A stretch of 64,000 nt of DNA from Methanocaldococcus lauensis (GTDB lineage: Archaea > AGJL01 > Methanococci > Methanococcales > Methanocaldococcaceae): NCBI RefSeq assembly GCF_902827225.1, contig NZ_LR792632.1, positions 1,383,030 to 1,447,029 of the forward strand, given 5' to 3'. Of the stretch, positions 1 to 64,000 are shown one piece after another (position 1 is the stretch's first letter; every line of letters begins with the position of its first letter). A program made the translations under genes and the position numbers. Below the pieces are notes generated by a model, which worked only from the letters and a program-made list of their open reading frames with translations, did not search any database and was not told where the DNA came from.

Positions 1-491
1 ATTTCTTTAATCATCTGCAATTCATCGAATATTAATATTGGCTTTTTACCCTTTTCATTTAATTTAGCAAATAAATATTCAATATATTGATATACATCTC
101 CAGATTTATCTTTTTTATTGAAAATTTTATCAAAAAATGGTTTAGGGATTTTTATCGACATACCCAAATAGAATTTACTAACCTCTTCAGAACCTTTAAC
201 TAACAAATCAGATAATGATTTAGCATACTCCCTAAAATCATCAATATTAGATTTTTCATCCACTTCAAATAGGCATTCAATAAAATTATCAACATTTACA
301 ACATTCCTTGCTCTAAAATCTATAAAAAATAGTATATACTTATTTTTATCCAATCTATTTGTTATAATCTCTCTAATCACTGTTGATTTCCCACTATTTA
401 TAGGTCCAAATATAAAATAAATAAAATTTGGCTCTCCTTCTAAAATGGATAAGATTTTATTAATCTCCTTCTCTCTATTGAAGAATTTCAT
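1..491 (-). CDS. Archaeal AAA-type ATPase, 5' part only (runs off the window)
   Basis: The gene begins at an ATG at 489-491 on the minus strand and continues past the left edge; it is read here for about 163 codons. The N-terminus (MKFFNREKEINKIL) is followed by a P-loop, GPINSGKST, near residue 30, and by a Walker B-like segment ending in DELQ near residue 157. This is the layout of the archaeal ATPase family (ATPase_2 type) that is expanded in Methanocaldococcus. It resembles the full-length protein at 29028-30092 ([28 protein letters not shown]), so the two are paralogues. The family is often found with mobile or defence-like loci, but its cellular function is not established. The C-terminal part cannot be judged. 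Confidence 0.85.
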   Translation of the reverse strand, partial: MKFFNREKEINKILSILEGEPNFIYFIFGPINSGKSTVIREIITNRLDKNKYILFFIDFRARNVVNVDNFIECLFEVDEKSNIDDFREYAKSLSDLLVKGSEEVSKFYLGMSIKIPKPFFDKIFNKKDKSGDVYQYIEYLFAKLNEKGKKPILIFDELQMIKE

Positions 492-618
492 AATAACACC
501 TTAAAATTTAATTGAAAAAGAAATTAATTAGGTTCAAAAACTAATTAAGATTATGTTGTTCTTACAGTTCCTGTTTTTTCTTTTAATTTAATTCTTTAGT
601 TTTTTCTTCATATTTTAA

Positions 619-1389
619 TTAAATTTCTGGTGTTGGAGGAAGAGTTCTTTTATGCTCACTCTTTTTAATTAAATCAAATACATGTTCAACATCATCTATT
701 GGAATATTTAGCTCTTTAGAAATTTCTTCTGGATTTTTTCCTTCTTCATACAATTTCAATATTTTATCCAAAGTTTCATATTTAATTCCAAGCTCTCCCT
801 CATCAGTTTGCCCCTCCCAAAGTCCTGCTGATGGGGGTTTTTCAATAATCTCTTTTGGAACTCCAAGATACTTAGCAAGTTCTCTAACCTCTGTTTTAAA
901 TAAATTTCCAATGGGTCTTATATCACAAGCAATATCTCCATATTTAGTTCCATATCCTACATAAATCTCTGACTTATTAGATGTTCCTGCAACTAATAGA
1001 TTATATTTGTTTGCAAAATAATAAAGAATACACATTCTAATTCTTGCCTTTAAATTTCCATCAGCTATTTTATCAAATTCTTTTGTTGGAACATAACCTC
1101 CAGCACCAAATGCCTTTAAAATATCTGTTATCTCTGAAATAATGTATTTTATATTTAACTTTTCAGCAATCATTTTCGCATGTTCTACATCTTTAGGATT
1201 TGTATTTTTCTCTGGCATTATTATACCTAAAACTTTATCACTTCCAAGGGCTTTAACACATAGATAGGCGGTAACTGTAGAATCAATTCCCCCACTTAGT
1301 CCAATAACTACACCGTTAGCATTAGCTTCTTTAACCTTTTCTCTAATAAAATTTGTTATTTTCTCAATAACGTCATTAATATTATTCAT
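619..1389 (-). CDS. nadE: NH3-dependent NAD+ synthetase
   Basis: This is a 256-residue cytoplasmic enzyme that amidates deamido-NAD to NAD+ in the last step of NAD synthesis. The N-type ATP pyrophosphatase loop SGGIDS is near residue 32. Later blocks include GTSNKSE and the YGDIACDIRPIGNL region that binds ATP and deamido-NAD in this family. The length fits the ammonia-dependent form, which has no glutaminase domain. I chose the ATG at 1387-1389 because GGTGAT lies directly upstream; a GTG three codons earlier falls inside that ribosome binding site. The start overlaps the end of the K+ channel gene by 8 bases, so the two are probably translated from one transcript together with the helicase gene. 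Confidence 0.95.
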   Translation of the reverse strand: MNNINDVIEKITNFIREKVKEANANGVVIGLSGGIDSTVTAYLCVKALGSDKVLGIIMPEKNTNPKDVEHAKMIAEKLNIKYIISEITDILKAFGAGGYVPTKEFDKIADGNLKARIRMCILYYFANKYNLLVAGTSNKSEIYVGYGTKYGDIACDIRPIGNLFKTEVRELAKYLGVPKEIIEKPPSAGLWEGQTDEGELGIKYETLDKILKLYEEGKNPEEISKELNIPIDDVEHVFDLIKKSEHKRTLPPTPEI

Positions 1390-2431
1390 TGTTATCACCC
1401 TTAAAAGAATTTTTTTTCTTTTTTATAATACTCTCTAAATACTTTAAATTCTCCTCAGTTCCAAACGCATATATTATATCTCCAGGTTTTAAAATAAATT
1501 CTGGATATGGATTTATATAAAGTTTATTTCCTCTCTTTATTCCTAAAATTGTAGCTCCAGTTATAGCTCTTATATTTGACTCTTTTAATGTTTTATATGC
1601 TAATTTAGAATCTTCTTCAATGACATATTTTTTTAAATCAATATCTTCTTTATACTCATTTTTAGCAACTTTAATAAATGTGCTTAGGAAGTCTAAAATT
1701 CCAGGTCTAACAGAGACTTCTGCCATTCTTAAACCGCCAATTAAATAAGGAGATACTACTCTATTAGCCCCTGCTATTTTTAATTTTTTTATAGCCTCTT
1801 TTTCATCCGCCTTTGCAGTTATTAAAATATTTGGATTTAATTCTCTTGCAGTTAGTGTAATAAAAACATTGTCAGCATCTGTTGGTAGTGTGGCAATTAA
1901 TCCCTTAGCCTTATCAATTCTTGCCTTTTTTAATATCTCATCTTTTTTAGCATCTCCTACTATATATAAAAACTTATCAGGATGCTTTTCATATTCTTCT
2001 TTTAAAACATTTTCATTAATGTCAATTACAATAAATGGAATATCTTCTTGAATAAATTTCTCTCCTATAACTTTTCCTAATCTTCCATATCCACAAATTA
2101 TATAATGATCTTTTAATGTTTTAATTTTATGCATCATCTTTTTCATTTTCATAAACTCACCAAACTTCCCTTCAACTATAAATTCTGCTATCAAACTAAA
2201 TAGATACATTACTATTCCAACGCCAACACATAAGTAAATTACAGTCAATAACCTACCCCAAAATGTTTTTGGAGTGAAATCCCCATAACCTGTTGTAGTT
2301 ATTGTAATAATACTGAAATATAAAGCTGTAAAATAGTCAACTGATTCAATAACACTTATTAAATATGCATAAGTTAAAATTAATGCAATTGAAAGTATAA
2401 CTACAACTATTATCTTTTTTGATGCTTCCAT
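1382..2431 (-). CDS. Two-TM potassium channel with cytosolic RCK (TrkA-N/TrkA-C) domains
   Basis: This 349-residue membrane protein has the MthK-type plan. TM1 lies at about residues 7-26. A pore helix and the selectivity filter TTTGYGD follow near residue 46, and TM2 at about 60-85. An RCK/TrkA-N domain begins near residue 110 (GYGRLGKVIGE, a Rossmann GxGxxG) and ends in a TrkA-C domain. Such channels form ligand-gated K+ pores whose RCK domains bind Ca2+ or nucleotides; which ligand acts here cannot be read. The gene lies 12 bases after the helicase gene and overlaps nadE by 8 bases. An RCK protein that can sense NAD next to an NAD synthetase gene is suggestive, but that link is inference. 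Confidence 0.93.
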   Translation of the reverse strand: MEASKKIIVVVILSIALILTYAYLISVIESVDYFTALYFSIITITTTGYGDFTPKTFWGRLLTVIYLCVGVGIVMYLFSLIAEFIVEGKFGEFMKMKKMMHKIKTLKDHYIICGYGRLGKVIGEKFIQEDIPFIVIDINENVLKEEYEKHPDKFLYIVGDAKKDEILKKARIDKAKGLIATLPTDADNVFITLTARELNPNILITAKADEKEAIKKLKIAGANRVVSPYLIGGLRMAEVSVRPGILDFLSTFIKVAKNEYKEDIDLKKYVIEEDSKLAYKTLKESNIRAITGATILGIKRGNKLYINPYPEFILKPGDIIYAFGTEENLKYLESIIKKKKNSFKGDNNE

Positions 2432-2443
2432 ACTTTCACATTT

Positions 2444-4879
2444 TTAAGGATTTTCTATCCTTTCCTTTAATTTATGGACATTTTCAGCATACTTTTTATT
2501 AAATATATTAGCAATTCTTTCTATGGCATCCAATAGATTTAAAAGTTGCTCTAAATAGTAATAAATATCTCCAGAGTATGTTTGAATCTTATAATCCATA
2601 TATAGTGTCTTAGAAATTTGTCCAGGCGTTTTTTTGCTTAATCTTAAATTAACAATTAATTCCAAAATCTTTTCTTCAACATTTACTCCCTCAAATTCAA
2701 CAATTATTGAAATTAAATCATCCTTTAATTTTTTATCTCCAATCTTTTCAATTTTTTGCAAATTTTCTCTTATTACTTCCAAAGCGTCAAAGAATCTCGA
2801 AGGAATATTTATATTTAAAATTTTTGAAAGTTTTACCTTTAAATTATTTGATATATAGACATTTTCAAAAGGCATTATTTCTGTTATTAATTCAAGTATT
2901 GGCTTATTTTCTAAAACTCCTTCTTTAATTTTTTCTGCTATTTTTGGATATAAAAATGAAATAGCAACAGATTTTCCATAATTTGTTAGTTTTACTTTAT
3001 CCTTGTATATTTTTATCATAGAATAACTCTCTAAACTATTCAAAATTTTATTCAATTGAAAAACCCTTCCAAGATATGGTACTCTATCAATATCTTTTAT
3101 ATTTTCAATTCCCGCAGAAATTGTGGCTAATATTTGCTCTTCCTCTTCATCTTCGCTATATTCAACTTTTACATCTTCAGGAACTGCATTTAATAATTTA
3201 AATGCCACTTCATCCTCAGTATTCTCCATTTTCATGTGATACTTTTTCCCAATCTCCACTAAAAGATAAACCTTTCCAATTTCGTGCATACCCTTTCTCC
3301 CAGCCCTTCCACACATCTGCTGAAACTCTGCTGGATTTAACCACTCAGCCCCCATAGCCAAACTTTCCAATATAACTGTTGAAGCAGGAAAATCAACACC
3401 CGCTGATAAAGCGGCAGTTGTAACCACACATTGAATTTTTTGATTAGCAAAATCTTCTTCAACTTTTCTCCTTCTTAAATACTCCATACCTCCATGATAA
3501 AATTCAGCCTTAATCCCCTTAGATTTTAAAGATTTTGCTATATATTCAGCCCTTTTTCTTGAGTATGTGAAGATTAAACACTGTCCCCTATAACCAAACT
3601 TTGAGATTGTTTGCCACTCTCTTTTAACTATATCTCTAATTATATTTAATTTAGCAAACTCATTTTTACAGAAAATTATGTGCCTCTCTAATGGAACTGG
3701 CCTTCCATTGTATAAAACTAATTTAGCATTTAATTGTTTAGATAACTCCTTAGGATTTCCAATTGTTGCAGATAAATATATCTTTTGAGCATCTTTAAAT
3801 AAAAATCTTAATCTACCAATTAATCCATCTAATCTCGCTCCTCTCTCCTCCATATTCAAAGAATGAATCTCATCAATTACAACAGTCCCTACATCTTTTA
3901 ATTTTTTAGTTCTAATTAAATAATCTATACCTTCATAAGTTCCTACAATAATCTCTGCATCTAACGATGTTTCAATATCATCTGACTTTTTTCCAATTCT
4001 TCCCAAACCTACTCTTAAACTTACTTTAAATCCTAATTTTTCATATCTTTCTTTAAATTCTAAATATTTTTGATTAGCCAATGCAACTAATGGGACTAAA
4101 AATAGAAACTTTTTTCCCTTCTCTATCAAATTTTTAATTCCAGCCAATTCTCCAATTAGCGTTTTTCCCGAAGAAGTTGCTGAGACAATTAATAAATCCT
4201 CTCCTTTTAATAAACCTCCTTTAACAGCCAATGTTTGGACGGGCAAAAGTTCATAAATTCCTCTATCTTTAATTATTTTTCTAAGTTCTTCAGGTATATT
4301 CAATTCATCTATCTTATAATTTCTAATTTTGTCCTCTTTGCTACAAGTTATTATGTCATATCTTGTTAATTCTGGATTATTGAGTGGATTTCTTATTCTT
4401 AGTAAAGATAAAACTTTATCAACATCTTTAAATCTTCTTAAAAACTTTTCTATAAACTCTTCATTAATTTTAACTTCCTCTCTAATCTCTCTAACTCCAC
4501 AATCAATACATATTTCTAAATTTCCATATTTGCATCTATTATTTCTTGTTAATCTCTTGTAAATGTTTTTTAATAAACAAAATGGACATAATTTTATATA
4601 ATCAAACTTTAAATTGTAAGATTTTAAGAGTTCTCCAATCTCTTCATTTCCTTTTAATATAAATATATCCTCTCTTTTTAGCAGTTCTATAACCTTAGAT
4701 GGCTGAATTAACTTATCTCCTAATCTACATCTGTATAGTTTGTATTTGTTACCAATCTTCTTATAGTTTGCAAATATTTTTTGATTATCTTTAATCTCTA
4801 CTCCGTCTTCTATCTTACCATTAACTTTAACTATTTCAATTTCATCTTTTTTCTTTTTTGGTTTTCTAATAATAATCAT
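2444..4879 (-). CDS. Ski2-like superfamily 2 ATP-dependent helicase with N-terminal zinc cluster
   Basis: This 811-residue protein probably unwinds or remodels RNA or DNA. A four-Cys cluster (CPFC, then CIDC) lies at roughly residues 97-130, ahead of the helicase core. Core motifs in order are motif I SATSSGKT (about 235), motif II DEIH (about 335), motif III SAT, a conserved C-terminal RecA region containing TTAALSAGVDFP, and motif VI QMCGRAGRKG (about 525). A helical C-terminal region of about 230 residues follows. It matches the family of M. jannaschii MJ1401, from memory, which is related to Hel308 and Ski2; its substrate is unknown. The start ATG has GGTGAT seven bases upstream. It is first in a likely operon with the K+ channel and nadE. 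Confidence 0.88.
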   Translation of the reverse strand: MIIIRKPKKKKDEIEIVKVNGKIEDGVEIKDNQKIFANYKKIGNKYKLYRCRLGDKLIQPSKVIELLKREDIFILKGNEEIGELLKSYNLKFDYIKLCPFCLLKNIYKRLTRNNRCKYGNLEICIDCGVREIREEVKINEEFIEKFLRRFKDVDKVLSLLRIRNPLNNPELTRYDIITCSKEDKIRNYKIDELNIPEELRKIIKDRGIYELLPVQTLAVKGGLLKGEDLLIVSATSSGKTLIGELAGIKNLIEKGKKFLFLVPLVALANQKYLEFKERYEKLGFKVSLRVGLGRIGKKSDDIETSLDAEIIVGTYEGIDYLIRTKKLKDVGTVVIDEIHSLNMEERGARLDGLIGRLRFLFKDAQKIYLSATIGNPKELSKQLNAKLVLYNGRPVPLERHIIFCKNEFAKLNIIRDIVKREWQTISKFGYRGQCLIFTYSRKRAEYIAKSLKSKGIKAEFYHGGMEYLRRRKVEEDFANQKIQCVVTTAALSAGVDFPASTVILESLAMGAEWLNPAEFQQMCGRAGRKGMHEIGKVYLLVEIGKKYHMKMENTEDEVAFKLLNAVPEDVKVEYSEDEEEEQILATISAGIENIKDIDRVPYLGRVFQLNKILNSLESYSMIKIYKDKVKLTNYGKSVAISFLYPKIAEKIKEGVLENKPILELITEIMPFENVYISNNLKVKLSKILNINIPSRFFDALEVIRENLQKIEKIGDKKLKDDLISIIVEFEGVNVEEKILELIVNLRLSKKTPGQISKTLYMDYKIQTYSGDIYYYLEQLLNLLDAIERIANIFNKKYAENVHKLKERIENP

Positions 4880-4960
4880 AATAAATCACCATTAAAAATT
4901 TATAAAAATAAAAACAGTAATAAAGAATAATTGAAGATAATAAAAATTATTAGCATTAGC

Positions 4961-4972
4961 TTTTATATATTA
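4961..4972 (+). promoter_or_regulatory. TATA box of the pilin gene
   Basis: TTTTATATATTA lies 27-38 bases before the pilin start codon in a 120-base gap between divergent genes. It is a good archaeal TATA element. A purine-rich GGGGGAAT just before the ATG serves as ribosome binding site, so the leader would be short. Confidence 0.6.
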
Positions 4973-4999
4973 TAATATCAACAGTTTAGGGGGAATACT

Positions 5000-5200
5000 A
5001 TGAAAATTATAAAAATTATAAAATCAAACAGAGGACAAATTTCTTTAGAATTTTCTTTATTAGTTATGGTTGTTATAGTTTCAGCTTTAATTGTTTCATA
5101 TTATCTAATATCTTCTGCTATTGATGTACGAAAGGCTGATATGGCTACTATTAATGCCACATCTAATGCGGCTAAAGATGCTTTAAGTACAGTTTCATAA
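5000..5200 (+). CDS. Class III signal peptide pilin-like protein
   Basis: This 66-residue protein has a short basic N-terminus, then GQISLEF followed by a hydrophobic stretch of about 20 residues. Q-x-S-x-E-F is the class III signal motif of methanogen type IV pilins, cut before the Gln by the EppA-type prepilin peptidase. The mature part is only about 53 residues and rich in Ala, Ser and Asn, as in minor Methanococcales pilins. It stands alone with its own TATA box, and the next gene follows after 34 bases. It corresponds to MJ1400 by position, from memory. Whether it is a structural or minor pilin cannot be decided. Confidence 0.88.
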   Translation: MKIIKIIKSNRGQISLEFSLLVMVVIVSALIVSYYLISSAIDVRKADMATINATSNAAKDALSTVS

Positions 5201-5234
5201 TTAAAATAAATAACAACCTTATTAAGGGAAAGAT

Positions 5235-5828
5235 ATGTTACTAATAGGGATTACTGGAATGCCCGGAGCTGGAAAAAGTGCAATATATGAAGTGGCAAAA
5301 AAATACAACTTGCCAGTTGTGTCTATGGGGGATGTTGTCAGATATGAGACAAAAAAAAGAGGTTTAGAACTAACTCCTGAAAATGTTGGAAATACTGCTA
5401 TAAATTTAAGGAAAGAATATGGAAATGAGGCTATTGCTGTAGTGTGTTTAAAATACATTGAAAATAATTTAAAAGACAAAGATATTATTATAGTTGAAGG
5501 TATTAGAAGTTTATATGAAGTTAATTATTTTAGAAAACATTATCCATTAGTTTTAATAGCAATTCATTCTTCTCCTTTAACACGATTTAAAAGATTGGTA
5601 AATAGAGGTAGAGAGGATGATTCAACAAGTTGGGAAGTGTTTGTAGAGAGAGATTTAAGGGAATTGGGGTTTAGTATTGGGCATGCCATTGCCTTATCTG
5701 ATTTTGTTGTTATAAATGAGAGTAGTTTTGAAGATTGTATAAATCAATTGGATAATATTTTAAAAGAGATTTTAAGCAATATTGAAAAATATAAAAAATA
5801 TAATTTTATTTTTGAAATCCTAAAATAA
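5235..5828 (+). CDS. UPF0200 P-loop protein, dephospho-CoA kinase-like
   Basis: This 197-residue cytoplasmic protein begins with a perfect P-loop, [11 protein letters not shown]. It has MGDVVRYE near residue 33, an EGIRS segment near 90, and an Arg-rich lid region RGREDD near 130. This is the nucleoside/dephospho-CoA kinase fold of the archaeal UPF0200 family (MJ1399 type). A kinase acting on a small metabolite is likely, but the substrate is not established, and a different family has been put forward for archaeal dephospho-CoA kinase. AAGGGAAAGAT precedes the ATG. It may be co-transcribed with the pilin gene, with no obvious functional link. Confidence 0.85.
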
Positions 5829-5845
5829 TATTGACTTTTATAATA

Positions 5846-6094
5846 TCACTCAATAACAATTGGAGGCATATAAATAATCAAATATATCCCTACTGCTAAA
5901 AAAACTAACGAAATAAACAATAATAATAAACCAATATATATATTTATATCAAATATTCCAACAAATATATAAACTGAAATTTGTGATAACACAATAGATG
6001 TTGATATTAAAAATGAACCAATAATTAATCTTTTTTTTCTCATATTTTTAATTTTTTTTAACATTTCTAACAATTTTTTATCATTCTCAGCCAT
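5846..6094 (-). CDS. Small two-TM membrane protein
   Basis: This 82-residue protein has a charged N-terminal 20 residues (ENDKKLLEMLKKIKNMRKKR), then two hydrophobic segments at about residues 23-48 and 52-76. I do not recognise a family. Its start overlaps the stop of the upstream membrane protein by one base (TAATG), with GGTGA inside the upstream 3' end, so translation is probably coupled. The basic N-terminus should stay in the cytoplasm. It may be an accessory of the membrane-anchored surface protein encoded just upstream. Confidence 0.75.
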   Translation of the reverse strand: MAENDKKLLEMLKKIKNMRKKRLIIGSFLISTSIVLSQISVYIFVGIFDINIYIGLLLLFISLVFLAVGIYLIIYMPPIVIE

Positions 6095-7560
6095 TATTTC
6101 ACCTTCTTGTTAAAAAAAGGATATACTTCAAGACCTATCTTTAATGCTATCTCCTGAGATTTTACATCACTTAAAAAAACTCTACCCCCATATTTAATAC
6201 CTAGTACAATAGCTTTTGCAGAATTTAGGGGAATATTGTAAATTTCATGTAAATCTCTTGCAAGGTCTTTTTCGACCTCGTTGAGTTCAACAATAACAAT
6301 TCCTCCAGGTAAAAAATTTCCCAATTCACAACCTTCTGGAACATACACTGTGGTATGTAATTTTTCAAGATCTTCAATGGTAAAAATCCCATTATCAGCT
6401 ATATCTGGTGTTCTTCTAAATAGGGGAGGAATAAATATTATCATTAATGTAGAGGCTGTAGTTGTCGTGACAATAATAGCATCTTTTACTTTTTTTTTGT
6501 CAATTACAATTACTAAAGGAAATTTCATTATCTCCATTTTTTTATTTTCTGAAGTAGTTTTTGTATTAGAAGTTTTTTGTTTCAAATTATATTTCAAAGA
6601 CCTACTTTTTATTTTTTCTTTGTTGATAACTCTAATTTTTTCTCGAGTATTTTTCTTTTTTGTTGGTATTTTATTTATATTCATTTTTTTTGAAAATGAT
6701 GTAGTAAAATTTATGCCTTCTACTTTTGCCAGTCCAATAATGTATGAGTTTCCTACTTTAAGTACAGGCTTTATTGTTATATTTTCATCTATATCTCTCC
6801 AAGCGTAAAGCTTTAGGTAAAAAATAGGAACCTCATCTGATATGATATTAAATGATTCACTTATATTTTCATTTGGATTTAATATATAAGTATAATTTCC
6901 AAAATTTATTTTTCTATTATTTACTTTGGCCCAATAACTAACATTTACATTTAATGATACTGATTTATCGTTTTTTATTGTATATATTGCTATCCATTCT
7001 ATTGAACCATTACTTAAAATTCTATTTGACTTTATTATTGAGAATGGTATTGGTAAGGAATATCTTATTTTCACTTTTCCAGGAACTTCAAAACTTATGT
7101 TATGTTCCCCAAAATATAAAGTTGGAGAACTATCAATTTTTGATAAAGTTATTATTTTGTAGGAATGAGCAGGAACTAATACTGAAATGTTTTTAATGTT
7201 AAATCCATCTGGAAATGAAACATTAAATAATATATCATAAGAGTAATTATTGATTATTTTATAATATACTTCCCATTCTCTTTCGCTAATCTTATTTGCA
7301 GAAATAGTTATAGATAAATTAAATTTTTTAGGGGGGAGGTTAATGGTTATGTTTTTTGGATAAGGAATATAAATAGAAATATTCCCATAATATATATAAA
7401 TGTTAAAAGACTCTGGATTTTCATAGTTTATATATAATTTAGAGATATCTACATTTTGAGAACCATTTGGATAAAATACAACTTCTCTATACTCGTATAT
7501 TTCTCCATAGATTAAAGAAAGCAATACAAACAATGCTACTATCAAATATACTAATTTCAT
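6094..7560 (-). CDS. Exported membrane-anchored protein with C-terminal cytoplasmic PIN-like domain
   Basis: This 488-residue protein has a signal peptide (about residues 1-19) and a beta-rich external region of some 330 residues with many N-x-S/T sequons. A very basic linker follows, then a hydrophobic segment at about residues 358-380 (IIVTTTTASTLMIIFIPPLF). The last 107 residues change character: they are globular, poor in Asn and free of sequons. Their spaced blocks (VYVPEGCE, NSAKAIVLGIKYGG, VFLSD, IGLEV) recall the second half of a PIN domain. I infer that this tail is cytoplasmic and PIN-like, probably degenerate. It ends in TAATG coupled to the small membrane protein. It corresponds to MJ1397 by position, from memory. 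Confidence 0.75.
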   Translation of the reverse strand: MKLVYLIVALFVLLSLIYGEIYEYREVVFYPNGSQNVDISKLYINYENPESFNIYIYYGNISIYIPYPKNITINLPPKKFNLSITISANKISEREWEVYYKIINNYSYDILFNVSFPDGFNIKNISVLVPAHSYKIITLSKIDSSPTLYFGEHNISFEVPGKVKIRYSLPIPFSIIKSNRILSNGSIEWIAIYTIKNDKSVSLNVNVSYWAKVNNRKINFGNYTYILNPNENISESFNIISDEVPIFYLKLYAWRDIDENITIKPVLKVGNSYIIGLAKVEGINFTTSFSKKMNINKIPTKKKNTREKIRVINKEKIKSRSLKYNLKQKTSNTKTTSENKKMEIMKFPLVIVIDKKKVKDAIIVTTTTASTLMIIFIPPLFRRTPDIADNGIFTIEDLEKLHTTVYVPEGCELGNFLPGGIVIVELNEVEKDLARDLHEIYNIPLNSAKAIVLGIKYGGRVFLSDVKSQEIALKIGLEVYPFFNKKVK

Positions 7561-7598
7561 ATTCCCCTAATTTACTTTTGTTATTTAAAGTATTTAAT

Positions 7599-7621
7599 CT
7601 TTATAGAACAATTTTTAGACA
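7599..7621 (-). promoter_or_regulatory. Shared surface-gene promoter motif, copy 1
   Basis: On the minus strand this reads TGTCTAAAAATTG then TTCTATAAAG. The CTATAAAG part lies about 40 bases before the ATG at 7560, the right place for a TATA box. Nearly the same 23 bases occur at 15116-15138 with one C/T difference plus an end difference, and a weaker copy lies at 12269-12289. Confidence 0.55.
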
Positions 7622-7624
7622 TTT

Positions 7625-10600
7625 TTATTTTGGATCTACACCTATAATAAGTCCTTCAATTGTTGTAATGTTTGTTGTTATTGTAATGTTTTTTGTTTCG
7701 TTTGCATTTATTGTATTAAATTCAAACCAATAAACATTATTATAAGTTCCATTTAAATCAAAGTTTCCAGAAATATTTATTACCCCTATATTATTTGGTT
7801 TATACCAAAAAACATAAACATCTGTAGCATTTATAAAACTTTTAACAGAAATAAAGTATCCCTGAGGTAACATAGAAATACTTGAAGTTATGTTCATATT
7901 TTTAATAGGTGATATTACAGTTATTGTAATATTTTTATAATCATTAAAATTCCAATGTACATAATCATTTGTCGTATTTACAATAAGTGTATAATTACCT
8001 GGAATCACAGGAGATGTTAATGTAAAGTTTATAGCAACTGTTTGATTTGGTAATAAATATGGAATAACTTTATATGTTTCTCCACTCCAACCAATTGGAA
8101 GTGTTATATTTACAGATACATTTGATAAATCCATAGTTCCTGTATTTTTAACATATACTGTCATATTAAATGTTTCTGATATATTAACCAAAGTTTTAGT
8201 AGAAACATTAACTATTGATAAATTATATCGTGGATTACCTGAGAGAATTCCTGTTTTTGTTGTTGTAGCTATTCTATAAACATTCCCTCCAGTTATATAA
8301 TCATCATAATTTCTTATTTCATGAACAAAAATTTTCCAAACACCATAATTCTGATTAGGGTTAGTAACATTGACTATATAATTATACCAACTTTCATTTC
8401 CATATGCTGTAAATTCTTTATATTTTGTTCCATTTGGTAAATATATAGAAACATTTATTGCTCCATCTCCATCATATATAGATAGATTAAATGAAGAAAG
8501 TCCTTTTGGTGTTGAGATATACCATGTTTTATTTCCTAAATTAGTTGTATCATCACCAACAATCATTGCATCAGGAGTACCATAGTAAGTAGATCCATTT
8601 ATAAGATAAGTTTTGTTTAATTTCAAAACAGGAGAATTTATAGTTAATAGAGAGTAATAGTTACCATTAGTACTAGACCAACTGCTTTCAAAAATATCTA
8701 CAATCCACCAACCATACACATTACTTGTATTAATCAAAAAGTAATTTGGAGGTTCTCCAGCTTGAGCATTATTTGGTGCTATATATGAACCATACCATGT
8801 TCCATTTGGATAAGATACATTGACAATTAATCCATCTCCATCATAAATACCAACAGTAAAGTTTGATGTTCCATAAGGTACTATTACATAGTATCTATGA
8901 ACCATATTAGTTTGATAATTCCTACATATTGTTGCCGTTCCTGAATCTGCTGATGATGGAGGTATTGGTATCTTAAACCACAATCCACCTGATAGATTAG
9001 TAGCAAGAATTATTTGATTATTTCCAAGACCATCGTCATCATAATCTTGTTCTTGTGTTAGTTCTATTCTCCACCATCCAGTTTGCCCATGAATAGATAT
9101 ATTTTGAATAATCCATATTGGATTGTCATTTTCATTAAATAATGATAAAGTATTATCATATGGATAAAATGAATAATATAATGTACCATTAGGGTAATAA
9201 ACACTAACTTTTAATCTATTTTGAGTTATAGGTAATGTAATAATACCAAAGAAATTTATAGATCCGTTTAAGTTATCCGGATCAAATATTGCTATATTAA
9301 AGTCAGATGTTGCATAAACATAGAAATCATGATAACTAGAAGTTACTGTACTTCCATAACTCAACAATGTTGCATTAGGAGTGCCATAATATGTAGTTCC
9401 ATTTATAACATAAGTTGTATTTACTTTAAGGTCTAAACTGTTACTACCACTAATATTTAGACTATAAATATTATAGGCAGAAACTGGTGACAAAGTATTA
9501 TTAATAACAATTTTCCAAAATCCAAAAGAGCCATTTGTATATATTAAAGTGTAGTTCCAATTATTATTTGCAGATTCATTTAATGTTGTATATAATGTCC
9601 CATTTGGATAATAAATATTTACAATAAAACCGTCTCCATCATAAACTCCAAAACTAAAATTATTAATCCCCTTAGGTACATAAAGCCAATAAGTATGTAC
9701 TTGCTGATGAACATTACTACCTATTGCTACATCCCATACATTATAATATCCTACCCATCCAACACCCCCATCATCTTCTATAATAGCATTTGTTTTATTG
9801 TCATCGTCTCCAAATTTTCCATCTTCTAATGTTAAATTAACTACAATTTTATTTCTATAAATTTTTATTATTGCAGGATATTTTTTCCACAATAGATTAT
9901 TTGGATTGAACTTGTAATATACTAATTTTAATAAACTTGTATTTATTGTAAAATTATCTAAATAGGAAAGATTAGATCTTCTTATATTGCTGTTGGTTAT
10001 AGAAGATATATTAGAGTATTGATATACAATAGAAACATTGACTTTTTCTCCCTTGGAAATATTTGATATTTTAAACTTAATTAAATTAAGTGGCAAATTA
10101 ATATTAATTTTAACTGGTATATTATTTTTATTAACAAATTTTAGATAATCCAATTTTCCTTTATTTGTAGTTACTGTTATATTATACAATTCATTTCCTT
10201 CTAAATCTTTAACATATAAAATTCCTGTTTTATTATTCTTAAATTCAGTTTTTACATTATACTTTGGAATATAAAATTTAAATGGATCAATTATTATTCC
10301 ATTTTTTCTTCTATCTTCATCTAATTCCCCACCATCTTTTAATTTAAATATTATAGTTCTTCTATCTTTTCCTATGGTGTAATTTATTAATACAGTTTTA
10401 TTGTTTATTTTTTTCCAATAATAGATATACATTCCTTCTGGAATTTTAAAAGGTAATTTAACTGTTAAATTAACAGAATCTCCAACTGATAGGTTATTTA
10501 TTATTAATAATATTCTTCCTTCTATAAATTTTAACTCTTTAAATTTACCTTTGTTGATTGAAATATTTATTTTATAAGTTTTATTTTCATAAGGAATTAT

Positions 10601-12256
10601 AATAGTTTTAGAATCTGAAATATTCTCCAACTGTTTTATAGATTTTATCAGGATAGTTTTATTAACATTTCCACAATATATTATTACTTTTTCGGTGTTT
10701 TTTGGAAATTTAATAATAAAATTGCTATTATTTATTTTTATAGATTTAGTAATATTTTGAGGAATAATTGTATAATTAATGTATTTTGGAGGAATATATT
10801 TCCAACTTATATTACCAACAATTTTAGAACCATTTAAAGATACATTTATACTATAATTATCAACATAAACTTCTTTCATTATATTATCTACAATAATTTT
10901 ATAAACTCCTGTATTATTGGCTTTAAAAGTTGAAACATATTCTTCTTTGTTAAATTTTGAAAAGTTTAAAGTTATGTTTTTATATGATGTAATTAGTTTA
11001 GCATTTTTTGGTTTGAAATTTGCAAATATTCTAATTTTATTACCTACAAATGCAAATTTTGGAACCTTTAATGATAGGTTTTTAATTTTAATCATTATTT
11101 TAGTAATAGCATTTCCACATTTCAAAATTACAGTATAATTTCCCTCTGTAAGATTTATAGGTATGCAAAAACTTCCGTTCTCAACCGTAACATTTTTACT
11201 TATATTTAATGGTATAATCTTATATTCAACAATCTTTGGCATAACATAATAATAACTTACATTACCAAATATACAACTATTATTAAATTTAGCATTAATT
11301 TTGTAGTAATCTACGATAAATGTTTTTTTAATTCCATTAATTAAAACAGAATAATTTCCTAATATAACATTTTTATTAAGCTTTGCTGATAGATAGTAAT
11401 ATTTTCCTTTTTTATGAATTTTTAAATTTATAGTCTTATTATTTGGAGTTATAATGTATGCTTTATTTGGTTTAAAATTAGTTTTTATAATTATTTTTTC
11501 TGATGGGAAATAGACTTTTTTTAAGATTATTGACATATTTAAATTATTTAAACTATTGTTTTCAGAATAATTTAGAAATATTGTCTTATTTAATGTTTCA
11601 TTATCAAATTTTGAATAAACAATTAGTGTTGTATTTAATAACAAAGGGTAAATAATATAAGTATTTTTCTTTATTTTTTTAAATTCAACATTTACATCTA
11701 AATCCTTATATTTAGCAAATAGTTTTCCATTTGTTTTAACAATTAATTTAAAGTTATTAAACGAGACATTTAAATAGTGATTTTCTATTTTTGTATAATT
11801 TAAAATAATTGTTTTATTTAGTGTTTCATTACTAAATTTTGCATAGATTTTAATTGGAACATTTAAAATAATTGGTGAAATTATATAAGTTCCATTATTT
11901 ATTTTAACAAATTTTAGGGAGATATTATTAGCAAATCCATAAGGCATTCCATTGGTTTTTACAATAACTTTATATCCTTTTACTAAAACAATTAAATAAT
12001 GGATATATTTCTTATTTTCATTCTTTGTTATATTTTTTGAGATATTTATTGTATTATTTATCTTTGTATCAATTTCTTTAAGATTTTTAGTTATATTATT
12101 TAAGTCACTAAAATTAGTTGAGAATTTACTAATATTTGAAAAATTTTCAATAGTTGAGTTTGATATATTAAGTGTAGTAATGTTATTTAATGATACTCCT
12201 ACATTAATATTTGAACACAATAAAATAATAAATATAAGTATTAGGATGTTCCTCAT
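7625..12256 (-). CDS. Giant secreted surface protein (1543 aa), repeat-rich and heavily N-glycosylatable
   Basis: The protein has a signal peptide (about residues 1-22) and an extracellular body with dozens of N-x-S/T sequons. The first 250 residues hold two copies of a unit marked by KVIVKTNG / KLIVKTNG and NETLNKTI. Two copies of a longer unit (NVSYYYVMPK / NISWKYIPPK, with NITK) follow. The second half has four related beta modules marked by YDGDG, YPNGT and a Trp-containing end, of the calcium-loop/pre-peptidase type. Near residue 1370 there is a CARDB/NEW3-like domain (VYVKNTGTMDLSNVSV). No C-terminal membrane anchor is seen, so it is released or held by partners. It is probably a cell-surface adhesin or S-layer-associated protein. 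It corresponds to MJ1396, which I remember as larger. Confidence 0.85.
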   Translation of the reverse strand: MRNILILIFIILLCSNINVGVSLNNITTLNISNSTIENFSNISKFSTNFSDLNNITKNLKEIDTKINNTINISKNITKNENKKYIHYLIVLVKGYKVIVKTNGMPYGFANNISLKFVKINNGTYIISPIILNVPIKIYAKFSNETLNKTIILNYTKIENHYLNVSFNNFKLIVKTNGKLFAKYKDLDVNVEFKKIKKNTYIIYPLLLNTTLIVYSKFDNETLNKTIFLNYSENNSLNNLNMSIILKKVYFPSEKIIIKTNFKPNKAYIITPNNKTINLKIHKKGKYYYLSAKLNKNVILGNYSVLINGIKKTFIVDYYKINAKFNNSCIFGNVSYYYVMPKIVEYKIIPLNISKNVTVENGSFCIPINLTEGNYTVILKCGNAITKIMIKIKNLSLKVPKFAFVGNKIRIFANFKPKNAKLITSYKNITLNFSKFNKEEYVSTFKANNTGVYKIIVDNIMKEVYVDNYSINVSLNGSKIVGNISWKYIPPKYINYTIIPQNITKSIKINNSNFIIKFPKNTEKVIIYCGNVNKTILIKSIKQLENISDSKTIIIPYENKTYKINISINKGKFKELKFIEGRILLIINNLSVGDSVNLTVKLPFKIPEGMYIYYWKKINNKTVLINYTIGKDRRTIIFKLKDGGELDEDRRKNGIIIDPFKFYIPKYNVKTEFKNNKTGILYVKDLEGNELYNITVTTNKGKLDYLKFVNKNNIPVKININLPLNLIKFKISNISKGEKVNVSIVYQYSNISSITNSNIRRSNLSYLDNFTINTSLLKLVYYKFNPNNLLWKKYPAIIKIYRNKIVVNLTLEDGKFGDDDNKTNAIIEDDGGVGWVGYYNVWDVAIGSNVHQQVHTYWLYVPKGINNFSFGVYDGDGFIVNIYYPNGTLYTTLNESANNNWNYTLIYTNGSFGFWKIVINNTLSPVSAYNIYSLNISGSNSLDLKVNTTYVINGTTYYGTPNATLLSYGSTVTSSYHDFYVYATSDFNIAIFDPDNLNGSINFFGIITLPITQNRLKVSVYYPNGTLYYSFYPYDNTLSLFNENDNPIWIIQNISIHGQTGWWRIELTQEQDYDDDGLGNNQIILATNLSGGLWFKIPIPPSSADSGTATICRNYQTNMVHRYYVIVPYGTSNFTVGIYDGDGLIVNVSYPNGTWYGSYIAPNNAQAGEPPNYFLINTSNVYGWWIVDIFESSWSSTNGNYYSLLTINSPVLKLNKTYLINGSTYYGTPDAMIVGDDTTNLGNKTWYISTPKGLSSFNLSIYDGDGAINVSIYLPNGTKYKEFTAYGNESWYNYIVNVTNPNQNYGVWKIFVHEIRNYDDYITGGNVYRIATTTKTGILSGNPRYNLSIVNVSTKTLVNISETFNMTVYVKNTGTMDLSNVSVNITLPIGWSGETYKVIPYLLPNQTVAINFTLTSPVIPGNYTLIVNTTNDYVHWNFNDYKNITITVISPIKNMNITSSISMLPQGYFISVKSFINATDVYVFWYKPNNIGVINISGNFDLNGTYNNVYWFEFNTINANETKNITITTNITTIEGLIIGVDPK

Positions 12257-12268
12257 AATAATCCCTTA

Positions 12269-12289
12269 TTTATAAAACAATTTCTATAA
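12269..12289 (-). promoter_or_regulatory. Shared surface-gene promoter motif, weaker copy
   Basis: On the minus strand GAAATTGTTTTATAAAT lies 13-30 bases before the ATG at 12256. It matches the core AAARATTGTTCTATAAAG of the copies at 7599 and 15116 at most positions, and it contains the TATA-like TTTATAAAT. Confidence 0.4.
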
Positions 12290-12300
12290 TTAAAAATAAT

Positions 12301-13026
12301 TTATTTATTTTCCATTCTTTTTTTATTTTTCAAACGTAGTTCAATATATACCATCAATATTACAAAGATCATTAAAATTGTAAGCCAGAATAATATATAT
12401 CCATAAGTTGGTAATCTTGGCAATGGTAGAATGGAAAATTCTGCTTTAATTATAAATAATTTATCTTTTGGTATTTGAAAATTTTTTCCATTTGGCTCTA
12501 AATATGTTAAATGATAAGGTGACTTAAAAATTATATTAAATTTTTTTATATTTAAATCACATCCGACTGGAATTGAAATAGTTTTGAATAAAATTCCATT
12601 ATTAACTATATTAGCATCATATTCAATAACTAAGGTAACATTTTTTCCACTTTCTATTGGTCTCCATATCTGATATTCTATAACTGTATATGTACCCTTA
12701 TAACTTACATTGACATCCATTGGATATTTTTGATTTCCAATTATATAATATCCTTTTAAATTTTCAATCTCTACAGGTTTTTTTTCATTTTTAGATGGGA
12801 TGGGAATTATAAATATCTTTTTTGATTCTTCTTTTTGCAATCTTAATTCCCCAATACCAGGAACTATTGGATATTTAGCAATATTTTTTATTGTTATTAC
12901 ATTTGTTATATGTGTTGGGTTTTTAGTTAGATCTACTATCATTTTATAGTTTGTAATTTCTTCCACATCAGCAAATACAGGCAACATTAAAACTAAAAAT
13001 ATAAAAAATAATATAGCCTTCTTCAT
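12301..13026 (-). CDS. Exported single-pass membrane protein of the surface cluster
   Basis: This 241-residue protein has a signal peptide (MKKAILFFIFLVLMLPVFA), a beta-rich external domain of about 180 residues and a C-terminal TM segment at about residues 208-230, followed by a short basic cytoplasmic tail. The external part (EIENLKGYYIIG, YKGTYTVIEYQIWRPI) looks like a small immunoglobulin-like or transglutaminase-associated module, but I do not recognise the family. It lies 44 bases before the giant surface protein on the same strand, so the two may be expressed together; it could anchor or help export that protein, which lacks an anchor of its own. The ATG is preceded by GGGAGA. Confidence 0.8.
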   Translation of the reverse strand: MKKAILFFIFLVLMLPVFADVEEITNYKMIVDLTKNPTHITNVITIKNIAKYPIVPGIGELRLQKEESKKIFIIPIPSKNEKKPVEIENLKGYYIIGNQKYPMDVNVSYKGTYTVIEYQIWRPIESGKNVTLVIEYDANIVNNGILFKTISIPVGCDLNIKKFNIIFKSPYHLTYLEPNGKNFQIPKDKLFIIKAEFSILPLPRLPTYGYILFWLTILMIFVILMVYIELRLKNKKRMENK

Positions 13027-13165
13027 TTTCTCCCATTATTTTTTATTTTTTATATTTATTATTTAAATTAGACATATAAAAATTTAGTTAATAAAATTAA
13101 AGGTTTAAAATTAAAAACATAATTATCATGTTTAATTAAAATTTAAAAGTTTAAAAGAGAGATAC

Positions 13166-15022
13166 TTAGAAAGCATATTTTTTCAATCTTATTATTGTTC
13201 CTAATCCAACTATTGTTGTTAATAAAGCTAATAACGGCTCATAGTTGTTTTCAATAACTCCACTTACCGCAGTTATTTTTGGTGATGTTGTAGGTAGTAG
13301 AGAGTTTCTAGGGTCAATACCAACGATGAATACATCACTTGGAGAAAACTTTCCTGTTCCATTTAATGTATAGTGAATTACTACTGTTTGATTGTTTTGT
13401 ATTTCTGAGGCATTCCAATAACCATCTCCATTAGCACTTGGATAGAGTGAATGTAATGCCCAATAATAACTTACATTATATATTCCAGCTGATACAGCTG
13501 TAAATCCAGTATAATTTATAGATGGATTATTGTTGTAGTGTTGTGCTAACATACTTGATTGGTTGACCCAAATATCTGATATAGTAAAGTTATATGGAAT
13601 CATGTCATAGACATAGACATAATCGGGAGTTTTTTGAGAACCAATGTTTTCAACTACTATATATACTTCATACGTTCCGTTTCCTTTAGGAATTACATGT
13701 TTAGTTACTTTAAGTAAATATGATCCAATGACATAGATTTTTTCAACTATTATATATGAACTTCCAAACTCTGGAGAATATTCATTATCACTTTCATTTA
13801 ATACTGTTATATTACTATTGACAACTCTAAATGAACAGTTAGCCCAAACTACTGGGACATCATCAAATATGAATTCATATTTAGTAGTATTCCAACTTTC
13901 TCTTGGACTAAGTAATATTGAACTAAGAGAATGTTCTGATCCTGAGATTATATTGAATGGATTTATGTTATAGCTTGCTAAGTCAAGAGCACTTATATTA
14001 GCTGCCCAGATTGTTAAATTAGTAATATTAAAGTAATATTTTGTAGCTTTATTTGATATATTACCTTGTTCATACCATATATTATATTCTCCAGAAGTTA
14101 TATTTTTAATAGGCCCCTCTTTGAATGCACTAATACTAATTAATCCAGATGCGTAAACACCACAAACTCCTGTTCCAGATTTAGTTCCGCTATATTGAAA
14201 GAATATAACTGCAAATCCATATTGTGCAAGAATATCTGTTCTATTAGCATATGTATAGTTTCCCTGTATTGTAATATTTATAGTTGCATTCTGAGTAGAG
14301 TTTAATATAATTCCTGTCCAATTTAAAGAATCATTAGTATTTCCTGTGAAGTATGGTCCATTCCATAAAACAACAACACCCTGAGAAGGTATAGCGTTTG
14401 TTATATTTAAGAAATTCCAACAACTATCTCCATAATACTTTGAAATATTACTTAAATATTTTGTTATATTAACATAAACTATCGTATTTGTATTTGGTAA
14501 TGCAGAGATATTTCTACTTATATTTAAAGTAACAGTCCAATTAACACATTTTCTTGCAGGGATTTTTATTGCATCATAATTTTCATTAATTATCAATGGA
14601 ACTCCAACTTTAGATTCATTAATGTTGATTTTAAATTCTAAATAGGTATTATTTGGTAATGTTGGTATGTGTATATATGTTAAATTACTGGGTAAGCCAG
14701 TATATGAAGGAGCTTTATTATAGATAGAGTAATTTATATTATATGGGTTGATAGGTTCTAAGCCAGATTCATTATTTGATACATTTATTGCAATCCAAAC
14801 ATCCAAGAGAGTATCATTTGCAGTATCTCCTGTATTGTTAATTACAAGATATCCAGTTATGCTAATATTTTTTATATTTATAACCCCTTCTCCAGTAGTA
14901 TTTGCAGTAATATTATATTTTTCATGATATGTAACAAATAAAGGTCCGTTATTTCCCCATCCAAATACGGCCGTTAGAGAAACTAGCCCTACCAATATTA
15001 GCAAAAATATGCTTCTTTTCAT
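13166..15022 (-). CDS. Secreted surface protein with C-terminal sorting-like tail
   Basis: This 618-residue protein has a signal peptide (about residues 1-20) and many sequons. It contains a DUF11/CARDB-like region near residues 440-540 (LKVTKHVIPKGNGTYEVYI, VVENIGSQKTPDYVYVYDMI), typical of bacterial and archaeal surface proteins. The last 35 residues read NYEPLLALL, then a hydrophobic stretch, then RLKKYAF. A short E-P motif, a TM stretch and a basic end is the plan of PEP-CTERM/archaeosortase-type tails, or a simple C-terminal anchor. Homology to S-layer proteins is not evident. A copy of the shared promoter motif lies about 95-115 bases before the start. GGGAGAAT precedes the ATG. Confidence 0.82.
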   Translation of the reverse strand: MKRSIFLLILVGLVSLTAVFGWGNNGPLFVTYHEKYNITANTTGEGVINIKNISITGYLVINNTGDTANDTLLDVWIAINVSNNESGLEPINPYNINYSIYNKAPSYTGLPSNLTYIHIPTLPNNTYLEFKININESKVGVPLIINENYDAIKIPARKCVNWTVTLNISRNISALPNTNTIVYVNITKYLSNISKYYGDSCWNFLNITNAIPSQGVVVLWNGPYFTGNTNDSLNWTGIILNSTQNATINITIQGNYTYANRTDILAQYGFAVIFFQYSGTKSGTGVCGVYASGLISISAFKEGPIKNITSGEYNIWYEQGNISNKATKYYFNITNLTIWAANISALDLASYNINPFNIISGSEHSLSSILLSPRESWNTTKYEFIFDDVPVVWANCSFRVVNSNITVLNESDNEYSPEFGSSYIIVEKIYVIGSYLLKVTKHVIPKGNGTYEVYIVVENIGSQKTPDYVYVYDMIPYNFTISDIWVNQSSMLAQHYNNNPSINYTGFTAVSAGIYNVSYYWALHSLYPSANGDGYWNASEIQNNQTVVIHYTLNGTGKFSPSDVFIVGIDPRNSLLPTTSPKITAVSGVIENNYEPLLALLTTIVGLGTIIRLKKYAF

Positions 15023-15369
15023 AATTCTCCCTCCAGATAGCTATACAAATTTAAAACATAGTTTAAATATATTCCCGTATAAGATATAGATGAGCAGATA
15101 TATACTTTATATATACTTTATAGAACAATCTTTAGACACTATTAGTTTTCAAAAATGTTAAAAAATACAGGCTTTATACTAAACAGCTCAAAAATAATAA
15201 CACCATAATATATAAACATTATTGATATTAAAATTATTAATATCTAAAATTAAAATAATAAATAATATAGTTTAAATATAAATTTTATACTTCATTAAGG
15301 AATAATCAACTTTTAGGAGCCGTTAGCTTTAAAATCTTATTACTATATCCTGCAAACTCCTATTAAATT
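15023..15369. other. Intergenic region, 347 bases, no gene seen
   Basis: This AT-rich gap lies between the surface gene at 15022 and the end of cimA. It contains TATA-like runs at about 15090-15120 on the minus strand and the shared surface-gene motif at 15116-15138. A slightly GC-richer stretch at 15315-15360 holds no open frame or hairpin I can support. Confidence 0.5.
15116..15138 (-). promoter_or_regulatory. Shared surface-gene promoter motif, copy 2
   Basis: On the minus strand TGTCTAAAGATTG then TTCTATAAAG lies 95-116 bases upstream of the surface gene that starts at 15022. It is almost identical to 7599-7621. Two further TATA-like stretches lie between it and the gene. Confidence 0.55.
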
Positions 15370-16848
15370 TTAACTTAATAGCATATTAATTCCTTCCATA
15401 ACAGCATTTACAGATGCCCTAATAATATCTACATCTGATTTTCTAACTTCTACAATTTCAGAACCTTTTCTTAACTTAACTATAACCTCTACTAACGCAT
15501 CTGTTCCTCCACCAATTGCCTCAACTCTATACTCTTCCAACTTAATATCTGCTACTCCACTTATAGCCTTTTTTATTGCATTTATTGCCGCATCTACTGG
15601 ACCTACTCCATAGGCAGTTTCAATTAAGAATATATCCTCTCCTATATGATGAAGTTTAACTGAGGCAATTGGAGTTATCTTATTACCAGAAACAACTGTT
15701 AATTCATCTAATTTAACTTTTTCTTCTATATCCTTACCTAAAACTTCTCTAATTATAGCTAATAAATCAGCATCTGAGATATATTTACCTAAATCTCCCA
15801 ATTCTTTGATTTTATTGTATATTTGATTTAACTGCTCTTCATTAACCTTTATGCCCATTAAGTCAAGCTTATACTTTAAAGCCTTTCTACCAGAATGCTT
15901 TCCTAATATAATTCTTCTTCTATTTCCAACCATTTCTGGTTTTATAGGTTCATAAGTTTCAGTATTTTTTATTAAACCATCAACGTGTATTCCCGCCTCA
16001 TGAGCAAATGCATTATCTCCAACAATTGCCTTGTTTGGAGGAACAGGAATTTTCATCAATCTTGAAACTACTCTTGAAACGTCATACAACTTTTCCATTC
16101 TTACATTTGTCTTATATCCATATAATACTTTCAAGGCAGTTACAACCTCTTCCAATGAGGCATTTCCTGCTCTTTCTCCAATTCCATTAACCGTTACATG
16201 GCATTGAATTGCTCCTCCTAAGATAGCAGAGCATGTATTTGCAGTAGCCATTCCAAAGTCATTGTGGCAATGAACGGATACTGGCAAATTAACATTTTCA
16301 GTTATTTTTTTAAATAATTCTTGGCTTTTTTGGGGAGTTAGAACTCCTACAGTGTCGCAAACACAAACTCTATCCGCCCCTACCTTTTCACCTTCATTAA
16401 ATAACTTTATTAAAAAATTAATATCACTCCTTGTAGCATCTTCTGCAGATAATTCTACTATTAATCCGTGATCCTTAGCATATTCAACTGCCTTTAAAGC
16501 AGATTCTAAAACCTCATCTTCTGTCTTTCTTAACTTATATTTCATATGGATTGGAGATGTAGGAACTACTAAATGAACGCTATCCACATCACACTCTAAG
16601 GCGGCGTCTATATCTACTGGCAAAGCTCTAACAAATGAACATATTTCAGCATCTAAACCCTCTTTTGTTATTAATTTTATTGCCTCTCTTTCTCCTTTTG
16701 ATGTTATTGCAGAACCTGCCTCTATAACATCTACTCTAAGTTCATCCAATTTTTTTGCTATTTCTAACTTGTCGTTTGGAGTTAAAGAAACTCCTGGAGT
16801 TTGTTCTCCATCTCTAAGTGTTGTATCAAAAATTCTCACTTTCTTCAT
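15370..16848 (-). CDS. cimA: (R)-citramalate synthase
   Basis: This 492-residue enzyme condenses acetyl-CoA with pyruvate to give citramalate, the first step of the threonine-independent route to 2-oxobutyrate and isoleucine in methanogens. The N-terminal TIM barrel shows [14 protein letters not shown] (residues 7-20) and the metal ligands of HCHNDFGMA near residue 196. A LeuA dimerisation/regulatory domain forms the last 120 residues or so, including [12 protein letters not shown]. The family also contains isopropylmalate and homocitrate synthases, which are hard to separate by eye. The call rests on length and on the M. jannaschii CimA-like sequence. The gene stands alone behind an 88-base leader gap. 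Confidence 0.85.
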
Positions 16849-16936
16849 AGTAATCCCTCATAAAAATGATAGACAAATTATAGACACATATTAATTATTG
16901 GGATATTTAAGAGTTTAGGATGAAAATAAAATAATG

Positions 16937-18481
16937 TTAATTAGTTTTTGTTCTAATTACTTTCCCAGTAATAGATCTTTTTCCATAATCCACAACTTCT
17001 ATATCAACAAATTGTCCTATTTTAAGATTTTTGTCTTTAATTCCTACTAAAATAGGATAACTTCCAAACTGTCTTCCAAAATATAAATTTTCTTTATCTT
17101 TTAATTCTACAAATACATCCTTTAAAATTGTTCCTTTTGGCACAACTCTTTTAAGCATTTTATTATCTATCTCCTCTCTAATTTTTTCTTTAAACCATAA
17201 AAATAGTTTTTTTCTTTTCTCTGCCTTTTTTACATCTTTTAAACTTATATCAGTCCCAAAAAATGGAACTACTTGCCTTATATTTATTCTTCTAATCATA
17301 AATCCTCTATCATATATCTCTTTTAAGTATTCAAAATTTATAGAAAATGTTCTTTTACTCTCTCCTTTTAAGCCAAACAGTAAATTTATTCCTGGTAGTA
17401 AATAAGGTAATCCTGTCTCTCCTCTTTTTCCTCCAATTTCATTTAAAATTTCTACGGCCTTTAAAACATCTTCTGGTGTAGTTAATAAATTATTTGCTTT
17501 AATTACTTTTTCATCAAAACTTTCAACTCCAAAAGCGGCAACATTTCCAGATGTGCAATATTTAACCAAAATTTTTGTAATCTCTCTACTTTCCTCTTCA
17601 TGTCTTGCTATTACTACAGGGTTTGCATTATCTATGTGTAAAACCTTAGGATTTGAAACATTCCATATTCCTTTAAACAACTTTTCAATTGCTTCAACAT
17701 TAGGTTTTGGAACCTCTTCCTTTTCAGAATCAATTGCTTTATAGGAATAAATACATGGCTGTCTTCCAATTCTAAAATATCTTATTCCTTCATTGTATAA
17801 TGCCTTAATCTCTTCTATTATAGATTTTTCATCTCTAAATTTTGGAAGTCCAAACCTTCTTGGCTCTGTACAGAAAGAACATCCTCCTGTTAATGCCCTT
17901 GAACATCCTCTATATGTTTCAATCTCTGCAATTATATAAGGATAATTTGGATGTTTTTTAACAACTTTTGCTCCTCTAATGGCATACTCTCTCAACTCTT
18001 CATAACTTCTATGGGCATTAAAATCAATATTTTCTATACTTTTGTTCTCTAATAATTCCTTTAAAACTGCCTCTAAGTCACCCTCTGCAACTACATCAAA
18101 AAATTCTTTGTATTTTTTCTCATCAACTATCTTTCCACCAATCATAGAGGAACCATATTTTGTTGCCGCTGGTCCGCCTAAAATTTTTATTCCGTCATAT
18201 TTATATAATATGGAAACAAACTCTTTTAAAGTAGCAGGATTAGCATTTAAATACTTCCCCGGCGTGTGAAAACCACAAATGCATATTATTGAGTCATAAT
18301 TATTTAAATCAAAATTATTTCTAATTTCTCTAAATTTATCAATAGTTATATAATCTACATCAACATTGTATTTATCTAAGACACCATAGGCATATCTTGG
18401 ATATAGTCCAATATATGGGGGAACTCCCAAACCTGCTGGCTCATCTGTATATCCATCTAAAATTAACGCTCTCTCTATCAT
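16937..18481 (-). CDS. B12-binding / radical SAM / TRAM protein, MJ1487 family
   Basis: This 514-residue protein has three parts. The first 170 residues form a B12-binding-like Rossmann region (CGFHTPGKY, GGPAATKYG). The radical SAM domain begins near residue 193 with a C-x7-C-x2-C cluster (CSRALTGGCSFC) instead of the usual C-x3-C-x2-C. The last 70 residues are a TRAM domain ending in VVDYGKRSITGKVI, an RNA-binding module seen in tRNA-modifying methylthiotransferases. The TRAM suggests that the substrate is an RNA, but the reaction is unknown. The ATG at 18479-18481 lies only 5 bases from a C/D box sRNA on the opposite strand, which therefore covers its promoter region. Confidence 0.85.
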   Translation of the reverse strand: MIERALILDGYTDEPAGLGVPPYIGLYPRYAYGVLDKYNVDVDYITIDKFREIRNNFDLNNYDSIICICGFHTPGKYLNANPATLKEFVSILYKYDGIKILGGPAATKYGSSMIGGKIVDEKKYKEFFDVVAEGDLEAVLKELLENKSIENIDFNAHRSYEELREYAIRGAKVVKKHPNYPYIIAEIETYRGCSRALTGGCSFCTEPRRFGLPKFRDEKSIIEEIKALYNEGIRYFRIGRQPCIYSYKAIDSEKEEVPKPNVEAIEKLFKGIWNVSNPKVLHIDNANPVVIARHEEESREITKILVKYCTSGNVAAFGVESFDEKVIKANNLLTTPEDVLKAVEILNEIGGKRGETGLPYLLPGINLLFGLKGESKRTFSINFEYLKEIYDRGFMIRRINIRQVVPFFGTDISLKDVKKAEKRKKLFLWFKEKIREEIDNKMLKRVVPKGTILKDVFVELKDKENLYFGRQFGSYPILVGIKDKNLKIGQFVDIEVVDYGKRSITGKVIRTKTN

Positions 18482-18486
18482 AATAA

Positions 18487-18545
18487 CCCCGATGATGAGG
18501 ATTGGCTTTGCTGATTTTGTGATGAGCCGTATGAGCTCTGAGGGG
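18487..18545 (+). ncRNA. C/D box methylation-guide sRNA (sRNA 1)
   Basis: All elements are present in order. The terminal stem is CCCC (18487-18490) with GGGG (18542-18545). C box GATGATGA is at 18491, D' box CTGA at 18511, C' box GTGATGA at 18519 and D box CTGA at 18538. Each guide is exactly 12 nt: GGATTGGCTTTG and GCCGTATGAGCT. By the D+5 rule the predicted targets are CAAAGCCAATCC (methylation at the fifth base, G) and AGCTCATACGGC (fifth base, C). I could not assign either target to an rRNA or tRNA site from memory. The sRNA lies antisense to the upstream region of the radical SAM gene. Confidence 0.9.
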
Positions 18546-18751
18546 TATATTTTATTTGAGGTTATTAATTAAGTTTTCTTAGTTTTAGGAACACCAAATA
18601 AAGTATATGTAGTAAGTTTTAAATAATATTATAATGTTGTTATAAAATATAGTTGTGTGCAAAATAAAATAAACATGCATTTAGGAGGTATATCTAATAC
18701 AAAATACCTTATTATAGATATAATGTTAAAAATAAAAGTTTTGGGATTTTT

Positions 18752-19243
18752 ATGGAAACTTATGAGATAATCATTTATGGGAAAGTTCAACATGTAGGAT
18801 TTAGGGATAGGATAGAAAATTTAGGTAGGATATTAGGTATCAATGGCATAATATATAACCATAAGGATGGGACAGTTAGGATATTAGCAAACTTTGATTC
18901 AGAAAGGAAGAAAAAACTATTCAAAGAATTTATTAAGGAACTTGAAGATGTAGATAAACTTATAAAGATAGAGAAGATTGAAGAGAGGGAACTAAATACA
19001 TACATTGAATTTCCAGAGGGCATTAATAGAATATCGGCAGATGATTTAATAGAGCTAAATAAAAAGTTGGATGAGGGAGTGAAGTATATTAAGTTTATAT
19101 TTGATGAATTAGAGGAACATAAAAAGATTTTGATGATTATTGTTGATAAGTTGGATAATTTAAGCACGAAGATGGACAAACAGACGGAGATATTATATGA
19201 AATAAAGGAAATTCTTAGAAATAATAGTAATGCACAAAAATAA
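18752..19243 (+). CDS. Acylphosphatase-domain protein with C-terminal coiled coil
   Basis: Residues 1-90 of this 163-residue protein are an acylphosphatase fold. The phosphate loop GKVQHVGFR keeps the catalytic Arg, and the catalytic Asn is in NHKDGTV near residue 38. The usual QG of the loop is QH here. The remaining 70 residues form a Leu/Ile-rich helical region ([40 protein letters not shown]) that looks like a coiled coil and is absent from stand-alone acylphosphatases of about 90 residues. The enzyme would hydrolyse acyl phosphates, or the domain may only bind an anion. It is flanked by non-coding DNA on both sides. The ATG lacks a clear ribosome binding site and may be near-leaderless. 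Confidence 0.82.
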
Positions 19244-19432
19244 TACTTGTCCAATATTTGTATTAATTTTTTACATTTTTCATAAAAAATCATAAGAGCT
19301 ATATAGGAACCAGCAAAAGTATCTTCAAAATTCTTTTAGATAATATACGAAATCTCGAAGAATTAGCCACTTCATACTCTATATAATATATAATTATAAA
19401 TATAATAATATATAAACTAATGGGTGAAAGTT

Positions 19433-19612
19433 ATGCCAAAGTTAAAACCAAAAAAAACTAGTAAAAAAGATGATGAATATAAAAAACCAAAATGGCTTAT
19501 TAAAGCAAAAAGAAGAATAGAAAACTTAAGTGAGGAAGAGTTAGATGAATTATTTGAGGAAATATGTAAAAAATTAAAAAAAGGAGGATTAAGAGAAGCG
19601 TTAGGAATTTAA
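19433..19612 (+). CDS. Small basic helical protein, first of a tandem pair
   Basis: This 59-residue protein has a Lys-rich start followed by KPKWLIKAKRRIENLSEEEL and a C-terminal KKLKKGGLREAL. The start is the ATG at 19433, with GGTGAAA as ribosome binding site; a GTG three codons earlier lies inside that site. I do not recognise a family. It resembles the next small protein: both have a W-[LI]-K motif, then I-x-x-[LM]-S, then a K-x-G-G tail. Promoter-like TATA runs lie at 19380-19415. The ten-base gap to the next gene argues for one operon. Confidence 0.7.
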   Translation: MPKLKPKKTSKKDDEYKKPKWLIKAKRRIENLSEEELDELFEEICKKLKKGGLREALGI

Positions 19613-19634
19613 TATATTAATTTTGGTGAAGTTA

Positions 19635-19817
19635 ATGAAATATAGAAAAAAGAAAACAAAATATGTTAATTATAATGAACTACCAATGTGGATTAAAAAA
19701 GTAGAGGATAAAATAAATAAAATGAGTCATGGGGAGTTTTGTGATGAGATGATAAAATTTGGAAAAGAAGCAAAAAAATATGGTGGAGTTTTAAATTTAG
19801 TATTTAAAGAAGTTTAA
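19635..19817 (+). CDS. Small basic helical protein, second of a tandem pair
   Basis: This 60-residue protein contains LPMWIKKVEDKINKMSHGEF and ends KKYGGVLNLVFKEV. The ATG at 19635 follows GGTGA at a normal distance; earlier TTG and GTG codons lie in or before that site. The spacing of Trp, Lys, Ile and Ser matches the preceding small protein, so this is probably a diverged tandem duplicate of unknown function. Its end overlaps the 3' end of the convergent lipoprotein gene by 4 bases. Confidence 0.65.
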   Translation: MKYRKKKTKYVNYNELPMWIKKVEDKINKMSHGEFCDEMIKFGKEAKKYGGVLNLVFKEV

Positions 19818-20440
19818 TTCACTTCAAACAAACTAAACACATACTTACTCCAATTAGTCCAGAGTTCATTAACTTTGTTATTTACTTTATTTGTTTGCAT
19901 TATTAAATAGTAATTACCTACTTTTCTATAGTAGCAGTAACTAACTGGTAAATCTTTATTTTTCGGAATAAATTCATAGTAATAGTAGTATCCATAAATA
20001 TCTTTTTGTAAATATTTTTTTACATCATTGAAAATATATGCATTAGAGAAATCAATTGGAGTTAAACTAACTTCAAAGGTAACATTTAAACCATCATTAC
20101 AATATTTTTTAATAATTAATCCCTCATATTTCCATTCTTCAGTATAATTTAAATTTAAAAACATTTTGTCAATATCGATATTTTTTGAAAAGTTGTATTT
20201 TTTTATTTGGGTGAAGTTATTAGTAATATTTTCGCTTATATTTGATTTCATATTAGATATATTATTTTCCTTCAATTTTATAACTGTTATATTATTATTG
20301 TGTGAGATATTAGCTCCATTACTATTGTTAATCGCAAACTGACTATTATTTGTAATTATAGTAGTATTATTCTCATTATTTAAACATCCGCAACATAATA
20401 AAATTAAAACTAAAAACAAAAATATAAATATTTTTTTCAT
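19814..20440 (-). CDS. Secreted lipoprotein, function unknown
   Basis: This 208-residue protein has a signal peptide (MKKIFIFLFLVLILLCCGC) whose lipobox Cys is followed by NNEN. A low-complexity Asn-rich linker of about 70 residues with many sequons comes next, then a folded domain (about residues 95-208) rich in Tyr and Trp (YYYYYEFIP, PVSYCYYRKVGNYYLI). I do not recognise the domain. The start is the ATG at 20438-20440 with GGTGA upstream; an in-frame start 13 codons earlier has no ribosome binding site. It lies just after korA on the same strand but is probably functionally separate. Confidence 0.78.
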   Translation of the reverse strand: MKKIFIFLFLVLILLCCGCLNNENNTTIITNNSQFAINNSNGANISHNNNITVIKLKENNISNMKSNISENITNNFTQIKKYNFSKNIDIDKMFLNLNYTEEWKYEGLIIKKYCNDGLNVTFEVSLTPIDFSNAYIFNDVKKYLQKDIYGYYYYYEFIPKNKDLPVSYCYYRKVGNYYLIMQTNKVNNKVNELWTNWSKYVFSLFEVN

Positions 20441-20471
20441 AAATTTCACCCAAAATAATAAATAGTAAAAG

Positions 20472-21572
20472 TTACTCAAAAACTACCTTTTCTAATTCTT
20501 CTGGTCTATGCAACTCTCCACCAATTTTATCAACTAAAATTACGTCATCTGCCTTTTTACAAACTCTTTCAACTTCATAATATATCTGCCCTAAGTTCAT
20601 CTCTGGAACTATAACCTTCTCTGCCTTTAACTTTTTCAACAACTCATCTGGGAATGGATAGACAGTTATCAACCTTATATATCCTACATCAACTCCTTCA
20701 TTTCTTAATTTATTTACAGTATGTTTTACAGTTCTTGAAGGGGTTCCATAACAAACAAACATTATTTCAGCATCTAAATTATTTCCTTCCCATTTAATTA
20801 TATCATCCTTATTTTTTCTTATTTTATTTACTAACCTTCTAACCAATTTATCATGAGTTTCTGGAGAAACATCTGGGTAACCTCTCTCATCGTGAGTTAA
20901 TCCAGTTATATGAACATTATATCCTTCTCCAAATACTGGCATTTCTGGTATTAATTTATCAAAAGGATATACTATCTTTAAAGGTTTTTCTTTAGGTTTT
21001 TCTCTATTTATTATTTCCATATTATCGTGTAATACAACTTTTTCTCTCATGTGTCCAACAATTTCATCCGCCATAACAAATACAGGAATTCTATATTTTT
21101 CAGCATAGTTAAAGGCAATTATAGTGAAATCATACATTTCTTGAACTGAGCTTGGGGCTAATGCAATAACTTCATAATCTCCATGACTACCCCATCTACA
21201 CTGCATCATATCTCCTTGACTTGCCATTGTTGGCTGTCCTGTAGAAGGCCCTCCTCTTTGAATATTAACTATAACACAAGGCGTTTCTGTCATGTATCCA
21301 AATCCAATATTTTCCTGCATTAAACTAAATCCTGGTCCAGAAGTGGCAGTCATTGCCTTTAAACCACCCCAACTTGCTCCGATAACTGCTGCAATACTTC
21401 CAAGTTCATCCTCCATTTGAACATAATAGCCCCCAACTTTTGGCAACTCTCTTGCCATTATCTCTGCTATCTCAGTAGATGGTGTTATAGGATAGCCAGC
21501 AAAAAATCTACACCCTGCCTTTATAGCACCTAATGCACATGCATGATTACCCTGAATAAAATCTACTTTCAT
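20472..21572 (-). CDS. korA: 2-oxoglutarate:ferredoxin oxidoreductase, alpha subunit
   Basis: This is a 366-residue subunit of the oxidoreductase that makes or uses 2-oxoglutarate through succinyl-CoA and ferredoxin in the incomplete reductive TCA pathway of methanogens. It shows GAIKAGCRFFAGYPITPSTE near residue 14, the TSGPGFSLMQE block near 75, and a C-terminal transketolase-like domain (VCYGTPSRTVKH, VYPFPDELL). The family also includes the 2-oxoisovalerate enzymes, but the sequence matches KorA best. The ATG at 21572 follows GGAGGGAT; a TTG five codons earlier sits within that site. The beta, gamma and delta subunits are not in the window. Confidence 0.88.
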   Translation of the reverse strand: MKVDFIQGNHACALGAIKAGCRFFAGYPITPSTEIAEIMARELPKVGGYYVQMEDELGSIAAVIGASWGGLKAMTATSGPGFSLMQENIGFGYMTETPCVIVNIQRGGPSTGQPTMASQGDMMQCRWGSHGDYEVIALAPSSVQEMYDFTIIAFNYAEKYRIPVFVMADEIVGHMREKVVLHDNMEIINREKPKEKPLKIVYPFDKLIPEMPVFGEGYNVHITGLTHDERGYPDVSPETHDKLVRRLVNKIRKNKDDIIKWEGNNLDAEIMFVCYGTPSRTVKHTVNKLRNEGVDVGYIRLITVYPFPDELLKKLKAEKVIVPEMNLGQIYYEVERVCKKADDVILVDKIGGELHRPEELEKVVFE

Positions 21573-21603
21573 TGTATATCCCTCCAAAAATTATAATTAT
21601 ATT

Positions 21604-23379
21604 CTAATACTCTCTAATTGTAGCGATTTCTCTTATTTTTTTAATCTCTTCAAATGCAGCTCTTTTAATCTTTGGCTCCACTCTAATTGGTTGGACTATA
21701 TTTGTTAATTTTCCTCCAGGAGGAACCATTGGTAAAGCCTCAGCAGGATCTATAACAACATCTAAGAGATATGGATCATTGCTCAATATAGCCTCTTTTA
21801 ATTTTTCTTTAATCTCATCTGGACTTGTAATTCTATCTGCTTTAATTCCATAACTCTCAGCCAACTTAACAAAATCAGGACTCTCTCCTAAATGTACCTC
21901 ACTCTGTCTCTGTCCATAGTATAAATTCTGCCATTGATAGACCATTCCCAATGTTCTATTGTCAAATATGCAAATAACTACTGGAATGTCATATTCTTTA
22001 ATAGTAGCCAACTCTTGTGAATTCATTAAGAAGCCGCCATCTCCAGTAATAGAGATAACATTAGCATAAGGTTTAGCTACTTTAGCCCCAATTGCCGCAG
22101 GAAATCCAAAGCCCATAGTTCCCAAACCACCAGAGGCTAAGAAACTTCTTGGCATTTTTGTTTTAAAGAAATGAGCCATCCACATTTGATTTTGTCCTAC
22201 ATCAGTAGTAACAATAGTATTTTTTAATTTTGGATCTATCTCCTGTAAAACTTCCATTAAATCTTTAACAAATCTCTGTGGCTTTATTGGCTTATCATCA
22301 AAGTCCATCATAGGAATAGACATCTTTTTTAATTCAAAAATTCTCTCTAACCAATTCTCTTTACTCTTTATCTCTAAAGTTGTTAATACTATTAATAAAT
22401 CTCTTAATACATTTTTAGCATCTCCTACTATTGGAATATCTGCCCTAACATTCTTCCCAATTTCAGCAGGATCTATATCTATATGTATTATTTTAGCCTC
22501 TGGGGCAAAGTGTCTGACATCTCCAGTAACTCTATCGGAAAATCTACATCCAATTGCTATTAAGACATCACATTCTGTAACTGCATAATTCGCTGCCTTA
22601 GTTCCATGCATTCCAACCATTCCCAAGGATAGAGGATGATCTTCTGGAAAACTACCTTTACCCATTAAAGTTGTACAAACTGGAATTTTAACAAACTCAG
22701 ATAATCTAATTAACTCTTCTGATGCCCCACTAATTATAACTCCTCCTCCTGCTAATATTACGGGTTTTTCTGCCTCTGCTATTAACTTTGCCGCTTTTTT
22801 TATCTGTAAGGGATGCCCAACAGTTTTTGGTTTATATCCTGGTAAATCAACCTTTGCGGGAATTGGATATTTTTCAATATCAATTTCTCCATCTTGAATA
22901 TCCTTAGGAATGTCTATATGAACTGGTCCAGGCCTCCCAGTTGTAGCAATTTCAAAGGCTGATCTAAAAATTTCAGGAATTTCTTCTGTCTTTTTTATTT
23001 GGAAATTATGTTTTGTTATAGGCATAAATAAGCCAAGAGCGTCAATTTCTTGAAATGCATCATTACCTATTAATTTGGTTGGAACCTGACCTGTTAAAGC
23101 AATAACTGGAGAAGAATCTGCATAAGCTGTAGCTATTCCAGTAACTAAGTTAGTAGCCCCTGGTCCAGATGTAGAAACACAAACTCCTGGCTCTCCGCTC
23201 GCTCTTGCAAATCCATCCGCTGCATGTGCTGCAGCCTGTTCATGCCTTGTTAATATATGAACTAAGTTACTATCATATAGTGCATCGTAAAAAGGTAACA
23301 TTGCTCCTCCTGGATAACCAAATATAATCTTAACACCTTCTGCTTCCAATGCTTTTATAATTGCTTCTGAACCTTTCAT
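21604..23379 (-). CDS. ilvB: Acetolactate synthase, large catalytic subunit
   Basis: This 591-residue ThDP enzyme joins two pyruvates, or pyruvate and 2-oxobutyrate, in branched-chain amino-acid synthesis. The N-terminal PYR domain has FGYPGGAMLPFYDAL and the catalytic Glu in RHEQAAAHAADG. The central FAD/ThDP-fold domain is present, and the C-terminal domain carries GDGGFLMN to DNRTLGMV, the ThDP/Mg2+ binding motif. The length is the usual one. The ATG at 23379 follows GGTGAT; an earlier start in the same frame is inside the leader. The small regulatory subunit is not adjacent. It uses the 2-oxobutyrate that the cimA route supplies. Confidence 0.93.
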   Translation of the reverse strand: MKGSEAIIKALEAEGVKIIFGYPGGAMLPFYDALYDSNLVHILTRHEQAAAHAADGFARASGEPGVCVSTSGPGATNLVTGIATAYADSSPVIALTGQVPTKLIGNDAFQEIDALGLFMPITKHNFQIKKTEEIPEIFRSAFEIATTGRPGPVHIDIPKDIQDGEIDIEKYPIPAKVDLPGYKPKTVGHPLQIKKAAKLIAEAEKPVILAGGGVIISGASEELIRLSEFVKIPVCTTLMGKGSFPEDHPLSLGMVGMHGTKAANYAVTECDVLIAIGCRFSDRVTGDVRHFAPEAKIIHIDIDPAEIGKNVRADIPIVGDAKNVLRDLLIVLTTLEIKSKENWLERIFELKKMSIPMMDFDDKPIKPQRFVKDLMEVLQEIDPKLKNTIVTTDVGQNQMWMAHFFKTKMPRSFLASGGLGTMGFGFPAAIGAKVAKPYANVISITGDGGFLMNSQELATIKEYDIPVVICIFDNRTLGMVYQWQNLYYGQRQSEVHLGESPDFVKLAESYGIKADRITSPDEIKEKLKEAILSNDPYLLDVVIDPAEALPMVPPGGKLTNIVQPIRVEPKIKRAAFEEIKKIREIATIREY

Positions 23380-23573
23380 ATAATCACCAAAAATTGAGTC
23401 AATCAAATTATTAAAAATGATAAAATTGAAATCCTATATAAATTTTATAGATGCAAAATTTAAAAAATTAAATATAGATTAAACTACAAAAAAATACCAA
23501 AAATAATTTATAAACTGAAATAAAAAAGAAATTTTTAAATTTTAATGATAAGATTTAATTAAAAATAAAAAAT

Positions 23574-24035
23574 CTATTCTTCACTTGGATTTACTTCACA
23601 CACTTTTATTGTAAATGTTAATTCTTTCCCAGCCAGTTCATGATTGAAATCCAAGACAACTGTATCGTCAGTAACTTTTATTATCTTTGCAGGAACTCCA
23701 TTTGCTAAAATTAACATTCCTTCTTCTGGCTCAAAATCAGCAGTGTCAAACATCTCCTTAGGAATTTCTTGGATTAATCTCTCATCTCTAAATCCATAAC
23801 CTTTTTCAGGAGGAATTGTAACAGTTTTTTCTTCACCCTCTTTCATATTTAAAACTGCCTCTTCAAAACCTTCAATTAAATTTCCTTCGCCAACTATAAA
23901 ACCTATAGGTTCGTATTCTCTTTCTGGTGAGTATATTCCATTTTCTTTTGCTACATCTTCAATTGATGTATCAATTACTTTCCCATCTACGATTAAAATG
24001 TAGTCAACTTTTACATAATCTCCTTTTTTAATCAA
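23574..24035 (-). CDS. FKBP-type peptidyl-prolyl cis-trans isomerase (SlyD-like, short)
   Basis: This cytoplasmic folding catalyst and chaperone has 153 residues from the TTG at 24033-24035. It begins [22 protein letters not shown], the archaeal FKBP start. An insert of the IF type follows, with [20 protein letters not shown] and [12 protein letters not shown], and the protein ends with a flap ([18 protein letters not shown]). AAGGAG lies nine bases before this TTG; a TTG three codons earlier overlaps the site, so I prefer the later start. The gene is alone on its strand, with a divergent prenyltransferase gene about 100 bases away. Confidence 0.88.
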
Positions 24036-24138
24036 GATAATCAACTCCTTAACCTTTCTATAACTTCTTGTAAAGGTTATATAAATAGTTTTTGTAAGTA
24101 TATTTTAACATTTAAGAATTTATAAAAAAGGGATGTTT

Positions 24139-24978
24139 ATGAAAAAATTAAAAGATTATTTTGAGTTAATGAGAGTTAAGAATTGCATAACTGCTGGTAT
24201 TGGAGGATTTATTGGTTATTTAATCTCATCCAATTGTTTTATAGATTTGAAAATATCAATTTTAGTATTCTTAGTTGTATTTCTTATTTGTGCTTATGGA
24301 AATGTAATAAACGATATATTTGACATAGAAATTGATAAGATAAATAAACCTTCTCGCCCTTTGCCATCTGGAAGAGTTAAATTAAAAGAGGCAAAAACAT
24401 TTTCATTCGTTTTATTAATTGTTGGTTTAATCTTATCTGTATTTATAAATATCTATGCGTTAATTATTGCCTTAATTAATGCCACTTTTTTATATCTGTA
24501 TGCAAAAAAATATAAAAGATATAAGTTAATTGGAAACTTTATTGTAGGTTATTTAACTGGCTCAGTATTTTTATTTGGTGGAGTTGCAGGAAAAAACATA
24601 ATTCCAGTCATTATTTTGTTCTTATGCTCTATGTTTGCAATTTGGGGTAGAGAGATTATTAAAGATTTTGAAGATATGGAAGGAGATAAAAAAGAGGGAG
24701 TTATATCTTTACCAATAAAGTATGGTAAAAAATCTTTATACTTTGCCTCTTTGTTGATACTATTATCTGTTATTTTAAGTCCTCTACCTTATATATTTAA
24801 AATTTTTGGAATATATTACCTAATTTTAATAACTATGTGTGATATTTTATTAATACTTTCAATTTTCTTATTACTAAAAAATCCTAATAAAGATAACTCT
24901 GCAAAGATTTCAAAATTTTTAAAAATTATAATGAACATAGTTCTACTGTCATTTATAGTGGGAGCAATAAGATTATAA
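24139..24978 (+). CDS. UbiA prenyltransferase, probable digeranylgeranylglyceryl phosphate synthase
   Basis: This integral membrane enzyme (279 residues) adds the second geranylgeranyl chain in archaeal ether lipid synthesis. The Asp-rich motif with NDxxDxxxD and NKPSRPLPSG is at about residues 58-82, and a second motif, DFEDMEGDK, is at about 177. Eight or so hydrophobic segments follow the UbiA fold. The ATG at 24139 is preferred, with GGGATG as ribosome binding site; another ATG two codons earlier has no spacing to it. A NAC gene follows after 54 bases. Other archaeal UbiA proteins exist, so the substrate is inferred from similarity to the MJ0279-type enzyme. Confidence 0.85.
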   Translation: MKKLKDYFELMRVKNCITAGIGGFIGYLISSNCFIDLKISILVFLVVFLICAYGNVINDIFDIEIDKINKPSRPLPSGRVKLKEAKTFSFVLLIVGLILSVFINIYALIIALINATFLYLYAKKYKRYKLIGNFIVGYLTGSVFLFGGVAGKNIIPVIILFLCSMFAIWGREIIKDFEDMEGDKKEGVISLPIKYGKKSLYFASLLILLSVILSPLPYIFKIFGIYYLILITMCDILLILSIFLLLKNPNKDNSAKISKFLKIIMNIVLLSFIVGAIRL

Positions 24979-25032
24979 ATGATTATTGATTAAGATTAGT
25001 AAATTAGTAAGATTAAGAAGTCTGGTGAAAAA

Positions 25033-25413
25033 ATGTTTCCAGGAAGAGTAAATCCGAGAATGTTAAAAAAAATGCAAAAAATGATGAAAGATTTTGGAAT
25101 GGAGACAGAAGATTTAAACCCAAAAAAAGTTATATTTGTATTTGATGATGAAGAGTGGGTTTTTGATGAGCCAAAGGTTCAGGTTATGGATATTTTAGGG
25201 GTTAAAACATACTCAATTACTGGAAAGCCAAAAAAAGTTAAGAAAGAAAAAGAGGAGGAAGAAGTAAAGATAGAAATTACTGAGGAGGATATAGAATTAG
25301 TTGCTAATCAATGCAACGTTTCAAAAGAATTGGCTAAAAAGGCATTGGAAGAATGTAATGGAGACATTGCCGAGGCAATATTAAAGTTAGAAGAAGAGAA
25401 AGAGAAAAATTAA
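25033..25413 (+). CDS. nac: Nascent polypeptide-associated complex protein
   Basis: This 126-residue ribosome-associated chaperone has the archaeal homodimeric NAC plan. A basic N-terminal tail (GRVNPRMLKKMQKMMKDFGM) precedes the NAC barrel (VIFVFDDEEWVFDEPKVQVM to SITGK). A charged Glu/Lys linker and a C-terminal UBA domain (EDIELVANQCNVSKELAKKA) complete it. GGTGA precedes the ATG. It protects nascent chains at the ribosome exit and is a single-gene unit placed between the prenyltransferase and a flavin-binding protein. Confidence 0.95.
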   Translation: MFPGRVNPRMLKKMQKMMKDFGMETEDLNPKKVIFVFDDEEWVFDEPKVQVMDILGVKTYSITGKPKKVKKEKEEEEVKIEITEEDIELVANQCNVSKELAKKALEECNGDIAEAILKLEEEKEKN

Positions 25414-25441
25414 ATATTAAAAAATTAAATTGGGTGATATT

Positions 25442-25855
25442 ATGGTAAAACTAAGTGAAGATATGGTAAAATCCTTAGAGAATGAAATAGTATTTTTAGC
25501 TACAAGTTCAAAGGATGGAATTCCTAATATTTCAGCAATGAGGGCGGTAAAGGTTTTAGATGCTGAGAAGGGGATTGTATTAATCGCAGATAACTATATG
25601 AACAAAACTCTGAAAAATATCTTAAAAAATCCTAATGTTGCCTTAACAACTGCAAACTGTAAAGATGTTCCATATCAATATAAGGGAAAGGCTGAGTATT
25701 ACACTGAGGGAGAATATTTAAAAATCGCTGAAGAAGTAGATAAAGCATTAAAACCTGAATTAAAACCAAAAGGAGCAGTAGTTATAAAAATAACTGAAAT
25801 ATATAATTTAAAATCTGGACCAGATGCTGGTAAGTTAATAGCAAAGGATGAGTAA
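25442..25855 (+). CDS. Pyridoxamine 5'-phosphate oxidase-like FMN-binding protein
   Basis: This 137-residue protein is a split-barrel flavin-binding protein of the archaeal pyridoxamine-phosphate-oxidase-like group. Its start is KLSEDMVKSLENEIVFLATSSKDGIPNISAM, and a second strand set (GIVLIADNYMNKTLKNILKN) holds likely FMN phosphate contacts. It is too short and lacks the signature for true PdxH, so its reaction is unknown; it may be an electron carrier or flavin store. The ATG at 25442 follows GGTGAT; an earlier GTG/ATG in frame lies in that leader. It sits 28 bases after NAC and may be in the same operon. Confidence 0.83.
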   Translation: MVKLSEDMVKSLENEIVFLATSSKDGIPNISAMRAVKVLDAEKGIVLIADNYMNKTLKNILKNPNVALTTANCKDVPYQYKGKAEYYTEGEYLKIAEEVDKALKPELKPKGAVVIKITEIYNLKSGPDAGKLIAKDE

Positions 25856-25860
25856 AATTC

Positions 25861-25885
25861 AATTTTTTATTTTAATTTTTAAGAT
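25861..25885 (+). terminator. Probable oligo-T terminator
   Basis: Runs of five to six T (TTTTTT, TTTTAA, TTTTT) directly follow the stop codon of the flavin protein, and more T runs occur up to 25930. Archaeal RNA polymerase terminates at such U tracts without a hairpin. Confidence 0.4.
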
Positions 25886-26038
25886 TACTATTTTTAGATT
25901 ATTTTTACTTTAAATTACTTTTTATATTGTAACTCAATCTATAACATAAGGTATAAATAAATGGACTATAGATAATCACTTAACCATTAAATTATCCGTA
26001 GATTTATTTTTACACAATTGAGAAAAATTGGTGATAAT

Positions 26039-26911
26039 ATGGTAGAATGTGAAGGAAAATGTGAATCATGCCAGTTAAAAGATTCTTGCCCAGATACAAA
26101 AAAACTCCTTGCTCAACAAGATGCAAAAATTAGAGAAAATATGAAAAAAATAAAGCATAAAATAGTTATTTTAAGTGGTAAGGGAGGAGTTGGAAAATCT
26201 ACTGTAACTGTTAATTTGGCGGCGGCATTAAACTTAATGGGCAAAAAGGTTGGGATATTAGATGCTGATATTCACGGACCAAATATCCCAAAGATGCTTG
26301 GAGTTGAAAATGTTCAGCCAATGGCTGGTCCAGCAGGGATATTTCCAATAACCACCAAAGATGGAATAAAGACGATGTCAATTGGTTATCTACTTCCAGA
26401 TGATAAAACTCCAGTTATTTGGAGAGGTCCAAAAGTTAGTGGGGCTATTAGACAGTTTTTAGCAGATGTTGTTTGGGGAGAACTTGATTACTTATTAATT
26501 GATACTCCTCCAGGGACTGGAGATGAGCAATTAACAATTATGCAATCAATTCCAGATATTGATGGAGCTATAATTGTTACCACCCCAGAAGAAGTAGCAT
26601 TGTTAGATGTAAAAAAATCAATAACTATGGCTAAGATGTTAAATATACCAATTATTGGAGTTATAGAAAATATGAGTGGATTTGTCTGTCCTTACTGTAA
26701 TAAAGTTGTTGATATATTTGGTAAGGGTGGAGGAGAAAAAGCGGCTAAAGAGTTTGGAGTTGAATTTTTAGGTAGAATTCCCATAGACATTAAAGCAAGA
26801 GAGGCGAGTGATAAAGGAATTCCTATGGTTCTACTTGACTGTAAGGCAAGTGAGGAGTTTAAAAAGATTGTTGAAAGAATTGTTGAAAAAGTTGAAGGTA
26901 AAAAAGATTAA
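26039..26911 (+). CDS. Mrp/NBP35-family iron-sulfur carrier ATPase
   Basis: This 290-residue cytoplasmic P-loop ATPase binds and delivers Fe-S clusters. An N-terminal Cys cluster (CEGKCESCQLKDSC, residues 3-16) matches NBP35-type proteins. A deviant Walker A, GKGGVGKST, follows near residue 46, then DADIHGPNIP, and finally the CPYC metal motif near residue 216. The ATG at 26039 follows GGTGAT; upstream in-frame codons are in the leader. The gene is convergent with thyA: the two stop codons overlap (TTAA at 26908-26911). A 180-base T-rich gap separates it from the preceding flavin protein, so it has its own promoter. Confidence 0.93.
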   Translation: MVECEGKCESCQLKDSCPDTKKLLAQQDAKIRENMKKIKHKIVILSGKGGVGKSTVTVNLAAALNLMGKKVGILDADIHGPNIPKMLGVENVQPMAGPAGIFPITTKDGIKTMSIGYLLPDDKTPVIWRGPKVSGAIRQFLADVVWGELDYLLIDTPPGTGDEQLTIMQSIPDIDGAIIVTTPEEVALLDVKKSITMAKMLNIPIIGVIENMSGFVCPYCNKVVDIFGKGGGEKAAKEFGVEFLGRIPIDIKAREASDKGIPMVLLDCKASEEFKKIVERIVEKVEGKKD

Positions 26912-27567
26912 ATATATTTCAAACATTCTGGAAAGTATTTTTCAATCTCAGTTTTATCTCTATCTATGTAGATGTGGGCATTAACTATAAAATGGGTATA
27001 TCTTTTCAATTCTGAATTAGTTTTTTCAGCAACAAGTTCCCCTAATTTTATTAATCCTAAAGCATTTGAGTGAAAGGCTAATAATATATCATTACTTCTA
27101 AAAACCACGGTCATATATAGATTATTTTCTCTTTTAGTGAAAGTGATATGGTTTAAGCAAGGAACATCTTTAACTTTTTGGTCAATAAATGGATTCCATA
27201 AGGATATAACGCATCTTCTTGATGTTGGATTACTATTAAGTTTTTTTATAACATAGTCAATTTGGTCATTTTTTAATTTTTTATCGTAACTTGGATATTC
27301 TCTAATCCTCTCGTAATAGTTATAAACGAATTCTCCTTCACTTTCAGAACCGTATAATAACTGTTTAGTATAACTTTCGATTGCCTTTTTTCCAAATGGA
27401 TATTTACTACTTATTGTTTTTAATTTTGGATTGGTTATTTCAACTAAAACATTTAATATCTCCTTGCATCTCTGCCCATCCTCCGTTATTATTACTTTCC
27501 CATTTTTTAATATTTCTTTAACTAAACATTCGTATGCTAAGGCAACTGAAGGTTTTTTAATATACAT
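26908..27567 (-). CDS. thyA: Archaeal thymidylate synthase (ThyA superfamily)
   Basis: This 219-residue enzyme belongs to the short archaeal branch of thymidylate synthases and makes dTMP from dUMP, probably with a tetrahydromethanopterin one-carbon donor. The catalytic Cys is in DVPCLNHI near residue 137. Phosphate-binding Arg pairs occur in SRRCVISLWNP near 112, and a dUMP-binding Asn follows in FHSNALGLIKLGELV. It is shorter than bacterial ThyA (about 264) because an insertion is missing. The final codons overlap the convergent mrp-type gene. TrpE follows upstream on the same strand with a 24-base gap. Confidence 0.88.
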   Translation of the reverse strand: MYIKKPSVALAYECLVKEILKNGKVIITEDGQRCKEILNVLVEITNPKLKTISSKYPFGKKAIESYTKQLLYGSESEGEFVYNYYERIREYPSYDKKLKNDQIDYVIKKLNSNPTSRRCVISLWNPFIDQKVKDVPCLNHITFTKRENNLYMTVVFRSNDILLAFHSNALGLIKLGELVAEKTNSELKRYTHFIVNAHIYIDRDKTEIEKYFPECLKYI

Positions 27568-27591
27568 TTTTAGCCCTCTCCAATATGTGTT

Positions 27592-29019
27592 TTATCCTTT
27601 AATTAAGTTCTCGATTGTTTTAACATTGGCCATTCCTTTCTTTTCAGTTTCTTCCCATTCTTTTTCTGGAATAGAATCTGCTACAACTCCACAACCTACT
27701 TGTATATATCCATTATTTTTTGAGATTACAAAGGTTCTTATTGTTATCGCCATATCCATCAAGTCATCCCAACCAAAGTATCCAACTCCTCCTCCATAAG
27801 GGCCTCTATAAGTTTTTTCCAACTCTTCAATGATTTCCATAGCCCTAACTTTTGGAGCTCCACTTAAAGTTCCCGCTGGGAAAGTAGCCTTTACAGCTAA
27901 GAAAGAGTCATAGTTATCTTTCAACTCTCCAACAACATTACTTACTATATGCTGAACATGAGAGTATTTTTCTATTACCATAAAATCAGTAACTTTAACT
28001 GTTCCAAATTTTGATATCTTTCCAATATCATTCCTTGCTAAATCTACAAGCATAACGTGTTCAGCTCTCTCTTTTTCATCATTCAATAATTGTTCTTCTA
28101 ATTTTTTGTCTTCTTCTTCAGTTTTTCCTCTTCCGATAGTTCCCGCTATAGGTCTTGTTACAACTAACCTCTTTCCATTTACCATATCAGTTCTTACTAA
28201 AATTTCTGGTGAGGAGCCAATAATTTTTCTATCTCCAAAGTCCAAATAATACATATATGGAGAGGGGTTAATTTCTCTAACTTTTTTGTAAATTTTTAGG
28301 TGATTTAAATCATTTAAATCAATTTCAATCCTTCTTGATAAAACTACCTGGAATATATCTCCTGCAAAAATATATTCTTTAGCTTTTTTAACTGCCTCAA
28401 TAAATTCCTCCTTACTCATATTAGATTTTATTTTTAATTCTTTATTTTCTATAATTTTTTCTTTTTTTTTCTTATCATTATTAATTTTTGCATTCTCCAC
28501 GATTTTTTCAAGTTCTTTAATTCTTTCTTCATCTTCTGCTATTAAATTAATTACTTTCTCTTTTAAATCAAATGAAATAAAGTCTTTAACAATAAAAAAC
28601 TCTGCATCTGGGAATTTTAAATCATTAATTGGCTTTGGATTAATATTAGATAAATCAATCCAGTATCTAATAATATCATAACTTAGATATCCTACCAAAC
28701 CTCCCTTAAATCTTGGTACTGGCTCAATATTGCCAATATCTAAATATTTAAGACACTCATTTCTAACAACTCTTAAAGCGTATAATGGACATTCATATTT
28801 TCCCTCTAAATCTTTAACCTTGTCACCAAATTCTGTAAAACTCTCAACCTTTAACTTATTTTTTTTGAATATTACTTTTCCTTCGGTTTTTCCTAATATA
28901 GAATATCTCGCAACCTTTGGAACTCCTTCGGCAGATTCTAATAAAAAAGTATTCTCTCCACTAATTTGTTCATAAACATCCAATGGTGAAATATCCATTT
29001 TTATTTTTTTAATTATCAT
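27592..29019 (-). CDS. trpE: Anthranilate synthase component I
   Basis: This 475-residue chorismate-using enzyme starts tryptophan synthesis together with a TrpG glutaminase. The regulatory N-terminal part contains [15 protein letters not shown], the feedback-binding LLES motif. The catalytic domain has [42 protein letters not shown], and the C-terminal [21 protein letters not shown] block. TrpG and the middle trp genes are not beside it; trpBA is 18 kb away in this window. The ATG at 29019 follows GGTGAT; a start 14 codons earlier would run into the ATPase gene. The ATPase gene upstream ends 8 bases away. Confidence 0.92.
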
Positions 29020-29027
29020 TAAATCAC

Positions 29028-30092
29028 CTACTTCTTTAAAATTTCTTTTATGGCATACCATTTTTTTATTGATGTCGGCTTAATTATCCCATTAATAACA
29101 TCATAAAACAAAATCTCATTCTCAATTAAAAATTTTATATATTTCATTTCATCTTTTTTTACATCTGTTTTATAGTTAATTTTTATTTTATCCTTAAACT
29201 TAGAAAGAACACTATAAATCTCTTCTTCATTTAAATCGGAAGTATCTATTAAATATTTTATCTTATCCACATCTATATTAATCCACTGATTTATTGTTTC
29301 TTCAACTGACAAGCCCAATTTTTTGTTTTCGATTAAATCAACTATTTCATAAGGTAAAGATATAAATTTAGATGCATAATTAATCTCTTCTTCACTAAAG
29401 CCTTCTTCTTTTAAAATCTTCTTAATATTTTTTTTATTTAGCCAATCGATTAGATAATATTTTGCAGCGTTTTCTAATGTAGAGTTCTTATAAATCTCTT
29501 CAATAAATAAAGTATCAGAAGTTAGGCAGATAACATGACATAAATGCCTAACTTTTGTTAAATGAACAAATAAATTGAATAGCTCATTTAGTAGGGACTT
29601 TCCTCCATCTCCGAAGCGAAGCAAAGGAGACGCTGAAAATCTTTGATTTTCAGTGTTAAAATAGATATTTTTCAACTTCTGTAATTCATCAATAATTAAA
29701 ACAGGTTTTTTACCCTCTTTTATAACTGCTTCAATACTTTCATAGATTTTGTCAAAAACATCATTTAAAGATAAATTATTAAAGTCAAAATTCTCTTCTA
29801 TACCAAACTTAAATATTTTTAAGTCAATTTCAAATTTATTTAAAAGATATTTCTTATCTCCTTTTTCAAAAAATATTTTTAAAAACTCTTCCTTTGTAGG
29901 AGTGGCATACCTTCTTAAGTCATAATAGAAAAATACTATATCATCCTTTTTGTTTAGTTCTTCTATAACTTTGAGCATTACTCTAGTTTTACCTGATGAT
30001 TTTGGTCCATAAACGAATAATATGGAATTCGGCTCTAATTGACAGTAGGTTTTTAGATAGTTGAGTTCTTTTTCTCTATCGAAAAATCTCAT
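29028..30092 (-). CDS. Archaeal AAA-type ATPase with an in-frame palindromic insert
   Basis: This 354-residue protein of the archaeal ATPase_2 family has a P-loop GPKSSGKT near residue 30, a Walker B-like [10 protein letters not shown] near 143 and a C-terminal winged-helix-like region ([17 protein letters not shown]). It is a paralogue of the partial gene at 1-491. Between IYFNTENQ and KSLLNELF there is a short segment ([14 protein letters not shown]) encoded by unusual GC-rich hairpins at 29608-29655; it looks like an insertion into the ancestral frame. The start has GGTGA upstream. A tnpB element lies directly upstream. Function is not established; such ATPases are numerous in Methanocaldococcus. 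Confidence 0.85.
29608..29655. repeat. Tandem-hairpin palindromic element inside the ATPase gene
   Basis: The first hairpin has arms TCTCC (29608) and GGAGA (29626-29630) with GAAGCGAAGC in its loop. The second is CTGAAAATC-TTT-GATTTTCAG (29633-29653), extended by a G-T and a C-G pair. It keeps the ATPase frame open. The same order, a hairpin with AGCGAAGC in its loop followed by a perfect hairpin, recurs at 30202-30240 at the 3' end of tnpB. Confidence 0.6.
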
Positions 30093-30109
30093 AGTTTCAC
30101 CTATATAAT

Positions 30110-30290
30110 GACGGCTCTCCGCCTAAAGCAGAGGTCTCTTTAGGAGAGCAGAGGTTTAAAAACCCTCACCCTCCATGGGTTGCCAAGCCCACTATCCTTA
30201 CCGTAGCGAAGCGAGGGCTACGAAATCCGCAAGGATTTCGTTTAATCCCCATTCGGGATTCGGGACTACGCTGAATAAGATATTTCTTGC
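30110..30290 (-). ncRNA. Candidate omega (reRNA) of the tnpB element
   Basis: TnpB guides are made from the 3' end of tnpB through the element's right end. This stretch, read on the minus strand, holds several helices. They are a perfect CGAAATCC-GCAA-GGATTTCG hairpin with a GNRA loop (30221-30240), CGTAGC/GCTACG (30202-30222), and GCTCTCC/GGAGAGC (30114-30149) around the end hairpin. The guide would begin just outside the right end, towards 30110 and below. It is inferred from the family; no expression evidence exists here. Confidence 0.45.
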
Positions 30291-31572
30291 ACCATTAACA
30301 TCAGCATTAATAACAGCTCCACACTCAGAACAAACATATAAACCTCTGTATTTCCTATTTGATTTCTTTATTACTCCACAAACACTGCATTTTTGAGATG
30401 TATAACTTTCATCCACCAATTCCACTGAAATTCCTTCTTCTTCAGATTTATAAGTTATTCTATGTATTAGTTTTCTGAACGGAATTTTATGAAATTTTTC
30501 GTTATTTTTTCTACCTATGTCTATATTTGAAAAATTATTAGTTAAATTTCCTATAACAATCTTTGAAACTCCCTTTTCTTTCGCTAAATTTACAATCCAT
30601 CTGCTAATCTTATGGATATAGTCATTAACATAATTCCTTTCCTTCACCGCTAACTTCGATAATCGCTTGCAAGTCTTTAAACCTTGTTCTGCAATTTGAG
30701 ATTTAACTCTCGCTATCTCTTTAGCAAACCACCTTAATTTAGACAACAAAATTTTTCCATCGAATATTAGTGGTTGTTTTTCTCCTTGTATCACTGTGGT
30801 TGCTAAGTTCTTCACTCCTAAATCTATTCCCATTACTTTTTCTTCCTTAGGTTTCTTTGGATTAACTTCCTTTTTATAAATCAAATGTAGAACATAAAAC
30901 CTCTGCCCATAAATATCGTGAGGAACTATCTCAACCTCTTTAACCTGCATGGCATCAAGCGGTAGAGTTTTCGATAACTCTACCCATAGGAACTTGGACT
31001 CGATGCCATGCTTTTCTTTGAGATACTGTCTTGTTTGCTTTGATAAGGACAATCTTAACTTATTACCGATAATTTTAAATCCATCTTTTTTCCATTTCAC
31101 TGGATAATGTCCATTTTTAGGTTGGAATCTTGGTCTCTTCGTATGTTGTTTAAAGTAGTTTAGCCATGCGATTTTTAATTTCTGCAAAACTGCTTGTGCT
31201 GACTGTGAATGAAGGTTTTTATACCAAAAGTTAGTTTTTAGTTTCTTTTCTAATTCATTAATCTTTATATTGCCTTGCATAACTTGATAGTTAGCTACAT
31301 TCCATAATTTTGATGAGGAATAAGTTAAATGGTTTAAGATAATCCATTGTTCGTCAGTTAATTTTCTCGTTAGATTTATCGTTAAAACTCTCGTTACTTC
31401 CAACTTAGACACCTTTTTAGCAGTCCGTATGATGTGGTGTATTTCTTTGGTGGAGATTTAATTCCATAATAATATTATATAGGACAATCTTATATACAAT
31501 ATACATAAAATAAGTCCCCACTCACCTTCCCTAAGTCATCACCGCCCTAAAGGGCGGTGCTTTCTTAGCACC
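30112..31572 (-). mobile_element. IS605-family element carrying only tnpB
   Basis: The element holds one gene, tnpB, and no tnpA. Its ends carry matching subterminal hairpins: CACCGCCCTAAAGGGCGGTG (31540-31559, 8-bp arms) at the 5' side of the gene, and CTCCGC-CTAAA-GCAGAG (30117-30133) at the 3' side, both with TAAA loops. A second small hairpin, GGTGC/GCACC, lies at 31556-31572. These are the sites bound by Y1 transposases in this family, so the element is probably moved in trans. Exact ends are estimated to within about 10 bases. The base composition is richer in GC than the neighbours at both ends. Confidence 0.75.
30198..31403 (-). CDS. tnpB: TnpB (IS605 OrfB) RNA-guided nuclease homologue
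   Basis: This protein has 401 residues from the TTG at 31401-31403, which follows GGTG; a GTG three codons earlier is possible. It has the N-terminal helix-turn-helix-like domain, then RuvC-I GIDLGVKNLATT with the first catalytic Asp. A zinc ribbon follows (CSVCG, then CSECG), and RuvC-III is NADVNGARN with the last Asp. At the usual RuvC-II position it reads KIVIGNLTNN, so the canonical Glu is Gly. A Glu in VDESYTSQKC nearby could take its place, as has been proposed for rearranged TnpB sites. The C-terminus is encoded by the hairpin region at 30202-30240. It lies between an ATPase gene and serS. Confidence 0.88.
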   Translation of the reverse strand: MEVTRVLTINLTRKLTDEQWIILNHLTYSSSKLWNVANYQVMQGNIKINELEKKLKTNFWYKNLHSQSAQAVLQKLKIAWLNYFKQHTKRPRFQPKNGHYPVKWKKDGFKIIGNKLRLSLSKQTRQYLKEKHGIESKFLWVELSKTLPLDAMQVKEVEIVPHDIYGQRFYVLHLIYKKEVNPKKPKEEKVMGIDLGVKNLATTVIQGEKQPLIFDGKILLSKLRWFAKEIARVKSQIAEQGLKTCKRLSKLAVKERNYVNDYIHKISRWIVNLAKEKGVSKIVIGNLTNNFSNIDIGRKNNEKFHKIPFRKLIHRITYKSEEEGISVELVDESYTSQKCSVCGVIKKSNRKYRGLYVCSECGAVINADVNGARNILFSVVPNPEWGLNEILADFVALASLR

Positions 31573-31599
31573 AATTTATGGTAAAAAAGTTTATTCATC

Positions 31600-33153
31600 T
31601 TACTTTGGCCAAGTTATTAATTGTGGAACTTTAGGCAATTTTTTTATCTTTTTCTTTATTATTGGATGCCAATCATCAAAATCAAACCCATATTGAGCTA
31701 TATAACCAACAACCCACCTTGTTATTCCATATCCAGTACAACCTGTCCAAACCTTCCTCCCCTTATAATCTTTAATCCTAAATCCTTCAACGAAGTGCGT
31801 TCCATGAACATTTGCTGATGTTACAGCTACTCCTTTTCTCTCATCTTTTATATGAGGTAAGAGTAATCTCATCTCATACTTTGGCACATCTGGGAATTCA
31901 ATTCCTCTCTCTTCCTTTTTTCTACCTTCTAAGTAAAATGGGTCATCTCCAACCTCAGTCCAATACTCTAAATCAAGTTTTTCTGCCAATTTCTCAGCAT
32001 ATCTCAATGTTTTGTCTCTAATTTCCTCAACAAATTCAGGACTTCCAATCCAAACACATTCTATCCTTAAAAATTCATTAACCCTATCTAATCCCTTTGC
32101 TCCTCCTCCTTCCCATCTATATGTCCATCCACTTCTATCAAAGAACATTATTGGCTTATCTACATCTATAATCTCTCCCTCAAAGAATTGATAAAATGGC
32201 TCACACTGAGCAGGGGCTAAAACATAGCCTGGGTCTCTAAGTAGTGATTTTAATTTTTCTTTTGGAATTTCCTTTTTAATTATCATCTCATTTACAAATT
32301 CGTTGAAAAGCTCTGGTTCTCTCTTTGGAGGACAAACATAATACATTCCCTCTGGTAATCCTTCTAAGTATCTCATCTTATACATAATTTCCAAAGGAAT
32401 TAATTTAGGGAATAGACATTCTTCAAATCCTATTTTTTTCACAATTTCATTGACTATTAAATCTTCAAATGCCCTAAACAATGCTGTTATTGGTGGAGTA
32501 TAAAACCACTGACCTCTTCCAGGGAATTTTTTAACCCAACCTAATTTTTCAGCAACTTCTGTTGGATCTTTATCAAAAGTTATTTTTCTCTTTGCTTTGT
32601 ATTCTTTAACTATAGTTCCCGGTGGTATTTTACAAACTTTAAATGTTAAATCCTCCTCCTTTTCCAACTCAGATTTTACAAATTTTATTGCTCTGTCAAT
32701 AATATTTCTCTTTAATTCACTCTCTCCAATATTTTTAAATGTCAATATAATTTTATTCCCTTCAACCTTTGCCTCACACTCTGGAACTTTAACTCCCTCT
32801 AATTTTTTAGACATATCATTTTCTGTCTCTATTGTTATTACATAATTATCTATTTCAATTTTTCTAACTCCAATTTTAAAGTTTCTTCCTAATTTTTCTG
32901 CAATAGGTTTTTTTAACCTAATTAATCCCTCGTGTGCCCTTGTATATCTTCCAGAGACAATATTTAACTTTAAAGTATTCCCCTCAAATTCATAGTTTAT
33001 AATTTTTGACGCCTCATCCTCTTTTCCCTTAGGAACTCCTTTTAAAAATATTTGGTCAGCATTTTTTAAAATCTCTTCCACTGCTTTTTTTGCCTCTTCA
33101 TCCAACTCTTTACTAAAAATTAATTTTCCCTTTAAATTAAATGTAAGTTTCAT
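31600..33153 (-). CDS. serS: Seryl-tRNA synthetase, methanogen type (type 2)
   Basis: This 517-residue enzyme is the rare SerRS found in a few methanogens, unrelated in its N-terminal domain to bacterial SerRS. The first 165 residues form the tRNA-binding domain. The class II core carries [13 protein letters not shown], motif 2-like [17 protein letters not shown] and motif 3 [17 protein letters not shown] zinc ion is bound in this family; the Cys in [10 protein letters not shown] and the Glu in RIECVWIG are the likely ligands. The length fits the MJ1077 type. GGGTGAT precedes the ATG. It charges serine, and selenocysteine tRNA in species that have it. Confidence 0.95.
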
Positions 33154-33176
33154 AATCTAATCACCCTATTTATTAC

Positions 33177-34373
33177 TTAATGAAGGAAATATAATACTGT
33201 GGGGAATATTAAAACATTCATCATATACGAGGGTTTTGATTTACTATTAAATGTTATTAATCCTATGCATATTGCTGTTATATATATAATAATGTGATAG
33301 AATAAATAAAGGTTATAGCTTCCAACGACAATAATTAATGAACAAAATACAATAAAAAATAATGATAGATATTTTAAACTAACCTTTTTGATAAAGATAA
33401 GGACATATTTTGATAAAATCACTAAGATAATCAACGCCATCGTAGAACTAATTAAAATAGAAAATAACAATAGGTTTATATCAACATCTGGCTTTATCTG
33501 TTGGATAATCCTCGCTACACCACTCCTTCCTATTCCTATAAAGGTTATAGCCAGTAAGGAAAAAGCCTCATTTGCCAATATAATACTTCCCTGAGATACA
33601 ATAAAGTTTTTTAAATCTTTTTCTTCCTTTAAAATTTTACTTAAAATATAGTTTATCTGTGCTCCGCTAACTCCTGGCAGAAATATTCTAAAAAATCCAA
33701 CAGTTGATGCAAAAAATGATGATTTTAAATATTTAAGTTTAAATTCTGGAAAAGTTATTATTTGACTTTTAATGTTGCATTTTTTTAATCTTAAATTGTT
33801 TATAAGTAATGGAATCCCAAACATTCCTGTAAATATTGCATTTAGAGTTATGTAATATGCTGGACTGCAATATAAAACTGCAATTCCAAAAATGCCTGAT
33901 AAAAATATAACTAAGATTTCCCATATAGATTTAGCTGTTAATATTTGATAAATAACAAAGATGATTAACATAATTGGAATAAAGAATTTTATTGAAGAAT
34001 AAAAGGATAAAACATCAAAATTTAATAAAATTAAAAATAAACATATAATAATTGAAAAAATTACTCCCAAATAACTACCAAATCCTGCCAATATAACTCC
34101 TTCATATCCATTTCCTGATAATGTCAATCTATGCATTGGTAAAACTGAAACTGCTGTCTCATCATCAGGAACTCCTAAAAATGCAGATGGTATAAAGTTC
34201 ATGAAATAGTGTGTAATAACTAAACCAATTAAAAATGGAATATAGTTATTAACACCAAAATATGGAATAAGTAAGGATGATAAAATTGCAATGTTATTTG
34301 GATGAATCCCTGGAAATAATCCTGTAATAATTCCACATAGTACTCCTAAAATTAAATATGGAAGATTTAACAT
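33177..34373 (-). CDS. TctA-like (DUF112) multi-pass membrane permease
   Basis: This 398-residue membrane protein has ten or more hydrophobic segments. Its N-terminal GLFPGIHPNN and later FLPGVSGAQIN are the two paired GxxPGxxG-type loops of the tripartite tricarboxylate transporter TctA family. FLGVPDDETAVSVLPMH is a further conserved block. The associated TctB and TctC components are absent, as in other archaea, so it may work alone; the substrate is unknown. It starts with ATG at 34373 after AGTGAAAC and lies 23 bases before serS on the same strand. An imperfect inverted repeat lies 44-78 bases upstream of the start. Confidence 0.8.
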   Translation of the reverse strand: MLNLPYLILGVLCGIITGLFPGIHPNNIAILSSLLIPYFGVNNYIPFLIGLVITHYFMNFIPSAFLGVPDDETAVSVLPMHRLTLSGNGYEGVILAGFGSYLGVIFSIIICLFLILLNFDVLSFYSSIKFFIPIMLIIFVIYQILTAKSIWEILVIFLSGIFGIAVLYCSPAYYITLNAIFTGMFGIPLLINNLRLKKCNIKSQIITFPEFKLKYLKSSFFASTVGFFRIFLPGVSGAQINYILSKILKEEKDLKNFIVSQGSIILANEAFSLLAITFIGIGRSGVARIIQQIKPDVDINLLLFSILISSTMALIILVILSKYVLIFIKKVSLKYLSLFFIVFCSLIIVVGSYNLYLFYHIIIYITAICIGLITFNSKSKPSYMMNVLIFPTVLYFLH

Positions 34374-34416
34374 TGTTTCACTTATATTATTTTATATTAT
34401 TTCTATCTCTTCGTGG

Positions 34417-34451
34417 TATTCTTAGTCTTGAGTATAAATACTCCAAGAATA
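34417..34451. promoter_or_regulatory. Imperfect inverted repeat between divergent genes
   Basis: Outer arms TATTCTT (34417-34423) and AAGAATA (34445-34451) enclose inner arms GAGTAT (34430-34435) and ATACTC (34438-34443). It lies 44-78 bases before the TctA-like gene and may be an operator or a hairpin. The sequence is AT-rich, so chance cannot be excluded. Confidence 0.35.
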
Positions 34452-34619
34452 ATATACAAAATCAATAGTAAAATTGGTATTCTATGTTTGATATCCCTAA
34501 CCTTCCCCCAATGTTGTTTTTATAACTATTCAAATTTAATATTCAAAATCACAATAAATATTTAAAATTGTTGGTTAAAAAATGTATAAAACTTTAAAAG
34601 TATAAAACTTGGTGAGAGA

Positions 34620-35024
34620 ATGTTATTTAAATTCCAAATAAAAACAAATAAAAGGGAAGAGTTGGTAGATATAACTCCTCAAATAGTTTCAGCAGTATCT
34701 GAATCAAAGGTTAAAGATGGGATAGCAGTTATTTATGTTCCACACACAACTGCTGGAATAACTATAAATGAAAATGCCGACCCATCAGTGAAGCATGATA
34801 TAATAAACTTTCTCTCTCATCTTATTCCTAAAAATTGGAATTTTACACACTTAGAAGGTAATTCAGATGCACATATAAAAAGCTCTTTAATTGGATGTTC
34901 TCAAACTGTTATTATTAAAGATGGAAAACCTTTACTTGGCACTTGGCAGGGAATATTTTTTGCTGAATTTGACGGACCAAGATTGAGAAAATTTTATGTA
35001 AAGATAATTGAAAATAGTAAATAA
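34620..35024 (+). CDS. YjbQ/UPF0047 family protein
   Basis: This 134-residue beta-rich protein is of the YjbQ family, which includes proteins with weak thiamine-phosphate synthase activity. The conserved blocks are VYVPHTTAGITINENADPSV, with the catalytic His and Glu/Asn/Asp residues, EGNSDAHIKSSLIG, and LGTWQGIFFAEFDGPR. The length is the family norm. It forms a trimer in known structures. GGTGAGAGA precedes the ATG at 34620. It is a single gene with unknown true function. Confidence 0.92.
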   Translation: MLFKFQIKTNKREELVDITPQIVSAVSESKVKDGIAVIYVPHTTAGITINENADPSVKHDIINFLSHLIPKNWNFTHLEGNSDAHIKSSLIGCSQTVIIKDGKPLLGTWQGIFFAEFDGPRLRKFYVKIIENSK

Positions 35025-35122
35025 ATAATAAACAATAAAAAATAATTATTCTTCTTAATTTTTCTTAATTTTACAAATTTAAAATGATATAAAATCTTTT
35101 TAAAATTTATATGGTGAAATTT

Positions 35123-36178
35123 ATGAATATTATTAAACTAAATGAAAATTTTATTTCAGAAATTGATAATTTACTTAAAGAAAATAATATAAACATATTA
35201 AAAAATAGAATTAAGGAGATAAAATACAAATTAACGAATTCTGAAGAATTTTTTAAAAATGGGGTTTATGAAGTTAGTAGAGAGTGGCTTATAAAAAATA
35301 TTACACATGCAGAAAAATCAAAATCAGTTGAGAGGGTAAAACATTATTTAAAAAAGATAATAAAAGGGCTAACAGAAATAAAAACAACTGGAATAAATGA
35401 GATTAACTTAAACAGATGGGAAGAATATACGGAAATAATAACGGATAGTTTGTGGATTATAGATAGAAGAGATAATTCAGGAGTTCATAAAGCATGGTAT
35501 CATGGGAATTTTATTCCACAAATTCCAAGACAAATGATGCTTAGATATACAAAGAAATACGATTTAGTTGTAGATACTTTTTTAGGGAGTGGAACAACGC
35601 TAATAGAGTGTAGAAGATTAGGAAGGCATGGGATTGGGATAGAATTAAATAAAGAAGTGGCAGAAAAAGCTAAGGAATTAATAAATAAGGAGGCGAATCC
35701 ATACAATGTAATTACAGAAGTAGTTGTTGGAGATAGTAGAGAAATAGATTTTGAAGAAATATTAAAAAAATTTGGCTTTAAATCCTGCCAATTATTGATT
35801 ATGCATCCTCCATATCATGATATTATTAAGTTTAGTGATGATGAAAGAGATTTGTCAAATGCTAAAACTGTTAAAGACTTTTTAAAGATGTTTGAAGAAG
35901 TTGTTGATAATACTTACAATATATTAGATGATGGTAGATTTTTAGTGTTGGTTATTGGAGATAAATATTCAAATGGAGCGTGGATACCTTTAGGATTTTA
36001 TTGCATGGATGCAGTGTTAAAAAGAGGATATAAGTTAAAGAGTATAGTCGTTAAAAACTTTGAAGAGACGAAAGGGAAAAGGAATCAAAAAGAACTTTGG
36101 CGATATAGGGCATTAGTTGGAGGATTTTATGTATTTAAACATGAATACATATTTATTTTTCAAAAGGTGGAAAAATGA
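35123..36178 (+). CDS. DNA (adenine-N6 or cytosine-N4) methyltransferase
   Basis: This 351-residue SAM enzyme is the modification half of a likely restriction cassette. The first 120 residues are helical and may recognise DNA. Motif X-like FIPQIPRQMMLRY, then motif I DTFLGSGTTLIE near residue 150, a GIE block, and motif IV LLIMHPPYHDI near residue 225 follow, so the order is X-I-IV. The catalytic motif is HPPY instead of the usual D/N/S-PPY. The ATG at 35123 follows GGTGAAA; earlier in-frame codons are the leader. Its stop overlaps the nuclease start (ATGA at 36175-36178), which indicates coupled translation. Confidence 0.88.
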   Translation: MNIIKLNENFISEIDNLLKENNINILKNRIKEIKYKLTNSEEFFKNGVYEVSREWLIKNITHAEKSKSVERVKHYLKKIIKGLTEIKTTGINEINLNRWEEYTEIITDSLWIIDRRDNSGVHKAWYHGNFIPQIPRQMMLRYTKKYDLVVDTFLGSGTTLIECRRLGRHGIGIELNKEVAEKAKELINKEANPYNVITEVVVGDSREIDFEEILKKFGFKSCQLLIMHPPYHDIIKFSDDERDLSNAKTVKDFLKMFEEVVDNTYNILDDGRFLVLVIGDKYSNGAWIPLGFYCMDAVLKRGYKLKSIVVKNFEETKGKRNQKELWRYRALVGGFYVFKHEYIFIFQKVEK

Positions 36179-37257
36179 TTAGAGGACATGTATTTGTAGT
36201 TAATGAGAATACTCTTCCTATTCATTTGAAATATCAATTTGTTGGGACAGGAGCGGGAGATAGAGATAGTAATATTTCATTGTTAGCAGACATGCTTAGA
36301 GTTAAAGAGGGAGATTATATATTTTTTTATATTGAGGGGAGTGAAAATAAAAAAGGGAGATTTTTTGGTATCTTTAAATCTAAGGATAATAAGGTTTATC
36401 ATTTAAAAGGGGAAGATGCAAAAAAACCAAATTTACCAAAAAAATTAATATATAGAAAAGATATTGAGCCATATAAAGTTTATTCTGAGGGAGTTTTGGA
36501 ATTTATTGCATTAGATAAATTACCAATATATTCAAGGGAACTGTTATGGATGCTTATTTACAGAAAAATGAAAGGAAAAAGAGGAAATACAATGTTATTT
36601 CCTTGGGAAGTTGAGAGATTGTTAAATATGATTAAAGATGAAAATAATGGAAATATAATAACCTGTAAGGATGGATATGATTTTGATAATCAAAACTTTA
36701 GAATAATATGTGGAGATAAAAAATATTATAATCATGGAGAGAGTTTTAGGTTAAACTTTAATAAAAGAGATATTAATAGTGAAACAGCTTTTCAAGCATA
36801 TATTATGCAGGAATTGAAGATAGAGAATAATAAGTATTATCCGGAAATATTTGGAAAAAATATAGCTTGGATAGGTAACGAAGTTTTTGCGGGTGCAGGA
36901 ATGCAAAAAATAGATATTTTAACTATTGAAAAGGCAGATTGTGATGATATTTTATATAGAATAATTGAGTTAAAATATGTTAAGAATAACAACTTAGATG
37001 ATATAAAAAGAGCACCAAAGCAATTAGAGTATTATATAAAATGGGCAAGAGATGATATAGGAGGACATTTAAGAAATGCTAAGAGTTATAATACTAAACC
37101 AATACTTTTAATATTAGATAAAACTAATAATATATTATCTAATCCAGAGAATTTCCCAAAAGATGTATTATCTGAAATTAAAGATTTAAACAAAATATCT
37201 TATGAACCTGAAATTTGGGTGATGGATTTTAATAATAATATTGAAAAAATACTTTAA
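36175..37257 (+). CDS. Predicted PD-(D/E)XK restriction endonuclease with N-terminal PUA/EVE-like domain
   Basis: This 360-residue protein has two halves. The N-terminal 125 residues (GHVFVVNENTLPIHLKYQF, EGDYIFFYIEG, GRFFGIFKS) have the beta-barrel pattern of PUA/EVE-like DNA readers. The C-terminal half contains MQKIDILTIE followed by RIIELKYVKN near residue 265, the D...E-x-K site of PD-(D/E)XK nucleases; a conserved Trp-Ile-Gly precedes it. It is coupled to the methyltransferase by ATGA and followed by an EVE gene after 14 bases. I infer a restriction enzyme of Type II or modification-dependent kind. Specificity is unknown. Confidence 0.75.
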   Translation: MIRGHVFVVNENTLPIHLKYQFVGTGAGDRDSNISLLADMLRVKEGDYIFFYIEGSENKKGRFFGIFKSKDNKVYHLKGEDAKKPNLPKKLIYRKDIEPYKVYSEGVLEFIALDKLPIYSRELLWMLIYRKMKGKRGNTMLFPWEVERLLNMIKDENNGNIITCKDGYDFDNQNFRIICGDKKYYNHGESFRLNFNKRDINSETAFQAYIMQELKIENNKYYPEIFGKNIAWIGNEVFAGAGMQKIDILTIEKADCDDILYRIIELKYVKNNNLDDIKRAPKQLEYYIKWARDDIGGHLRNAKSYNTKPILLILDKTNNILSNPENFPKDVLSEIKDLNKISYEPEIWVMDFNNNIEKIL

Positions 37258-37271
37258 AATAGGGAGAAATT

Positions 37272-37718
37272 ATGGCATACTGGCTATGTATAACGAATGA
37301 AGATAACTGGAAGGTAATAAAGGAGAAAAAGATATGGGGGGTAGCAGAGAGGCATAAAAATACAATAAATAAGGTAAAAGTTGGAGATAAGTTAATTATT
37401 TATGAGATTCAGAGGAGTGGTAAAGATTATAAACCTCCATACATTAGAGGCATTTATGAAGTAGTTTCAGAGGTTTATAAAGATTCTACAAAAATTTTTA
37501 AACCAACTCCAAGAAATCCTAATGAGAAATTTCCATATAGAGTTAAATTAAAAGAAATTAAGATTTTTGAGCCACCAATTAATTTTAAAGAATTAATTCC
37601 AAAGTTAAAGTTCATTACTAATAAAAAGAAATGGAGTGGGCATTTAATGGGTAAGGCTATGAGGCAAATTCCTGAGGAGGACTATAATTTAATTTTAAAT
37701 AAAAAACTAAAAAAATAA
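37272..37718 (+). CDS. EVE-domain (PUA-like) protein
   Basis: This 148-residue protein is a single EVE domain. It starts [22 protein letters not shown], and has a central [11 protein letters not shown] and [14 protein letters not shown], then a late [19 protein letters not shown] domains bind modified bases in DNA or RNA through an aromatic cage. The gene is third in the methyltransferase-nuclease cassette, with 14 bases between genes and GGGAG before its ATG. It may act as a reader of the mark set by the methyltransferase, or regulate cleavage. That role is inference. Confidence 0.85.
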
Positions 37719-37735
37719 CAATATAAGGTGAAAAT

Positions 37736-38317
37736 ATGAAAGTTATAGGAATTAGTGGAAGTCCAAGACCTGACGGAAATACAAGTTTATTAGTTAGAGA
37801 ATCTTTAAATGCTATTGCTGAGGAAGGAATTGAAACAGAGTTTATATCATTGGCTGGAAAGGAATTAAATCCATGTTTGGGTTGTAACATTTGTAAGGAG
37901 ACAGGATATTGTCAAATAATTGATGACATTGAACCAATCTTAGAAAAGATGAAAGAGGCTGATGGAATTATTCTCGGCTCACCAGTTTATTTTGGGGGAG
38001 TTTCTGCTCAATTAAAAATGTTAATGGATAGGTCAAGACCTTTAAGAATTGGTTTTCAATTAAGAAATAAAGTTGGAGGAGCTATTGCTGTAGGAGCAAG
38101 TAGAAATGGAGGGCAAGAAACAACAATTCAACAAATCCATAATTTCTTCTTAATTCACTCAATGATTGTCGTTGGAGATAATGACCCAACAGCACATTAT
38201 GGAGGGACAGGAGTAGGAAAAAGCCCTGGAGATTGTGAAAAAGATGAAATAGGATTAGAAACTGCAAGAAACTTAGGTAAAAAAGTAGCAGAGGTCATTA
38301 AGTTAATCAAAAAATAG
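37736..38317 (+). CDS. Iron-sulfur flavoprotein (NADPH-dependent FMN reductase family)
   Basis: This 193-residue flavodoxin-fold protein carries an FMN phosphate loop, GISGSPRPDGNTS, near residue 4. The compact 4Fe-4S motif C-x2-C-x2-C-x5-C (CLGCNICKETGYC) lies at about residues 45-57. FMN and ligand contacts follow in GSPVYFGGVSAQLKMLMDR. The arrangement is that of Isf proteins, electron carriers thought to help detoxify oxygen species in methanogens. It follows the EVE gene after 17 bases but its job differs, so the link is probably incidental. It is close to MJ1083. Confidence 0.93.
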   Translation: MKVIGISGSPRPDGNTSLLVRESLNAIAEEGIETEFISLAGKELNPCLGCNICKETGYCQIIDDIEPILEKMKEADGIILGSPVYFGGVSAQLKMLMDRSRPLRIGFQLRNKVGGAIAVGASRNGGQETTIQQIHNFFLIHSMIVVGDNDPTAHYGGTGVGKSPGDCEKDEIGLETARNLGKKVAEVIKLIKK

Positions 38318-38375
38318 ATATTTTAAAATTTCTATAATTATTCTTTTTATTTTACAAAAATATTAAGTGATATTT

Positions 38376-39239
38376 ATGATAGATGCAAAAACCAAAGTTG
38401 TTGGATTAATAGGACATCCAGTAGAACATTCTTTTTCTCCAATAATGCATAATGCCGCATTTAAAGATAAAGGATTGAACTATGTATATTTGGCATTTGA
38501 TGTTCTTCCAGAAAAATTAAAGTATGTAATAGATGGGGCTAAGGCTTTAGGAATTGTTGGATTTAATGTAACTATACCTCATAAGGTCGAAATTATTAAA
38601 TATTTAGATGAATTAGATGAAAGTGCTAAATTAATTGGGGCGGTTAATACAATAAAAATAGAGAATAATAAGGCAGTTGGATATAATACTGATGGCATTG
38701 GAGCAAGATTATCTTTAGAGGAAGAAATTGGTAAAGTTAAAGATAAGACAATATTAATATTAGGAGCAGGAGGGGCGGCAAGGGCTGTGGCATTTGAATT
38801 AGCAAAAGATAATAATATAATAATAGCAAATAGAACGGTAGAAAAGGCAGAAAAATTGGCAAAAGAGATTGCTGAGAAATTAAATAAAAAATTTGGTGAG
38901 GAAGTTAAATTTAGTAGTTTAAATAATGACTTTAGTGATGTTGATATTATAATTAACGCCACTCCAGTAGGGATGTATCCAAATGTTGATGTTGAACCCC
39001 TAATTAAAGCTGATCAGATAAAGCCAGATATGGTAGTTATGGACTTAATTTACAATCCCTTAGAAACTACTCTATTAAAAGAAGCTAAGAAAGTTGGGGC
39101 TAAAACAATAAATGGTTTAGGAATGTTAATTTATCAAGGAGCTGTTGCATTTAAAATATGGACAGGAATTGAGCCCAATATAGATGTTATGAAAAATGCA
39201 ATAATTAACACTCTTTTTGGAAATAAAAATAAATTATAA
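38376..39239 (+). CDS. aroE: Shikimate dehydrogenase
   Basis: This 287-residue NADP-dependent enzyme reduces 3-dehydroshikimate. The shikimate-binding part contains GHPVEHSFSPIMHNAAF and the catalytic Lys in FNVTIPHK near residue 68. The nucleotide-binding GAGGAARA is near 134, with an NRT motif for NADP. The length is typical. The ATG at 38376 follows GTGAT; a GTG three codons earlier is within that site. Together with aroK 600 bases downstream it places two shikimate-pathway steps in one area, with a nuclease gene between them. Confidence 0.95.
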   Translation: MIDAKTKVVGLIGHPVEHSFSPIMHNAAFKDKGLNYVYLAFDVLPEKLKYVIDGAKALGIVGFNVTIPHKVEIIKYLDELDESAKLIGAVNTIKIENNKAVGYNTDGIGARLSLEEEIGKVKDKTILILGAGGAARAVAFELAKDNNIIIANRTVEKAEKLAKEIAEKLNKKFGEEVKFSSLNNDFSDVDIIINATPVGMYPNVDVEPLIKADQIKPDMVVMDLIYNPLETTLLKEAKKVGAKTINGLGMLIYQGAVAFKIWTGIEPNIDVMKNAIINTLFGNKNKL

Positions 39240-39257
39240 ATTAGTTGGTAGAATATT

Positions 39258-39842
39258 ATGAAATCCAAATTATACCCTTTTTTAATCCCATTTTTAATAT
39301 TTTTTGTTATAGTTTCTGGATGTTTCAGTCATCATAATAGTTATAATAGCATTGAGGATTTTATAAATAGCCATGAACATTTTTATGGAAAGGTTGTTAA
39401 AGTAGTTGATGGAGATACTGTTTATGTAGAGTCCAATGGAAGATTGTATAAAATAAGATTATTGGGAGTTGATACTCCAGAGACACATAAAAAGAATAAT
39501 CCATATGAATATTTTTTATTGAATGGAACTCCTATATCTAATACAACATACTTAAAAATTTGGGGCTATAAAGCAACAGATTTTGCAAAGAAAATGTTAG
39601 ATAATAAAACTGTTATTGTAGTTTTTGATAATGAGGCTCCAAAAAAGGATAAGTATGGAAGATACTTGGCATATATTTTTATAAAAAATGGTAGTAATTA
39701 TATTAACTTTAATGAAGAACTTTTAAAATACGGCTATGCGAGAGTTTATATAAGTAAGTTTGAATTAGAAAAAGAATTTTTAAAAATTGAGAGGGATGCA
39801 AAGATAAATAGAGTTGGCTTATGGAATTGGAGTAACAACTGA
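39258..39842 (+). CDS. Secreted staphylococcal-nuclease-family lipoprotein
   Basis: This 194-residue protein has a signal peptide ending in a lipobox (IVSGC, Cys near residue 22), so it should be attached to the outer face of the membrane. The nuclease fold follows, with [21 protein letters not shown] (Ca2+ site and catalytic Arg/Asp) and [12 protein letters not shown] with the second Arg, and it ends in VGLWNWSN. An insertion (about residues 77-100) enlarges the loop after the first Asp. It would degrade extracellular DNA or RNA. It lies between aroE and aroK on the same strand, with 18- and 10-base gaps, so it is probably in their operon. Confidence 0.92.
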
Positions 39843-39852
39843 GGAGAGATTT

Positions 39853-40701
39853 ATGGAAGGAAGAGCATATGCATTAGCTTCTGGGACAATAATAAATGCA
39901 ATAGCAACGGGCAAAGGTTCAGCTTTTGGTTTAAATTTAAAGGTTTATGCAAGAGTTAAGTTAATAGACGATGGTAAAAATAAAATTGAAGGAAAGGTTT
40001 TAGATAATCCCAACATTAAGCCAAACTTAATAATAAGATGTGTAAAAAATACATTGGACTATTTTGGTTTAAATTATTCAGCATATGTAGAGACAAAGAC
40101 AGAAATTCCAATAAAATCAGGTTTGAGTAGTAGTTCAGCCACATCTAACGCTGTTGTTTTAGCGACATTTGATGCATTGGGAGAAAAGATTGATGATGAG
40201 TTAATAATAAACTTAGGAATAAAATCAAGTTTTGATGAAAAATTAACTGTTACTGGGGCTTATGATGATGCTACTGCCTCATACTATGGAGGAATAACTA
40301 TAACTGACAATTTAAAGAGAGAGATATTAAAAAGAGATAAGATGACAGAAGATTTAAATGTTGTAGTTTTAATTCCAAACTTTGAAAAGAATGTGGATGT
40401 CAATAGGATGAAACTAATTAAAGATTATGTTGAAATAGCCTTTAAAGAGGCTATGAATGGAAATTACTTTAAGGCATTATTTTTAAATGGAATTTTATAT
40501 GCTTCAGCGTTAAACTTTCCTACAAAAATAGCAATAGACGCCTTAGAAGCAGGGGCATTAACATCTGGCTTATCTGGAACTGGGCCGAGTTATATAGCTA
40601 TAGTTGAAGATGAAAATCTGAATAGAGTAAAAGAAACATTAAACAAGTATGGAAAGGTTATTTTAACAAAACCAAACAATGATGGGGCTTCTATTTACTA
40701 A
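39853..40701 (+). CDS. aroK: Archaeal shikimate kinase (GHMP superfamily)
   Basis: This 282-residue enzyme phosphorylates shikimate; it is unrelated to bacterial AroK and belongs to the GHMP kinases. The characteristic glycine/serine loop [15 protein letters not shown] is near residue 83, and a C-terminal [11 protein letters not shown] motif near residue 240. The length fits. The ATG at 39853 follows GAGGAGAG; an in-frame ORF start upstream lies inside the nuclease gene and has no ribosome binding site. It continues the shikimate route from aroE. Confidence 0.93.
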
Positions 40702-40825
40702 GTTCTATTTTTTATTTTAATAAGATCTATCATGATTTTTAATGATAAATTATAAATAGTAATAAAATCTATAAAAAATTAACACTATAGTAGTGATTAT
40801 AAACTCTTATTATTATGGTGGTATT

Positions 40826-43800
40826 ATGAAAATCACATTCTATATGTGGGGATCTTATTGCTCAATCTTAAAAAAAGCTCTTGATGAGTTAAAAAAAGAG
40901 GGTTATAATGTTGAATATAAAATATATTCTAATAGAAATCCAATCGATAATAGCTTTTTAGAAGATGTTAAAAACTCTGATTTAGTTTTTATATATAAAA
41001 CATCATCAGATGATATTGATTTAGAGAAGATAAAGATATTCAACGAAAACATTATAATTGTTTCACAAGATCCAAGTTTTTGGAATTCTGAAAAATCTGC
41101 TAAGTGTTATCTATTTACAACTTATGGAGGAATTGATAATTTTAAAAACATGATTTTATATTTGATGGGCGAAGATAAAGAGGTTATAAAGAAACCATTC
41201 CAAGGAATTTACTATAAAGGAAAAATCTATGAAGAATTAGATGAATTTTTAGATGATGTTAATTTTGATAAAAAATATACAGTAGGAGTTTTATTTTCAA
41301 GACATTACTTAGTTAATGACGATATGGATGCAATTAACAAACTTTTAGATAAATTAGAAGAGGAATTTAATGTAATTCCAGTATTTTCTTATGGGGCTAA
41401 GTGTGAAGAGTTAAATGCCTTAGGTGGGGGAGAGAGCATTTTAAAATACTTCTTTAAGGATGATAAACCTTTAATAGATGCGTTAATTAACTTATTATCA
41501 TTTCCATTGGGAACTGTAAAAGATGGAGGAAATTTAAATAAAATCTCTGGAGTTGATATACTTAAAAAATTAGATATTCCAGTATTTCATCCAATAATGA
41601 GTTACTATAAAAGCTATGAGGATTGGAAAAATGACAGTCAAGGATTATCTGCAGATATTGGTTGGACTGTTGCATTACCAGAATTTGAAGGAGTTATAGA
41701 ACCAATTATAATTGGAACTACAGAAAATGAAAATGGTTGTGAAAAAAAAATTTGGAATTGAAGAAAGAATAGAAAAAGTTGTTAAGAGAATAAAAAGATG
41801 GATTAAATTGAAATATAAACCTAAAAAAGATCGAAAAGTTATATTTGTTTTACATAACAATGCCTGTGCCTCCGTAGAGGCAACAATAGGAAGTGCCGCA
41901 CATTTGGACAGTCTTCAAAGTGTTGTGAATATAATGAAAAAATTAAAAGAAGAAGGATATAATGTAGAAAATATCCCTGAAAGTGGAGAGGATTTATCTA
42001 AATTAATCTTACAAAAGAAGGCAATTTCAGAGTTTAGATGGACTACTGTTGAGGAAATTATCTCAAAAGGAGGATACTTATATTTAATGGATGAAGAAGA
42101 ATATTATGAAGACTTTAATAAACTCCCTAAAAATGTGAAAAACAAGATTTTAGAGACTTGGGGAGATTTAAATGGAAAAGATATTCCAGCAGGAATGATA
42201 TACAAAGTGGATGGCAAAAACAAGATAGTTATAACTGGCTTAAAGTTTGGAAATGTCTATGTTTGTGTCCAACCAAAGAGAGGTTGTGCAGGGGCAAGGT
42301 GTGATGGTAGAGTTTGTAAAATTTTGCACGACCCATATTGCCCACCAACTCACCAATACATTGCTACATACAAATACTTTAATGACATTGGAGATATTAT
42401 AATCCACGTAGGAACTCATGGAACATTAGAATTTCTACCAGGAAAAAATGTAGGTTTATCTAACGAATGTTTCCCAGATATCTGTATAGGGGATATTCCT
42501 CACCTTTATATTTATAATTCAGATAATCCACCAGAAGGGGCTATAGCAAAAAGAAGAAGTTATGCTACTATTGTAGATCATTTACAAACAGTTATGGTAG
42601 ATGCCTTTAGTGAAGAGTTAGAAACTTTAAACAGCTACATAGAGGAATATTTAAAGGAAATGGATACTTCAAGAAAACATCAATTAGAACATTTAATTAT
42701 TGAAGAAGTGAAAAAAACTAACTTAGTAAAAATAAAAGAAAAAATTAAAAAAATAGAAAAAGAAGGAAAAATTCATGAAAACTTTAAAGAATTGTTTGAT
42801 GAAATAAGAGATACTTTAGAAATGATAAAGAACTCAAAATGCAATGATGGAATGCACATCTTTGGAGAACTACCTGAAGGAGATAGAAGAGTGGAATTCA
42901 TAAAAAGTATATTGGAATATGAATATAAAGAGAAAGATTTAAAGAAAAAAATTGAAAATGTATTAAATGGAAAAAGTATTGAAAATAAAAAATTGGAGGG
43001 AATAATTAAAGAGATAAATGAAAGAATTGAGAAAACTGACGAAATAAAATCCTTACTAAGAGGAATTGACGCAGGATATATAGAGCCTGGAGCTTCTGGA
43101 TTAATTTCAAGAGGTAACTATGATATACTACCAACAGGAAGGAATTTTTACACATTGGATCCATATAGAGTTCCTACAAAATCTGCCTATAGAGTTGGGA
43201 TTTTATTAGCTGAAAAATTAATTGAAAGATATTTAGAGGATGAAGGAAAATATCCTGAAAATATTGCTTTATATTGGATGGCTTCTGACATAATGTGGGC
43301 AGATGGAGAATGTATGGGAATGATATTACATTTATTAGGAGTTAAACCAGTTTATAAAGGAGGAAAAGTTGTTGATTTAGAAATAATCCCCTTAGAAGAA
43401 TTAAAAAGACCAAGGATTGATGTTACTATAAGAGTTAGTGGAATAATAAGAGATATGTTTCCAAATTGTATAGAACTTATTGATGAAGCAATAATGAGAG
43501 TAGCTAAGTTAGATGAACCGCTAAATATGAATTTTGTAAAGAAACATGTCATTGAAGGATTAAATAACAAGTTATCTTTTAGAGAGGCAACATTTAGAAT
43601 TTTTTGCTCATCTCCAGGAACTTATGGAAATGGAGTTAAATATGCTGTATATGCAAGTGCTTGGGAAGATGTTGAGGATTTAAAGGATGTATTTGTGCAT
43701 TGGAATTCTTATGCCTATGGAAAGAATGTGTATGGTAAAAAATCTACAGAAATTTTTGAAAGTTTATTAAAAACAGTTGATTTAACATTTAATAAAGTTG

Positions 43801-44392
43801 TTACTGATGAATATGACTTACTTGGATGTTGTTGCTACTTTGGAACTCATGGAGGTTTAACTAACGCTGCAAGAGTTTTGAGGAATAAAAAAATTAAGGC
43901 GTATTATGGAGATACAAGAAATTCAAAAAATGTTGCTATAAGAACTTTAAAAGAAGAACTTGAGAGAGTTATTTTAACAAAGTTACTAAATCCAAAGTGG
44001 ATTGAAGGGATGAAAAAGCATGGATACAAAGGGGCTGGAGACATTGCTAAAGAATAGGAAGAGTTTATGGTTGGAGTGCTACAACTAAGGAAGTAGATAG
44101 TTGGGTATTTGATGAGATATTTAACACATTTGTAAAAGATGAGAAAAATAGAAAGTTTTTTGAAAAACATAATATATATGCATTAGAAGAGATTTCAAGA
44201 AGATTGTTTGAGGCTTATCAAAGAGGTTTATGGAAAACTAAGAGAGAAAATATTAATGAACTTAAAAAAATTTATTTGGCTATAGAAGGAAATATTGAAG
44301 AATCTTATAATGACGATTATGGCGAGTATCAAGGTGGAATTATTACCATAGATACTTCTTGGAAACACCATATATTTTATATACAAAAATAA
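40826..44392 (+). pseudogene. CobN/magnesium-chelatase H-like subunit, two one-base frameshifts
   Basis: The family product would be about 1188 residues, but the frame is broken twice. Part 1 runs from the ATG at 40826 (after GGTGGTATT) to 41741. There a run of nine A (41742-41750) moves the reading frame by one; the protein continues in another frame to 44048. At 44049-44051 one A seems missing (three where four would restore GCTAAAAGAATAGG), and the last 113 residues (RVYGWSATTKEV onward) return to the first frame. Conserved CobN blocks are intact in all parts, such as HVGTHGTLEFLPGK and FGTHGGLTNAARVL. CobN proteins bind cobalt or other metals and tetrapyrroles; methanogen substrates are uncertain. 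It may be a recent pseudogene, a slippage-dependent gene or sequence error. Confidence 0.85.
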
Positions 44393-44408
44393 AATATAAA
44401 TAAAATTA

Positions 44409-44468
44409 AACGCGATGATGAATGCTGACTTCACTGATTGATGATGACACCTGGGACATCTGAGCGTT
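44409..44468 (+). ncRNA. C/D box methylation-guide sRNA (sRNA 2)
   Basis: Terminal stem AACGC/GCGTT encloses C box GATGATGA (44414), D' box CTGA (44434), C' box GATGATGA (44440) and D box CTGA (44460). The two guides of exactly 12 nt are ATGCTGACTTCA and CACCTGGGACAT. Predicted targets are TGAAGTCAGCAT and ATGTCCCAGGTG, methylated at their fifth base (T/U and C). I could not match them to an rRNA position by memory. It begins 17 bases after the CobN-like gene, on the same strand. Confidence 0.9.
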
Positions 44469-44554
44469 ATCATTTTTTAATTTAATAAGGGTTCGAAACA
44501 GTTTCTTAATTTCTGTAACGCACCACAATACTTAATTTAATTATATTACTAACT

Positions 44555-44714
44555 AACCGATAAGATGGCTCTGCCTTCGAGGTTGTTATACCTTTGATAA
44601 AAAGATTTTAGGGGCTGTATCCGTTCAGCCCAAAGTCCAATGAACCTATGGCAGAGAGATTGGTATTCCCGATGAAGCTATGGGCTGAGGATAACCCATT
44701 TCCTTAGATCGGTT
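44555..44714 (-). ncRNA. Structured 160-base segment, candidate relic omega RNA
   Basis: The segment is closed by AACCGAT (44555-44561) and ATCGGTT (44708-44714). Inside lies CTCTGCC (44569) with GGCAGAG (44650-44656). Local hairpins are GGGCTG/CAGCCC (44612-44631) and ATGGG/CCCAT (44680-44699). It is clearly richer in GC than its surroundings, as structured RNAs are in this genome type. It lies downstream (on the minus strand) of a tnpB fragment, where an omega RNA would be. The strand is inferred from that. Confidence 0.45.
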
Positions 44715-44799
44715 TGTATAATTAAGTTGTTATATGATATGCTATGGAAATGGGGAACGGATCTTTTAAATATCGGCTTAGTTCTTTTTCTTTTACTTT

Positions 44800-44988
44800 T
44801 TAAATAATTCGATTCCTACTATCTATTGTTGAATAAGCGACTTTAATAGTCGCATCGACATAATGGAGAGCATAATTCCAACCGTTTAATAATCTTCTTA
44901 ACTCCCTTTTAAATTCTCTATCTTTAGGGATTTCTGGAATTAACCGAACGGTAGAGTAGTATTTATAAAACTTTATACCGATGTTTAA
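44800..44988 (-). pseudogene. tnpB N-terminal fragment (decayed IS605-type element)
   Basis: The minus strand reads an open frame of 62 codons containing STVRLIPEIPKDREFKRELR and NYALHYVDATIKVAYSTID, which matches the N-terminal domain of another TnpB subfamily from Methanocaldococcales as I remember it. It then stops at 44800-44802, and no RuvC or zinc-ribbon part follows. A hairpin GCGACT/AGTCGC (44837-44853) lies inside. With the structured segment at 44555-44714 it would be an internally deleted element of about 550 bases. Confidence 0.5.
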
Positions 44989-45101
44989 CTACTTTTTCTT
45001 TCCATTGGATATTATTCCAGATAATATAACTCCTTATATATTTCTATATTTAGTTAAACAGTTTCAAACGGCAAAATAGGAGTAAATAACCTTAAGCAGA
45101 T

Positions 45102-45587
45102 TTAACAAAAAATAATAAACCAACAATGACCATCCTCTTTTTTTATTAGTTGATTGGTATTATTCCAAAATTTTATTTTATACTTTTTATTTTTAACTTT
45201 TTCTAAGAAACTTGATATTAATGATGGTATTGGGCATGCACTTCCAGGTATTTCTGCTTCTCCAATCTGTTTTGGACAGTATTTACATTTATCTATTTTA
45301 ATACCAATAGTTATAGTATTATTTTCACTTTTTATAAAGACTTCATCACATATTTGGAAGATATCAATGAAAAACTTTATAAGTTCTTCATCATTATTTG
45401 GAATCTTATATCCTAAATCTATAACACATTGTCCAACCTTTTTTCCAACATTTGAACCAATAATATTTGTTGTTCCTTGATTTAATAATCTTAAGTTAGC
45501 TAATTCTCCCAAAAATGATGTTAATATTATATGAAGTGGATGTAAATTTCTATTCTCCATAAGTTTCTTATATGAGTTTATTGTCAT
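45102..45587 (-). CDS. Cys-rich V4R-like protein, first of a pair
   Basis: This 161-residue protein has a helical N-terminal 90 residues and a C-terminal Cys-rich part: CKYCPKQIGEAEIPGSACPIP, then GHCWFIIFC at the end. The Cys/His arrangement is similar to V4R (4-vinyl reductase) domains, which bind small hydrophobic ligands or metal, but the match is weaker than in the next gene. GGTGGAT precedes the ATG. It lies 139 bases after the second V4R gene on the same strand. The function is unknown. Confidence 0.6.
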   Translation of the reverse strand: MTINSYKKLMENRNLHPLHIILTSFLGELANLRLLNQGTTNIIGSNVGKKVGQCVIDLGYKIPNNDEELIKFFIDIFQICDEVFIKSENNTITIGIKIDKCKYCPKQIGEAEIPGSACPIPSLISSFLEKVKNKKYKIKFWNNTNQLIKKEDGHCWFIIFC

Positions 45588-45726
45588 AACTATCCACCCA
45601 TTAATTTTAAAAAAACAAACTACTAAATTTTGAGAATTTAACTATATGTAAAAAAGTTATGTTTAATAACCAATATTTAAAATTTACTATAAAATTATTA
45701 AAATTTTCTTTAATTAGAAAATAATT

Positions 45727-46173
45727 TTATAAAACTTTTATCTCAAATTGACAAAAATCATCGCCTAAACCTGCACAATGTGTTTCTTTTGCTCTAACCT
45801 TTTTGTTTAATATTTTTTCTAAACATCCTGCAATAAATCCTCCTTCAAACCAACATAATGGTTCTCCAACTTCTGGAAGTCCAGAGCAAGAGATACACTC
45901 ATAAACTCTAATTTGTAAAGGACTTTTATTTATAATTTCAACTTTTCCAATTTTATATTTTTCACAAAAATTTACTACATCATCAATAGTTGAAGGATTC
46001 AAACTTTCTCCCAGTTCTTTTCCACAATCATAAATTACTCCATGAGCCCCTCTACCTAAATACCTCTCTAAGTCCATAAACCTCATTAATCTAAAAACCG
46101 TAATATCTATGTCTCTACCTAAGGAATTTCTATTGGATTTTGAAAGTACATCTATTGAAAATTTTAGAGACAC
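45727..46173 (-). CDS. V4R domain protein
   Basis: This protein has 148 residues from the GTG at 46171-46173, which follows GGGGGTAT; an ATG six codons earlier is possible but overlaps that site. It has a complete V4R domain: GRGAHGVIYDCGKELGE in the middle, then VYECISCSGLPEVGEPLC and a final KETHCAGLGDDFCQFEI, with the Cys residues that bind zinc in this family. The domain senses small ligands in regulators and is found alone in methanogens. It lies next to another such protein and the Hmd paralogue, which may share a regulon. Confidence 0.82.
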   Translation of the reverse strand: MSLKFSIDVLSKSNRNSLGRDIDITVFRLMRFMDLERYLGRGAHGVIYDCGKELGESLNPSTIDDVVNFCEKYKIGKVEIINKSPLQIRVYECISCSGLPEVGEPLCWFEGGFIAGCLEKILNKKVRAKETHCAGLGDDFCQFEIKVL

Positions 46174-46265
46174 AATATACCCCCAATTCATTTATTCATT
46201 ATATTTTTTGTTTTTGTAAAAATAAATATAATAAAATTGTTCATTGTTCATAGATATTTAAAATT

Positions 46266-47282
46266 CTATTCAAATAACTTATTTGAGCTTCTTCTAATCA
46301 TTCCCTCAACTACATTCTTTCCAACTAATGATGTGGCTTCTTTTATTAAAGCTTGAGGAGCTACTAAATATGTTTGATTAACATCTTTCTCTCCAATAGT
46401 TGATTTATCAAACTCTTCGATAATCTTCAAAGCTAACTTTAAATCTTCCTGCTTTTCATCAATTAGCATATTTTTTGCAGATGTAATTAGAGCATCTTTA
46501 TCTAAAACCTTCATCAAACCTTCAATTCCTGAAGTTTCAATAATTGAGGCAATAGTTTGAAGAGAAACCAATATTTGCTTTTCTATCATATCCTTTGGAG
46601 CATTTATTATTGTTTTTCCAACTCTATAATAGTCTAAAACACCAACTAAGGTAATTGCAGTAACTAAAGCGCCCATATCTGCGACTGCTGGAACTACATC
46701 TGCAGGAGCTACATAAGGGATTTTTCCTATACTCTCAACTAATTCAACTAATTTATTTATTTGCTCTTCTGTTGCATACTCTCTACCTTCCAAAGCTTTT
46801 CCAGCAATTGTATAATATTTCTGTCCTGGAGTTCCTGGAACTCCTGTTGGGTGCATTGATGAAATTCCTACATCTTTTCTCTTTAATCTTAAAATTCCTT
46901 CCAATGTTCTATATAAAACAGGAGTTGGGAGAGTACAAGTATTACAAATAACAGCATTTTCAGGGACATGTTCAATAATCTTCTTTGCAATGTTTATTGT
47001 TATTTTTCCAAACGGTGTAAATAAAATATGGACTTCTCCATGCTTAGCTGCTTCTATATCATCACTAACAACTCTAACTCCTGCATCTTCAACAGTCTTC
47101 CATAAATCTTCACTCATTACATCTTTATTTGGTTCCGCTAAGATAACATCATGCCCAGCTTCAGCAAACTCTATAGCCATTCTTGCTCCACCATAGGGAG
47201 GTTCTCCACCAAATTTTTCTAAAACATTTAATATTTCTAAATAGAGTTTTTGATTTCCTGCCCCGTAGATTGATATTTTCAT
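46266..47282 (-). CDS. Hmd paralogue (H2-forming methylenetetrahydromethanopterin dehydrogenase-related, HmdII/III type)
   Basis: This 338-residue protein has an N-terminal Rossmann domain (SIYGAGNQKLYLEIL, then GGEPPYGGARMAIEFAEAGHD) and a helical C-terminal half. The Cys that binds iron of the FeGP cofactor in [Fe]-hydrogenase is kept (VICNTCTLPT), but the neighbouring HPGCVP segment of true Hmd is HPTGVPGTPG. Known paralogues of this type can bind the cofactor yet lack the H2 activity, and HmdII has been linked to aminoacyl-tRNA synthetases. A sensing role is therefore more likely than catalysis. A TATA box lies about 85-96 bases upstream. Confidence 0.85.
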   Translation of the reverse strand: MKISIYGAGNQKLYLEILNVLEKFGGEPPYGGARMAIEFAEAGHDVILAEPNKDVMSEDLWKTVEDAGVRVVSDDIEAAKHGEVHILFTPFGKITINIAKKIIEHVPENAVICNTCTLPTPVLYRTLEGILRLKRKDVGISSMHPTGVPGTPGQKYYTIAGKALEGREYATEEQINKLVELVESIGKIPYVAPADVVPAVADMGALVTAITLVGVLDYYRVGKTIINAPKDMIEKQILVSLQTIASIIETSGIEGLMKVLDKDALITSAKNMLIDEKQEDLKLALKIIEEFDKSTIGEKDVNQTYLVAPQALIKEATSLVGKNVVEGMIRRSSNKLFE

Positions 47283-47366
47283 TTAATTTCCCTCCCAACA
47301 TTCTTAATTAAATTACTTAATTAAATTAAATAATTTTTAATTTAAACTTTACTAAACTAAACTAAT

Positions 47367-47378
47367 ATATAAATTTTG
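47367..47378 (-). promoter_or_regulatory. TATA box of the Hmd paralogue gene
   Basis: Minus strand AATTTATATATT is a close match to the methanogen TATA consensus, 85-96 bases before the ATG at 47282. A leader of roughly 60 bases would follow. Confidence 0.5.
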
Positions 47379-47730
47379 CTATATTTTGTAAAAAATTATA
47401 TAGATATTTGGGTATATGGTAAAAAATTTTATTTTCAAAATTCTAAAAGTATATTATTAAAATATTATATAAATCTTATTGTAAATTTTGATAGCTATAT
47501 TTTAAAAATTAATAAATACCTATTAAATTTTTAAAATTATATATTAAAAATATTAATTATTACATTGAATATAAATATAGAATTTATTAAGCAATGAATT
47601 TTAAAGAAATAGATGTATCAAAAATACAATAAAAATCAATTTTTGCTATATATTGGTTGTTGAAATATACTCATTGATTTTCTTACACTTTACTAAGCAA
47701 ACCTAAATAAAAAAGTAAATATATGTTAAG

Positions 47731-47750
47731 TTTAACGTTAAAGTTTAAAC
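47731..47750. promoter_or_regulatory. Two adjacent palindromes before trpB, candidate operator
   Basis: TTTAACGTTAAA (47731-47742) is a perfect 12-base palindrome, immediately followed by GTTTAAAC (47743-47750). They lie 53-72 bases before trpB, just downstream of a TATA-like AAATATATG (47718-47726), where a repressor would block the transcription start. The binding protein is unknown. Confidence 0.45.
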
Positions 47751-47802
47751 CCGCTTTATTTTTATAGCTATTAAGATTTATGTAATTTCCGAGGTGACAA
47801 TC

Positions 47803-49008
47803 TTGAAGAAATATAAAGACATATATCCAGATGAAAATGGAAAATTTGGAATCTATGGTGGTAAATTCGTTCCAGAAACATTAGTTCCAGCTATAACTGA
47901 ATTAGAAAAAGCATTTAAAAGATTTTGGATAAACAATGAAGGAAACTTTAGAGAGGAGTATTATGCTTTATTGAGGGACTATGTGGGAAGACCTACTCCA
48001 TTATATTATGCTGAAAGATTTAGTGAAGAGCTTGGCTGTAAAGTTTATTTAAAGAGAGAGGATTTAGCTCATTTAGGAGCACATAAAATAAACAATGCAT
48101 TAGGTCAAGCATTATTGGCTAAAAAAATGGGTAAAAAGAGGGTTATCGCTGAAACTGGTGCTGGACAGCATGGAGTTGCTACAGCGGCGGCATGTGCTAA
48201 ACTTGGATTAGAATGTGTTATATATATGGGAGCTAAAGATGTGGAAAGGCAAAAGTTAAATGTTTTTAGAATGGAACTAATGGGAGCAAAAGTAATTCCG
48301 GTATTTGGAGGTTCTCAAACATTAAAAGATGCCGTAAATGAGGCATTGAGAGATTGGACTACAAATGTTAGAACAACCTATTATTTACTTGGCTCAGCCT
48401 TAGGTCCTCATCCATATCCAATGATGGTTAGAGAGTTTCAGAGAGTTATTGGAAAAGAGATTAAAGAACAAATATTAAAGAAAGAGGGAAGACTTCCAGA
48501 TGTTATTGTTGCCTGTGTTGGAGGAGGAAGTAATGCCATAGGAGCATTTTATGAATTTTTAGATGATGATATTGAGTTATATGCTGTTGAGGCTGGAGGT
48601 AAGGGGATTGAGACAGGAATGCATGGAGCTTCATTGTGTGCTGGAGAAGTAGGAGTTTTGCATGGCTCTAAGATTTATGTTAAAGAGGATGAGTTTGGGC
48701 AGATAGAAGAAAGTTATAGTATTTCTGCTGGTTTAGATTATCCAGGAGTTGGTCCAGAACTTTCATTTTTAAAAGATGAAGGTAGAATTAAACCAGTGTA
48801 TGTAACAGATGATGAAGCATTGGAGGCATTTCAAATACTTTGTAGATTAGAGGGAATTTTACCAGCATTAGAGAGTTCTCATGCATTGGCATATGCTATG
48901 AAGTTGGCAGATAAATTGGATAAAGATGATATTATGGTTATAAACTTATCTGGTAGAGGAGATAAAGATGTTCAAACAGTTGCTAAGGCATTAGGTAAAG
49001 AAATCTAA
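47803..49008 (+). CDS. trpB: Tryptophan synthase beta chain
   Basis: This 401-residue PLP enzyme makes tryptophan from indole and serine. The PLP Lys is in [16 protein letters not shown] near residue 86. The GAGQHG segment and the phosphate-binding [10 protein letters not shown] near 230 are also clear. It is the main TrpB1 type. The TTG at 47803 lies nine bases past GAGGTGA; a GTG three codons earlier is inside that site. trpA follows after 21 bases. The pair is controlled by the region before it, which contains two palindromes. Confidence 0.96.
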
Positions 49009-49029
49009 AAAATTTTTGAGGGAAATATT

Positions 49030-49884
49030 ATGAAAATATCAGAGAAATTTGAGGAATTAAAAAATAAAGGAGAGAAAGCATTTATAGCGTTTTATGTTGG
49101 AGGAGATCCAAACTTAGAGATTTCAGAAAAGGCTTTAAGTGTTATATGTAAGCATGCAGATATTGTTGAGATAGGAATACCATTTTCTGATCCTGTTGCA
49201 GATGGAATTACAATACAAAAAGCAGATGTTAGAGCTTTAAACAGTGGGATGAATCCTTTAAAAGCATTTGAATTAGCTAAAAAATTGAATGAGAAGTTTC
49301 CAAATGTTCCAAAGGTATTTTTAACTTACTATAACATTATATTTAAAATGGGTGAGGAAAATTTTGTTAAAAGATGTAAAGAATCTGAAATTTCAGGAAT
49401 TATAGTGCCAGATTTACCTATTGAAGAGGCAGATAGCTTATACAATTACTGTAAAAAGTATGAGGTTGATTTAATATTTTTGGTTGCACCAACAACTCCA
49501 GATGATAGATTAAAGAAAATCTTAGAGAAGTGCAGTGGATTTGTATATGTTGTTTCAGTAACTGGAACTACTGGAGCAAGAGAAAAAATATCTGAAGAAA
49601 CTAAAGAATTAATTAAAAGAGTTAAAAAGTATTCAAAAATTCCAGTTTGTGTAGGATTTGGTATTTCAAAGAGAGAGCATGTTGAAGAGATCTGTAAAAT
49701 AGCTGATGGAGCAATTGTTGGAAGTGCGATCGTTAAAATTGTAGAGAAGTATGTGGATGAAAATGGAAAAATTAAGGATGAGAATGAATTTTTAAAAGAG
49801 TTAGAAGAGTTCGTTAAACATTTAAAGAAGGGAACTAAAATAAAATCTAAAGCAAAGGAAAAAACAGTTATTAAAAATATTTAA
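49030..49884 (+). CDS. trpA: Tryptophan synthase alpha chain
   Basis: This 284-residue TIM-barrel enzyme splits indole-3-glycerol phosphate and passes indole to TrpB. The catalytic Glu and Asp are in ADIVEIGIPFSDPVADG (about residues 44-60) and IVPDLPIEEAD, and the phosphate loop is GFGISKREHV near 215. The tail of about 30 residues (HLKKGTKIKSKAKEKT) is Lys-rich and a little longer than usual. It is co-transcribed with trpB. The ATG at 49030 follows GAGGGAAAT. Confidence 0.96.
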   Translation: MKISEKFEELKNKGEKAFIAFYVGGDPNLEISEKALSVICKHADIVEIGIPFSDPVADGITIQKADVRALNSGMNPLKAFELAKKLNEKFPNVPKVFLTYYNIIFKMGEENFVKRCKESEISGIIVPDLPIEEADSLYNYCKKYEVDLIFLVAPTTPDDRLKKILEKCSGFVYVVSVTGTTGAREKISEETKELIKRVKKYSKIPVCVGFGISKREHVEEICKIADGAIVGSAIVKIVEKYVDENGKIKDENEFLKELEEFVKHLKKGTKIKSKAKEKTVIKNI

Positions 49885-50043
49885 GTAAAAAAATATCTGC
49901 ATTTTCTAATGAAAGTAAAAAATAAATATTAGAAGGGAATATTTTCAAAGATGCATCATAATTATTTTATTAAGTCGCTATTTTATTCTATTATTAATTA
50001 CTTTTATAGATTTCATATATAAAACTTTAAGGGAGGAATGACC

Positions 50044-50280
50044 TTGAGAGTAACAGAGCATGTATTAGTTCCAAAGCATGAAATAGTTCCAAAAGAAGAA
50101 GTTGAAGAGATTTTAAAGAGATATAATATTAAAATTCAACAATTACCTAAAATTTATGAGGACGATCCTGTTATTCAAGAAATTGGTGCTAAAGAAGGAG
50201 ATGTAGTTAGAATAATTAGAAAAAGTCCTACTGCTGGGGTCTCTATAGCATATAGATTGGTTATTAAAAGGATTGTTTAA
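50044..50280 (+). CDS. rpoH: DNA-directed RNA polymerase subunit H
   Basis: This 78-residue RNA polymerase subunit is the archaeal counterpart of the C-terminal part of eukaryotic RPB5. The sequence contains LVPKHEIVPKEEVEEILKRY and IRKSPTAGVSIAYRLV, almost invariant in methanogens. The TTG at 50044 follows GGAGG with seven bases spacing; the ATG two codons earlier sits only a base from that site. It opens the rpo cluster and is 13 bases from the rpoB2 start. Confidence 0.96.
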   Translation: MRVTEHVLVPKHEIVPKEEVEEILKRYNIKIQQLPKIYEDDPVIQEIGAKEGDVVRIIRKSPTAGVSIAYRLVIKRIV

Positions 50281-50293
50281 ATAGGTGGCAATT

Positions 50294-51790
50294 ATGAGAG
50301 AATTAGTAGATGCCTATTTTAAAGAACATAGTTTAATTGAGCATCAAATAGAATCCTATAACGATTTTGTAGAAAATAGATTACAAAAGATTATTAATGA
50401 AGTTGGTTATATAGAAACTGAAATTCCTGGAGGGTATAAGGTTAAATTAGGTAAAATTAGGATTGGAAAACCAGTAATTAAAGAGGCAGATGGTTCTATA
50501 AGACCTACAACCCCAATGGAAGCCAGGACTAGAGATTTGACATACTCAGTTCCACTATACTTAGAAATGACTCCAATTATTGGAGAAGGAGAAAATGAGA
50601 AAGAGGAAGAGACTGTTGAGGTTTATATTGGAGAACTTCCAGTAATGCTTGGATCTAAAATATGTCATTTATATGGAAAATCTCGAGAGGAGCTTATAGA
50701 GTTAGGAGAAGATCCAGAGGACCCTTTTGGATACTTTATTATTAACGGTACTGAAAAAGTTTTAATTACTCAGGAAGATTTAATTCCAAATAGAATATTA
50801 TGTGAAAAATCAGAGAAAAGTGGAAAACTTATTGATGTTGCTAAAGTTTTCTCAACAAGACATGGTTTTAGGGCATTATGTACTGTCGAGAGACATCCAG
50901 ATGGTTTATTATACGCTACATTTCCAGGTTTGCCAGGGCAGATACCATTAGTTATATTGATGAAAGCATTAGGAGCAGAGTCTGATAGGGATATTATTGA
51001 GGCAGTTGGTGATGAAAGATTTTTCATGGAACTCGTTCTAAATATTCAAGAAATTAGAGAAGAGTATAATATAAATACCTCTAAAGATGCTTTAGAGTTT
51101 ATTGGAAAAAAGGTTGCTCCTGGACAGTTAAAAGAGTATAGATTAAAAAGAGCAGAAACTGTTTTATGTAATTATTTACTCCCTCATTTAGGAGTTTCCA
51201 AGGAAGATTTTCCAAAGAAAATTAGATTCTTAGGAATTATGGCAAGATCAGCTTTAGAATTATACTTTGGATATAGAGTAGAGGATGATAAAGACCATTA
51301 TGCATATAAAAGAGCAAAGTTAGCAGGAGATTTAATGGAAGATCTGTTTAGATATGCCTTTAATCAACTTGTTAAGGATATAAAGTATCAATTAGAGAGA
51401 CAAACATTGAGAAACAAGAAGCCTTCAATTCAAGCTGCTGTAAGAAGTGATATATTAACTGAAAGAATTGTCCATGCCATGGCTACTGGAACCTGGGTTG
51501 GAGGAAAAACTGGGGTTAGCCAACTCTTAGATAGGACAAGTTACTTAGCAACAAATTCTCAATTAAGAAGAATTGTCTCTCCACTGTCAAGATCACAACC
51601 TCACTTTGAGGCAAGGGAATTACATGGAACTCACTGGGGTAAAATTTGTCCATCAGAAACTCCAGAAGGGCCAAACTGTGGTTTAGTTAAAAACTTTGCT
51701 ATAATGTGTAAAGTAACAAGAGAAGAAGATGACAGCAAAATTATAGAACTGTTAAAATCCTTCGGAATTAAGTGTCAATACAGTGAATAA
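50294..51790 (+). CDS. rpoB2: RNA polymerase subunit B''
   Basis: This 498-residue subunit is the N-terminal half of the second-largest polymerase subunit, split in methanogens. Recognisable blocks are GYFIINGTEKVLITQEDLIP and near the end SRSQPHFEARELHGTHWGKI followed by CPSETPEGPNCGL. Archaea such as methanogens have a natural break after this point. The ATG at 50294 follows AGGTGG; codons upstream in frame are the leader. A gap of 110 bases separates it from rpoB1. Confidence 0.96.
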   Translation: MRELVDAYFKEHSLIEHQIESYNDFVENRLQKIINEVGYIETEIPGGYKVKLGKIRIGKPVIKEADGSIRPTTPMEARTRDLTYSVPLYLEMTPIIGEGENEKEEETVEVYIGELPVMLGSKICHLYGKSREELIELGEDPEDPFGYFIINGTEKVLITQEDLIPNRILCEKSEKSGKLIDVAKVFSTRHGFRALCTVERHPDGLLYATFPGLPGQIPLVILMKALGAESDRDIIEAVGDERFFMELVLNIQEIREEYNINTSKDALEFIGKKVAPGQLKEYRLKRAETVLCNYLLPHLGVSKEDFPKKIRFLGIMARSALELYFGYRVEDDKDHYAYKRAKLAGDLMEDLFRYAFNQLVKDIKYQLERQTLRNKKPSIQAAVRSDILTERIVHAMATGTWVGGKTGVSQLLDRTSYLATNSQLRRIVSPLSRSQPHFEARELHGTHWGKICPSETPEGPNCGLVKNFAIMCKVTREEDDSKIIELLKSFGIKCQYSE

Positions 51791-51900
51791 ATCAGTTCTT
51801 TTTATCTCTTTAATTTTTCCATTCAAATATTTTATTAAATTTGGAGTTATTACTTAGAATTAAAATTTAAGCAAATAATAATATAACTTAGGTGAAAAAC

Positions 51901-53796
51901 TTGGCTTCCAGAGATGTTAATATTTATGTTAATGGAAAGTTGGTAGGAACTACTGACAAGCCAGAAGAGTTGGTTAATAGTATTAGAGAGGCTCGAAGAA
52001 AGGGGTTAGTTCCACAATATACTACTGTTGTTTATTATGAAGAAAATAATGATATCTATATAAACACGGATGCTGGAAGAATTGTAAGACCTCTAATAGT
52101 TGTAGAAAATGGAAAACCAAAATTAACAAAGGAACATATTGAAAAATTAAGAAAAGGAGAAATTACATTTTCAGATTTGGTTAAAGAAGGAGTTATTGAA
52201 TATTTAGATGCTGAAGAAGAAGAAAATGCATATATAGCAATGTCTGAAGATGAATTAACTGAAAAACACACTCACTTAGAGATCGATCCTCTGACAATAT
52301 TGGGAATTGGGGCAGGAGTTGCTCCATATCCTGAGCATAATGCCGCTCCAAGAATTACAATGGCTGCAGCAATGGGTAAGCAGTCATTAGGTATTCCAAT
52401 GAGTAATATAAAATGGAGATTAGATACAAGAGGGCATTATCTTCACTATCCACAGGTGCCAATTGTTAGAACAAAACATCAGGAGATTTTAGGATTTGAC
52501 AAAAGACCAGCAGGGCAAAATTTCGTTGTAGCTATTATGAGTTACGAAGGATACAACATGGAGGATGCTATAGTATTTAATAAGTCAGCGATTGACAGAG
52601 GGTTAGGAAGAAGTACATTTTTCAGAACTTATGATGCATGTGAAAGGAGGTATCCAGGAGGGCAGATGGATAAAATCGAAATTCCTGACTCAAATGTTAG
52701 AGGTTACAGATCAGAGGAAGCTTATAAAAACTTAGAAGAGGATGGTATTGCCGCTGTAGAATCTCATGTAAAAAGTGGAGAAGTAATTGTTGGAAAAACT
52801 TCACCACCAAGATTCTTAGAAGAGCATGAAATTTCCATTCAAGTAAAACCACAGAGAAGAGATTCTTCAGTAGTTGTAAGACATGGAGAAGAGGGTTATG
52901 TTGATAAAGTAATATTAACTGAAACTAAAGAAGGAAATAGACTTGTTAAAGTTAAAGTTAGAGATTTAAGAATTCCTGAACTTGGAGATAAGTTTGCTTC
53001 AAGACATGGACAGAAAGGAGTTATGGGTTTGACAGTTCCACAGGAAGATTTACCATTTACAGAAAGTGGGATAGTTCCAGACATTATAATTAATCCGCAC
53101 GCAATTCCTTCAAGAATGACTGTTGGGCAGTTATTAGAGATGCTTGGAGGTAAAGTAGGGGCTTTAGAGGGAAGAAGGATAGATGGTACAATATTCAGTG
53201 GAGAGGAAGAGTGGGATTTAAGAAAGGCTTTAGAGGCTTTAGGATTTAAAAATCATGGGAGAGAAGTAATGTATGATGGAAAAACTGGAAAAAAATTTGA
53301 AGTAGAAATTTACATTGGAATAGCATACTATCAAAAATTACACCACTTAGTAGCTGGAAAAATACACGCAAGAAGTAGAGGACCTGTTCAAGTATTAACA
53401 AGACAGCCAACAGAAGGTAGAGCAAGAGAGGGAGGTTTAAGATTTGGAGAGATGGAAAGAGATGTTTTAATAGGGCATGGAACTGCTATGTTACTTAAAG
53501 AGAGACTTATGGATGAATCAGATCCTTACGATGTTTGTGTATGTTCAAAATGTGGAGATTTTGCAATATTGGACTATAGAAGAGGAATAAAATACTGTCC
53601 AATATGTGGTGAAATTGAAGATCTATATCACTCTAAGAAAATTCCATTTGTTAGAATTCCTTATGCATTCAAGTTATTGTTAGATGAATTAAAGAGTATG
53701 TGTGTCCTTCCAAAGTTAAGAATTAAAGATAAAGTTGAATTAGAGGATTTTAAAGAATTTATTGAAAGAATAGAAAAAGAAAACCAAAAAGAGTAA
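51901..53796 (+). CDS. rpoB1: RNA polymerase subunit B'
   Basis: This 631-residue subunit is the C-terminal half of the second-largest subunit. It begins [20 protein letters not shown]. It carries [20 protein letters not shown] and the active-site-region [17 protein letters not shown]-terminal zinc ribbon has CVCSKCG and CPICG. The TTG at 51901 follows GGTGA; a GTG three codons earlier forms part of that site. Confidence 0.96.
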
Positions 53797-53922
53797 AAGA
53801 TATGGATTTTTTAACTAATTTACACATTTTATTAATCTTTTTAATCATAAAAAATTTAAAATAATTTAAAAATTAGTTTAAATTAATCTAAAAATAAAAT
53901 CACATTTATCTCGGTGATTGTC

Positions 53923-56592
53923 ATGGAAAAATATGAAATTCCAAAGGAACTCGGAGAAATAATGTTTGGATTATTGTCTCCAGATTACATAAGGCAAATG
54001 TCAGTTGCTAAAATAATAACCCCAGATACATACGATGAAGATGGTTATCCAATTGAAGGGGGATTAATGGATCCAAGATTAGGAGTTATCGATCCCGGTT
54101 TAGTTTGTAAAACTTGTGGAGGAAGAATTGGAGAATGTCCTGGACATTTTGGACATATAGAGTTGGCTAAGCCAGTAATTCACATAGGATTTGCTAAAAC
54201 CATATATAATATATTAAAGGCTGTATGTCCTCACTGTGGTAGAGTAGCAATTCCAGAAAATAAAAGAAGAGAATTCTTAGAAAAAATGGAAAAATTGGAG
54301 AGAGATGGTGGAAATAAGTGGGAAGTTTGTGATGAAGTTTATAAGGAGGCTTCAAAGGTTACAATTTGTCCATACTGTGGAGAAGTTAAATATGAGATAA
54401 AATATGAAAAACCTACTACTTACTATAGGATTGAGGATAAAGAAGAAAAAGTTTTAACTCCATCAGATGTTAGAGAAATCTTAGAAAAAATCCCAGATGA
54501 AGATTGTATATTGTTAGGATTAAATCCAGAAACTACAAGGCCTGAATGGATGGTTTTAACTGTCCTTCCAGTTCCACCTGTAACTGTTAGACCATCAATA
54601 ACCTTAGAAACTGGAGAAAGAAGTGAGGATGACTTAACGCATAAATTAGTTGATATCATTAGAATTAACAACAGATTAGAAGAAAATATCGAAGGAGGGG
54701 CCCCTAATTTAATTATTGAAGATTTATGGAATCTCTTACAGTATCATATTAATACATACTTCGATAATGAAGCCCCAGGAATTCCTCCTGCTAAGCATAG
54801 AAGTGGAAGACCTTTGAAAACTTTAGCTCAGAGATTAAAAGGTAAAGAAGGAAGATTTAGATATAATTTAGCAGGTAAGAGAGTTAATTTCTCAGCGAGA
54901 ACTGTAATTTCTCCAGATCCATGTTTAAGTATCAACGAAGTTGGTGTTCCAGAGGTTATTGCTAAGGAATTAACTGTTCCAGAGAAAGTTACTAAGTTTA
55001 ATATTGAAAAAATTAAAAAGTTGTTGAAAAATGGACCTAATAAGCATCCAGGAGTTAATTATGTAATTAGGAAAATGATTGGTAAGGATGGAAAAGAGCA
55101 TGAATTTAAAGTTAAAATAACTGAGAGTAATAAAGATTTCTGGATAGAAAATATACGAGAAGGAGATATAGTTGAAAGACACTTAATGGATGGAGATATT
55201 GTATTATACAACAGACAGCCATCATTACACAGAATGTCTATAATGGGGCATAAAGTTAGAGTCCTTCCATATAGAACATTTAGACATAATTTATGTGTCT
55301 GTCCTCCATATAACGCTGACTTTGATGGAGATGAAATGAACCTACATGTTCCTCAGTCTGAGGAAAGTAGAGCTGAAGCAGAGAGTTTAATGCTTGTAGA
55401 AAAACATATACTTTCTCCAAGATTTGGAGGGCCAATAATTGGAGCAATACATGATTTTATCTCAGGAGCTTATATTTTAACTTCAAATTACTTTACGAAA
55501 GATGAGGCTACTTTAATACTAAGAAGTGGGGGAATAAAGGAGGAGTTGTGGGAGCCAGATAAAATAGAAAATGGAGTTCCACTATACTCCGGTAAAAAGA
55601 TATTCAGTAAAGCACTACCAAAGGGTTTGAATTTAAGATACAAAGCAAAAATATGTAGAAAATGTGATGTCTGTAAAAAAGAAAACTGTGAATATGATGC
55701 ATATGTTGTTATAAAAGATGGTGAGTTAGTTAAAGGAGTTATCGACAAAAACGGTTACGGAGCAGAGGCTGGGTTGATATTGCATACAATAGTTAAAGAA
55801 TTTGGCCCAGAGGCTGGAAGAAAGTTCCTTGACTCTACAACAAAGATGGCTATAAGAGCAATAATGTTAAGAGGATTTTCAACAGGTATTAATGATGAAG
55901 ATCTACCAGAAGATGCCTTAAAAGAAATTGAAAAAGTATTAGATGAAGCAGAGAAAAAAGTTAAAGAAATTATTGAAAAATATGAAAGAGGAGAACTTGA
56001 TCTATTGCCAGGATTAGACTTGGAAGAATCAAGAGAGGCATATATAAACAATGTATTGAGAGAGGCAAGAGATAAAGCTGGTCAAATAGCTGAGAGATAT
56101 TTAGGGATGGACAATCACGCAGTTATTATGGCTGTTACAGGAGCAAGAGGTAATATATTAAACATAACACAGATGGCGGCTTGTTTAGGACAGCAGTCTG
56201 TTAGAGGAAGAAGAATATTTAGAGGATATAGGGGAAGAGTTCTGCCTCACTTTGAAAAAGGTAGTTTAGATGCAAGATCTCACGGATTCGTTAGAAGTAG
56301 TTATAAAAAAGGTTTAAGTCCAACAGAATTCTTCTTCCACGCTATGGGAGGTAGAGAAGGTTTAGTCGATCAGGCAGTTAGAACTGCTCAATCTGGTTAT
56401 ATGCAGAGAAGATTAATTAATGCTTTACAAGATTTAAAAACTGAATTTGATGGTGTCGTTAGAGATTCAAGAGGAATAATAATTCAATTTAAGTATGGAG
56501 AGGATGGAGTGGATCCAATGCTCGCTGATAGAGGTAAAGCTGTAAATATTGATAGAATTATAGACAAAATTAAAATGAGATACAATAAATAA
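53923..56592 (+). CDS. rpoA1: RNA polymerase subunit A' (intein-free)
   Basis: This 889-residue largest-subunit half carries the catalytic Mg2+ motif YNADFDGDEMNLHVP near residue 460, and N-terminal zinc sites (CKTCGG, CPGHFGH, CPHCG, CPYCG). The bridge-helix region (ATQS-like HAMGGREGLVDQAVRTAQSG) is near the end. The frame is continuous. From memory, M. jannaschii carries an intein in this subunit; none is present here. GGTGAT precedes the ATG at 53923. Confidence 0.97.
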   Translation: MEKYEIPKELGEIMFGLLSPDYIRQMSVAKIITPDTYDEDGYPIEGGLMDPRLGVIDPGLVCKTCGGRIGECPGHFGHIELAKPVIHIGFAKTIYNILKAVCPHCGRVAIPENKRREFLEKMEKLERDGGNKWEVCDEVYKEASKVTICPYCGEVKYEIKYEKPTTYYRIEDKEEKVLTPSDVREILEKIPDEDCILLGLNPETTRPEWMVLTVLPVPPVTVRPSITLETGERSEDDLTHKLVDIIRINNRLEENIEGGAPNLIIEDLWNLLQYHINTYFDNEAPGIPPAKHRSGRPLKTLAQRLKGKEGRFRYNLAGKRVNFSARTVISPDPCLSINEVGVPEVIAKELTVPEKVTKFNIEKIKKLLKNGPNKHPGVNYVIRKMIGKDGKEHEFKVKITESNKDFWIENIREGDIVERHLMDGDIVLYNRQPSLHRMSIMGHKVRVLPYRTFRHNLCVCPPYNADFDGDEMNLHVPQSEESRAEAESLMLVEKHILSPRFGGPIIGAIHDFISGAYILTSNYFTKDEATLILRSGGIKEELWEPDKIENGVPLYSGKKIFSKALPKGLNLRYKAKICRKCDVCKKENCEYDAYVVIKDGELVKGVIDKNGYGAEAGLILHTIVKEFGPEAGRKFLDSTTKMAIRAIMLRGFSTGINDEDLPEDALKEIEKVLDEAEKKVKEIIEKYERGELDLLPGLDLEESREAYINNVLREARDKAGQIAERYLGMDNHAVIMAVTGARGNILNITQMAACLGQQSVRGRRIFRGYRGRVLPHFEKGSLDARSHGFVRSSYKKGLSPTEFFFHAMGGREGLVDQAVRTAQSGYMQRRLINALQDLKTEFDGVVRDSRGIIIQFKYGEDGVDPMLADRGKAVNIDRIIDKIKMRYNK

Positions 56593-56679
56593 TTATTTCC
56601 TTGCTATGTTTCTCTAACATTTTCAACAATTTAATTAATCAATCATTATAATTAATTTTACTTTGATTAGGTGATACAA

Positions 56680-59184
56680 ATGGACATGGAAGTTTTAAAA
56701 CAAAAAATTGAAAATTTAGACTTACCAAAGTCAGTAAAAGATGAGTTATTTGAAAAGTTATCTAAGGAAGATTTAGACGATCAAATTATAGATGAAATCA
56801 TTGAGGAAGTTGTTAAGGCATATAAAAAGGCTTTGATAGAACCTTATGAAGCTGTTGGAATTGTTGCCGCTCAATCTATTGGTGAGCCAGGTACTCAGAT
56901 GTCTTTGCCATATGAGGAGAAGATTATAATAAAAGATGGAGAATTTATAAAAGCTGTTGAAATTGGTAAATTAGTGGATAAAATGATTGAAAAATTTGGA
57001 TTTGAGAAAGTTGGAAATAGTGAGGTTTGCGATTTACCAATTGAGATTTATGCTTTAAGTTTAGATCAAGATGAAAAAGTGCATTGGAAGAGAATTATAA
57101 GCTGTATTAGACATAAAAATAATGGAAAATTAATTAAAATAAAAACAAGATCTGGAAGAGAGATTACAGCAACTCCTTACCATTCATTTGTAGTAAGAAG
57201 AGATAATAAAATAGTCCCAATTAAAGGATCTGACTTAAAGATTGGAGATAGAATTCCAGTAGTTAAATATATCCCCGCTAACTGTATTGAAACAATATGT
57301 GTTTCTGAATACATTTTAAATAATAATAGTTTAGACATTCCAAATGAATTATCATTAACTTACGACTTTGGATACTTTATAGGAACTTATTTAGCAAAAG
57401 GTTCAGTATATGATGAATTTATTAAAATATCTTTCATTAACGAGGAAATTTTAAAAAATATAAAACTATTCTTAGATAATGTTGATTTAAAGTATGAAAT
57501 AAACAATAAAGATATTAAAATATATTCACAAGCATTAATAAAGTTATTATTATTAAACTTTGGATATAACTACAAAAAAATCCCTGACTTTGTATTTGGA
57601 GCAAATAAAGATTTTGTTAAAGGATTACTTAGAGGATACTTTGATGTAAATAGTATCATCGATAATAAGGAATTAAAGATATTCTCAAATTCAAAAGAAC
57701 TTATTGATGGATTGGCAATATTGTTATCAAGATTTGGAGTATTTACAATAAAAAATAGAATAAAAGAAAATTATGCATTAACAGTTCCATGTGAATATTT
57801 AAAAATATTTGTTGATAAGATAGGAACAATTAATCAAAAAAGTGCAAAATTAAAAGATATAATAACTAAAACTAAGAAATACAAATCAATAGACATTATT
57901 CCATCATTCGGAAATGCTTTAAGTAAATTAGGAGAAAAAGTTGAATTTCCAAAAATAATATTAAAAAGATATGAAAAGAGGCAAGAAATTGAAAGAAATA
58001 CATTACAAAGATACTTAAATAGAATGAAGGAATTAGGATTAAAGAATGGATTGGATATTTCAACTTTAAAGGAGTATTGGTTATTGAAAAAATCTGTTGA
58101 TAGTGATGTAATTTGGGATGAGATAGTTAAAATTGAAGAAGTAAATTATGATAAAGAGTATGTTTATGACATAAGCGTTGAGGGATTAGAAACATTTACG
58201 ACATTTGATTGTATAATAACTCACAACACTATGAGAACATTCCACTACGCAGGGGTTGCAGAACTTAACGTTACATTAGGTTTGCCAAGAATGATTGAAA
58301 TTGTCGATGCAAGGAAAGAGCCATCAACTCCAATAATGACAATCTATCTAAAAGAGGAGTATAAGAATAATAGAGAAAAAGCGGAAGAGATTGCAAAAGA
58401 TATTGAAAGTATAACCTTAGAAGGAATTGCCGATAGTATAAGTATTGATCTATGGACTCAATCTATAAAAGTTGAATTAGACGAAAATAAATTAGCAGAG
58501 AGAAATCTAACATTGGATGATGTTATTGAGGCAATTAGGAAAAAATTAAAAGTAAAGATTGATGTTGAAGGAACTACACTATATCTAAAGGTAAAGACTC
58601 CTTCAATAAAAGCACTTAGAAAGAGGTTACCAAAAGTTAAAAATATTCAATTAAAAGGAATCCCAGGAATTGAAAGAGTTTTAGTTAAAAAAGAAGGGGA
58701 TGAATATGTTTTATATACTCAGGGTTCAAATTTAAGAGAAGTCTTTAAAATCGAAGGAGTAGATACGAGTAGAACCATAACTAACAATATAATCGAAATC
58801 CAAGAAGTTTTAGGTATTGAAGCAGCAAGAAATGCGATAATTAACGAAATGAAAAAGACCTTAGAACAGCAAGGGTTAGAAGTAGATATAAGACATTTAA
58901 TGATAGTGGCTGACATTATGACTGCTGATGGTGTTGTTAAACCAATAGGTAGGCACGGAGTTGCTGGAGAAAAAGGTTCTGTCCTCGCAAGGGCGGCATT
59001 TGAGGAGACAGTCAAACATCTATATTCTGCCGCAGAGAAGGGAGAAATTGATAAGTTAAAGGGAGTTATTGAAAATGTTATTGTAGGAAAACCAATATAT
59101 ATTGGAACTGGATGTGTAGAATTAGAGATTGATAGAGATTATGAAGAGGGTAAGTATAAAAATAATGAAAGTAATGAAGAGTAA
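56680..59184 (+). CDS. rpoA2: RNA polymerase subunit A'' with intein
   Basis: This precursor of 834 residues gives a mature subunit of about 392 residues after splicing. The first 74 residues end in AQSIGEPGTQM; the intein follows, and the host resumes at TMRTFHYAGVAELNVTLGLP. The GTQM/TMRTF site is in the highly conserved trigger-loop neighbourhood. The remaining host contains IADVMTADGVVKPIGRHGV-type sequence. The ATG at 56680 follows GGTGAT; a second ATG two codons later is possible. Confidence 0.96.
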   Translation: MDMEVLKQKIENLDLPKSVKDELFEKLSKEDLDDQIIDEIIEEVVKAYKKALIEPYEAVGIVAAQSIGEPGTQMSLPYEEKIIIKDGEFIKAVEIGKLVDKMIEKFGFEKVGNSEVCDLPIEIYALSLDQDEKVHWKRIISCIRHKNNGKLIKIKTRSGREITATPYHSFVVRRDNKIVPIKGSDLKIGDRIPVVKYIPANCIETICVSEYILNNNSLDIPNELSLTYDFGYFIGTYLAKGSVYDEFIKISFINEEILKNIKLFLDNVDLKYEINNKDIKIYSQALIKLLLLNFGYNYKKIPDFVFGANKDFVKGLLRGYFDVNSIIDNKELKIFSNSKELIDGLAILLSRFGVFTIKNRIKENYALTVPCEYLKIFVDKIGTINQKSAKLKDIITKTKKYKSIDIIPSFGNALSKLGEKVEFPKIILKRYEKRQEIERNTLQRYLNRMKELGLKNGLDISTLKEYWLLKKSVDSDVIWDEIVKIEEVNYDKEYVYDISVEGLETFTTFDCIITHNTMRTFHYAGVAELNVTLGLPRMIEIVDARKEPSTPIMTIYLKEEYKNNREKAEEIAKDIESITLEGIADSISIDLWTQSIKVELDENKLAERNLTLDDVIEAIRKKLKVKIDVEGTTLYLKVKTPSIKALRKRLPKVKNIQLKGIPGIERVLVKKEGDEYVLYTQGSNLREVFKIEGVDTSRTITNNIIEIQEVLGIEAARNAIINEMKKTLEQQGLEVDIRHLMIVADIMTADGVVKPIGRHGVAGEKGSVLARAAFEETVKHLYSAAEKGEIDKLKGVIENVIVGKPIYIGTGCVELEIDRDYEEGKYKNNESNEE
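56902..58227 (+). other. RpoA'' intein (442 residues), splicing competent, endonuclease acids replaced
   Basis: The intein begins with Ser (SLPYEEKIIIKDG) and ends THN, followed by Thr as the +1 residue. Block B has ATPYHSF (the TxxH motif) and block F has DISVEGLETF, so splicing should work. The central LAGLIDADG endonuclease has FIGTYLAKG, where the catalytic acid is Lys (codon 57397-57399), and LRGYFDVNS, where it is Asn (codon 57649-57651). The homing endonuclease is therefore probably inactive. Confidence 0.92.
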
Positions 59185-59274
59185 AATATATATACTAAAA
59201 ATATATTTTTATTCATAAGCCCAAAATCAATCTTATTTTAAAACTATTTTATTTTAAATTTTTAAATAAAATTT

Positions 59275-59331
59275 GGGGATGATGAGACATCGATGTGCTG
59301 AATAAATGATGAGCACGCCCTTCTCTGACCT
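59275..59331 (+). ncRNA. C/D box methylation-guide sRNA (sRNA 3), probable 23S peptidyl-transferase target
   Basis: C box GATGATGA (59278), D' box CTGA (59298), C' box ATGATGA (59306) and D box CTGA (59325) enclose two 12-nt guides, GACATCGATGTG and GCACGCCCTTCT. The first predicts target CACATCGATGTC, which differs by one base from the universal 23S segment CACCUCGAUGUC (E. coli 2496-2507) and would methylate the U equivalent to 2500. The second predicts AGAAGGGCGTGC with methylation at the fifth base, G; I cannot place it. It lies 90 bases after rpoA2. Confidence 0.9.
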
Positions 59332-59479
59332 TTTATATAGTTTAACTCTTCAATTTGCTATTATTTGTTATTCCAAAAAGTATATAAATATAGAGGAACT
59401 ATTATTCGAAAACTAACATTATAAAACATACAGTGATATATTTTAAAAAATTAATTCTATTAGTTATAACCGGTAGGGG

Positions 59480-59562
59480 TTAGGACTTTCGCATACAATG
59501 TCTATTTTAATTTGCGAAAGTCCTAAGAAATCCCTCCGGAGTAAAAAAATGAGAAGGAGGGA
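59480..59562 (+). promoter_or_regulatory. Structured rpl30e leader with SD-hiding helix
   Basis: A perfect 14-bp hairpin (TTAGGACTTTCGCA at 59480-59493, TGCGAAAGTCCTAA at 59513-59526, 19-base loop) is followed by TCCCTCC (59531-59537), which can pair with GGAGGGA (59556-59562), the Shine-Dalgarno of rpl30e. The loop of that second helix is GGAGTAAAAAAATGAGAA, purine-rich. This is the layout of a ribosomal-protein autoregulation site. L30e is a kink-turn binder in other organisms. Confidence 0.6.
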
Positions 59563-59566
59563 AAGT

Positions 59567-59881
59567 ATGGATGTGAATAAAGCAATTAGAACTGCAGTAG
59601 ATACAGGTAAAGTAATTTTAGGTTCAAAAAGAACAATAAAATTCATTAAACACGGAGAAGGTAAGTTGGTAGTAATAGCAGGAAACATTCCAAAGGATTT
59701 AGAAGAAGATGTTAAGTACTACGCTAAATTATCAAACATCCCAGTTTACCAACACAAAATTACATCATTGGAACTGGGAGCAGTTTGTGGGAAACCTTTC
59801 CCAGTTGCTGCTCTTTTGGTTTTAGATGAAGGGCTCTCAAACATTATGGAGCTTGTAGAGAAGAAGGAAGGTGGTGAATAA
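59567..59881 (+). CDS. rpl30e: Ribosomal protein L30e
   Basis: This 104-residue large-subunit protein of the L7Ae/L30e fold has [20 protein letters not shown] and [20 protein letters not shown], with a late [15 protein letters not shown]. The ATG at 59567 follows GGAGGGAAAG. A longer in-frame reading could start in the loop of the leader hairpin, but its 23 extra residues are basic and unlike the family. Its stop overlaps the nusA start by one base (TAATG). The structured leader suggests feedback control by the protein itself. Confidence 0.95.
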
Positions 59882-60444
59882 TGGCTAAGGTAAGATTAAC
59901 AACAGAAGAAATTATGAAAATTGGATTTTTTGAAAAAATTGCTAATGTTCCCATAATCGACTGTGTATTAAATGATGAAAGAGTTGCTTTTATTGTAAAG
60001 GAGGGTGATATTGGAGCGGCAATTGGGAAAGGAGGAGAGAATGTTAAAACAGCAGAAGAGAAATTTGGAAAGAAAGTTGATATTATTGAATACTCAAACG
60101 ATTGGAGAAAGTTTATAAGAAATATATTTGCACCAATACAGTTAGAGGATGTATGGGTTAAGAGAGTTGGAAAGGATGTTGTTGCTTTTATCAAAATAAA
60201 TCCAAAAGTCAGAAGAGCGGTTTTTGGAGAAAAAGGTAAAAACTTAGAAAGAGCTTTAAAGATTTTAAAAAGACACACAAAAATTACAAAAATAAAAGTT
60301 ATTGTAGAAAATCAAAAATTTAAAAGAAAAGGAGTAAGAAAACCAGTAACTAAAGAGCAGCAGCAAGAACAAGCTGAAAAAGAATCAAAGGTTGCTCAAG
60401 AAGCTGAAGCTCAACAGGATGTAAAAGAAACCACTAATGAGTAA
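59881..60444 (+). CDS. nusA: Archaeal NusA-like KH protein
   Basis: This 187-residue protein carries two KH domains, with GAAIGKGGENVKTAEEKFGK near residue 45 and FGEKGKNLERALKI near residue 122. It lacks the S1 and N-terminal domains of bacterial NusA. The tail is Gln/Glu/Lys-rich (EQQQEQAEKESKVAQEAEAQ). It takes part in transcription elongation or termination, and is coupled to rpl30e by a one-base overlap. Confidence 0.95.
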   Translation: MAKVRLTTEEIMKIGFFEKIANVPIIDCVLNDERVAFIVKEGDIGAAIGKGGENVKTAEEKFGKKVDIIEYSNDWRKFIRNIFAPIQLEDVWVKRVGKDVVAFIKINPKVRRAVFGEKGKNLERALKILKRHTKITKIKVIVENQKFKRKGVRKPVTKEQQQEQAEKESKVAQEAEAQQDVKETTNE

Positions 60445-60533
60445 AAATATTTATATGTATATGCTGTTTGAAATTATTATGGCAATTAATGCAATATAAT
60501 CAATAATAATCAAGAATATAGAAGGTGAAGATT

Positions 60534-60980
60534 ATGAGTGGAAGTAAATCACCAAGAGGAGAATTTGCTGGAAGAAAGTTGAGGTTAAAAAGAAAATGGT
60601 GTAGATGGCACGATTACAACTATGTTAGAAGAGTTTTAAGGTTAAAAGAAAAATATGACCCATTAGAAGGAGCACCAATGGCAAAAGGAATCGTTATTGA
60701 AAAAGTAGGTTTAGAAGCAAAACAGCCAAACTCTGGTATTAGAAAATGTGTTAGAGTTCAATTAATTAAAAATGGAAGAGTAGTTACTGCATTCTGTCCA
60801 GGAAATCATGCAATAAACTTCATTGATGAGCACGATGAGGTTATTATTGAAGGTATTGGTGGTCCTAAAGGACCAAGAGCTAAGGGGGACATTCCAGGAG
60901 TTAAGTATAAAGTTATAATGGTTGGTAGAAACTCATTGAGGGAATTAGTTAGAGGAAGACAGGAGAAAATTAAAAGATAA
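60534..60980 (+). CDS. rps12: Ribosomal protein S12 (uS12)
   Basis: This 148-residue decoding-centre protein shows [22 protein letters not shown], the classical S12 block with the Lys that contacts the decoding region, and [17 protein letters not shown]. The ATG at 60534 follows GGTGA; an earlier in-frame GTG is in that site. It is part of the cluster with rps7 and fusA, the archaeal version of the str operon. An 89-base gap before it may contain a promoter. Confidence 0.97.
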
Positions 60981-61022
60981 ATTCCATAAAATCAAAAACT
61001 TTATTTTAAATGAGGTGATAAC

Positions 61023-61598
61023 TTGGAACTCGATGAAATTAAGATATTTGGAAAGTGGAGCACTAAGGATGTAGTAGTTAGAGACCCTGGTTTAAGAAAC
61101 TATATAAATTTAACACCAATCTATGTTCCACATACTGCTGGAAGATACACAAAAAGACAGTTTGAAAAAGCAAAAATGAACATTGTTGAAAGATTGGTAA
61201 ATAAAGTTATGAGAAGAGAAGAAAACACTGGTAAAAAATTAAAAGCTTTAAAAATTGTTGAAGAAGCATTTGAAATTATTGAAAAAAGAACTAAGCAAAA
61301 TCCAATTCAAGTTTTAGTAGATGCTATAGAAAACGCTGGTCCAAGAGAAGATACTACAAGAATTTCCTATGGAGGTATTGTATATTTACAGTCAGTTGAT
61401 TGTTCCTCATTGAGAAGAATTGATGTTGCTTTAAGAAACATTGCATTAGGGGCTTATATGGCTGCTCATAAAAGTAAAAAACCTATTGAAGAAGCTTTAG
61501 CTGAAGAAATTATTGCAGCGGCAAGAGGAGATATTCAGAAAAGTTATGCAGTTAGAAAGAAAGAAGAAACAGAGAGAGTTGCTCAATCTGCAAGATAA
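61023..61598 (+). CDS. rps7: Ribosomal protein S7 (uS7)
   Basis: This 191-residue small-subunit protein nucleates assembly of the 30S head. It contains YKGYV-equivalent archaeal blocks: [40 protein letters not shown] and [20 protein letters not shown]. The start is TTG at 61023, eight bases after GAGGTGAT. It follows rps12 after 42 bases. Confidence 0.96.
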
Positions 61599-61736
61599 AT
61601 CCTTTAATAAATTTATTCACAACGTCTTTGTCACTAATAACCTTTTTATACTATTTTTAGATAATATTATTAAAAAAATATTTAAATCCGACAGATAATG
61701 CCAAAAATAATAAAACAACTAATAAGGTGAAGGATT

Positions 61737-63917
61737 ATGGGAAAAAGAGCAAAAATGATTGCTAAAATTAAGGAATTGATGGAAAAGTATGATAGAATTA
61801 GAAACATTGGAATCTGTGCTCACATTGACCATGGTAAAACTACATTGTCAGATAACTTATTGGCTGGAGCAGGGATGATTTCAAAAGAATTGGCGGGGGA
61901 ACAGTTGGCATTAGACTTTGATGAAGAAGAGGCTCAAAGAGGAATTACAATATTCGCGGCAAACGTTTCAATGGTCCATACTTACGAAGGAAAAGAGTAT
62001 TTAATTAACTTAATTGATACTCCAGGACACGTTGATTTTGGTGGAGATGTTACAAGAGCTATGAGAGCTATTGACGGAGCTATTGTCGTAGTTTGTGCAG
62101 TTGAAGGAGTAATGCCTCAAACAGAGACAGTATTAAGACAGGCATTAAGAGAGAGAGTTAAGCCAGTCCTCTTTATCAACAAAGTAGATAGATTGATTAA
62201 CGAATTAAAATTAACTCCTGAAGAATTACAAAATAGATTTATTAAGATTATCAATGACATTAACAACCTAATTAAGAAGATGGCTCCTGAGGAATTCAAG
62301 GATAAGTGGTTAGTAAGAGTTGAAGACGGTAGTGTTGCATTTGGTTCAGCTTACAATAACTGGGCAATTTCAGTACCATTTATGAAAAAGAGTGGAATAA
62401 CCTTTAAAGACATAATTAAATATTGTGAAGAAGACAAACAAGAAGAATTGGCTGAAAAAGCTCCATTACACGAAGTTGTTTTAGATATGGTTATTAAACA
62501 CTTACCAAGCCCACCAGAGGCTCAGAAGTATAGAATTCCACACCTATGGAAAGGAGACTTAAATTCAGATGTTGGTAAGGCAATGCTTAACTGTGATCCA
62601 AATGGTCCATTAGCAGGGGTAATTACCAAAATTATCGTAGATAAACACGCAGGGGCAGTTTCTGTTTGTAGATTATTCAGTGGTAGAGTCAGACAGGGAG
62701 ACGAAGTATATATGGTAAATAGCCAGCAGAAGGCAAAGATTCAGCAAGTTTCTGTCTTTATGGGTCCAGAGAGAATTCCAGTTGAAAGTATATCAGCAGG
62801 AAACATCTGTGCATTAGTTGGTTTAAAGGAGGCATCAGCAGGAGAAACAATCTGTTCTCCAGATAAAATTATAGAGCCATTCGAAGCAATAACTCACATA
62901 AGTGAGCCAGTTATTACAGTAGCAATTGAAGCAAAGAACACAAAAGATTTGCCAAAATTAATTGAAGTTTTAAGACAGGTAGCAAGAGAAGACCCAACTG
63001 TCAGAGTAGAGATTAATGAAGAAACTGGAGAACACTTATTAAGTGGAATGGGAGAGTTACACATTGAAATTATAACAAAGCTTAAAATTGAAAGAGATGC
63101 AGGAATTCCAGTTGAAGTTGGACAACCAATAGTTGTTTATAGAGAAACAGTAACAGGAAAATCACCAATAGTTGAGAGTAAATCTCCAAACAAGCATAAC
63201 AAACTATACTTCGTAGTTGAGCCATTAGAGGAGGGTGTATTACAAGCATATAAAGAAGGTAAAATACCAGATGTAGATACCAAGAGAAAGTTAGATGATA
63301 AAATTGTCCAAGAGTTAATCAAGGCTGGAATGGATCCAGAAGAGGCTAAGAGAGTAATGTGCATCTACGAAGGTAATGTCTTAGTAAATATGACAAGAGG
63401 TATTGTTCATTTAGATGAAGTTAAAGAATTAATTATTCAAGGATTCAAAGAGGCTATGAGAAATGGACCATTAGCTGCTGAGAAATGTCAAGGAGTCAAA
63501 GTTAAGTTAATAGATGCAGTATTACACGAGGATGCAATCCACAGAGGTCCAGCACAAATGATTCCAGCGGCAAGATTTGGTATTAGAGATGCAATGATGC
63601 AAGCAAATCCAGTATTGTTAGAGCCAATGCAATATGTATATATTAACACTCCACAGGACTATATGGGAGCTGCAATGAGAGAAATTAGCAATAGAAGAGG
63701 ACAGATATTAGATATGGAGCAGGAAGGAGATATGACAATAATTAAAGCTAAGTGTCCAGTTGCAGAGATGTTTGGATTTGCAGGGGCTATTAGAGGAGCT
63801 ACTCAAGGAAGATGTCTTTGGAGTATAGAGTTTGCTGGATATGAGAGAGTCCCAAGAGAAATGCAAGAACAATTAATTAGACAGATTAGAGAAAGAAAAG
63901 GGCTTAAAATGGAGTAA
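61737..63917 (+). CDS. fusA: Elongation factor 2 (translocase GTPase)
   Basis: This 726-residue GTPase moves tRNA-mRNA through the ribosome. The G domain has AHIDHGKTT (G1), DTPGHVDFG (G3) and NKVDR (G4). Near the C-terminus, [20 protein letters not shown] holds the His that is converted to diphthamide in archaea. The length is typical. AAGGTGAAGG precedes the ATG. It completes the S12-S7-EF2 group; 138 bases with T-rich stretches separate it from rps7. Confidence 0.97.
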
Positions 63918-64000
63918 TTCTTACGTGTTTTCTTAAATATTTCTCAATTTTAACATTCCCTATTATTTTTAAAATTTTATCATAGTAACCAAAAGATATA
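63904..64000 (-). CDS. Possible 3' end of a convergent minus-strand gene
   Basis: The minus strand is open from the right edge to a stop at 63904-63906, overlapping the last 14 bases of fusA. It reads [20 protein letters not shown], then [11 protein letters not shown], a protein-like C-terminus. The piece is only 31 codons long, so it may be chance; the reading is limited by the window edge. Confidence 0.35.

Follow-up and report, generated by a model that had tools for sequence, protein, structure and literature searches.

In yeast, the RPL30 pre-mRNA and mRNA carry a kink-turn (k-turn) in their own 5' leader, and the L30 protein, which is orthologous to archaeal L30e, blocks the splicing and the translation of the capped mRNA (PMC3706390, PMC6298567). 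In eukaryotic ribosomes the k-turn of eL30 is helix 58, and the protein binds both this helix and its own mRNA (PMC3706390). In archaea, the leader of l7ae contains a k-turn beside or including the Shine-Dalgarno (SD) sequence of an L7Ae-family gene, and the bound state occludes the SD, making the element an OFF switch (Daume 2017, PMC5539422; Huang and Lilley 2019, PMC6298567). Autoregulation through a k-turn has thus been described for L30e in yeast and for L7Ae in archaea, and our search of the literature found no published archaeal L30e leader. To our knowledge, few feedback loops of archaeal ribosomal proteins have been described. One of them is the L1 operon of Methanococcus vannielii, in which a ribosomal protein represses translation by way of an mRNA element that copies its rRNA site, as is proposed here for rpl30e, although with another protein and another RNA motif.

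The rpl30e leader of Methanocaldococcus lauensis probably belongs with the autoregulatory k-turn leaders of the L7Ae family, as a variant. It shares with the l7ae leaders a k-turn that overlaps the SD of an L7Ae-family gene, in this case L30e, but it differs from them in the gene and the probable ligand (L30e), in its core (GGAG/UGAGAA instead of a GAU bulge), which is identical to that of an rRNA k-turn, and in the alternative state: the published free state of the l7ae leader is unstructured, whereas the rpl30e leader has a dedicated rival helix, P1 with its capping hairpin H1, that is predicted to free the SD. In contrast to the yeast RNA, one arm of the archaeal k-turn is itself the SD, and we do not claim homology between the two RNAs. 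The non-bulged strand of the yeast RNA also reads CCGGAGU.

The leader was studied in a stretch of 64,000 nt (the window; GCF_902827225.1, NZ_LR792632.1, 1,383,030-1,447,029, forward strand), to which all positions below refer and in which the features described lie on the plus strand. The local gene order is RNA polymerase B and A subunits, a C/D-type sRNA, rpl30e, nusA, rps12, rps7, and EF-2. The rpl30e gene (eL30, 104 aa; 59567..59881) begins at ATG 59567, and its stop codon overlaps the start codon of nusA (59881..60444) in the sequence TAATG, by which nusA is possibly translationally coupled to rpl30e. A predicted promoter TATA element (aaaaagtatataaatat) was found at 59375..59391, and a counterpart, AAA[AG]GTATA[AT]A[AT]A, lies 5' of most of the rpl30e leaders that bear the element described below, in both families of the order. 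From the usual archaeal spacing, transcription would be expected to start at about 59405-59413 (~59410). The start downstream of 59526 that the earlier note on this DNA had named as evidence against its proposal is therefore not the one expected, since the predicted start lies upstream of H1. The C/D-box sRNA gene (59275-59330) lies between rpoA2 and the rpl30e promoter, and many archaeal sR families in Rfam matched it below threshold; it is kept in relatives, and in one of them (G002, leader L014) it lies directly 5' of rpl30e. The rpoA2 open reading frame (56671-59184) looks as if it contains an intein-like insert after SLPYEEKIIIKDGEF, ending ...IITHNTMRTFHYAG.

The earlier note had proposed that TCCCTCC at 59531-59537 pairs over 7 bp with GGAGGGA at 59556-59562 and so masks the SD, and this pairing is present exactly as described. 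The pattern CCTCCN{10,40}GGAGG occurs once in the 64-kb window, against 0.34 occurrences expected, and folding of 59527-59566 gave z = -3.3, with 0 of 200 shuffles as good. What had been overlooked is that this helix is one arm, the NC stem, of a k-turn, CCUCC-GGA-GUAAAAAAAUGA-GAA-GGAGG. The 5' strand of the NC stem is the anti-SD strand UCCCUCC (59531..59537), recognized from the sequence and in 27 leaders of the order, which is at the same time a strand of P1 and hence the switch strand. It is followed by the non-bulged core GGAGU (59538..59542; 3n G, 2n G, 1n A, then GU), of which GGAG is present in 27/27 leaders, and, after the apical loop, by the bulged strand UGA-GAA (59550..59555; L1-L3, then 1b G, 2b A, and 3b A), present as TGAGAA in 27/27 leaders; both core strands match 23S rRNA. 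The 3' strand of the NC stem (59556..59562) contains the SD, GGAGGG(A) (59556-59561), located 5 nt before ATG 59567. At the sequence level, this is a standard k-turn, with GGA (59538-59540) opposite GAA (59553-59555), UGA (59550-59552) as L1-L3, and a 7-bp NC stem, the core consisting of a G·A and an A·G pair plus 3n G and 3b A. No clear C-helix was found in the leader k-turn, in which the A-rich apical loop (GUAAAAAAA) allows at most one or two weak pairs; in the leaders of G020, G024, and G025 the loop has a single G-C pair. Because the C-helix is missing, the leader element appears to be closer to a k-loop than to a full k-turn. A search of 59400-59566 against Rfam gave no match at the gathering score and hits at chance level only.

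The core of the leader k-turn has a counterpart in the 23S rRNA of the same genome, where nucleotides about 1612-1643 read CCCGG-GGAGU-GCC-GUAAU-GGC-GAGAA-CCGGG; from their position and the coordinates in H. marismortui we take these nucleotides to be helix 58. The 5+5 internal loop GGAGU/GAGAA of this assigned helix 58 k-turn (Kt-58) is the same, letter for letter, as that of the leader, and its NC stem likewise is GC-rich, with 5 pairs. The two differ in that the rRNA has a real C-helix (GCC/GGC), whereas the leader has the A-rich apical loop. When the variable core positions were counted by hand, the assigned site agreed with the leader at 6/6, and other k-turn candidates in 23S rRNA agreed at no more than 3/6; provided that the assignment to helix 58 holds, the leader is therefore closest to the helix 58 site, as would be expected of an rRNA mimic. 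In most Methanococcaceae the rRNA reads GGAGA-GUU-GUAAU-AAC-GAGAA, so that the upper helix changes from GCC/GGC to GUU/AAC between clades and therefore covaries. Of the 18 genomes in which both loops were read, 15 have the same loop in leader and rRNA, and the three others (G019, G027, and G030) differ by one base each; GGAGA leaders (G014, group g4) occur only where the rRNA that was read has GGAGA. The assigned site also fits the 3b·3n = A·G published for Kt-58 of H. marismortui (PMC5061560). It is probably the L30e site in M. lauensis, the contact of eL30 with helix 58 being documented for eukaryotes.

The rpl30e product itself is an ordinary L30e, which matches solved archaeal L30e and eL30 chains. 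It shares 35% identity with yeast L30 and retains the residues equivalent to yeast K28, N47, and F85. Of these, F85 is reported to make the most prominent contact with the L30 RNA (PMC3706390), and the L30e of S. acidocaldarius was reported to bind and regulate yeast L30 mRNA (PMC5539422).

It could be argued that L7Ae, and not L30e, recognizes the k-turn and acts in trans to repress rpl30e. All of the k-turns that the Lilley group analysed folded on L7Ae (PMC6298567), and several mRNAs are targeted by L7Ae (PMC5539422; PMC6298567), which has been reported to repress its own and nop5 mRNAs. Furthermore, the l7ae leaders of the same order follow the same plan, with the SD within the NC stem. 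However, their core is a different one, GGAU…GAUGAA, so that the two kinds of leader differ at -1n and at L1-L3 (GGAG/UGA in rpl30e and GGAU/GAU in l7ae), and it is the rpl30e core that equals the assigned helix 58 k-turn at all six variable positions. In addition, the element sits on rpl30e itself. We therefore consider control by L7Ae unlikely and favor L30e as the ligand.

Conservation was examined in 36 Methanococcales genomes, 34 of which gave a full rpl30e. The pattern GGAG-N(5-8)-TGAGAA-RGAGG, preceded by an SD partner of 4-7 bp, was found in the rpl30e leaders of 27 of these 34, and the k-turn core is kept at rpl30e in both families of the order. All 27 element-bearing leaders have 4 to 7 consecutive NC-stem pairs. 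A strict pattern, GGAGN{2,12}TGAGAAGGAGG, occurs exactly once, at rpl30e, in 26 of the 27 element-bearing genomes, and in G013, G026, G028, and G031 it matches away from rpl30e only. The element is absent from 7/34 genomes, namely G002 and six of genus group g2, whose leaders are without an SD partner. These element-less genomes (G002, G013, G016, G026, G028, G031, and G033) are about 1.0-1.5 Mb in size, some of them incomplete. In other phyla, where in most cases rpl30e directly adjoins the upstream gene or its leader is short, the element was not seen when leaders were read by eye.

The GGAG of the core could alternatively be read as the SD of a conserved upstream start, ATG 59549 (MRRR…), giving a longer L30e or a small upstream frame with coupled re-initiation. 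An ATG follows GGAG shortly in 24/27 leaders, in frame with rpl30e in 15, and the N-terminus of a solved L30e chain (3cpq) extends six residues further. On the other hand, the ATG is out of frame in 9/27 leaders and replaced by CTG in 3/27, in G019 a stop follows directly after MRRR, and the conserved anti-SD CCYCY and the identity with the rRNA k-turn are left unexplained. A longer protein or an upstream open reading frame was rejected on the ground that the frame is not conserved, and a conserved upstream start is, of all the explanations weighed here, the one to which we give the least credence. In the interval 59549-59569, the in-frame ATG 59549, located inside the k-turn loop, probably leads to wrong start annotations.

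Upstream of the k-turn, the perfect 14-bp stem pointed out previously is exact, with arms at 59480-59493 and 59513-59526 (TTAGGACTTTCGCA/TGCGAAAGTCCTAA). Of the 25 longest inverted repeats listed for the 64-kb window (arms at most 60 nt apart), this hairpin, H1 (59480..59526), alone is 100% complementary. Stacked under it is a second helix, P1 (CCGGUAGGGG/UCCCUCCGG), which had been missed. Its 5' strand, the anti-anti-SD CCGG-U-AGGGG (CCGGTAGGGG; 59470..59479), was found in the minimum-energy fold and in relatives and pairs with UCCCU-CCGG at 59531-59539, U59474 being bulged; the 3' strand of P1 is thus the anti-SD strand plus the next two bases, GG 59538-59539. P1 is capped by H1, and its two strands are thereby brought close to each other. 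P1 and the SD helix have the strand 59531-59537 in common and are therefore mutually exclusive. Folding of 59470-59541 gave z = -8.1, with 0 of 200 shuffles as good, compared with z = +0.9 for the flanking 59405-59469. P1 is the minimum-energy fold of the nascent leader, in which the SD has not yet been made, at 37, 60, and 80 C; at that stage the SD helix is unavailable and P1 alone is possible.

In 10 leaders of the Methanocaldococcus group, P1 is 100% paired and almost invariant, and H1 is paired in 96% of cells, a G-U variant occurring at two pairs and a C-G to U-A change at one. Within the NC stem, C-G, U-G, or U-A occurs as the inner pair, and C-G, U-A, A-U, G-U, or U-G as the sixth. The covariation that the earlier note had suggested looking for in both helices is nevertheless weak, because most pairs are invariant: H1 has one two-sided change, and the two two-sided pairs of the SD helix are not above shuffles. 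With mostly invariant pairs and a weak signal, covariation therefore neither proves nor refutes the helices, and the support comes from the identity of the motif, its location, and the recurrence of a rival hairpin. Among the element-bearing leaders, the upstream hairpins that pair with this same anti-SD strand differ between clades. Whereas the main Methanocaldococcus group has CCGGUAGGG+H1, G023 has GGAGGA-AAAA-UCCUCC, G032 has GAGG-A-CUUC-A-CUGA/UCAG-GAAG-CCUC, and G021 has GAGG…UUUUCC/GGAAAA…CCUC, these being examples among several. When pairing of the anti-SD strand was compared with dinucleotide shuffles of the upstream leader, p was 0.01-0.29 per clade representative. The ten representatives combined gave a Fisher p of about 5e-5, which is approximate in that clades are treated as independent; under the same treatment, six Methanococcaceae representatives outside g3 gave a combined p of 0.015, and in several Methanococcaceae taken singly the rival hairpin is marginal.

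H1 was considered as a binding site and rejected, because it occurs in one Methanocaldococcus group only and the k-turn is found across the order. A terminator was also rejected, there being no U-run after H1 as judged by eye, and so was a repeated or mobile element, no second copy having been found in the genome.

The computed energies of the two states are almost the same. For the states with P1 (ON) and with the SD helix (OFF), the energies without protein were -34.7 and -33.0 kcal/mol at 37 C, a difference of 1.7 kcal/mol, -21.7 and -19.2 kcal/mol at 60 C, and -7.7 and -4.3 kcal/mol at 85 C, in a model that takes account neither of non-Watson-Crick pairs nor of any protein. By itself, the NC stem is computed to be near melting at 85 C. 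This property and the high stability of H1/P1 would also suit an RNA element acting independently of protein, with hairpins that stabilise the 5' end of the mRNA or gate the SD by temperature, but such an element fails to predict that the unpaired GGAG and TGAGAA bases are conserved and identical with those of an rRNA k-turn, or that the core is retained across both families of the order, and we regard it as very improbable.

Taken together, exclusive helices with a common strand, similar computed energies, rival hairpins in relatives, and a conserved core identical to that of an rRNA k-turn make it likely that the rpl30e leader is a two-state translational switch, with P1 as the ON state and the L30e-bound k-turn as the OFF state. 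L30e can probably shut off its own production, because the k-turn overlaps the SD and is opposed by a rival hairpin. During transcription, P1 capped by H1 would form first and hold the anti-SD strand, so that the SD would stay free. Free L30e, in excess over its ribosomal site, would bind the k-turn (59531-59562) and move the anti-SD strand onto the SD, and because the NC stem contains the SD, initiation would be blocked; nusA may fall along with rpl30e through the overlapping stop and start codons. According to a published rule, metal ions can suffice for the folding of k-turns with 3n = G (PMC6298567); with its 3n = G and its strong NC stem, the leader may for this reason need a rival helix. 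The earlier idea of an L30e autoregulatory switch thus gains support as to the ligand, from the k-turn, its rRNA-like core, and its order-wide presence at rpl30e, but the mechanism proposed here is a different one, in which H1 caps P1.

A more comprehensive scheme is conceivable, although we hold it with less confidence than the switch itself and consider it slightly less likely than not. In this scheme, the leader is a switch that senses a protein and is built like a riboswitch: the sensor is a copy of the rRNA k-turn, the OFF state is an SD-bearing k-loop, and the ON state is an anti-anti-SD hairpin whose sequence is specific to each clade; within one genome, the leaders of the paralogs L30e and L7Ae would be controlled separately through their distinct cores, and a link to the supply of L30e could extend to NusA and the downstream str operon. 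An archaeal rpl30e k-turn with an rRNA-identical core, if it acts as suggested, would extend self-control by L30e to both domains and would offer a compact system for testing how two paralogs discriminate between similar k-turns. It would also represent a defined, bistable RNA whose helices a ribosomal protein may exchange for one another, in hosts that live where simple hairpins melt.

Some observations concern related elements elsewhere. The Methanococcales l7ae leaders (L065-L094) contain CCUCCGGA…GAUGAAGGAGG k-turns, and many of those in Methanocaldococcus add a hairpin, GGGCAAU…AUUGCCC, with CCUCC in its loop, which is possibly the same two-state design; the l7ae leader of M. lauensis (L076) is of the form without this hairpin. 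Furthermore, k-turn-like SD elements of the type CCGGA…GATGAAGGAGG were found away from l7ae in two genomes (G011:C1:958422-958450 and G022:C1:1528182-1528210).
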